From assembly GCA_024280235.1 (NCBI GenBank), contig JAJRQN010000012.1, forward strand, positions 1 to 33,525: DNA of 33,525 bases, given 5' to 3'. The notes under the pieces were generated by a model, which saw only the letters and a list, made by a program, of their open reading frames with translations, was not told the DNA's origin and searched no databases. Shown one piece after another: positions 1 to 33,525 of this stretch. This DNA comes from Bacteroidota bacterium (GTDB taxonomy: Bacteria; Bacteroidota; Bacteroidia; Bacteroidales; F082). A program made the translations under genes and the position numbers. Position 1 is the stretch's first letter; each line of letters opens with the position of its first letter.

Positions 1-1
1 A

Positions 2-679
2 AAAGATAAAATCCTTTCTATTATCGGACATGACCTGCTCGGGCCTATCGGGACGCAGAAATCTATTCTTGATATGGTAATTGACGAAGTGGATGACTTC
101 TCAAGAGAAGAAATATTGCAATTGCTACAGACTATGAAGCCTTCGCTCGATGCCACATATACGATGATAGAAAATTTGCTTTCGTGGGCACGGATTATGC
201 GTCGAAGTATTAAGCCCGGTTTAAAACAAAATGATCTTTCTCAGATTATTGAAAAATCGTTTGATTTACTTAAACAGCAGGCAGAACAGAAAAACATTAA
301 ATTGGTTTATTCCGATGATGCAGAGGTTCTTGCTGTTTTTGATAAAAATCTGATTGAGATTGTAATTCGGAATTTGCTTTCCAATGCCATCAAATTTTCC
401 AACCCTGATAGTGAAATCCGTGTGGATGTTGTGCAACATGAAGAATTTGTACAAGTGAGTGTAACAGATCAGGGAGTGGGTATTTCTGAGGAGGATATAC
501 ATAAAATTCTGAGTGAAAAAGAGAAAATAGAATCGCATCTCGGAACCCGTAAGGAGAAAGGTACGGGATTGGGGCTGGTGGTCGTGAAAGAGTTTGTTCA
601 GCTTAACAACGGTCAGTTTTCTATTGAAAGTCAGCCCGGAAGAGGGACTACTTTCTCTTTGTCTCTGCCACGGGTGTAA
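2..679 (+). CDS. Sensor histidine kinase, C-terminal part (5' end outside window)
   Basis: The frame is open from base 2, so the gene starts upstream of the window; about 225 codons are visible. The phosphoacceptor box reads DKILSIIGHDLLGP, with the histidine codon at 29-31 (HisKA domain). A HATPase_c domain follows, with an N box (NLLSNAIKFS), a G1 box (DQGVGIS) and a G2 box (GTGLGLVVVKEF). These show an ATP-dependent autophosphorylating kinase of a two-component system. The sensor part is not visible. No response regulator or receiver domain follows the kinase domain: the protein ends at the usual catalytic-domain end, so it is not a hybrid kinase at its C-terminus. The methionine at 74 lies after the H box and cannot be the real start. 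The signal sensed cannot be told from this fragment. Confidence 0.93.
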   Translation, partial: KDKILSIIGHDLLGPIGTQKSILDMVIDEVDDFSREEILQLLQTMKPSLDATYTMIENLLSWARIMRRSIKPGLKQNDLSQIIEKSFDLLKQQAEQKNIKLVYSDDAEVLAVFDKNLIEIVIRNLLSNAIKFSNPDSEIRVDVVQHEEFVQVSVTDQGVGISEEDIHKILSEKEKIESHLGTRKEKGTGLGLVVVKEFVQLNNGQFSIESQPGRGTTFSLSLPRV

Positions 680-716
680 CGTATGTTACCTGTTATTGCT
701 TTTTCAATATTTCTCA

Positions 717-746
717 TTTGTGTTTCTCCCTTTTTCCCTATTTTTG
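717..746 (+). promoter_or_regulatory. Bacteroidota-type promoter for the aminotransferase gene
   Basis: TTTG at 717-720, an 18-bp spacer and TATTTTTG at 739-746 match the -33 TTTG / -7 TAnnTTTG consensus of the Bacteroidota primary sigma factor. Transcription would start near 753, leaving a leader of about 155 nt before the gene at 910. The 230-bp gap 680-909 holds nothing else I can name. Confidence 0.6.
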
Positions 747-909
747 TAGTTGACAAATAAAACTCCGTTTAGGATTTATTCATTCGACGAAACAGAATTA
801 TGCTTGTGCAGAACCGGTCTGTAAAATAATAAATACTGTCTCTTTCAGTATAGCTGCATCTGATAGAATGAAGAATTACAGTTTTAAGGAGCAACAGAGG
901 AGATAAAAT

Positions 910-2046
910 ATGAAATACCCCATGGTTGACCTGTCGGGTCAGTATAAGAAGCTAAAATCACAAATTGATGAAGCAATTCATGATGTGATAGACAGTACGG
1001 CTTTTATCAACGGCCCGGCTGTAAAAAGTTTTCAAAAGCACCTTGAAGAATATCTGCATGTGAAACATGTGATAACCTGTGGCAACGGCACCGATGCATT
1101 GCAACTGGCACTTATGGCTCTTGATTTGCAACCCGGCGATGAGGTGATTACCACCTCTTTTACTTTCATTGCTACGGTCGAAGTCATTGCATTGCTGAAA
1201 CTGACACCTGTGTTGGTGGATGTGCTTCCCGATACCTACAACATCGATCCGGAAGCTGTGAAAAGAGCTGTTACATCGCGTACCAAAGCCATTATTCCGG
1301 TGCACTTGTTCGGGCAAACGGCGGATATGCAACAGATCATGGAAATCGCCCGTAAATACAACCTGTTTGTTGTAGAAGATACGGCACAGGCGTTGGGTGC
1401 TGATTTTACCAATTTGGAAACAGGAAAAACAGAAAAAGCCGGAACCATTGGAACCATTGGCTGCACCTCCTTTTTTCCGTCTAAGAACCTTGGCGCTTAC
1501 GGTGATGGCGGCGCTGTCTTTACAAACGATGATACTCTCGCCGAAAAGCTGCGGATACTTGCAAACCACGGGATGAAAGTCAGGTATCACCATGATTTTG
1601 TTGGCATTAACTCCCGTCTTGATACGTTGCAGGCGGCTGTTTTGGATGTTAAACTTCCCCATTTGGACGAGTATGCTGCTGTTCGCCAGAAAGCGGCTGC
1701 CTTTTATGACCGGATTTTTTCCGAATGTAAAAAAATAAAAACGCCTGCAACCGCGTCTTTTACTTCGCATGTCTATCATCAATATACCATGGTGTTGCAG
1801 GATGTGGATCGGAAAGCCCTGATGGATTATCTTGCCAAACGCGACATCGCATCGGCGGTTTATTATCCCGTGCCGTTACATTTGCAAAAAGCATACTGCG
1901 ATGAGCGATACGGAGAAGGTGATTTTCCGGTAACGGAAGCGTTGAGCCGCTCGGTAATGTCTCTGCCTATTCATACCGAAATGACAACGGAGATTCAGGG
2001 AGCTATTGCAGGCGCGGTTTTAGAGTTTATGCACAAAAACGAATAA
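910..2046 (+). CDS. DegT/DnrJ/EryC1/StrS-family PLP aminotransferase (nucleotide sugar)
   Basis: A 378-residue full-length member of the family that aminates keto-sugar nucleotides using pyridoxal phosphate and glutamate. The N-terminus (YPMVDLSGQYKKLKSQIDEAI), the cofactor-binding segment GNGTDALQLAL and the motif FFPSKNLGAYGDGG with the PLP-binding lysine at about residue 192 are typical. The start is supported by a purine-rich ribosome site (GGAGA, 899-903) before ATG. The next gene, a WbpD/WlbB-like acyltransferase, begins 2 bp after the stop. The pair resembles WbpE plus WbpD, which make and acetylate a 3-amino sugar in synthesis of diacetamido-uronic acids. That precise substrate is an inference from the pairing; the oxidase and dehydrogenase partners (WbpB, WbpA) are not in the window. 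Confidence 0.9.
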   Translation: MKYPMVDLSGQYKKLKSQIDEAIHDVIDSTAFINGPAVKSFQKHLEEYLHVKHVITCGNGTDALQLALMALDLQPGDEVITTSFTFIATVEVIALLKLTPVLVDVLPDTYNIDPEAVKRAVTSRTKAIIPVHLFGQTADMQQIMEIARKYNLFVVEDTAQALGADFTNLETGKTEKAGTIGTIGCTSFFPSKNLGAYGDGGAVFTNDDTLAEKLRILANHGMKVRYHHDFVGINSRLDTLQAAVLDVKLPHLDEYAAVRQKAAAFYDRIFSECKKIKTPATASFTSHVYHQYTMVLQDVDRKALMDYLAKRDIASAVYYPVPLHLQKAYCDERYGEGDFPVTEALSRSVMSLPIHTEMTTEIQGAIAGAVLEFMHKNE

Positions 2047-2048
2047 CT

Positions 2049-2624
2049 ATGAATAAAGAATATTTTGCCCACGAAACAGCTGTAATAGACGAAGGCTGTG
2101 AAATTGGGAAAGGAACTAAAATCTGGCATTTTTCGCACATTATGAGTGGTTGCAAGCTGGGAGAAAATTGTAATATCGGTCAGAACGTGGTGGTTTCGCC
2201 GGAAGTGGTACTTGGAAAAAATGTAAAAGTTCAAAACAATGTTTCCATATACACAGGCGTCATCTGTGAGGACGATGTTTTCCTTGGCCCTTCTATGGTT
2301 TTCACCAATGTAATCAATCCGCGGAGTAACGTCAACAGGCGTGGACAATACACCAAAACCATTGTTCGCAGAGGTGTTTCCATTGGCGCGAACGCCACCA
2401 TTGTCTGCGGACACGACATTGGTGAGTTTGCGTTTATAGGTGCCGGAGCAGTGGTTACAAAAGAAGTTCTGCCTTACGCCCTGGTGGTGGGAAATCCGGC
2501 TCGTCAGGTTGGCTGGATGAGTGAGTACGGGCATCGCCTCACTTTTGATAAGGACAACGTCGCCGAATGCCCCGAAAGCCATGAAAAGTATAAACTGGAA
2601 GTGGGAAAAGTGAAAAAAATGTAG
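2049..2624 (+). CDS. Hexapeptide-repeat acyltransferase, WbpD/WlbB-like
   Basis: A 191-residue left-handed beta-helix protein. After the opening (YFAHETAVIDEGCEIGKGTKIWHFSHI) come repeated hexapeptides such as IGQNVVVSPEVVLGKNVKVQNNVSI, and later IGANATIVCGHDIGEFAFIGAGAVVTKEV. The family includes UDP-sugar N-acetyltransferases (WbpD, WlbB) and FdtC-type enzymes, which transfer acetyl from acetyl-CoA to an amino sugar. The gene lies 2 bp behind the DegT aminotransferase, so the two are translated from one message and probably act in sequence: the first installs the amine and this one acetylates it. The exact acceptor sugar cannot be read from sequence. The C-terminal 30 residues (FDKDNVAECPESHEKYKL) fall outside the helix, as is common in WbpD-like proteins. 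Confidence 0.88.
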   Translation: MNKEYFAHETAVIDEGCEIGKGTKIWHFSHIMSGCKLGENCNIGQNVVVSPEVVLGKNVKVQNNVSIYTGVICEDDVFLGPSMVFTNVINPRSNVNRRGQYTKTIVRRGVSIGANATIVCGHDIGEFAFIGAGAVVTKEVLPYALVVGNPARQVGWMSEYGHRLTFDKDNVAECPESHEKYKLEVGKVKKM

Positions 2625-2660
2625 CTTTCTTATGAAAAAAAACAGCTCTGCTTTATTTTA

Positions 2661-2692
2661 TTGAACATATTGCCAGATTCGTTGTATATTTA
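2661..2692 (+). promoter_or_regulatory. Possible promoter for galE
   Basis: TTG at 2661-2663, a 21-bp spacer and TATATTTA at 2685-2692 fit the -33/-7 pattern except for the last base of the -7 box. The predicted start of transcription would lie about 20 nt before the galE ATG. Confidence 0.35.
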
Positions 2693-2717
2693 CTATCTCA
2701 TTTAAAATAACTAAATC

Positions 2718-3740
2718 ATGAAAATTCTTGTTACCGGCGGAACCGGATACATCGGTTCTCACACGGTTGTTGAACTACAAAACAAAGGTTTTGAAGTACT
2801 TATTGTGGATAATCTTTCCAATTCCAGTGCAGAGATTGTGGATAAGATAGAGCAAATCACCGGCATACGACCGGTTTTGGAGGTATTTGACCTTGGCGAC
2901 CGCGAAAAAACCGCCGACTTCTTTAAGAGAAACAACGACCTTATGGGTGTGATTCATTTTGCTGCTTTCAAAGCGGTTGGTGAATCGGTGGAAAAACCTT
3001 TAATGTATTACCGGAATAACCTTGTTTCGTTAATGAACATCCTGGAAAGCATGAAAGAAAATGGTGTTCAGAATTTTGTTTTCTCCTCTTCGTGTACTGT
3101 TTACGGACAGCCCGATACGCTCCCTGTATCTGAAAAAGCACCTATCAAAAAGGCAGAATCGCCCTATGGCAATACAAAACAAATTTCAGAAGAAATTATT
3201 CAGGATACCATAAAAACCTCTGACATTCACGGTATTGCCCTTCGCTATTTTAACCCTATCGGCGCTCACGAAACAACTTTGATAGGGGAGTTGCCGCTCG
3301 GTGTTCCCAACAATCTGGTTCCATTTATAACCCAAACAGCTATTGGAATACGTGATGAGTTGAAAGTCTTTGGCAATGATTATCCGACCCCGGATGGGAC
3401 GCCTATTCGTGATTATATCCATGTTGTTGATCTTGCCAAAGCTCATGTGGTGTCTGTGAATCGCATGATTCAGAACAAAATGAAAAAAGTTTTTGAGGTT
3501 TTTAACCTTGGAACCGGAAAAGGTTATTCGGTGCTGGAAGTGATTAAGGCATTTGAGAAAGTTTCGGGACAAAAGTTGAATTACAGGATTGTAGGACGGC
3601 GCGAAGGCGACATCATCCAGGTTTGGGCTGATCCTTCCTTTTCTAACGAAGAACTGGGATGGAAAGCCGAGAAAGAGCTGGATGAAATGGTAGCTTCTGC
3701 GTGGAAGTGGGAGCAGGCTTATCGGACAGAAAATAAATAA
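2718..3740 (+). CDS. galE: UDP-glucose 4-epimerase
   Basis: A 340-residue extended short-chain dehydrogenase that interconverts UDP-glucose and UDP-galactose with a tightly bound NAD. Visible are the glycine-rich NAD motif (GGTGYIGSH, residues 7-15), the catalytic serine context FSSSCTVYG, the YxxxK pair in SPYGNTK, and the C-terminal substrate-binding stretch RREGDIIQVWADPS. Length and colinearity match GalE throughout. It sits 93 bp after the acyltransferase gene with its own possible promoter, so it may be independently transcribed. Together with the flanking genes it supplies sugar nucleotides for surface polysaccharide. Homologous epimerases acting on other UDP-sugars cannot be fully excluded. 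Confidence 0.93.
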   Translation: MKILVTGGTGYIGSHTVVELQNKGFEVLIVDNLSNSSAEIVDKIEQITGIRPVLEVFDLGDREKTADFFKRNNDLMGVIHFAAFKAVGESVEKPLMYYRNNLVSLMNILESMKENGVQNFVFSSSCTVYGQPDTLPVSEKAPIKKAESPYGNTKQISEEIIQDTIKTSDIHGIALRYFNPIGAHETTLIGELPLGVPNNLVPFITQTAIGIRDELKVFGNDYPTPDGTPIRDYIHVVDLAKAHVVSVNRMIQNKMKKVFEVFNLGTGKGYSVLEVIKAFEKVSGQKLNYRIVGRREGDIIQVWADPSFSNEELGWKAEKELDEMVASAWKWEQAYRTENK

Positions 3741-3741
3741 A

Positions 3742-3860
3742 GCTTGCCGGAAAACTTCAATTTCTTCGTTACGCTTACTTTGGGTATTAGTCATTTACAT
3801 TAGTAAACTCCTAACACTCAAAGTTTCTCAAGCCTCGAACCTGAAGCTTTCTGACTAAGC
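3742..3860. repeat. Large imperfect inverted repeat (about 119 nt)
   Basis: The block right after galE folds back on itself. The inner arms 3777-3790 (ACTTTGGGTATTAG) and 3811-3824 (CTAACACTCAAAGT) match at 12 of 14 positions. The outer arms 3742-3767 and 3836-3860 share GCTT, GAAA, CTTCA and TTCG in collinear order when one is reverse-complemented. No protein is encoded. It looks like a degraded palindromic repeat or MITE-like remnant. It could also act as a weak 3' structure for galE, but there is no T-run. Confidence 0.5.
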
Positions 3861-3994
3861 AGATTAGAAATAGAGAGTTTTCTTGTTGACACTAAATAGA
3901 TTGAAGAAAATTAATGAAAATGTGAAACCATCATGACGTTAAAAAAATACATAAAAGGATGATTATAAGTTCCGTTGGGAGCGTTATTTTGTTA

Positions 3995-4016
3995 ACCACG
4001 GGTTTTAACCCGTGGT
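3995..4016. repeat. REP-like hairpin, 10-bp perfect stem
   Basis: The arms ACCACGGGTT and AACCCGTGGT form a perfect 10-bp stem with a 2-nt loop. A module beginning GTTCCGTT (3969-3987) precedes it. A second stem ATTTTCG/CGAAAAT lies at about 4046-4075. The same kind of module is seen again around 7663-7743. Confidence 0.6.
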
Positions 4017-4082
4017 AGAAAAAAAGGCATGACCGTTTTGGCGTGATTTTCGATGGCGAAGCCGAAAATTATGACAAAACAA

Positions 4083-4118
4083 AATGCAATAGATCAATAT
4101 ATTACAAAATTATAAACA
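4083..4118 (+). repeat. 36-nt conserved repeat tail, copy 1 (rmlB leader)
   Basis: These 36 nt, ending in TTACAAAATTATAAACA, match 7755-7790 at 31 of 36 positions and 8003-8038 at about 25 of 36. Copy 1 ends 1 nt before the rmlB ATG, so it is the immediate leader of that gene. Confidence 0.7.
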
Positions 4119-4119
4119 G

Positions 4120-5172
4120 ATGAGAAAAATATTAATTACCGGAGGTGCCGGTTTCATCGGCTCACATGTGGTACGGCTGTTTGTCAACAAATATCCTGAT
4201 TATGAAATTTATAACCTTGACAAACTGACTTATGCGGGAAACCTTGAAAACCTGAAAGATGTAGCTAAAAAACCCAATTATCATTTTATTCTTGGCGACA
4301 TTACTAATGATGATTTTATCCGGCAGTTGTTTTTAAAAGAGCAATTTGATGGTGTCATCCATCTCGCTGCCGAGTCGCATGTGGACAGGTCTATCACACA
4401 TCCCAACGAATTTGTCATCACCAACGTGGTGGGGACGGTTAACCTCCTGAATGCAGCTAAAGCAATATGGAAGGACAACTATGAAGGGAAACGTTTTTAT
4501 CATGTTTCCACCGATGAAGTTTACGGTGCGTTGGGAGATGAAGGTTATTTTACCGAGGAAACCCGCTACGATCCGCATAGTCCGTATTCTGCCTCCAAAG
4601 CCAGCTCCGACCATTTTGTAAGAGCCTATCATGATACTTACGGTTTGCCTGTTATTATTTCCAATTGTTCAAACAATTACGGTCCAAATCAGTTTCCCGA
4701 GAAGCTTATCCCGTTGTTTATCAATAATATCAGGCATAACAAGCCGTTGCCTGTTTACGGAAAAGGAGTGAATGTCCGCGACTGGTTGTATGTGGAAGAT
4801 CATGCAACTGCCATAGACGTGATTTATCACAACGGTGCCACCGGGCGGACTTTTAACGTTGGTGGTCATAACGAGTGGCGCAACATCGACCTGATAAAAG
4901 TACTTTGTAAAGTGGTGGACAGAAAACTGGGACGTGAGGCCGGAACTTCCGAAAAACTAATTACTTATGTTACCGACCGCGCCGGCCATGATTTGCGATA
5001 TGCCATCGATTCGTCAAAATTGCAACGTGAATTGGGATGGAGACCCAGCCTGCAGTTTGAAGAAGGTATTGAAAAAACCGTGGATTGGTATCTCAGCAAC
5101 AAACAATGGCTCGACAATGTTACATCGGGAAATTACCAAAATTATTACAAAGAGATGTATGGCAACCGGTAA
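4120..5172 (+). CDS. rmlB: dTDP-glucose 4,6-dehydratase
   Basis: A 350-residue extended short-chain dehydrogenase that converts dTDP-glucose to dTDP-4-keto-6-deoxyglucose, the committed step to dTDP-rhamnose and related deoxysugars. It shows the NAD motif GGAGFIGSH, the DKLTYAGNLENL segment typical of RmlB, the catalytic STDEVYG (Asp132, Glu133), Tyr156/Lys160 in YSASK, and NNYGPNQFPEKLIPL. The start follows a repeat-derived leader with no clear ribosome site. The other rml genes (A, C, D) are absent from the window, so they must be elsewhere, or the product is used for another deoxysugar. Transcription must begin somewhere within 3741-4100, but I see no convincing -7 box there. Confidence 0.95.
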   Translation: MRKILITGGAGFIGSHVVRLFVNKYPDYEIYNLDKLTYAGNLENLKDVAKKPNYHFILGDITNDDFIRQLFLKEQFDGVIHLAAESHVDRSITHPNEFVITNVVGTVNLLNAAKAIWKDNYEGKRFYHVSTDEVYGALGDEGYFTEETRYDPHSPYSASKASSDHFVRAYHDTYGLPVIISNCSNNYGPNQFPEKLIPLFINNIRHNKPLPVYGKGVNVRDWLYVEDHATAIDVIYHNGATGRTFNVGGHNEWRNIDLIKVLCKVVDRKLGREAGTSEKLITYVTDRAGHDLRYAIDSSKLQRELGWRPSLQFEEGIEKTVDWYLSNKQWLDNVTSGNYQNYYKEMYGNR

Positions 5173-5298
5173 ATGGCCATTTTTAAAGCTTACCTGTTAT
5201 CATCTTATGAAAAATTTCCAATAATATGGATATTTAAAAGCCTGTAATACAATAATTAAGCATGAATTGAAAACGGAAGATATTTTTTTCAACAAACA

Positions 5299-5330
5299 TT
5301 TGAAAAATCAAAAAAATATTCCGTTCTTTG
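5299..5330 (+). promoter_or_regulatory. Possible promoter for rpmB
   Basis: TTTG at 5299-5302, a 20-bp spacer and GTTCTTTG at 5323-5330. The -7 box has the TTTG half but lacks the TA half of the consensus. Confidence 0.3.
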
Positions 5331-5365
5331 CACTCCATTTTTTGAACACGATAAAAAGCGAAACC

Positions 5366-5605
5366 ATGTCAAGAATTTGTCAGATAACAGGAAAAAAAGT
5401 GATTACCGGAAACAATGTTTCCCACTCACATATTAAAACCAAAAGAAAATTTCATCCGAACCTTCAAACCAAACGGTTTTACATTCCTGAGACCGATAAA
5501 TGGGTTACTTTGATGGTATCGGCTGCCGGGATTAGGACCATTAATAAAAAAGGTATTTTCAATGCCCTGAAAGAAGCCGAAGAAAAAGGTTTTTATAAAG
5601 CCTGA
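5366..5605 (+). CDS. rpmB: 50S ribosomal protein bL28
   Basis: The 79-residue protein begins [24 protein letters not shown] and continues with [17 protein letters not shown], typical of Bacteroidota L28. It is a structural protein of the large ribosomal subunit. The reading frame is open further upstream to 5267, but those residues have no L28 similarity and the ATG at 5366 gives the normal length. The gene ends in TGA at its expected C-terminus, which shows that TGA is a genuine stop in this genome. In many Bacteroidota rpmB is followed by rpmG and a DUF4295 gene. Here it stands alone and runs straight into a terminator shared with the convergent adk gene. Confidence 0.95.
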
Positions 5606-5630
5606 GTTAAAAAATAATGTTTAAAAAAAA

Positions 5631-5660
5631 GCTGTCAGCCTTTGGCCGACAGCTTTTTTT
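5631..5660 (+). terminator. Bidirectional intrinsic terminator between rpmB and adk
   Basis: GCTGTCAGCC (5631-5640) and GGCCGACAGC (5644-5653) form a 10-bp stem with one A/C mismatch and a 3-nt loop. It is followed by a T-run (5654-5660) and preceded by an A-run (5623-5630). It can therefore end rpmB on the plus strand and hpt-adk on the minus strand. Confidence 0.85.
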
Positions 5661-5688
5661 GTATCCTTATTTTTTTGCTATTTTATTA

Positions 5689-6858
5689 TTAGTAGGAGTC
5701 GTGAAGAATATCTTTCACTTTCTCTTCAAGGCTTTCAAAGACGTCTTTTTCATCTCTCTCGGCCCGGATAGAAAAATATTTTCCCTGATTTTTATAATAG
5801 TCAACGACCGGGTTGGTCTTTTCTTTGTATTGCTCCAGCCGGTTTACAATCAACTCGGCGTTGGCATCGTAAGGCCGGGCTTTTTCTGTGCGACCACGTG
5901 CCGAAAGTCTTTTTATCGCATCAAGTGTCGGGATTTTCATGTCGATCATGGCCGAAACCGACATATTTACCCGCTGGAGCAGACCATCAAGGATGTAAGC
6001 CTGAATAAGTGTCCGGGGGAAACCTTTAAAAATAAAGCCGTTAGCATCCGGATTTTCATTGATTCTGCGTTCAATAAGCTGAATGGGGATTTCGTCCGGT
6101 ACAATCTCTCCCTTGTCCATGTATGGTTTGGCAAGCTTTCCTATTTCCGTGCCATCTTTAATTTCCTGACGCATCATCTTTCCTGTAGAGATATAGACTA
6201 ATCCGAATTCTTTGGCCAGCAGGTTGCCCTGAGTTCCTTTTCCGGCTCCCGGTTTTCCAAGTAGAACGATATTCGTTTGTGAAACAGATTTTGTTTGTTC
6301 AACGACTTCAACAATATTTTTAAAGATTTCATCAATTTCACCAACGCCATTCAGAGGATAATATTTGTTCTTTTTGGCATAAAAGTCAGCAACCGGTTTT
6401 GTTTTATTTTCATATTCTTTTAACCGGTTTTTAATAACTTCAAGGTTGTCATCCGAACGTCCGGAAACTTTAGCCCTTAACAAAAGTCGCTTGATCAGCT
6501 CGTCTTCAGGGGCCTCAAGGCTTACCATGCAATTTAGTGAGGTATTGAGCTTTAATAGAAGGCCTTCCAGAATATAGGCCTGTACTGTGGTTCGCGGGAA
6601 GCCATCAAATAAAATTCCTTTTGAATCAGGGTTAGTCTTGATCTTTTTTTCAATAAGTTGGATCACCAATTCGTCATCTACCAGACCGCCCTGTTCAATA
6701 ATTGATTTAGCTTTCATACCCAAATCAGAGCCTTCTGCGATTTCTGTTCGCAGCATGTCTCCGGTGGAGATGTAAGTCAGGTTATACTTTTCAAGGAGTT
6801 TTTTCGACTGGGTTCCTTTCCCCGCCCCGGGTGGGCCAAAAAGTGCAATATTTAACAT
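5689..6858 (-). CDS. adk: Tandem (two-domain) adenylate kinase; second domain degenerate
   Basis: 389 residues, about twice the usual adenylate kinase length, because two complete domains are fused in one frame. Domain 1 (about 1-188) has GPPGAGKGTQ (8-17), STGDMLR (31-37), DGFPRT (85-90) and the lid signature GRSDD (133-137), all the hallmarks of an active enzyme making 2 ADP from ATP and AMP. Domain 2 (about 195-389) keeps the P-loop GKPGAGKGTQ (201-210) and the overall fold motifs. However, STGD has become STGK (Lys227), DGFPRT has become KGFPRT (Lys278), and the lid reads RPYDAN where domain 1 has GRSDDN. Lys227 and Lys278 replace aspartates that lie near the Mg-nucleotide in E. coli Adk. 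Domain 2 is thus probably a regulatory or structural copy, or has altered specificity; that is inference. The gene lies 17 bp behind hpt, in an apparent purine operon. Confidence 0.93.
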   Translation of the reverse strand: MLNIALFGPPGAGKGTQSKKLLEKYNLTYISTGDMLRTEIAEGSDLGMKAKSIIEQGGLVDDELVIQLIEKKIKTNPDSKGILFDGFPRTTVQAYILEGLLLKLNTSLNCMVSLEAPEDELIKRLLLRAKVSGRSDDNLEVIKNRLKEYENKTKPVADFYAKKNKYYPLNGVGEIDEIFKNIVEVVEQTKSVSQTNIVLLGKPGAGKGTQGNLLAKEFGLVYISTGKMMRQEIKDGTEIGKLAKPYMDKGEIVPDEIPIQLIERRINENPDANGFIFKGFPRTLIQAYILDGLLQRVNMSVSAMIDMKIPTLDAIKRLSARGRTEKARPYDANAELIVNRLEQYKEKTNPVVDYYKNQGKYFSIRAERDEKDVFESLEEKVKDILHDSY

Positions 6859-6875
6859 GATTTTAAGGTTTTAGG

Positions 6876-7412
6876 TTATTGAACGATTTTGTAAATATCT
6901 TTCAGGTTGCGGGCCTGGCCATTGTAATCAAGGCCGTAGCCGATGATAAAATCATTGGGTATTTCTAATCCGATATAATCAATTTTAAAATGTTTTTGAT
7001 ACGAATTCGGCTTAAAAAGAAGTGTGGCGATACGCAGCTCTTTTATTTTCTTATCACTCAGGTATTCCAGAACCTTTTCCATGCTTATGCCCGTATCCAC
7101 AATGTCCTCCACCAATACTACCGTGCGTCCTTCAACGGATTCGTCCAGCCCGATAAGCTGGCGTACATTACCCGTTGACTGCGTTCCTGAATAGGAGACA
7201 AATTTGATAAATGAGATTTCTGCCGGGAAATGCAGCTTTTTAAACAGGTCGCCTGCAAACATAAATGCACCATTGAGGATAACAAGAAAAAGCGGATTGT
7301 TATCAGCCAAATCATGCTCCAGATCAACAACCATCTTTTCGATGGCAGCATCTATTTTTTCATGGGAGATATACGGTTCAAAAACCTTATCAAGTACTGT
7401 AATTGTTGCCAT
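6876..7412 (-). CDS. hpt: Hypoxanthine phosphoribosyltransferase
   Basis: A 178-residue type I phosphoribosyltransferase that salvages hypoxanthine (and usually guanine) to IMP/GMP using PRPP. The PRPP-binding motif VVLVEDIVDTGISM is intact, with the upstream flexible-loop region FVSYSGTQSTGNVRQLIGL and the C-terminal purine-binding part LEIPNDFIIGYGLDYNGQARNL. It is the first gene of a minus-strand pair with adk, joining two purine nucleotide steps. The start ATG (7410-7412) lies about 28 bp from a good -7 box. Confidence 0.95.
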   Translation of the reverse strand: MATITVLDKVFEPYISHEKIDAAIEKMVVDLEHDLADNNPLFLVILNGAFMFAGDLFKKLHFPAEISFIKFVSYSGTQSTGNVRQLIGLDESVEGRTVVLVEDIVDTGISMEKVLEYLSDKKIKELRIATLLFKPNSYQKHFKIDYIGLEIPNDFIIGYGLDYNGQARNLKDIYKIVQ

Positions 7413-7439
7413 TGTAAATAATAAATTTATAATAGCTCA

Positions 7440-7447
7440 CAAAGATA
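7440..7447 (-). promoter_or_regulatory. -7 box of the hpt-adk promoter
   Basis: On the minus strand the sequence is TATCTTTG, an exact TAnnTTTG match, about 28 nt before the hpt ATG. I see no matching TTTG at -33 (the area is A/T-rich). Confidence 0.5.
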
Positions 7448-7692
7448 ATATTTCATTAATATTTTTGGCTTTTTATTGTGAAAAATATTTTTTGATGCGA
7501 TGAAAGGATGGAATAAAGGGTAAAAGGGTTGGAGGATTGAAGGGTTGAAGAGTAAGAGGGTTGGAGGGTGGTGAGCGGGTGAAATGAACCGGTAATTAGT
7601 ATGTGGGCAAGTGAAGGAAAATAGCAGATGAAACACGCATGGGGCAAATCGCCACACAATTTGTTCCGTTAAACGGGAGGAACATTATCAAA

Positions 7693-7743
7693 GTCCGCCT
7701 TAGGCGGACGACTCAAATGTAGCCTTGGATTGAAGTCCAAGGC
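7693..7743. repeat. Pair of REP-like hairpins
   Basis: GTCCGCC (7693-7699) pairs with GGCGGAC (7703-7709) around TTA. GCCTTGGA (7722-7729) pairs with TCCAAGGC (7736-7743) around TTGAAG. A GTTCCGTT module (7663-7688) stands just before, the same order as at 3969-4016. Confidence 0.65.
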
Positions 7744-7754
7744 GATAGTGTCAG

Positions 7755-7790
7755 AATGCATCACATCAGTATTTTACAAAATTATAAACA
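7755..7790 (+). repeat. 36-nt conserved repeat tail, copy 2
   Basis: Identical to copy 1 (4083-4118) at 31 of 36 positions, including the run TTACAAAATTATAAACA. An ATG follows 1 nt after the tail (7792) but opens only a 14-codon frame. Confidence 0.7.
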
Positions 7791-7807
7791 TATGAAACAT
7801 CCATGGC

Positions 7808-7988
7808 CCCGCCTCAGGCGGGAACACACAGGAAAATGATTATTCTGCAAAAAAAATAATCCATGAATTTCACGAATTTAACGAATGTTTTTCGCTTGCG
7901 AAAAACTAAAATCCGCTTAATCCCCCGAAATAATCGGGGCAAGCTGTGTAATCCGCCTGTCCCGCCTGTTGATACAACAGCAAGCGGG
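7808..7988. repeat. Cluster of four short hairpins
   Basis: CCCGCC/GGCGGG at 7808-7822; GTTTTTCGC/GCGAAAAAC at 7887-7906 (perfect 9 bp, 2-nt loop); CCCCGA/TCGGGG at 7923-7939; and a nested stem at 7961-7988 in which CTGTTG pairs with CAACAG inside an outer CCCGC/GCGGG. Confidence 0.6.
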
Positions 7989-8002
7989 GATGATAAATAT
8001 AC

Positions 8003-8038
8003 TATATTTGATAACAGTTAATTACGAAATTATAAACA
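8003..8038 (+). repeat. 36-nt conserved repeat tail, diverged copy 3
   Basis: The last 18 nt (ATTACGAAATTATAAACA) differ from copy 1 at one base. The first 18 are poorly conserved. It lies 115 bp upstream of purE. Confidence 0.5.
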
Positions 8039-8102
8039 CATAAAAACATAAGGTTCTAACCATTAACCTTATTAATATTCCGAATATGTACCGGTGTATG
8101 TG

Positions 8103-8135
8103 TTGTACTTTACATTCAGGAAATACTTACTTTTG
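8103..8135 (+). promoter_or_regulatory. Promoter for purE
   Basis: TTG at 8103-8105, a 22-bp spacer and TACTTTTG at 8128-8135, an exact -7 match, 17 nt before the purE ATG. Confidence 0.5.
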
Positions 8136-8152
8136 TAAAAAACTAAAAGCTT

Positions 8153-8659
8153 ATGAAACCACGCGTAAGTATCATTATGGGAAGCACTTCCGATTTGAAA
8201 ATCATGGAAAAAGCAGCCCTGTTTTTTGATGAGATAGAGATTCCTTTTGAGATGAATGCCCTTTCGGCACATCGTACCCCTGAAGCGGTGGAAGATTTTA
8301 CTAAAAATGCAGAAAAGAGAGGCCTTCAGGTGATTATTGCCGGTGCCGGTATGGCTGCACACCTGCCGGGGGTTATTGCTGCTTCAACAAATCTCCCGGT
8401 CATCGGCGTTCCCATCAATGCCACGTTGGATGGTATGGATGCGCTACTCGCCATCGTTCAAATGCCTCCCGGAATTCCTGTGGCAACGGTGGGTATCAAC
8501 AATGCGCTCAATGCTGCTATCCTTGCTGCTCAAATGTTGGCTGTGGAAGATGAAAATATTCGTGCTAAACTCAAAATTTACAAATCAGGTCTGAAACAAA
8601 AAATCGAAAAAGCCAACACGGAATTACAAGCGCTGAAATATCGTTTTAAAACCAATTAA
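8153..8659 (+). CDS. purE: N5-carboxyaminoimidazole ribonucleotide mutase (PurE class I)
   Basis: 168 residues, the normal length for class I PurE, which moves the carboxyl group of N5-CAIR to form CAIR in de novo purine synthesis. Recognisable blocks are IIMGSTSDLKIMEKAA, the SAHRTPE loop with the catalytic histidine, IIAGAGMAAHLPGVIAA, and GIPVATVGINNALNAAILAAQML. The product forms an octamer in the family. No purK follows, so the ATP-dependent partner is elsewhere. The gene has its own promoter and the next gene begins about 100 bp later with a separate -7 box. Confidence 0.96.
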   Translation: MKPRVSIIMGSTSDLKIMEKAALFFDEIEIPFEMNALSAHRTPEAVEDFTKNAEKRGLQVIIAGAGMAAHLPGVIAASTNLPVIGVPINATLDGMDALLAIVQMPPGIPVATVGINNALNAAILAAQMLAVEDENIRAKLKIYKSGLKQKIEKANTELQALKYRFKTN

Positions 8660-8738
8660 TAAGTATTCCTAACATTCTTTGGCTGGCTTTCTCTTTCTTG
8701 TTTTACCGTTTTGTGTCTGTTTCTTCCATAGAATATTC

Positions 8739-8746
8739 TACCTTTG
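8739..8746 (+). promoter_or_regulatory. -7 box of the pdxA promoter
   Basis: TACCTTTG matches TAnnTTTG exactly and lies 18 nt before the pdxA ATG. The nearest TTTG (8710-8713) is 25 bp away, longer than usual. Confidence 0.5.
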
Positions 8747-8764
8747 TAACTTAATTTTAATACA

Positions 8765-9853
8765 ATGATAAAGGAACGTTTGAAAGGAAAAACGGTTCCC
8801 GTTCGCGTGGGCGTTACCCATGGCGATTATAACGGGATAAGTTACGAGGTGATGATTAAGGCCTTAATGGATAGTCGTTTATACGAATTATTTACACCCG
8901 TTATTTACGGGTTGCCTCGTGTGATTGGCTTTCATCGCAAGCATATGCATCTTTCCGATTTCAATTATAATGTTATTTCCAATATCTCGAAATTAACGCC
9001 AAGAAAATTGAACATTCGCAGTATCAGCGACGATGAGGTAAAAATTGAATTTGGGAAATCTACTCAGCTTGCCGGCGAATATGCTTTTCAGGCTTTGGAA
9101 ACTGCTGTAAAAGATTTACGGGATAAAAAGATAGATATTCTGGTTACAGCTCCCATAAACAAGGAAAATATTCATTCGGAAAAGTTTAATTTTCAGGGAC
9201 ATACAGAATACCTCACGCAACGCTTCGGTGCTGAGAACTCGTTGATGCTCATGGTTTCCAATCATCTGAGAGTGGGTACTGTTACCAACCATGTACCCAT
9301 TAGCGAAGTGGCCGGTGCTATTACCGAAGAACTTATTCTTACCAAACTCGCCATACTGAACGATTCGTTGAAAAAGGATTTCCTCATTGTCAAGCCTAAA
9401 ATAGCCGTGTTGGGATTGAATCCTCATGCCGGCGATAAAGGGGTAATTGGCACCGAAGATGAATTGCTCATTCATGCTGCAATTGTTAAGGCTAAGAAAT
9501 AAGGTGTTCTGGCTTTCGGCCCTTTTCCTGCTGATGGATTTTTCGGCGCCGGCAGCTATACGAAATACGATGCTGTTTTGGCCATGTATCACGATCAGGG
9601 ACTGATTCCTTTCAAGTTGCTGGCTTTGGACAGCGGCGTAAACTATACGGCAGGGTTGCCCATTGTGCGTACTTCACCCGACCACGGAACAGCTTACGAT
9701 ATTGCCGGTGAAAATGTGGCTTCTCCGGTTTCCATGCGGCAGGCAGTATATCTCGGAATAGATATTTACAGAAATAGGCAAAAATGGGAAGCAATGAATG
9801 CAAACCCTTTGTCGGTCAGTGCACAGGAAAACAGCCGGTTACCTAAGTCTTGA
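8765..9853 (+). pseudogene. pdxA: 4-hydroxythreonine-4-phosphate dehydrogenase, interrupted by one in-frame TAA
   Basis: The enzyme oxidises 4-phosphohydroxy-L-threonine in the DXP-dependent vitamin B6 pathway. Codons 1-245 give VRVGVTHGDYNGISYEVMIKAL through GLNPHAGDKGVIG and stop at TAA (9500-9502). The same frame then continues at once with [38 protein letters not shown] and [19 protein letters not shown]. Read through, the product would be 362 residues, the normal length, and all three metal-binding histidine motifs (GHTEYL, NPHAGD, YHDQG) are present. There is no frameshift or deletion. The only damage is one codon between helix residues KAKK and GV, a place where homologues have a variable polar residue. 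The downstream part has no good start of its own until ATG 9578. Either a recent nonsense mutation or a base error in the sequence explains this; residue quality elsewhere argues against old decay. Confidence 0.88.
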
Positions 9854-9900
9854 TTTTTTACCTGATAGGGTCTGTTTTCACCTGATGATAACAAAAAACT

Positions 9901-11409
9901 ATGTTACACAAACAATATTCGGGAGATGAGCTGGTCGCAGTGATGAAAGCAACACTCTTTTCACCTGATGTTTTGGCCATTAACGTTGAAGATATTCTTA
10001 TTGACAGCCGCAGGTTTATCCGTGCCGAAAAATGTCTGTTTTTTGCTCTCTCGGGGAAAAGAAATGATGGCCAAAAATATGTTAACGGACTTTACAAAAA
10101 AGGAATACGCTATTTTGTAGTCCCTAATAGTTTTTCTGCTGTTTCCGGTATGGAAGATGCGTCATTTTTTCGTGTGTCCGATACACTGAAAGCGTTACAA
10201 CAGCTCGCTGCATATCATCGCAGTCAGTTTGATATTCCGGTTATTGGTATTACAGGTAGCAATGGGAAGACTATTGTGAAAGAGTGGCTTTTTCAGTTGA
10301 TGAGTCCGGACAAAAAAATCGTACGTAGTCCGAAAAGTTATAATTCTCAAATCGGAGTACCACTGTCGGTATGGCAAATGAACCGGCAAAATGAATTGGC
10401 TATTTTCGAAGCCGGCATATCCCGTCCCAACGAGATGGAGCATCTGCAAACTATCATCCAACCCACTTTGGGCATTTTTACCAATATCGGCGAAGCTCAC
10501 AGCGAAGGATTTATCAACATGGCTCAGAAAGTTGGTGAAAAGCTGAAACTCTTTCCGCGTGTTGACACTTTGATATACAACAATGATCAAAAGGAGTTGT
10601 TGGAAGTCATTATTCGTACAGGTATTCTCGAAAATCTCAATACATTCACATGGGGCAGGGATGATAACAGCAACCTGCGCATTGTTGAAAAACGAACGGA
10701 GGAGACATTAACAAAAATTTTTGCCGATTATCAAGCGGAAAAAATCGCTGTTACCATCCCTTTTACAGATGCTGCTTCTGTTGAGAATGCAATTCATTGC
10801 TGGGCCGTCATGCTGATCCTGGGATATGACCATAAGGTTATCAACAGACGTATGGCAGCGTTGACGCCTATCGCCATGCGCCTCGAACAAAAGGAAGGCG
10901 TTAACAACTGCACCATCATCAATGATGCTTATAATTCCGACTATAATTCACTTACTATTGCGCTGGATTTTATGCAGCAGCAAAATCAGCACAAGGAAAA
11001 AGTAGTGATTCTTTCGGATATTCTGCAAAGTGGTCGTGGCGAAGAAGACTTATATGGAAATGTTGCCGGACTGTTAAAACAAAAAGGTATTTCCCGGATT
11101 ATCGGCATCGGCGTTGCTATCTCGCGTCATGCGGGATTGTTTGAAATAGAAAAAGATTTCTTCCCGACAACCCGCGATTTTCTTGCCGGTTTTCCCATGG
11201 CTTCCTTTCGCAATGAAACCATTCTGCTGAAAGGAGCCAGAGTTTTTGAATTTGAACGTATCAACCGGTTGCTACAGCAAAAGGTTCACGAAACTGTTTT
11301 CGAAATCAATCTGAGTGCACTCATCGAAAATCTCAACTTCTTCCGCTCAAAACTAAAACCAAAAACCAAAGTTATGGCTATGGTAAAAGCTTTTTCGTAT
11401 GGAAGCTGA
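9901..11409 (+). CDS. murF: MurF portion of the fusion, as it would be translated to the TGA
   Basis: If the TGA is real, 502 residues are made: the whole UDP-N-acetylmuramoyl-tripeptide:D-alanyl-D-alanine ligase domain plus about 45 residues of racemase. The ATP-binding loop GITGSNGKTIVKEWL (about residues 113-127), the central motif FEAGISRPNEMEHLQ, TLGIFTNIGEAHSEGF and the C-terminal domain marker NDAYNSDYNSLTIALDF are present, so the ligase could still work in the cytoplasm. It begins 47 bp after the pdxA frame ends, with no clear promoter between them, so co-transcription with pdxA is likely. Confidence 0.8.
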   Translation: MLHKQYSGDELVAVMKATLFSPDVLAINVEDILIDSRRFIRAEKCLFFALSGKRNDGQKYVNGLYKKGIRYFVVPNSFSAVSGMEDASFFRVSDTLKALQQLAAYHRSQFDIPVIGITGSNGKTIVKEWLFQLMSPDKKIVRSPKSYNSQIGVPLSVWQMNRQNELAIFEAGISRPNEMEHLQTIIQPTLGIFTNIGEAHSEGFINMAQKVGEKLKLFPRVDTLIYNNDQKELLEVIIRTGILENLNTFTWGRDDNSNLRIVEKRTEETLTKIFADYQAEKIAVTIPFTDAASVENAIHCWAVMLILGYDHKVINRRMAALTPIAMRLEQKEGVNNCTIINDAYNSDYNSLTIALDFMQQQNQHKEKVVILSDILQSGRGEEDLYGNVAGLLKQKGISRIIGIGVAISRHAGLFEIEKDFFPTTRDFLAGFPMASFRNETILLKGARVFEFERINRLLQQKVHETVFEINLSALIENLNFFRSKLKPKTKVMAMVKAFSYGS

Positions 11410-12393
11410 AGTTTTGAAATTGCCAATGTACTTCAATTCTATCAGGTGGATTATCTTGCCGTGGCTTATGTGGACGAAGGGGTTGAGCTGCGCAATGCAG
11501 GTATCCGGCTGCCCATAATGGTGATGAATCCCGAAGAGTATGCCTTTGATTTAATGATAAAGCATCAGCTTGAGCCGGAGATTTTTAGTTTTCGTGCACT
11601 GCAAATGCTGGAAAAAGCCATCCGGAAGAACCATCTGCCGCAAAACAAACCGGTTAAAATTCATTTGAAACTCGAAACAGGGATGCACCGGCTGGGCTTT
11701 CAGGAAGAAGATGTGGATGAATTGATATCGCGTCTCAATGGCAATCCGCTGATTTATGTTCAGTCTGTATTTTCTCATCTTGCGGGGAGCGACAAACCTG
11801 CTCTGGACGACTTTACCCGGATGCAGATTGCGCATTTTCAGAAAGTTGCACAGAAGCTAAAGGAAAATCTGCCCGGGCCTTTTATGATGCATTTGCTCAA
11901 TTCTGCCGGTGTAAGTCGTTTTCCGGAAGCACAATTCGATATGGTACGTCTTGGCATTGGCTTGTATGGTATTTCTTCGTACAAGGAGACAGCGGACAGG
12001 TTACGAGATGTTACCAGTCTGCGAACGGAAATTACTCAAATAAAAAATGTCAAGGCGGGAGAGTCGGTAGGCTATAACCGTAGTTTTATTGCGAAAAAAG
12101 AACATCGCATTGCCACTGTTTCTGTGGGCTATGCAGATGGGCTGTTTCGTTTGCTGGGAAATGGTAATTTTTCGTTTTGGATAAAAGGAAAACCAGCGTT
12201 AGTGATTGGCGATATCTGCATGGATATGTGTATGATTGATGTAACCGGAATGAAAGTAAAAGAGGGTGATACGGTATTTGTCTTCAACGCCGAACATCCC
12301 GTAATTGAACTTGCAGAAGCGGCAAAAACGATTCCCTATGAGGTGCTTAGCCGCATCTCGCGCAGGGTAAAACGGGTGTATTTTTATGAGTAG
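9901..12393 (+). pseudogene. Bifunctional MurF / alanine racemase fusion, interrupted by one in-frame TGA
   Basis: Bacteroidota commonly fuse MurF (adds D-Ala-D-Ala to the UDP-MurNAc tripeptide) to alanine racemase (makes D-Ala). Here one frame spans both: MurF about residues 1-455 and Alr about 460-830. It is broken by TGA at 11407-11409 (codon 503). The interruption falls just after the Alr PLP-lysine motif MVKAFSYGS (Lys496). The frame resumes with SFEIANVLQFYQVDYLAVAYVDEGVELR, so TGA stands where the family has glycine (SYGSGSFE); GGA to TGA is a single G-to-T change. Downstream Alr motifs are intact: KLETGMHRLGF, LNSAGVSRFPE, GYNRSF, VSVGYADGL and ICMDMCMIDVT. As D-alanine synthesis is normally essential, a sequence error or a very recent mutation is more likely than old decay. 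Confidence 0.9.
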
Positions 12394-12473
12394 AGGTACA
12401 TGTAGAATTGTTGTAATTTAGATGCACTTTTAATATAGGAGTTAAAAAGAAACAAAACCTGAACAACTACCAA

Positions 12474-14024
12474 ATGAAAAATAGTAAATTCTATTTTCCA
12501 AAATATTCCCTCTTACTTTTGCTGGCTTTGCTAACTGTTCTCTTTTTTATCTACGGTTTTGATACTATTTTATTTCTGCACCCACAAAGTGTTCATCAGT
12601 GGCGGCAATGCGATTGTCTCTCATTTTCGCAAAATTATTATCACAACGATGGAACTTTTTTTGCACCGGTTATCAATTATCTCGGCAGGGATGGAGATGG
12701 CAAAACAGTTTCCGATTTTCCTCTTCTTTATTACAGTATTGGAAAGCTTTGGAAAATAACGGGTTACCATGAATATGTGTATCGACTTATTGTTTTGATT
12801 ATCAGTATTTCCGGTTTAGTTGCTCTCGCAAAAACGGTAGAAGGTATTCTGAAAGACAGCTTTATGGGAATATTTACAGCGCTTATCCTCTTTAGTTCTA
12901 CCATATTCGTTTACTATTCCAATAATTTTCTGATGAATGTGCCCGCTTTTGGTTTCGCATTGATGGCGTTGTATTTCTTCTACAGGTTTTATGATTCCGG
13001 AAAGAATAAATTTCTCTATCTCTCAATGTTATTTTTCCTTATTGGGGGGTTACTTAAAACCCCATCACTTATGGGCTTTGTAGCTATTCTTGGAATTTAT
13101 TTTCTGGAGCAAATATCGCCTCTCAGATTTGGGAAAAACGGTAGGTTGTTTCCCCGGCCTAAAAGTCAGGCTCTTCCTTTGCTTATGGTAATTCTACTTA
13201 TTGCCCTTTGGTACGGGTATGCTGCTTCGTATAATGAAAAACACAATACCGGTATCTTTTTGATAGGAATTTTGCCAATTTGGGATATTAGTAAAGCCCA
13301 TATTCTTGATATTATCCATTTTGCAAGAATTTTGTGGTTAAGTAGTTACCATAGTAAAATCATGCAAGGTATCGCCATCGTTCTATTCTTTTTTGTACTG
13401 TTTTCTTATAAAAAGACGCACAAATTTCTGTGGTATTTTATGACCTTTCTCGGATTAGGATTTATTTTGTACCTGATGCTGTTTTTTCAGGTTTTTAATC
13501 ATCACGATTACTATTTGATCAACCAGCTTATATTTATGGTAAGTATTTTTACGGCGTTTTTTTATCTTCTGAAGTATTCTTTTCCAAAGATTTTTGGCAG
13601 TATGACCTTTCGAATAATACTGCTCTTATTGCTGGCTTATAATGTAAAGGTATGTGCGAAAAACATCCATGACCGTTACCATGTAAATTGGCTTAATCCT
13701 TATTTGACGGACACAAAAGAGTTGGTGAACATTACACCATATTTACGTTCGCTTGGGATAAAACGGACAGACCCTATGCTGGTGGAGCAGGATCCCAGTT
13801 TTGATATTACCTTATATTTTATGGATCAGAAAGGCTACACCACTTTTGGCGGCCGATTCAGGGATAGTCTGGAAATCAGGAAAGAGATTAAGAAAGATTT
13901 GAAATATATGATGGTTACGGATAGCAGCCTTTTAAAACGACCTTATTTACAACCATTTATTCATCATCAAATTGGCCGCTGGAATAAATTTTATATTTTC
14001 AAACTAAACCATAGAAACAAGTAA
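12474..14024 (+). CDS. Polytopic membrane glycosyltransferase, GT39/GT-C-like
   Basis: 516 residues with about a dozen hydrophobic segments beginning at residue 13 (LLLLLALLTVLFFIYGF). The first periplasmic loop, HPQSVHQWRQCDCLSFSQNYY, resembles the loop of family 39 / GT-C transferases (QWRQ followed by a catalytic acidic residue), which use polyprenyl-phosphate sugars at the outer face of the inner membrane. A charged, soluble C-terminal tail follows the last membrane segment near residue 390. It is the first of three consecutive envelope glycosylation genes (with 14111 and 15077). The GT2 neighbour would make the lipid-linked sugar that this protein uses; that link is inference. Donor and acceptor are unknown. 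Confidence 0.7.
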   Translation: MKNSKFYFPKYSLLLLLALLTVLFFIYGFDTILFLHPQSVHQWRQCDCLSFSQNYYHNDGTFFAPVINYLGRDGDGKTVSDFPLLYYSIGKLWKITGYHEYVYRLIVLIISISGLVALAKTVEGILKDSFMGIFTALILFSSTIFVYYSNNFLMNVPAFGFALMALYFFYRFYDSGKNKFLYLSMLFFLIGGLLKTPSLMGFVAILGIYFLEQISPLRFGKNGRLFPRPKSQALPLLMVILLIALWYGYAASYNEKHNTGIFLIGILPIWDISKAHILDIIHFARILWLSSYHSKIMQGIAIVLFFFVLFSYKKTHKFLWYFMTFLGLGFILYLMLFFQVFNHHDYYLINQLIFMVSIFTAFFYLLKYSFPKIFGSMTFRIILLLLLAYNVKVCAKNIHDRYHVNWLNPYLTDTKELVNITPYLRSLGIKRTDPMLVEQDPSFDITLYFMDQKGYTTFGGRFRDSLEIRKEIKKDLKYMMVTDSSLLKRPYLQPFIHHQIGRWNKFYIFKLNHRNK

Positions 14025-14038
14025 TAGGGTATTTGCTA

Positions 14039-14067
14039 TTGTCAAATACTTTTTTTGATTACTTTCG
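14039..14067 (+). promoter_or_regulatory. Possible promoter for the GT2 gene
   Basis: TTG at 14039-14041, an 18-bp spacer and TACTTTCG at 14060-14067 (7 of 8 to the -7 consensus). Confidence 0.3.
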
Positions 14068-14110
14068 TTAAGGGAACCGTCATTATACTTTGACATATAA
14101 ATCAGAATTT

Positions 14111-15073
14111 ATGAAAATTGCAGTTGTGATACCAGCTTACAAAGTGAAGGATCAAATACTTACAGTTTTAAATGAGATAGATGAAATGGTGAGTTACATC
14201 ATTGTAGTAGATGACAATTGTCCTCAGAAAACAGGAGAATGGGTTGAAAAAAATGTACTGGATAATCGGCTGATTGTATTATACCATGATAAAAATAAGG
14301 GTGTTGGAGGAGCTGTCAAAACAGGGTTCAAAAAAGCGTTGGAGCTATCTGTTGATATAGTTGTTAAAATTGATGGCGATGGACAAATGGATACTAAGTT
14401 TTTACCAACTCTTATTGAACCAATAATACAAGGACGTAGTGACTTTACAAAGGGAAATAGATTTTTCTTTTTGTCAGAGTTAAAGGAAATGCCTTTTTTA
14501 AGGCTTGCAGGAAACAGTATTTTATCATTCGTTAATAAAATAGTAAATGGATATTGGAATATCATGGATCCGACAAATGGTTTTATTGCGGTTCATACCT
14601 CCTCTTTATCGCTGATTTCGATAGAAAAGTTATCCGACCGCTATTTCTTTGAAAGTGATTTATTGTTTCGCATGGGAACTATCAGAGCTGTTGTTACAGA
14701 TATTCCTATGGCTCCGAAGTATGAAAATGAAACGAGTAGCCTGAATATTGCCAAGGTGTTGTTTGAATTCCCTCCAAAATATGCAGTGCGCTTTTTTAAA
14801 AGGTTGTTTTATCAATATTTTTTGCGTGATTTTAATATAGGGTCGCTGGAACTTATACTCGGATTCCTGCTATTTTCTTTTGGAGTTGTTTTTGGTGCTG
14901 TAAAATGGTTTCATGCATTAGCAACCAATATTCCTACCCCAACAGGGACTGTAATGCTTTCGGTTTTACCCATTATTTTGGGGTTTCAGTTGTTGTTGTC
15001 TTTTGTAACTTTTGATATGGCCAGTTTGCCGAAATCTCCGATACAACTTGCTTTTCCTAATTCAAGAAATTAG
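14111..15073 (+). CDS. GT2 family glycosyltransferase, polyprenyl-phosphate sugar synthase-like
   Basis: 320 residues starting at ATG 14111 (MKIAVVIPAYKVKDQILTVLNEI); an upstream TTG at 14090 would add seven unconvincing residues. The catalytic N-terminal domain carries IVVDDNCPQKTGEWV, NKGVGGAVKTGFKKAL and VVKIDGDGQMD, the DxD motif of DPM1/GtrB-like enzymes, which transfer a sugar from a nucleotide to undecaprenyl phosphate. Two hydrophobic segments at the C-terminus (LELILGFLLFSFGVVFGAV and VMLSVLPIILGFQLLLSFV) anchor it in the membrane, as in GtrB. The next gene starts 3 bp after its stop, so the two are co-translated. It probably supplies the lipid-linked donor for one or both flanking GT-C-like proteins. 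Confidence 0.88.
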   Translation: MKIAVVIPAYKVKDQILTVLNEIDEMVSYIIVVDDNCPQKTGEWVEKNVLDNRLIVLYHDKNKGVGGAVKTGFKKALELSVDIVVKIDGDGQMDTKFLPTLIEPIIQGRSDFTKGNRFFFLSELKEMPFLRLAGNSILSFVNKIVNGYWNIMDPTNGFIAVHTSSLSLISIEKLSDRYFFESDLLFRMGTIRAVVTDIPMAPKYENETSSLNIAKVLFEFPPKYAVRFFKRLFYQYFLRDFNIGSLELILGFLLFSFGVVFGAVKWFHALATNIPTPTGTVMLSVLPIILGFQLLLSFVTFDMASLPKSPIQLAFPNSRN

Positions 15074-15076
15074 CCA

Positions 15077-16600
15077 ATGAAGAACTTAATAATTAAGTTG
15101 TCGGTTGTGCTTATTATTTTTGCTGTTGTTTATACAGATTTTAATACAAAACAATGGGAAAAACCAACAAAAATTATTGAATGGGATGTCATTTCCTATT
15201 ACGCTTATCTCCCGGCATGTTTTATCTATAACGATATGACTCTTAAGTTTAAAGATAATTATGCAGGACACCATAAATTCGTTTTTTGGGGTGAGAGACT
15301 GCCCAACGGGAACTACCTTATCAAAACAACCATGGGACTTTCGGTGATGTATTCACCTTTCTTCTTTGTGGCCAACAGCCTTGCAGGACATCTTGGATAT
15401 GATACGGGAGGCTATTCGCTTCCTTATCGTTTCGCCATTGTAATGGCTGCTTTGTTTTATCTCGCTCTGGGATTGCTGTTTCTGACACGTGTGCTGCGCT
15501 TTTATTTTTCGGAAAAGGTTACTGCTCTTACCATTCTGGCCGTTGGTCTGGGAACAAACTTGTTTTGGTACAGTACTTTTGAACCGGGGATGTCGCATGT
15601 TTACACCTTTGCCCTCGTCTCGGTTTTTCTTTACCTGACAATTTTATGGTACCGGCGTAGCTCTCTGCTGCGAGCAGTTTTTTTGGGGTTGGTCATAGGG
15701 CTGCTTACTCTGATTCGACCCGTCAATGTGCTTTTTGTCTTGTTTTTTATTTTTTACGACATCAAAAATCTCAAAGATATCCAAAACAAACTCCTCTTCT
15801 TTTGGGAAAGAAAGCAACATATCTTACTCATGGTGCTTTTCGGATTTCTCATGCTGGTGCCTCAGTTTTTGTACTGGAAAACCGTAACCGGTCACTGGAT
15901 TTATTATTCTTATGGGAAAGAAGGCTTTTTCTTTCTGCATCCGCAAATTATCAATGTCTTGTTTAGCTTTCGTAAAGGGTGGTTTGTTTATACGCCCATC
16001 ATGCTCTTTGCCGTTATCGGAATTTTCTTCCTGCGAAAAAATCTCAAAAGATTCGCATTTCCTACACTGACGTTTCTAATCGTCTATCTGTATGTTGTTT
16101 CTTCATGGTGGTGCTGGTGGTATGGTGGTAGCCTCGGACAACGTGAACTGATTGATATTTATCCCGTTATGGCTTTGCCTTTGGCGGCCATGTTGCAATG
16201 GGTATTCAGCAAAAAAGCTGTATTAAAATATATTGCGGGGACTCTTCTGGCAGCTGCGGTAGTTTTGGGCATATTTTACAATGTGCAATATTATTATGGT
16301 TCCATTCACTGGGATTCCATGACACAACAGGCTTATTTTAACTCATTTGGACGGGTTCATCCTTCACAAAAATTTTACCGGTTAATAAAATCGCCTGATT
16401 ATAAAGATGCACTCATTGGCAAACCTGAAAAATTAGAAAAAACAATGGAAAAACAAGAAAGAATAGATGAAATTATCAGGCGGATAGAATCAGACAAAAA
16501 ATGGTTTAATCTTGTAAAGCAAAAGGCCTTAAAAAGTAATATCTCAGTGGATTCGATGTTACACCTTGATGCCCGGTATGTGCTGGACCATGAAAAATAA
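15077..16600 (+). CDS. Polytopic membrane protein, probable GT-C-type glycosyltransferase
   Basis: 507 residues, start 3 bp after the GT2 stop. The N-terminal segment (LIIKLSVVLIIFAVVYTDF) is followed by a loop with EWDVISYYAYLPACFIYND, where the Asp early in the first external loop resembles the catalytic position of GT-C enzymes. About ten further hydrophobic segments run to residue 420, with aromatic-rich loops (SSWWCWWYGGSLGQRELIDIYPV). A charged helical tail (EKLEKTMEKQERIDEIIRRI) ends the protein. I do not recognise a named family with certainty. The GT2 neighbour and topology point to lipid-linked sugar transfer in the envelope. Confidence 0.6.
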   Translation: MKNLIIKLSVVLIIFAVVYTDFNTKQWEKPTKIIEWDVISYYAYLPACFIYNDMTLKFKDNYAGHHKFVFWGERLPNGNYLIKTTMGLSVMYSPFFFVANSLAGHLGYDTGGYSLPYRFAIVMAALFYLALGLLFLTRVLRFYFSEKVTALTILAVGLGTNLFWYSTFEPGMSHVYTFALVSVFLYLTILWYRRSSLLRAVFLGLVIGLLTLIRPVNVLFVLFFIFYDIKNLKDIQNKLLFFWERKQHILLMVLFGFLMLVPQFLYWKTVTGHWIYYSYGKEGFFFLHPQIINVLFSFRKGWFVYTPIMLFAVIGIFFLRKNLKRFAFPTLTFLIVYLYVVSSWWCWWYGGSLGQRELIDIYPVMALPLAAMLQWVFSKKAVLKYIAGTLLAAAVVLGIFYNVQYYYGSIHWDSMTQQAYFNSFGRVHPSQKFYRLIKSPDYKDALIGKPEKLEKTMEKQERIDEIIRRIESDKKWFNLVKQKALKSNISVDSMLHLDARYVLDHEK

Positions 16601-16660
16601 TGATTATCCAATACCTCTGTTTGGTACTGTAATTCCTCAAACTATGAAAGTATTTTCTGT

Positions 16661-16668
16661 TACTTTTG
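16661..16668 (+). promoter_or_regulatory. -7 box before the TlpA-like gene
   Basis: TACTTTTG matches the -7 consensus exactly, 12 nt before ATG 16681. It overlaps the upstream TTG that would extend the reading frame, so that TTG cannot be the start of translation for this transcript. Confidence 0.45.
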
Positions 16669-16680
16669 CATTCTAAAAAC

Positions 16681-18090
16681 ATGGATATGAAACGCATTTG
16701 GATATTGACGGTTGTTTTGCTGATAACATGGACGGCAATGGCTCAGAAGGGTTATGAGATTCACATAAAGATTGCCGGTTCTACCGACACATCACTATTG
16801 CTGGCATCGTATTATGGTAATAAAATTAAGCTTGTGTATACGGCTCACACAACAAAGCCGGGTAACTTTGTTTTTGAGGGAAAGAAAGCTTTGCCCGGCG
16901 GTGTTTACATGGCGGTAAGCCCGAAAAAAGTAAAACTGTTTGAGTTCCTCATCAACAAAAGTCAACGTTTTACTCTTCAAACCAATGTAGCTAATATTTC
17001 CATGCATCTGAAAGCAGAGAATTCACCTGAAAACACTGTTTTTTTTAATTATTTACAGAGTAGTGGTAAGATTTACAAAGAGGTTTTGGCGTTGAGGAAA
17101 AAGCTGAAACAGACAGACACGAACTCACCTGACCATAAAAAAATTCAGGAAAACATCACTGCTTTGCGAAAAGAGAATGAGGATAAAAGAATGGCTTTGA
17201 TACAGTCTCATCCGGGTACCTTTGTGGCTAAATTATTTGATGCCATGTGGGAAGTGCCGGCACCTGAAAAAACGGTTTCCACCGATTCCCTTTATAAATT
17301 TCATTATGTCAGAAGCCATTTTTGGGATCATTTCGATTTAAGCGATCCACGGTTGCTACGAAGTCCCATGTATGCCCAAAAGCTTAATACTTATTTTAAG
17401 CAGCTGGTTCCTTTTCAGCCCGATTCAGTTGACCATGCCATTGATGAGGTGATTGCCAGGGCAAGGCCTTCAGAGGAATGTGTCAGCTACCTTGTTTGGT
17501 ATTTTACCGTGAAATACCAAAACCCTAAATACATGGGCTTTGACAGGGTTTTCGTACACATGGTGGATCAATATTTTGCCAAAGAACCCATCAATAATAC
17601 CTCCGCATCCATTTTAAAACTTCTTGTAGAGCGTGCTGCCAAGATACGCCCGTTACTTATTGGAAATCCTGCTCCCCAACTTATTTTGCAGGATACTACC
17701 GGAAAATTTGTGTCGTTTTATGATATTCGCAAGAAACTTACGCTACTGTTTTTCTGGGATTACAAATGTCATATCTGCAAAAAGCAGTTGGCAGAGCTGG
17801 TTCCCATGTATCCCGAATTGGCGAAAAGATACAACCTTGCCGTTTATGCTGTCAACATAAATCCTGATTTGGACAACTGGAAAGCCGCGGTGCGAAACCG
17901 CCATCTGCCGTGGATAAACGTGAACGGAACGCGCAGTATAAAGGGTAACTTTTCAAAGCTTTATGATATTCATGGTACACCACAGCTTTTTTTATTGAAT
18001 CAAAATAAGGAGATTATTGCAAAGCAGTTTTCTGTGGATCAGTTGAAAATGATACTTCAGGATACTGCAAAGCGGCAATCTGTGAAATAA
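16681..18090 (+). CDS. Exported TlpA-like thioredoxin-fold protein with N-terminal DUF4369/DUF5106-like regions
   Basis: 469 residues from ATG 16681 (a second ATG at 16687 is equally possible). A signal peptide (MKRIWILTVVLLITWTAMAQ) sends it to the periplasm. Residues about 25-115 resemble the DUF4369 beta domain found before bacterial TlpA proteins in this phylum. About 180-310 (FHYVRSHFWDHFDLSDPRLL, ...) resemble DUF5106. The last 140 residues are an AhpC/TSA-like thioredoxin domain with the redox pair KCHICK (Cys363 and Cys366), followed by the cis-proline segment GTPQLFLL. The likely job is thiol-disulphide exchange in the periplasm; its substrate is unknown. It precedes a Cys-poor type IX secreted protein, so a dedicated partnership is not evident. 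Confidence 0.82.
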   Translation: MDMKRIWILTVVLLITWTAMAQKGYEIHIKIAGSTDTSLLLASYYGNKIKLVYTAHTTKPGNFVFEGKKALPGGVYMAVSPKKVKLFEFLINKSQRFTLQTNVANISMHLKAENSPENTVFFNYLQSSGKIYKEVLALRKKLKQTDTNSPDHKKIQENITALRKENEDKRMALIQSHPGTFVAKLFDAMWEVPAPEKTVSTDSLYKFHYVRSHFWDHFDLSDPRLLRSPMYAQKLNTYFKQLVPFQPDSVDHAIDEVIARARPSEECVSYLVWYFTVKYQNPKYMGFDRVFVHMVDQYFAKEPINNTSASILKLLVERAAKIRPLLIGNPAPQLILQDTTGKFVSFYDIRKKLTLLFFWDYKCHICKKQLAELVPMYPELAKRYNLAVYAVNINPDLDNWKAAVRNRHLPWINVNGTRSIKGNFSKLYDIHGTPQLFLLNQNKEIIAKQFSVDQLKMILQDTAKRQSVK

Positions 18091-18173
18091 TTTTGAAAGT
18101 ACGGACAATCAGGCGGCCTGTCTTTCCGTTATTTTAATACTTTTATAGCCCGAAAAAATAAATATTCTTGCGG

Positions 18174-21100
18174 ATGAAAAAATTTACTTTTTTATTTTTC
18201 CTTACCGTTTTATCTTCATGGGTGTGGGGACAGTGCAACACGACTGCTGACTTTACATATGCCTACACGGATTGTAGTACCATTCAGTTTACCGATGCTT
18301 CCCCCTCCCCGTCCAATTATAATTTGGTCAAGTGGGAATGGAACTATGGGGATGGTTCCACAGCAACGGGCCAATCGGTTACCCATACTTTTACCCCTGG
18401 CATTACAGTGCAGGTTCAGCTTATCGTAACAGCCGACTCCTCCGGCGTTACCTGTACTGATACTGTTGTGAAAACTATTGTTGTACATGCTCTTCCCACT
18501 GTTTATGTTGCCAGCGATCCCAATCCGTCCTGTATTACGGTTTCTGCTAATTTTTTCGGTTCTTCCGGACAGAAAATCAAAAGCTGGCAATGGGATTTTG
18601 GTGATGGGAAATTTGATACTTTGCAGAATCCGATACATTTGTATCCTGATACCGGATCTTATCAGGTAGTTTTGCATGTGGTTGACACCAACGGATGTGC
18701 AAATCAAAACACTCCGGCTTACGTACAATTTGTTAAGCCTGCACCTTCTTTAGATTTTTCATGGGATATTAATCCGGCAGCAGTTATTGATAATTTGCAA
18801 TTTACTGCAACTGCTCAGGGAAATGTTATCTCCTGGCATTGGGATTTTGGGGATGGCGATACTGCTAATATTCAAAATCCGACCCATCAGTACAAAGCTA
18901 CCGGCCAATATCACGTTACTCTTTCAATTGTTGTAGATGGATTGTGTACTAATTCTTTAACAAAGACTGTTTCTATTGATCCTTTACCTGCGCCACAATT
19001 TTCCATTTCTCCGGTTTGCTTGAATGATACTACTTTTTTCACAGACCAATCCACAACCCCTGTTGGAACTATTCAAATCTGGAAATGGTTCTTTGGAGAC
19101 GGAGACAGCTTAATATTGCATAGTCCGGCAAACTCCAATGCAAAGCATATCTATCTTGTTCAGGCTACTTATCAGGTTACGCTTCTTACGATTAATTCAT
19201 CGGGGTATCAAAGGAGTATCACAAAAACAATAGCTGTGAAGCGGAAGCCAATAGCTGCTTTTTCTTATACGGACACCTGTTTTACGAAACCTATCCTTTT
19301 TACGGATAACTCTTCCGAAAACGGTGGTTCTGCTATTAATCTTTGGAACTGGAATTTTGGTGATCCGGCATCTGGTGTAAATGATACTTCCTCACTCCGG
19401 AACCCAACACATACAATGAGCATTCCGGATACGTTTGATGTCAGACTTATCGTTACTAATATGGATGGCTGTCAGGATACAACTTTGCAACCAGTGGTTG
19501 TCGATTCTTTACCTGCTGTGGAATTTACTAAATCCAAAGATTCACTTTGTCTGGGCGAGGATGTGCATTTTAATGGAATTGGTCACGATATAGAATCGTG
19601 GTATTGGGAGTTTGGCAACGGCGATACCTCTACTTATCAACAACCTATATATCGCTATGAAAAACCTGGTTTATACACGGTTACTTTAACGGTTACAAAT
19701 CTCAAAGGATGTACTAATTCTGTAACCCATAAAATTTATGTCATTGCCTTACCACGGACAGACTTCTCGTTTACCGCATCCTGCATAGGAGATTCTACTT
19801 ATTTTACGGATCATTCTGCCGATTCGGTTGGCTATATAGCAAAGTGGAATTGGAACTTTGGTGATACCGCTTCTACGGATAATTCATCGATATCTCAAAA
19901 CCCTGTGCATCATTATGGAATTATCTCCAGTTATGAGGTGCAATTAATCACCACAAATAACTACGGATGTAGTGATTCTGCTTCGAGGTATGTGCATGTT
20001 TATGATAAACCCAAACCAGGTTTTGTCTATTTCCAGTCTTGTAATCCGGCAACAGAAGTCCGGTTTAATGACACTTCCCGAATGGGGAGTAGCAAAAGTC
20101 CGATAAAAAACTACTTGTGGCACTTTTATCAAAATGACACTTCCCATTTGAAAGATCCAACCTACAAATTCTTTGAATATGATACCAACTATCTGGTAAC
20201 TTTAAGAGTTACGGACACGAACAAATGTTCTAATGTTGATACTGTTTTGGTACATTTGCGCGACAGCCTGCGAATCGATTTTACAGCACCAAAAGTTTGT
20301 TATACCCAACCTACGCGTTTTAGTGCCTCTTACCTGCCTTCCACCGATTCCATTTCCCGATATACCTGGAATTTTAATGATGGAAGCCAGACGGTTACTA
20401 CTTATCTTGATACCATAAGCCATGTTTTTCCGCATCCCGGTGTTTATAATGTGGAGTTGAGTGCTGTTGATACAAACGGATGCTCCACTATTGTCATGCA
20501 TCAGGCCATTGTAGATTCATTGCCGATACCTGATTTTTCTTTTGTTACCCCGGCATGTGACCAGCCTACTTACTTTACAGATTCATCAAAAGGGGGCGGT
20601 AATTTTATAAGCTCATGGTACTGGAATTTTGATGATCCTCCTTCCGGTGCTGATAACATTTCAAACTCTGAAAATACCAGTCACTTTTATGGGCCTATGG
20701 CCGGAACTTATAATGTGAAATTAATTGTAACCAATTTTAACGGATGCATTGACTCTGTTACCAAGCCGGTAATTAGACCCTCCTGTTTATCCGTTTCTTA
20801 CGGTGTCAATCCTGGTAATAGCTGTGCCGGAAATACTTATTATTTCAAAGATTTCAGCGTGTTACATTCCACCAATGGAAACATCACACAATGGGATTGG
20901 AATTATGGTGATGGTAACACCCAAACGTATCAAACTTTTACTGATTCTGTATCTCACAGTTATGCTCAGGGTGGTACTTACCATGTCCAACTTACTGTTA
21001 CGGCACAAGTGAACGGAATAACTTTTAGTGTTTCTTACGATTCGGCAATTTATGTAAATCCGACTCCTACGTCTGCTTTTGATGCTTCCAATTTATGTCT

Positions 21101-22139
21101 TGGCGGTGAAACGGCTTTTACTGACAAGAGTTCCGGTAATGGCGAGCCTGTAACCGGCTGGATCTGGCATTTCAATGATGCAGGAAGTTCGATAGATTCT
21201 TCAATTGCACAAAACCCCACTCATGTTTTTTCCAGTGTTGCAGTGTACAATGTACAACTGATTGTGAATAACCGTTTTGGATGTTCTGATTCGTTAACCC
21301 AAATTATTAATATTGCACAGTCTCCACAGGCTGATTTTGCTGTTGGTAAAGCCTGTTCCGGTTTTGGAGTTCAGTTTTCCGATTCTTCAAAGACATTTGG
21401 TACCTCGCTAATTGGATGGCAATGGGCCTTTCATGATCCGTACTCCTCACATGATTCCGCATTTATCCGAAATCCTATTCATTTGTATGATTCGGCCGGT
21501 GCATTTTTGGTGCAACTTGTGGTAACGGACAATCACTTATGTCGTGATACGGTTTCCAGGCCTGTTGAAATTCATCAAACGCCACAAGCTGATTTTAGTA
21601 TATTATATAACTATCGAGGTGTTACCGGCCAGGTACTTATGCAAAATAAATCGAAAAGTGCCAGTAGTTATTTTTGGGATTTTGGTGATGGAAATACTTC
21701 TGTTGAAGAGAATCCGGTAAATCAATATCAATCCGGCGACATATATAATATCATGCTAATTGCCACAAGTCCATACCAATGTTCTGATACAGCCATTATT
21801 GTGTATGACCTGACTTTGGGATTGTATGTGCCAAACTCTTTTGCACCTGAAAGTGACATTCCGGGAACTAATATTTTCCAACCCAAAGGGATTCATCTAA
21901 AAGAGTATCATATTCAGGTATATAGCTCATGGGGGACTTTGCTATGGGAAAGTAGTAAGTTGTCGAAAGATGGGGAACCTGTTGAAGGCTGGGATGGTAC
22001 GTACAAAGGACAGCCCATGCCGGCAGGAACTTATCTGTGGCGTATATCTGCCCGATTTATTGATAACTCATATTGGACAGGGTCAAATAATGGAGATGGA
22101 AACATGAACCCCAATGGAACAGTAACATTAATACGCTAA
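18174..22139 (+). CDS. Giant PKD-repeat surface protein with type B type IX secretion C-terminal domain
   Basis: 1321 residues from ATG 18174 (a TTG six bases upstream is not needed). It has a signal peptide (MKKFTFLFFLTVLSSWVWGQ), then about 14 PKD-type beta-sandwich repeats of 80-95 residues. Each is marked by a WxWxFGDG-like core: WEWNYGDGS, WQWDFGDGK, WHWDFGDGD, WKWFFGDGD, WNWNFGDPA, WYWEFGNGD, WNWNFGDTA, LWHFYQND, YTWNFNDGS, WYWNFDDPP, WDWNYGDGN, WIWHFNDAG, WQWAFHDPY and YFWDFGDGN. The last about 95 residues (YVPNSFAPESDIPGTNIFQP ... GWDGTYKGQPMPAGTYLWRI) are the gliding-motility-associated C-terminal domain that targets proteins to the type IX system. The protein is expected on the cell surface or released, as an adhesin or scaffold. 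The following gene encodes the PorP/SprF partner typical of this class. Confidence 0.93.
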   Translation: MKKFTFLFFLTVLSSWVWGQCNTTADFTYAYTDCSTIQFTDASPSPSNYNLVKWEWNYGDGSTATGQSVTHTFTPGITVQVQLIVTADSSGVTCTDTVVKTIVVHALPTVYVASDPNPSCITVSANFFGSSGQKIKSWQWDFGDGKFDTLQNPIHLYPDTGSYQVVLHVVDTNGCANQNTPAYVQFVKPAPSLDFSWDINPAAVIDNLQFTATAQGNVISWHWDFGDGDTANIQNPTHQYKATGQYHVTLSIVVDGLCTNSLTKTVSIDPLPAPQFSISPVCLNDTTFFTDQSTTPVGTIQIWKWFFGDGDSLILHSPANSNAKHIYLVQATYQVTLLTINSSGYQRSITKTIAVKRKPIAAFSYTDTCFTKPILFTDNSSENGGSAINLWNWNFGDPASGVNDTSSLRNPTHTMSIPDTFDVRLIVTNMDGCQDTTLQPVVVDSLPAVEFTKSKDSLCLGEDVHFNGIGHDIESWYWEFGNGDTSTYQQPIYRYEKPGLYTVTLTVTNLKGCTNSVTHKIYVIALPRTDFSFTASCIGDSTYFTDHSADSVGYIAKWNWNFGDTASTDNSSISQNPVHHYGIISSYEVQLITTNNYGCSDSASRYVHVYDKPKPGFVYFQSCNPATEVRFNDTSRMGSSKSPIKNYLWHFYQNDTSHLKDPTYKFFEYDTNYLVTLRVTDTNKCSNVDTVLVHLRDSLRIDFTAPKVCYTQPTRFSASYLPSTDSISRYTWNFNDGSQTVTTYLDTISHVFPHPGVYNVELSAVDTNGCSTIVMHQAIVDSLPIPDFSFVTPACDQPTYFTDSSKGGGNFISSWYWNFDDPPSGADNISNSENTSHFYGPMAGTYNVKLIVTNFNGCIDSVTKPVIRPSCLSVSYGVNPGNSCAGNTYYFKDFSVLHSTNGNITQWDWNYGDGNTQTYQTFTDSVSHSYAQGGTYHVQLTVTAQVNGITFSVSYDSAIYVNPTPTSAFDASNLCLGGETAFTDKSSGNGEPVTGWIWHFNDAGSSIDSSIAQNPTHVFSSVAVYNVQLIVNNRFGCSDSLTQIINIAQSPQADFAVGKACSGFGVQFSDSSKTFGTSLIGWQWAFHDPYSSHDSAFIRNPIHLYDSAGAFLVQLVVTDNHLCRDTVSRPVEIHQTPQADFSILYNYRGVTGQVLMQNKSKSASSYFWDFGDGNTSVEENPVNQYQSGDIYNIMLIATSPYQCSDTAIIVYDLTLGLYVPNSFAPESDIPGTNIFQPKGIHLKEYHIQVYSSWGTLLWESSKLSKDGEPVEGWDGTYKGQPMPAGTYLWRISARFIDNSYWTGSNNGDGNMNPNGTVTLIR

Positions 22140-22165
22140 GTGGCTTAAATGAAAAGACAAAGGTT

Positions 22166-23230
22166 ATGTTTAGATTTTTAAATATTCGAATCCTGTTTGT
22201 TTTCGTGTTATCGTCTGTGTTTTTTCATCTCCAGGCGCAAGATGTGAATTTTTCGCAATATTTTAATAATCCTACCTATTTTAATCCGGCTTATGTGGGA
22301 CTGAGTACCGGATTGAAGGTGCGATTGGATGTGCGCAAACAGTGGACTGGTCTCTCGGGTGAGTACCATGCTTTTTCGTTTAGTGCAGATATTGCCGACC
22401 GAAATATTCCGGGAGCCGGAGGTATTGGTTTTATTGCTACTTCTAATGTGGAGGGTATTGGCATGATTAAAACAACTCAGGTGGGGTTTATTCCGGCAGT
22501 TCGTATTCAGGTAAACAGGTTTTCAATTCTTCAGTTTGGTGCTCTTATCTCGGTTATGTCCAGACAAATAGATTGGAACAACATGGTTTTTTCAGATCAG
22601 CTTGACCCTCGCCTGGGGAATATTGGCCCCAGCAGTCTTGCTGGACCTGGCAATAGTCCGATTGTCTTTCCTGACTTTTCTATTGGGGGAATTTACCAAT
22701 TAAAAAGCCGTCGTGTCGAAGGGACATTTGGCGTGGCAGTTCATCACATTACTCAGCCGAACCAGTCATTCCTGCAAGATGTGTCTCCATTACCGCGAAA
22801 ATTGGTTGCTCATATGGACTTTATTATTAATTTTCGAAAAAACAGAGGCTATTATAATAGGGCCAGAAACATCAAAATTGACCCGGGAATTCTATATCAG
22901 TCACAGGCCAATATGAGTTTGTTTGCACTGGGGATAAATGCTTATATTTCTAATATTTACTTCGGTATGTGGTATAGAAATGAAGTTTTCCGGAAGACCA
23001 GTTTTACCAACTTAGTCTGGATGGCCGGAATCAACATTCCATTCAATAACGACTCTCGTATGAAACTGATGTATTCTTTCGATATGAATACTTCGCGTAA
23101 CACTAATTTTACAGGGCCATCACATGAAGTGAGCCTGATTTTTGAGCTGGATAATGCCAGACTTATAAATCCCAACAAAATAAAAGTGCCTATGCATTTG
23201 CAAAATACGTTGGAATGCTCTCCATTTTAG
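22166..23230 (+). CDS. PorP/SprF family type IX secretion outer-membrane protein
   Basis: 354 residues with a signal peptide (LFVFVLSSVFFHLQAQ) and the family opening DVNFSQYFNNPTYFNPAYVG, followed by RKQWTGLSGEYHAFSFSADI and alternating hydrophobic beta strands that fit a PorP-like barrel. In Flavobacterium johnsoniae, SprF is required for surface delivery of the type B protein SprB. Here the gene starts 26 bp after the PKD type B protein, reproducing that pairing, so it most likely handles or retains that protein at the outer membrane. The core type IX machinery is not in the window. Confidence 0.92.
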   Translation: MFRFLNIRILFVFVLSSVFFHLQAQDVNFSQYFNNPTYFNPAYVGLSTGLKVRLDVRKQWTGLSGEYHAFSFSADIADRNIPGAGGIGFIATSNVEGIGMIKTTQVGFIPAVRIQVNRFSILQFGALISVMSRQIDWNNMVFSDQLDPRLGNIGPSSLAGPGNSPIVFPDFSIGGIYQLKSRRVEGTFGVAVHHITQPNQSFLQDVSPLPRKLVAHMDFIINFRKNRGYYNRARNIKIDPGILYQSQANMSLFALGINAYISNIYFGMWYRNEVFRKTSFTNLVWMAGINIPFNNDSRMKLMYSFDMNTSRNTNFTGPSHEVSLIFELDNARLINPNKIKVPMHLQNTLECSPF

Positions 23231-23283
23231 TCTCCTCCTTACAAAAACATAGAATTAAAGCCGGAAGAACTCCGACCTGTATG

Positions 23284-23358
23284 TGGGACATACTGGATTC
23301 GAACCAGTGACCCCCGCCCTGTCAAGGCGATGCTCTAAACCAACTGAGCTAATGTCCC
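23284..23358 (-). tRNA. tRNA-Val (anticodon GAC)
   Basis: Read on the minus strand it is a complete 75-nt cloverleaf: acceptor GGGACAT/ATGTCCC, D-arm TTAGCTCAGTTGG, T-arm ACTGGTTCGAATCCAGT and discriminator A. The anticodon loop is TTGACAG, anticodon GAC. CCA is not encoded. Confidence 0.93.
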
Positions 23359-23375
23359 TTTCGGAAAAAAAACGG

Positions 23376-23450
23376 TGGGACATATTGGATTCGAACCAAT
23401 GACCCCTGCTCTGTGAAAGCAATGCTCTAAACCAACTGAGCTAATGTCCC
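23376..23450 (-). tRNA. tRNA-Val (anticodon CAC)
   Basis: 75 nt on the minus strand with the same acceptor and D-arm as its neighbour, separated from it by 17 bp. The anticodon loop TTCACAG gives CAC. T-arm ATTGGTTCGAATCCAAT. The pair looks like a tandem duplication whose anticodon arms have diverged. Confidence 0.9.
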
Positions 23451-23493
23451 GTTTTTGTATTGATGAACGCCCTGCTTTTTTGCTTAGGGTTTG

Positions 23494-23501
23494 CAAAAGT
23501 A
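23494..23501 (-). promoter_or_regulatory. -7 box for the tRNA-Val pair
   Basis: On the minus strand it reads TACTTTTG, an exact -7 match, about 45 nt upstream of tRNA-Val(CAC). No clear -33 element. Confidence 0.4.
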
Positions 23502-23556
23502 AAAAAATCTTTGATATTAATTTCCTGTAAAAAAAATATCCGGAATAAATTTCCCA

Positions 23557-23587
23557 TTGTCGCTTTCATTATCATTTGTTATCTTTG
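23557..23587 (+). promoter_or_regulatory. Promoter for the dipeptidyl peptidase gene
   Basis: TTG at 23557-23559, a 20-bp spacer and TATCTTTG at 23580-23587 give a full Bacteroidota promoter, with 22 nt between the -7 box and the ATG. Confidence 0.65.
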
Positions 23588-23609
23588 GCCGATAAAAAAA
23601 TAACCCAAA

Positions 23610-25820
23610 ATGAAAAAAATATTTTACCTTTCCCTGGCATTCCTTTTGCTGGGCGGTCAGCTTGCCTTTGCGCAATCTGAAAAAAAAGATGTTAACCTGA
23701 GGGATTTGTGGACCAATTACAAGCTTTATCCCAAAACTGTTCACGGCATTGTATCGTTGAATAATGGTAAGCAATACACGGAGATAAAACATGGATCTAT
23801 TGTCGTTTATGATTACGAAACAGGAGATTCCGTGAGAACTCTCGTTAATGGAAAAATCCTTATCCCGAAAGGAGAAAAGACACCTATCCATATTGGGAAC
23901 TTTTCGGTAAATAAGGAAGAGACAAAGTTTATCTTTCCTACACAAACTGAGCAAATATACCGGCATTCCAGAATCTCATATGACTATATTTGGGATACGA
24001 AAACTCAAAAACTGACCCCTCTTTCTGATAAAGGCAAACAACGACTGGCCGATTTCTCTCCCGATGGAACCAAAGTGGCTTTCGTGAGAGACAACAATAT
24101 CTTTATTAAAGACCTCAAAACCGGCAAAGAAAAACAAATTACCTTTGATGGGAAGAAAAACAACATCATCAATGGTACCTGCGATTGGGTTTATGAAGAG
24201 GAGTTTAGTTTCACGAAAGCTTTCTTCTGGTCGCCCGACGGAAAGGAAATTGCTTTTTATCATTTCGACGAAAGCAAAGTGAAACAATACACGTTGCCTT
24301 TTTATCATGGTAATAAAAGTGCTTATCCGGAAGAATATACCTATAAATACCCTGTGGCCGGTGAGAATAACTCTATCGTGCAAATATATACGTATAACCT
24401 GGCTTCCGGCAAAACGGTTAAGATGGATGTTGGCAAAAACACCGATCAGTACATTCCGCGTATTAAATGGACCTTGCAATCGGGGCAGCTTGCCATTGAA
24501 CGACTCAACCGGTTACAAAATCATCTTGACATTCTGATAGCCGATGCCTCCACAGGTGAAACAAAAGTCATTTATACCGAGGACAATAAATATTACATAG
24601 ATATTACCGATGACCTTACCTTTTTACCGGATGGGCAGCATTTTCTGATGACTTCCGAAAAAGAGGGCTATAATTCCATTTATCTGTGTAGTATGAATGG
24701 GAAAAAAGAAAAAAAACTAACAAAAGGTAATTGGGATGTTACCAAAGTTTATGGATATAACGCCAACCGTAAATTGGTTTATTTTCAGGCTGCCAACACA
24801 TCGCCTCTCGACAGGAATATTCTTGCGGTAAACCTGAGAGGTAAAATCCGGAAAATTTCAACACGCACAGGCACTAATGATGGGAATTTCAGCAAAAGTT
24901 TTGATTATTACATCAATACGTGGAGTGATGCCAATACTCCACCTTATATCACTGTAAATGATAGTTATGGAAAAGTTATCCGTGTGTTGCAGGATAACAA
25001 AGCGTTTATCAAAAAAATGGCTCAGTACAACCTGAGCAAACAGGAGTTTTTCACCCTGCAATCTCCTGAATTTAAGCTTCCCGATGGCAAACAGATTGCC
25101 TTAAATGCCTGGATTATCAAACCTCCGCATTTTGATCCCAACAAGAAATATCCGGTACTTATGTATGTTTACGGAGGCCCCGGTATTCAAACGGTGAATA
25201 ACTCCTGGGGGTGGAGTAATTATTTCTGGTTTGAGATGTTAGCCGAAAAGGGAATTGTTGTCATTTCTGTTGACAACCGCGGTACAGGAGCCCGTGGCGA
25301 ACTTTTCAAAAAGATGACGTACCTGCAACTGGGGAAATATGAAATTGCTGATCAAATTGAAGCGGCAAAACTCATTAAAAAATTTCCTTATGTGGACAGT
25401 ACCCGTGTAGGTATTTTTGGCTGGAGCTATGGCGGTTTTATGGCCAGCCTCGCCATCACCAAAGGAGCCGGCGTTTTCAGTATGGCTGTGGCCGTTGCTC
25501 CGGTAACCAACTGGCGGTGTTATGACAATATTTACACCGAGCGATATATGCGTACACCGAAGGTGAACCTGGAGGGGTACGACAACAACTCCCCGTTGAA
25601 GTATGTAAATAATATAAAAGGACATTACCTGCTCATTTTCGGTAGTGGCGATGACAATGTGCATCCTATTAACTCCATGAGTATGATTACCGCGCTTGTT
25701 AGTGCCAACAAGCAGTTTGATTTGATGGTTTATCCCAACAAAAATCATGGTATTTACGGTGGAAACACACGTTATCATCTCTATACAAAGATGACGGATT
25801 TTATTCTTAAATACCTCTAA
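23610..25820 (+). CDS. Dipeptidyl peptidase IV-type serine protease (S9B)
   Basis: 736 residues, full length for bacterial DPP4, which removes Xaa-Pro or Xaa-Ala dipeptides from peptide N-termini. A signal peptide (MKKIFYLSLAFLLLGGQLAFAQ) sends it to the periplasm. The N-terminal beta-propeller includes DWVYEEEFSFTKAFFWSPDG, whose glutamates (196-198) bind the substrate amino group. The C-terminal alpha/beta hydrolase holds the triad: Ser606 in GWSYGG, Asp681 in GSGDDNVHP and His713 in NKNHGI. It is monocistronic, between two tRNA genes on the other strand and a palindromic terminator region. In Bacteroidota such peptidases process oligopeptides for nutrition. Confidence 0.95.
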   Translation: MKKIFYLSLAFLLLGGQLAFAQSEKKDVNLRDLWTNYKLYPKTVHGIVSLNNGKQYTEIKHGSIVVYDYETGDSVRTLVNGKILIPKGEKTPIHIGNFSVNKEETKFIFPTQTEQIYRHSRISYDYIWDTKTQKLTPLSDKGKQRLADFSPDGTKVAFVRDNNIFIKDLKTGKEKQITFDGKKNNIINGTCDWVYEEEFSFTKAFFWSPDGKEIAFYHFDESKVKQYTLPFYHGNKSAYPEEYTYKYPVAGENNSIVQIYTYNLASGKTVKMDVGKNTDQYIPRIKWTLQSGQLAIERLNRLQNHLDILIADASTGETKVIYTEDNKYYIDITDDLTFLPDGQHFLMTSEKEGYNSIYLCSMNGKKEKKLTKGNWDVTKVYGYNANRKLVYFQAANTSPLDRNILAVNLRGKIRKISTRTGTNDGNFSKSFDYYINTWSDANTPPYITVNDSYGKVIRVLQDNKAFIKKMAQYNLSKQEFFTLQSPEFKLPDGKQIALNAWIIKPPHFDPNKKYPVLMYVYGGPGIQTVNNSWGWSNYFWFEMLAEKGIVVISVDNRGTGARGELFKKMTYLQLGKYEIADQIEAAKLIKKFPYVDSTRVGIFGWSYGGFMASLAITKGAGVFSMAVAVAPVTNWRCYDNIYTERYMRTPKVNLEGYDNNSPLKYVNNIKGHYLLIFGSGDDNVHPINSMSMITALVSANKQFDLMVYPNKNHGIYGGNTRYHLYTKMTDFILKYL

Positions 25821-25848
25821 TAGAGATATGTGGATTCCGATATATCCA

Positions 25849-25888
25849 ATTTAATCTACGATTTTAAGCTTAAAATCGTAGATTAAAT
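25849..25888. repeat. 40-bp perfect palindrome without loop
   Basis: The left arm, ending CTACGATTTTAAG, is exactly complementary to the right arm, starting CTTAAAATCGTAG, over 20 bp, centred on AAGCTT at 25868/25869. It lies 28 bp after the dipeptidyl peptidase stop. It has no T-run of its own. Confidence 0.85.
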
Positions 25889-25892
25889 GACA

Positions 25893-25928
25893 AAATCAGG
25901 CCAGAATTTGCAAATTTTGGCCTGATTT
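25893..25928 (+). terminator. 36-bp near-perfect palindrome, probable terminator
   Basis: AAATCAGGCCA (25893-25903) pairs with TGGCCTGATTT (25918-25928). The interior also pairs (AATTTG/CAAATT) with a single G/T wobble, so all 36 nt can form one stem. It ends in ATTTATCTGTTT, a weak U-tract. It probably ends the dipeptidyl peptidase transcript, perhaps together with the preceding palindrome. Confidence 0.6.
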
Positions 25929-26022
25929 ATCTGTTTCTGAGATAAAATAACAGATAATTTCTTTCAAAAAACGACTTCCGGACTTTTCTAAAATTTTTTA
26001 CCGGTCAGATTAAAAATTTTTA

Positions 26023-26030
26023 TACTTTTG
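26023..26030 (+). promoter_or_regulatory. -7 box of the rpsU promoter
   Basis: TACTTTTG is an exact -7 match, 54 nt before the rpsU ATG. No TTTG at the expected -33 distance. Confidence 0.5.
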
Positions 26031-26084
26031 CCGCTCGTAATCATTTGTTTTTATTATTAATCAAAAAGAAAGTAGGTACTTAAA

Positions 26085-26279
26085 ATGATTATTATTCCTG
26101 TAAAAGAAGGCGAAAACATTGACAGAGCACTGAAACGTTTTAAACGTAAGTTTGAAAAAACGGGCGCCATGCGTGCGTTACGTGCCGGCCAACGCTATAC
26201 GAAACCTTCTGTCAGAAGGCGGGAAGAGAAGCTGAAAGCTATTTATATTCAGCAGCTCCGTCAGGCCGAACAAGGCTAG
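26085..26279 (+). CDS. rpsU: 30S ribosomal protein bS21
   Basis: 64 residues, normal for Bacteroidota bS21: MIIIPVKEGENIDRALKRFKRKFEKTG followed by a basic C-terminal helix. bS21 binds the small-subunit platform near the 3' end of 16S rRNA. The start is preceded at 26070-26077 by AAGTAGGT, 7 of 8 to the full anti-Shine-Dalgarno complement, with a 7-nt spacer. This fits the idea, known for Flavobacterium, that rpsU keeps a strong ribosome site so that ribosomes lacking bS21 favour its translation. The gene is followed by a terminator-like 19-bp inverted repeat. Confidence 0.96.
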   Translation: MIIIPVKEGENIDRALKRFKRKFEKTGAMRALRAGQRYTKPSVRRREEKLKAIYIQQLRQAEQG

Positions 26280-26303
26280 TTAAGCTTTTTTAAGGATTTT
26301 TGT

Positions 26304-26363
26304 AAGAAAAAACTTTGATTCAGTTAAAAGATTTCCTATCTTTGAATCAAAGTTTTTTCTTTT
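26304..26363 (+). terminator. 19-bp perfect inverted repeat: rpsU terminator overlapping the xerC promoter
   Basis: AAGAAAAAACTTTGATTCA (26304-26322) is perfectly complementary to 26343-26361 across a 20-nt loop. The right arm contains TTTTTTCTTTT, a usable U-tract. The same bases contain the xerC promoter. Confidence 0.6.
26314..26344 (+). promoter_or_regulatory. xerC promoter, embedded in the inverted repeat
   Basis: TTTG (26314-26317) in the left arm, a 19-bp spacer and TATCTTTG (26337-26344), which enters the right arm, form a consensus promoter. A transcript starting near 26350 would lack the left arm and so escape the hairpin. Confidence 0.6.
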
Positions 26364-26367
26364 GTAT

Positions 26368-27276
26368 ATGAGTGTGAATCAATTTATAAGATACCTGAAA
26401 ACCGAAAGACGGAGTTCCGTTCACACTGTCCTTGCCTACCAAAAGGATATTCAGAATTTTAGCGCTTTTTTGAAAGAACAGTTTGAACTGGACAGTCCGG
26501 AAAATGCGAGCATGGAGATGGTTCGTTCGTGGATTGTGGAGCTGATGGACAGAAAACTTTCACCTGGTAGTGTCAATAGAAAAATTAGCTCCCTCAAAGC
26601 CTATTACAATTATCTTCTTAAATATGGTATTATTAAAAAAACCCCCATGCAGAATATCCACAGTTTAAAACGGGGAAGTTCTCTGCCGGTTTACGTGGAT
26701 CAGGATAAAATGAATACCTTATTAAGAGAGATGCTTCCGGGAGATAATTTTGCTGCACTTCGCGACCGTTTGGTAATATTGATATTGTATGCAACGGGTA
26801 TTCGCCTCAACGAGTTGATTACGTTAAAAACCGAATCAATCGATTTTTCAGGTAACAGATTAAAAGTGGTCGGTAAAAGAAATAAAGAGCGTATTATTCC
26901 GTTTTCTGTAGAGATGAAAAAGGAGATGCAGGCATATATGGAAGTTAAAGGAAAAGCATTTCCAACGGCGGGAGAGTGGCTGATTGTTACCAACAAAGGT
27001 GAGAAAGCTTACCCCAGGCTTATCTATCGAATTGTGCATAATGCATTGACAGGTTACACTGCCACAAGGAAAAGTCCTCATGTGCTCAGGCACACTTTTG
27101 CCACGCACCTTATGAATAATGGCGCTTCGCTGAATGCAATTAAGGATCTACTGGGACATGTCGATCTTTCGGCTACTCAGATATATACACATACCAGTAT
27201 AGAACAGTTAAAATCAATATATTCTCAAGCCCATCCCCGGGCTTATTTAAAAAAGGAGGTTAATTATGAAAGTTAA
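26368..27276 (+). CDS. xerC: Tyrosine site-specific recombinase, XerC-like
   Basis: 302 residues from ATG 26368; an upstream TTG at 26362 would add two residues and lies inside the hairpin. The N-terminal SAM-like domain (QFIRYLKTERRSSVHTVLAYQKDIQNF) is followed by the catalytic domain with Arg146 in ATGIRLNEL, HVLRHTFATHL (His and Arg), LLGHVDLSATQIYTH and the nucleophilic tyrosine in IYTHTS. Xer recombinases resolve chromosome dimers at dif. In this phylum a xer gene sits between rpsU and hpf, as here, so it is a housekeeping gene and not a sign of an integrated element. Its last codons contain the ribosome site and start of hpf. Confidence 0.93.
   Translation: MSVNQFIRYLKTERRSSVHTVLAYQKDIQNFSAFLKEQFELDSPENASMEMVRSWIVELMDRKLSPGSVNRKISSLKAYYNYLLKYGIIKKTPMQNIHSLKRGSSLPVYVDQDKMNTLLREMLPGDNFAALRDRLVILILYATGIRLNELITLKTESIDFSGNRLKVVGKRNKERIIPFSVEMKKEMQAYMEVKGKAFPTAGEWLIVTNKGEKAYPRLIYRIVHNALTGYTATRKSPHVLRHTFATHLMNNGASLNAIKDLLGHVDLSATQIYTHTSIEQLKSIYSQAHPRAYLKKEVNYES
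27253..27260 (+). promoter_or_regulatory. Perfect Shine-Dalgarno site for hpf
   Basis: AAGGAGGT lies 5 nt before ATG 27266 and inside the xerC coding end. A full anti-Shine-Dalgarno match is unusual in this phylum and points to translational coupling. Confidence 0.75.
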
Positions 27277-27562
27277 TGTTAAGTCGGTACGCTTCAGAGC
27301 GGATCAGAAACTTGAAGACTTTATCGAAAAAAAACTTCAAAAGTTTTTTGGGTTTCACGAACAGGTTTTGGATGCCGATGTTGTATTGAAGCTGGACAAC
27401 AATGAGTCCCGCGAGAATAAAATTGCGGAGATTCGTCTATTACTTAAAGGTGAAGAGTTGTTTGCCAAGAAGCAAAGCAAAGCTTTTGAGGAGTCTGTTG
27501 ACCAGGCAATAAATGCTTTGAAAAAACAGATAGATAAGTACAAAGAAAAATTCAAAAAATAA
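27266..27562 (+). CDS. hpf: Short ribosome hibernation-promoting factor (HPF/RaiA family)
   Basis: 98 residues: MKVNVKSVRFRADQKLEDFIEKKLQKF, then a conserved middle with VVLKLDNNESRENKIAEIRLL and a basic C-terminal helix (INALKKQIDKYKEKFKK). The family binds the decoding channel of the 30S subunit and silences ribosomes in slow growth. The length matches the short HPF form with no dimerisation domain. The start overlaps the last 11 bp of xerC, with a perfect ribosome site, so the two are co-transcribed. A strong terminator follows 55 bp later. Confidence 0.93.
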   Translation: MKVNVKSVRFRADQKLEDFIEKKLQKFFGFHEQVLDADVVLKLDNNESRENKIAEIRLLLKGEELFAKKQSKAFEESVDQAINALKKQIDKYKEKFKK

Positions 27563-27585
27563 TTTTTAAAGTTTTTAAAAAATAG

Positions 27586-27617
27586 TTTGGTAATTCCAAC
27601 TAAACATTCTATTTTTG
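27586..27617 (+). promoter_or_regulatory. Promoter for the tRNA-tuf operon
   Basis: TTTG (27586-27589), a 20-bp spacer and TATTTTTG (27610-27617) form a consensus promoter. The last base of the -7 box is the first base of the hpf terminator stem. Transcription would start near 27623, inside the left arm. Confidence 0.65.
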
Positions 27618-27649
27618 CAGACCTTTTTGAAAAGAGGTCTGCTTTTTTT
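27617..27649 (+). terminator. Intrinsic terminator of hpf
   Basis: GCAGACC (27617-27623) pairs with GGTCTGC (27636-27642), with further A-T pairing in the loop, followed by seven T (27643-27649). Confidence 0.85.
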
Positions 27650-27713
27650 GTAGAAAGTTCTGAAAGTACTGTGAATAAAGCAAAGAAACTGGGAAAGAGC
27701 ATTAAATATAAGT

Positions 27714-27787
27714 GCCAGCATAGCTCAGTTGGCCAGAGCAGCTGATTTGTAATCAGCCGGTCGGGGGTTCGAATCCCTCTGCTGGCT
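27714..27787 (+). tRNA. tRNA-Thr (anticodon TGT)
   Basis: Acceptor GCCAGCA/TGCTGGC, anticodon arm GCTGA-TTTGTAA-TCAGC (anticodon TGT), T-arm GGGGGTTCGAATCCCTC. First of the four tRNAs before tuf. Confidence 0.95.
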
Positions 27788-27813
27788 CAGTTCATTAACA
27801 TTTTGAATAAAAC

Positions 27814-27895
27814 GGGGGGATACCGAAGCGGTCAAACGGGGCAGACTGTAAATCTGTTGGCTTAGCCTTCGGAGGTTCGAATCCTCCTACCCCCA
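27814..27895 (+). tRNA. tRNA-Tyr (anticodon GTA)
   Basis: A class II tRNA with a long variable arm (GGCTTAGCC region). The anticodon loop is CTGTAAA with anticodon GTA; T-arm GGAGGTTCGAATCCTCC. The acceptor GGGGGGA/TACCCCC has a G-A mismatch at the sixth pair. CCA follows the discriminator in the DNA (27896-27898), unlike the other tRNAs here. Confidence 0.93.
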
Positions 27896-27898
27896 CCA

Positions 27899-28006
27899 GA
27901 GTAAGTAAAAAGGCTAAAGTAAAAAGGCCAAGGAAAAAAGTAATTCAATCTGACTACTTTTCACTTTGAACTTTTCATTTTGAACTTTAAACTTTAAACT
28001 TAAAAA
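27899..28006. repeat. Low-complexity spacer inside the tRNA operon
   Basis: 108 bp made of short repeats: TAAAAAGGC twice with a 14-bp period (27906 and 27920), an AAAAGTA/TACTTTT fold-back, and several overlapping ACTTTGAAC/ACTTTAAAC units. No gene. Confidence 0.5.
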
Positions 28007-28079
28007 GCGGGAGTAGCTCATCTGGTAGAGCGACAGCCTTCCAAGCTGTAGGTGGCCGGTTCGAGCCCGGTTTCCCGCT
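28007..28079 (+). tRNA. tRNA-Gly (anticodon TCC)
   Basis: Acceptor GCGGGAG/TTCCCGC, D-arm GTAGCTCATCTGGTAGAGC, anticodon arm ACAGC-CTTCCAA-GCTGT (TCC), T-arm CCGGTTCGAGCCCGG. Confidence 0.95.
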
Positions 28080-28087
28080 CTGGGGTT

Positions 28088-28159
28088 GCCGGGGTAGCTC
28101 AGGGGTAGAGCACTTCCTTGGTAAGGAAGGGGTCACGAGTTCAATTCTCGTCCTCGGCT
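28088..28159 (+). tRNA. tRNA-Thr (anticodon GGT)
   Basis: Acceptor GCCGGGG/CCTCGGC, anticodon arm CTTCC-TTGGTAA-GGAAG (GGT), T-arm ACGAGTTCAATTCTCGT. With the upstream Thr, Tyr and Gly genes it repeats the thrU-tyrU-glyT-thrT-tufB order of E. coli. Confidence 0.95.
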
Positions 28160-28237
28160 CTGAATAGAAAAAATTGAAATAGAAATTGAAATAGAAGTAA
28201 AGTAACAATCAAACATTAATCTTTTAACATTTTTAAT

Positions 28238-29428
28238 ATGGCTAAAGAAAAATTTAATCGTTCCAAACCGCACGTAAATATTGGAACTATTGGTCACGTT
28301 GACCATGGAAAAACCACTTTAACGGCTGCCATTACGCTTACACTTCAAGACAAAGGTTTGGCAGAGTTTATGTCATTCGATACCATTGACAATGCTCCTG
28401 AAGAAAAAGAACGGGGTATTACTATTAACACTGCTCACGTAGAGTATCAGACGGAAAATCGTCACTATGCTCACGTTGACTGTCCGGGTCATGCCGACTA
28501 TGTGAAAAACATGGTTACGGGTGCTGCCCAGATGGACGGTGCTATTTTGGTTGTGGCTGCTACTGACGGCCCTATGCCGCAAACCCGCGAACATATCCTG
28601 CTGGCACGTCAGGTTGGCGTTCCCCGTATTGTTGTTTTTATGAACAAAGTGGACCTGGTTGACGACGAAGAACTACTCGAGATTGTTGAAATGGAAATTC
28701 GTGATCTACTCAGTTTTTACGGTTTTGACGGTGATAACACTCCCATTATTCAGGGTTCTGCTCTCGGTGCACTGAATGGCGAAGAAAAATGGCGCGAGAA
28801 AGTTGTCGAATTAATGGCTGCTTGTGATGAGTGGATTCCATTACCAGTTCGTGACGAACACAAACCTTTCCTTATGCCTGTTGAAGATGTATTTTCTATT
28901 ACAGGTCGTGGTACGGTGGCTACCGGAAGAATCGAAACCGGTATTATCCATACAGGCGACCCTGTTGAAATTATCGGTATGGGCGCCGAAAAAATGAAAT
29001 CGGTTGTTACCGGTGTGGAGATGTTCCGCAAAATTCTTGACCAGGGTATGGCCGGAGATAATGCAGGATTACTGTTGCGTGGTGTTGATAAGGACAAAAT
29101 CAAAAGAGGAATGGTTATTTCTGCTCCCGGAACGGTTACCCCTTACAGACATTTCAAAGCTGAAGTTTATATTCTGAAAAAAGAAGAAGGCGGTCGTCAT
29201 ACTCCTTTTCATAACAAGTATCGTCCCCAGTTCTATTTCAGAACAACAGACGTTACCGGTGAAGTCTTTCTTCCCGAAGGAATTGAAATGGTGATGCCCG
29301 GTGATAACGTTACTATTGAGGTCAAACTCATCTCTGACATTGCCATGAACAAAGGACTGCGTTTTGCTATTCGCGAAGGTGGCCGTACTGTTGGTGCCGG
29401 TCAGGTAACTGAGATTATCGACGATTAA
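28238..29428 (+). CDS. tuf: Elongation factor Tu
   Basis: 396 residues, complete. The GTPase domain shows G1 GHVDHGKTT, the switch I region with [13 protein letters not shown]3 [13 protein letters not shown]4 MNKVD and G5 GSALGAL. Domains 2 and 3 follow ([12 protein letters not shown] and [24 protein letters not shown]). It carries aminoacyl-tRNA to the ribosome. It is transcribed behind four tRNA genes and followed, after a hairpin, by tRNA-Trp and secE; no terminator separates them. Confidence 0.98.
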
Positions 29429-29452
29429 TCAAATAATAAATAGCATTGGGAG

Positions 29453-29484
29453 AGAGGTGTCCTGATAAAAATCAGGGTACCTCT
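29453..29484 (+). promoter_or_regulatory. Stable hairpin between tuf and tRNA-Trp
   Basis: A 14-bp stem (AGAGGTGTCCTGAT with ATCAGGGTACCTCT, two G/T wobbles) and an AAAA loop. No T-run follows, so it is more likely a processing or 3'-protecting structure than a terminator. The 13-nt string TAAAAATCAGGGT recurs at 29492-29504 and could compete for the CCTGAT strand. Confidence 0.6.
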
Positions 29485-29508
29485 TGCCTGCTAAAAATCA
29501 GGGTGGAT

Positions 29509-29581
29509 ACGGGTGTAGCTCAATTGGTAGAGTAGTGGTCTCCAAAACCATTGGTTGTGGGTTCGATTCCTACCACCCGTG
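29509..29581 (+). tRNA. tRNA-Trp (anticodon CCA)
   Basis: Acceptor ACGGGTG/CACCCGT, discriminator G, anticodon arm GTGGT-CTCCAAA-ACCAT (CCA), T-arm GTGGGTTCGATTCCTAC. It lies 15 bp before secE, the usual place in Bacteroidota and other phyla. Confidence 0.95.
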
Positions 29582-29596
29582 CAAAACGACAGAAAA

Positions 29597-29794
29597 ATGG
29601 CAAAATTTAGTATTGTTAGCTACCTTAAAGAAGTAAATAACGAATGGATGCATAAAGTGTCCTGGCCTACATGGAGTGAGCTGCAGAATAGTGCAATTGT
29701 GGTATCCGTTGCTTCCCTTTTAATAGCCATAGTGGTCTATTTGATGGATGTCTCATTCTCAACAATTTTGGAGAGGTTTTACGGCCTTTTTTAA
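29597..29794 (+). CDS. secE: Preprotein translocase subunit SecE
   Basis: 65 residues from ATG 29597 (MAKFSIVSYLKEVNNEWMHK); longer frames upstream run through the tRNA and are not real. It has the conserved VSWPTWSEL amphipathic motif and one membrane helix (SAIVVSVASLLIAIVVYLM). It clamps SecY in the inner membrane. Short single-span SecE is the common form outside the enterobacteria. It is followed by nusG, as in most bacteria. Confidence 0.95.
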   Translation: MAKFSIVSYLKEVNNEWMHKVSWPTWSELQNSAIVVSVASLLIAIVVYLMDVSFSTILERFYGLF

Positions 29795-29866
29795 TGCGTT
29801 GAAACGTACTATTCGAAATAAATATATTTTTAACTTGTTAGTAACTAATCAGAACCTAACTGTAAG

Positions 29867-30412
29867 ATGAACGAAGATTCCGGTAAAAAATGGTATGTCG
29901 TCAGAGCGATTAGTGGTAAAGAGAAGAAGGTGAAAGAACGTCTTGAAAACGAGATTAAACGTCTCGGAATAGAGGATTATATTTCGCAGATTCTCATTCC
30001 CACTGAAAAAGTTTACCAAATCCGAAAAGGAAAAAAGATCAGCAAAGAGCGGAACTATTTTCCAGGATATGTTTTGGTAGAGGCTGAACTTACCGGTGAG
30101 ATTCCTCATATTATTCGTAATATCCCCGATGTACTCGGTTTTTTGGGTACACGTGGTAAAGCTGATCCCATTCGTCCTGCTGAAGTAAAGCGCATTCTTG
30201 GAAAAGTTGATGAGCTGGCAGAACAAGGTGAAGAGGTAAATATTCCGTTTATTGTGGGTGAAACCGTTACCGTTATCGATGGTCCATTCAACAGTTTTAG
30301 TGGCGTTATCGAAGAGATTAACGATGAGAAGAAAAGACTGAAAGTGATGGTGAAAATCTTTGGTCGAAAAACTCCGCTGGAACTTGGTTTTATGCAGGTG
30401 GAAAAAGAGTAG
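29867..30412 (+). CDS. nusG: Transcription termination/antitermination factor NusG
   Basis: 181 residues. The NGN domain begins KKWYVVRAISGKEKKVKERLENEI and includes FPGYVLVEAELTGEIPHIIRNIPDVLGFLG. The KOW domain at the end reads GETVTVIDGPFNSFSGVIEEIN. It binds RNA polymerase and couples it to Rho or the ribosome. It lies between secE and rplK in the standard order. Confidence 0.97.
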   Translation: MNEDSGKKWYVVRAISGKEKKVKERLENEIKRLGIEDYISQILIPTEKVYQIRKGKKISKERNYFPGYVLVEAELTGEIPHIIRNIPDVLGFLGTRGKADPIRPAEVKRILGKVDELAEQGEEVNIPFIVGETVTVIDGPFNSFSGVIEEINDEKKRLKVMVKIFGRKTPLELGFMQVEKE

Positions 30413-30443
30413 TTATTGACGTATTTTAAACAATGGGTTTAAA

Positions 30444-30884
30444 ATGGCAAAAGAAATAAGTGGATTAATTAAACTACAGATTAGAGGCGGTGCTGCAAAC
30501 CCATCCCCTCCCGTTGGACCGGCTTTAGGTGCCAAGGGTGTGAATATCATGGAGTTCTGTAAACAGTTTAATGCGCGTACACAGGATAAAGCCGGTAAGG
30601 TTATTCCTGTTATCATTACTGTTTTTAAGGATAAATCTTTTGAATTCATCATCAAGACGCCTCCGGTTGCTGTACAAATCATGGAAGCTGCAAAGCTGAA
30701 AAAAGGTTCTGCTGAACCTAACCGTGTTAAAGTGGCCAATATCACCTGGGAGCAGGTGAGAACCATTGCCGAGGCAAAGATGAAAGATTTAAACGCTTTC
30801 ACCGTTGAATCGGCTATGCATATGGTTGCCGGTACAGCAAGGAGTATGGGTGTGGTAGTAAAGGGTGAATTCCCCGCAAATTAA
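30444..30884 (+). CDS. rplK: 50S ribosomal protein uL11
   Basis: 146 residues: [44 protein letters not shown], then [13 protein letters not shown] and a C-terminal rRNA-binding domain ending [10 protein letters not shown]. It forms the GTPase-associated centre with 23S rRNA. Start ATG 30444, 31 bp after nusG. Confidence 0.97.
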
Positions 30885-30907
30885 AAATCTGTTAACAGGA
30901 GGAGAAT

Positions 30908-31603
30908 ATGGCAAAATTGTCAAAAAAACACAAAGAAGCTTTGTCCAAATTCGACATGAATAAAGAGTACTCCTTAACAGAAGCCATCGATTTAGTAAAA
31001 AGTATTACTTATACTAAATTTGATGCTTCAGTAGATCTTAGTGTACGTCTCGGCGTTGACCCGCGAAAAGCCAACCAAATGGTAAGAGGTTCTGTTACCC
31101 TGCCTCATGGTACTGGTAAAGTGGTGAAAGTGCTCGTGTTATGTACACCGGATAAAGAGGAAGAAGCCAAAGCTGCCGGCGCTGATTTCGTTGGTCTTGA
31201 CGAATATGTTCAGAAGATCAAAGGAGGATGGACCGATGTAGATGTTGTAATTACCATGCCGAGTGTTATGCCTAAAGTAGGTGCGCTTGGTAGGATTCTT
31301 GGCCCCCGGGGTTTGATGCCAAACCCCAAGACCGGTACTGTTACCATGGAAGTTGGCAAGGCTGTGCAAGCAGCAAAAGCAGGTAAAGTTGATTTTAAAG
31401 TCGATAAATTCGGTATCATTCATTCTGCCGTTGGTAAAGTGAGTTTTGATAACACACAGCTTACCGACAATGCAAATGAACTACTGAACGCTATTGCGAA
31501 ACTAAGACCTGCTTCTGTCAAAGGAAACTATGTAAAGAGTATCTATTTGTCAAGCACAATGAGTCCGGGTATTGCAATTGATAATAAATCGGTTAACGCC
31601 TAG
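30908..31603 (+). CDS. rplA: 50S ribosomal protein uL1
   Basis: 231 residues with the family blocks [33 protein letters not shown] and [20 protein letters not shown]. It is a component of the L1 stalk and, in many bacteria, a translational repressor of its own operon. A strong Shine-Dalgarno AGGAGG (about 30896-30902) precedes the ATG. I do not see a clear copy of the L1-binding site in the mRNA. Confidence 0.97.
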
Positions 31604-31622
31604 ATTAAAACAAGCGATTGTT

Positions 31623-32144
31623 ATGAGAAAAGAAGAGAAACAACAACTTATCGAATCTTTAACCGAACAGCTAAGCAAGCATCATAATTTTTATCTTGCC
31701 GACACTTCTACACTAAATGCAGAAGATACCGGTAAACTGAGGAGAATGTGCTTTAACCGTGGCATTGAAATGCGGGTGGTGAAAAATACACTCCTTCGCA
31801 AAGCCATGGAGCAGTCGGAAAGAGAATTTGAGGAGTTATACGGAACACTTAACGGAAACTCATCCCTTATGTTTGCCGAGGCCGGTAGTGCACCTGCCAA
31901 ATTGATTAAAGAATTCAGGAAAAAATCAAAATACCCCATCTTAAAAGCGGCATTTATTGAAGAAATGACTTATGTCGGCGATGAGCAACTTGATTTTCTG
32001 GCTTCTATCAAATCGAAAGACGAACTGATAGCCGATGTGATTTCCTTGTTGCAAGCACCTATGAATAACGTGCTTTCTGCATTAAAATCCGGTGGTAATA
32101 AATTATCCGGAATTCTTGAGACCTTATCCGAAAAAAGCGAATAA
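31623..32144 (+). CDS. rplJ: 50S ribosomal protein uL10
   Basis: 173 residues from ATG 31623 (MRKEEKQQLIESLTEQLSKH). An earlier in-frame start at 31572 would overlap rplA and is not supported. The body shows RRMCFNRGIEMRVVKNTLLRKAME and the C-terminal helix (ISLLQAPMNNVLSALKSGGNKLSGILETL) that binds L7/L12 dimers. It begins 19 bp after rplA. Confidence 0.96.
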   Translation: MRKEEKQQLIESLTEQLSKHHNFYLADTSTLNAEDTGKLRRMCFNRGIEMRVVKNTLLRKAMEQSEREFEELYGTLNGNSSLMFAEAGSAPAKLIKEFRKKSKYPILKAAFIEEMTYVGDEQLDFLASIKSKDELIADVISLLQAPMNNVLSALKSGGNKLSGILETLSEKSE

Positions 32145-32200
32145 GGAAAAATAAACGAATAATAAATAAGCATTAATAACACAATTTAAATTATAACAAA

Positions 32201-32578
32201 ATGGCAGATTTAAAAGCATTTGCAGAACAATTGGTTAATCTTACTGTTAAAGAAGTAAATGAACTGGCTGAGATTCTGAAAGAAGAGTATGGTATTGAAC
32301 CCGCTGCTGCTGCAGTAGTTGCAGGTCCCGCAGCAGGCGCTGGCGATGGTGGTGCCGCCGAAGAACAAACATCTTTTGATGTTATTCTGAAAGCTGCCGG
32401 CCAATCTAAACTCGCTGTTGTGAAATTAGTTAAAGAATTGACAAGCCTCGGGCTGAAAGAATCAAAAGAATTGATTGATTCTGCACCGAAAGCTATCAAA
32501 GAAGGCATAAGCAAAGACGAAGCCGAAGCATTAAAGGCCCAGCTTGAAGAAGCCGGTGCTGAAGTGGAGGTTAAGTAA
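32201..32578 (+). CDS. rplL: 50S ribosomal protein bL12 (L7/L12)
   Basis: 125 residues. The N-terminal dimerisation helix pair is [29 protein letters not shown] with residues 1-31. A flexible Ala/Gly hinge follows ([21 protein letters not shown]), then the factor-binding C-terminal domain with [28 protein letters not shown]. It recruits translation GTPases to the stalk. Confidence 0.97.
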
Positions 32579-32603
32579 TACTTTATTTCTATTCAATTGG
32601 CAA

Positions 32604-32629
32604 CCTCTGTCCCGTTTTCGGGACAGAGG
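32604..32629 (+). promoter_or_regulatory. Perfect hairpin in the rplL-rpoB gap
   Basis: CCTCTGTCCCG (32604-32614) and CGGGACAGAGG (32619-32629) form an 11-bp perfect stem with a TTTT loop. No T-run follows directly (CTCGCCTATTTG), so it fits a partial attenuator or RNase processing site, as known between rplL and rpoB in E. coli. A second, weaker stem GCCGGT/ACCGGC lies at 32669-32695. Confidence 0.65.
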
Positions 32630-32722
32630 CTCGCCTATTTGTTCTTTTACATCATTCTTTCATTATTTGCCGGTGATTTTTTGAGATATACCGGCTTGTT
32701 CATCACTTAAAACTATTGTGCC

Positions 32723-33525
32723 TTGGCTGGAATCAAAACCGAAAGAATCAATTTCGCATCTACCAAAAACCTGATGCCTTATCCGAATTTCCTGGATATT
32801 CAATTAAAATCTTTTCAAGATTTTTTTCAATTGGAAACCAATATGGAAAATCGTATTAACGAAGGCCTCTTTAAGGTTTTTGCCGAGAATTTCCCCATTA
32901 CAGATGTGAGAAATAATTTTGTCCTTGAATTTTTAGACTATTTTGTTGATCCTCCGCACTATACAATTGAAGAGTGTATCGATCGCGGATTGACTTATAG
33001 TGTCCCTCTCAAAGCAAAATTAAAACTTTATTGTACCGATCCCGAACATGAGGACTTTGAAACTATTGTTCAGGATGTCTATTTGGGCATGATCCCTTAT
33101 ATGACCTCCCGCGGTACTTTTATTATTAATGGTGCCGAACGGGTTATTGTTTCCCAGTTGCACCGCTCTCCCGGCGTGTTCTTTGGACAACACCGGCATG
33201 CAAATGGTACGCAGCTGTTCTCTGCAAGGATTATCCCTTTCAAAGGCTCATGGATTGAGTTTTCTACGGATATCAATAATATCATGTATGCCTATATTGA
33301 CCGTAAAAAGAAACTCCCTGTTACTACTTTATTACGTGCCATTGGCTATGAAACCGACCGTGATATACTCGAAATTTTTGACCTTGCCGAAGAGGTAAAG
33401 GTGAGTAAAGCCGGACTAAAACGCGTAATGGGCCGCAGCCTTGCAGCCCGTGTTGTGCGTTCATGGTTTGAAGATTTTGTGGATGAAGATACGGGTGAAG
33501 TGGTTACTATCGAACGTAACGATGT
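32723..33525 (+). CDS. rpoB: RNA polymerase beta subunit, N-terminal part (3' end outside window)
   Basis: About 267 codons are visible. The sequence [20 protein letters not shown], then [35 protein letters not shown] and [18 protein letters not shown] is clearly Bacteroidota RpoB. No ATG fits the expected N-terminus. The last in-frame stop is TAA at 32708-32710, and the only usual start codon between it and the conserved region is TTG at 32723. This gives (M)[15 protein letters not shown], in line with homologues that begin [11 protein letters not shown]. The ATG at codon 20 would remove conserved residues. The start by TTG is therefore well supported but inferred. Confidence 0.95.

Follow-up and report, generated by a model that had tools for sequence, protein, structure and literature searches.

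A tandem adenylate kinase of Bacteroidales with lysine at the Walker B aspartate position of its second domain

The gene described here was found in a 33,525 bp stretch of DNA, referred to as the window, from contig JAJRQN010000012.1 of a Bacteroidota bacterium (order Bacteroidales), and encodes two adenylate kinase (Adk) domains in one chain. By sequence comparison, the signature of domain 2 in such tandem proteins is K278 together with the lid pair Tyr-Asp (Y330-D331), and K227 is a local feature. The reading favoured by us, with about even confidence, is that domain 2 may be a Mg-blind pseudo-adenylate-kinase partner, which would tune domain 1 within a housekeeping covalent pseudo-dimer.

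Materials and Methods

The order was surveyed with the whole protein as query (E-value ≤1e-62) in 247 evenly drawn genomes, including the window genome (G000). The locus set was made up of the loci matched in the surveys and in 60 near relatives, together with 36 loci taken from named genomes. Removal of identical ORFs resulted in 130 distinct Bacteroidota tandem ORFs, one of them truncated (L063), which do not represent 130 independent events, as near-identical relatives are still among them. For the single-domain comparison, 46 of 47 single ORFs were used, one short ORF being dropped. Tandems with R230 and K278 were designated type A (89/130; the type of the window protein), those lacking R230 but having either K or T at position 278 type B (36/130), and five were left as other. 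Adk content was checked in 58 chosen genomes by PF00406 profile search (E-value ≤1e-10). A quick maximum-likelihood tree was calculated from 131 domain sequences, i.e. those of 42 tandems (thinned to <66% identity), the 46 singles, and E. coli; 63 of its 128 inner forks were open, and the reliability of such quick trees is lower.

Results

Two adenylate kinase domains in one protein

The protein family model PF00406 matched the protein twice, with 166.9 bits for domain 1 and 159.8 bits for domain 2 (cut-off 26.8), and the same register on the plus strand at 5689-6858 was interrupted by stops. Domain 1 thus belongs to PF00406 / TIGR01351 on the basis of its score and all checked catalytic residues, and domain 2 on the basis of its score and its similarity to an Adk structure (Z 28.1). 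The motifs STGD34 and D85-GFPRT of domain 1 read STGK227 and K278-GFPRT in domain 2, and the domain-2 lid reads A-R-P-Y-D-A-N. Two whole Adk domains within 389 residues, both aspartate-to-lysine changes and the altered lid (RPYDAN in place of GRSDDN) had been claimed in the earlier note, and all of these were recovered in the translation and by the two above-cut-off matches. In alignment to E. coli Adk, the domain-2 lid retains R328 (aligned one column off E. coli R156) and one Asp, D331, and its loop is about two residues longer. Residues binding phosphate or AMP were present in domain 2 of the window protein (K207, R230, R282, Q286, R317, R321, R328, R340).

Table 1. Coordinates of the tandem adenylate kinase gene, its parts and its upstream neighbour in the window.
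Feature	Position	Strand	Remarks
Tandem adenylate kinase gene	5689..6858	minus	389 aa and stop; two PF00406 matches
Domain 1, residues 1-189	6292..6858	minus	Adk domain; matched to E. coli Adk
Domain 2, residues 194-389	5692..6279	minus	Adk fold; Walker B Asp to Lys, lid altered
Y95-I96-x-x-G99, domain 1	6562..6576	minus	127/130 tandems; proposed inter-domain face
K227 codon	6178..6180	minus	position of E. coli K-12 Adk D33; K in 49/130 tandems
K278 codon	6025..6027	minus	position of E. coli K-12 Adk D84; K in 124/130 tandems
Y288-I289-x-x-G292, domain 2	5983..5997	minus	128 of 129 tandems with letters here; proposed inter-domain face
Altered lid R328-P-Y330-D331-A-N333	5860..5877	minus	Y330 and D331 each in 128/130 tandems
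hpt, hypoxanthine phosphoribosyltransferase	6876..7412	minus	TIGR01203, 161.9 bits (cut-off 150)

An AlphaFold2 model of the tandem, based on 34 sequences, had a mean pLDDT of 88.5 and a pTM of 0.61, a value at which the model does not fix the arrangement of the domains. Modelled domain 2 superimposed on the structure 5ycb_B with an rmsd of 1.3 over 185 residues, and in the model it retains the full Adk fold. The top Foldseek match, the two-domain chain 9fqr_G8, was rejected as having a shared domain arrangement, since the rmsd across the whole chain was 18.4.

K278 and the altered lid mark domain 2

The E. coli residue D84 is taken here as the Walker B aspartate, in line with the description of the hhhhD motif in passages of PMC9599734. 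Domain 2 lacks this residue of a catalytically competent kinase, K278 standing in its place. Among the 130 tandems, position 278 was K in 124, N in two, D in two, T in one, and a gap in one; K278 occurred in 89/89 type A and 35/36 type B proteins. In the singles the position was D in 45/46, and none of the 45 true single-domain Adks had K, the sole single with K278 (L180) being the end of a truncated tandem.

Position 227 was far more variable (K 49, S 32, E 22, A 10, P 7, others 10). K227 was present in 44/89 type A proteins, the remainder having S, A, E, Q or G, and it was fixed only locally, in 27/28 type A proteins of the window's own family (f1). Both lysines were found together in 48/130 tandems, K278 alone in 76, and K227 alone in one, so a lysine pair was rejected outside a few lineages. 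The earlier note had asked whether the lysines are conserved as a pair and had regarded the paired change as selected; the Walker B half of that proposal stands and the pairing does not.

Two types of domain 2

In type A, R230, Q286, R317, R321, R328 and R340 were each present in 89/89 domains, and K207 and R282 each in 82/89, seven domains having Arg in the P-loop and seven lacking R282. The AMP pocket was likewise retained (T225 in 88/89, G279 and Q286 in 89/89). To judge from these AMP- and phosphate-site residues, ligands may be bound, as the residues kept would allow binding. In type B, K207 was replaced in 36/36 (35 R, 1 M), R230 was gone in 36/36, and R328 in 36/36 (31 M, 2 V, 2 K, 1 gap), with Y330 retained in 36/36 and D331 in 35/36. 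As type B is without the P-loop Lys and the AMP-site Arg, the conserved part of domain 2 can outlive canonical nucleotide binding. Tandem paralogues of type B, with a degenerate domain 2 that keeps K278, included L073-L078, L109-L113, L156-L158 and L160-L173.

The tandem was found in 59 of the 247 order genomes (65 with any match, minus six with only single-domain matches), a count that may miss distant tandems, as the search threshold favours kin of the query protein. Of these 59, 32 had only type A and 12 only type B, whereas 11 had both and four neither; type A was thus present in 43 of the 247, roughly one genome in six. A draw from the phylum yielded the tandem in 6 of 296 genomes, namely the window genome and five of other classes, all five with type B. 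Of 50,697 phage records, 15 had an Adk match, all with <60% identity. In the best 10 of these 15, both halves of the query hit one stretch of about single-Adk length, and these matches look like single Adks.

Domain 1 as the probable housekeeping enzyme

In domain 1, K14, R37, D85, R89, R124, R128, R134, D136, D137 and R145 were each conserved in 130/130 tandems. Among the matches listed, the tandem was the only Adk found in 22 of 35 type-A genomes, both matches of each lying within the tandem, and domain 1 must therefore be the housekeeping enzyme there. The other 13 had either a type-B gene as well (four) or a further Adk domain (nine) among the matches listed. In the window genome (95.65% complete) the two tandem domains were the only PF00406 matches. 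Again among the matches listed, the tandem was also the sole Adk in a genome with D278 (G120) and in two type-B genomes, G476 and G195, the gene of the latter being cut by a contig end.

Gene neighbourhood

The hpt gene lies upstream of the tandem gene on the same strand, spaced by 17 bases, and the two likely form one operon. Immediately 5′ of the gene, hpt was found for 59/89 type-A ORFs, 0/35 type-B ORFs (35 instead of 36, as L174 was then still classed as other), and 28/47 single-Adk ORFs. As hpt also precedes singles, the neighbourhood is uninformative on domain 2 specifically, and gene context was rejected as a clue to it. Downstream, a gene resembling obg followed in 32/89 type-A loci. 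A widely shared neighbour was not found for type B, its largest cluster of flanking ORFs spanning 3/36 loci. Scanning of window positions 5500-7800 for promoters and terminators gave counts at the level of shuffled sequence.

A single Adk-like gene was located directly 3′ of seven tandems on the same strand (L128, L136, L144, L146, L149, L154, L159), giving three Adk domains in a row, and this additional gene keeps the Walker B Asp. Elsewhere in the window, on the plus strand, two frames contained in-frame stops. The frame at 9901-12390, presumably MurF-Alr-like, has TGA at 11407-11409, and no internal stop was present in 10 matched full-length relatives; the TGA is a nonsense change or an assembly error. 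The frame at 8765-9850, presumably PdxA-like, has TAA at 9500-9502, and 2 of 10 matched relatives also had one stop in the matched span (G004 TGA, G005 TAA).

A hydrophobic patch in both halves

The YIxxG positions (Table 1) are located in both halves in the helix after Walker B. In 31 ordinary singles, the three positions carried these residues in 0, 3 and 6%, and mostly charged or small residues were found instead. In seven singles presumed to have lost domain 2, YI was present in 7/7 and G in 6/7. A hydrophobic patch in both halves that is rare among ordinary singles suggests a fused (pseudo-)dimer, with the patch as its putative interface.

Origin, selection and loss of domain 2

A branch with an SH-aLRT value of 98 subtended all domain-2 sequences, and by this tree the tandem is derived from one old duplication, with a single branch for all second domains. 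The two D278 tandems, L151 and L154, were the first to diverge among the domain-2 sequences, in keeping with an origin of K278 later than the duplication; both, however, are without R282.

For ten proteins of the same genus, the median dN/dS was 0.036 in domain 1 and 0.042 in domain 2. Both values are rough: of the 45 pairs, 33 for domain 1 and 37 for domain 2 showed saturation of dS, which left 12 and 8 pairs, with high dS, for the medians. Median pairwise identities were 0.654 (domain 1) and 0.577 (domain 2) in type A, and 0.672 and 0.554 in type B. Judged by these values, domain 2 is evolving somewhat faster than domain 1, yet far from neutrally. The loss of its catalytic residue is conserved and accompanied by purifying selection, as in a pseudo-kinase. 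The earlier note had allowed that domain 2 might just be drifting if its lysines varied freely, which is contradicted by the residue conservation and a dN/dS of about 0.04.

In a genome of the same genus (G009; L079, 1520-2150, minus strand), an intact domain 1 is accompanied by a domain 2 that is out of frame and has several stops, and this relic indicates that domain 2 is useful, yet not essential everywhere. The single-domain relatives L080-L083 and L181-L182 were grouped among the domain 1 sequences with weak support and carry most of YIxxG; they may represent further losses of domain 2 or forms preceding the duplication.

Discussion

In the mechanism favoured here, one ancient duplication would have given rise to the paired domains, and later the Walker B aspartate of domain 2 would have been replaced by K278 and the lid remodelled to Y330-D331. 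Domain 1 would catalyse ATP + AMP = 2 ADP. In domain 2, the ammonium group of K278 would occupy the place of the Mg water shell, and the domain would be without efficient phosphoryl transfer; in type A it would still bind adenine nucleotides without turnover. Domain 2 may dock onto domain 1 via the YIxxG helices and, depending on nucleotide state, set the activity, opening rate or stability of domain 1. Type B would be further along, and its domain 2 is probably a docked partner only.

A lysine at the Walker B position should hinder the use of Mg and make efficient catalysis by domain 2 improbable. Nucleotide binding is predicted to be likely in type A, as the phosphate and AMP contacts are mostly retained there. 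D84 probably contacts Mg via water, however, and Mg could therefore still be bound after its loss; point mutants at the Walker B Asp exist in older literature. According to passages of PMC9599734, the Walker B Asp lies next to the Walker A Ser/Thr and the Mg-bound water, and the Walker A Ser/Thr is Gly in human Adks except AK6. The corresponding position in the tandem is Gly, like in human Adks, and rules from other P-loop NTPases hence transfer only in part. Against the favoured reading, K278 may serve a structural purpose instead of substituting for Mg, since type B keeps it despite having lost the P-loop Lys, the AMP-site Arg and the lid Arg. Also against it, domain 2 is dispensable, being a relic in G009 and perhaps lost elsewhere, and another Adk domain was present in 13/35 type-A genomes among the matches listed. 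The P-loop Arg of seven type-A domains and the absence of R282 from seven speak against it too.

The persistence of K278, Y330 and D331 in type B, where R230, K207 and R328 are lost, is an argument for a purely structural role, in which domain 2 would be the ligand-free half of a fused dimer, stabilising or orienting domain 1, and K278 and D331 would lock the domain internally in a closed state (e.g. by a salt bridge). The almost invariant YIxxG in both halves is in agreement with this, as is the modelling of the AMP-binding part of domain 2 with higher confidence than that of domain 1 (pLDDT in successive blocks 95, 96, 93, 92 and 92 for residues 221-270, and 83, 82, 73, 83 and 78 for residues 31-80). 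The six type-A residues that are kept without exception (R230 to R340) are more, however, than a plain scaffold should require, and four tandems with N278 or D278 retain D331, by which a K278-D331 lock is not obligatory. We consider such a scaffold possible but doubtful, and rank it behind the Mg-blind tuning partner and ahead of a kinase with altered chemistry. The latter, rather unlikely in our estimate, would be an active nucleotide kinase that is Mg-free or uses another phosphate acceptor or donor. The checked phosphate-binding arginines and the P-loop Lys are retained in most type A domains, and purifying selection is almost as strong as on domain 1, both of which speak for activity. A new substrate is not indicated, however, as the pocket of T225, G279 and Q286 is that of Adk, and the usual activity is not expected of type B. 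Moreover, in a passage of PMC11835391 the phosphoryl transfer of Adk proceeds at >500 per s with Mg and at 7.5e-4 per s without, i.e. nearly a million-fold slower when metal-free.

Decay of domain 2 after the duplication, with the lysines neutral, is very improbable: it would account for the broken domain 2 in G009, for its absence from some related genomes and for the free variation of K227 beyond a few lineages, but drift is ruled out by K278 in 124/130 tandems and the dN/dS of 0.042, and the tandem frame is open in 59/247 order genomes. Returning to the tuning partner, an extension of it is that the type-A tandem, often the only Adk of its genome, would contain its own sensor of energy charge, namely a dead twin with Lys replacing Mg that responds to adenine nucleotides free of metal and adjusts, across the pseudo-twofold interface, how fast the live twin works. 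This extension appears unlikely; if true, bacteria would have a housekeeping adenylate kinase under allosteric control.

Adenylate kinase is the textbook single-domain enzyme that works alone. Domain 2 is of type A or B in 55 of the 59 tandem-bearing order genomes, with the charge at Walker B reversed in nearly every sequence. The natural series of D278, K278, K278 with loss of the P-loop, and loss of domain 2 lends itself to asking how an enzyme domain becomes a partner or regulator, and offers a direct test of whether lysine can replace Mg at a P-loop site; with the relic in G009, nature has provided a knock-out of the second domain. In open-licence literature, neither a bacterial tandem Adk nor a pseudo-Adk domain or a Walker B-lysine tandem was found to be described, by which absence is not proven.

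Among known systems, the tandem resembles the short-lid bacterial Adk (PF00406, TIGR01351, NF001381) in the above-cut-off scores of both domains, the catalytic residues of domain 1, and the fold, and the position of hpt directly 5′ is common to singles too. It differs from that enzyme in having two domains per chain and in its domain 2, where the Walker B Asp is missing along with one of the two lid aspartates, and where K278 and Y330-D331 are found. Degenerate Adk-like domains, such as that of Hydin (PF17213), have an Adk-like fold with changed catalytic residues, but here PF17213 was matched only below threshold (20.4 bits, cut-off 27), and in domain 1. Within the same order, a 377-aa ORF (L105 in G038, 1489-2619) is a fusion of HPRT (E-value 2.5e-57) with a single Adk domain, which involves the same gene pair as hpt-adk of the window, with HPRT as fusion partner instead of a second Adk domain. 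The vertebrate AK5 and AK8 are tandem Adks as well, each a single chain with a pair of whole Adk domains, as here, and both of their domains are reported to be active in a passage of PMC10056885, whereas the loss of the Walker B Asp from domain 2 of the bacterial tandem speaks against activity of both domains as in AK5 and AK8.
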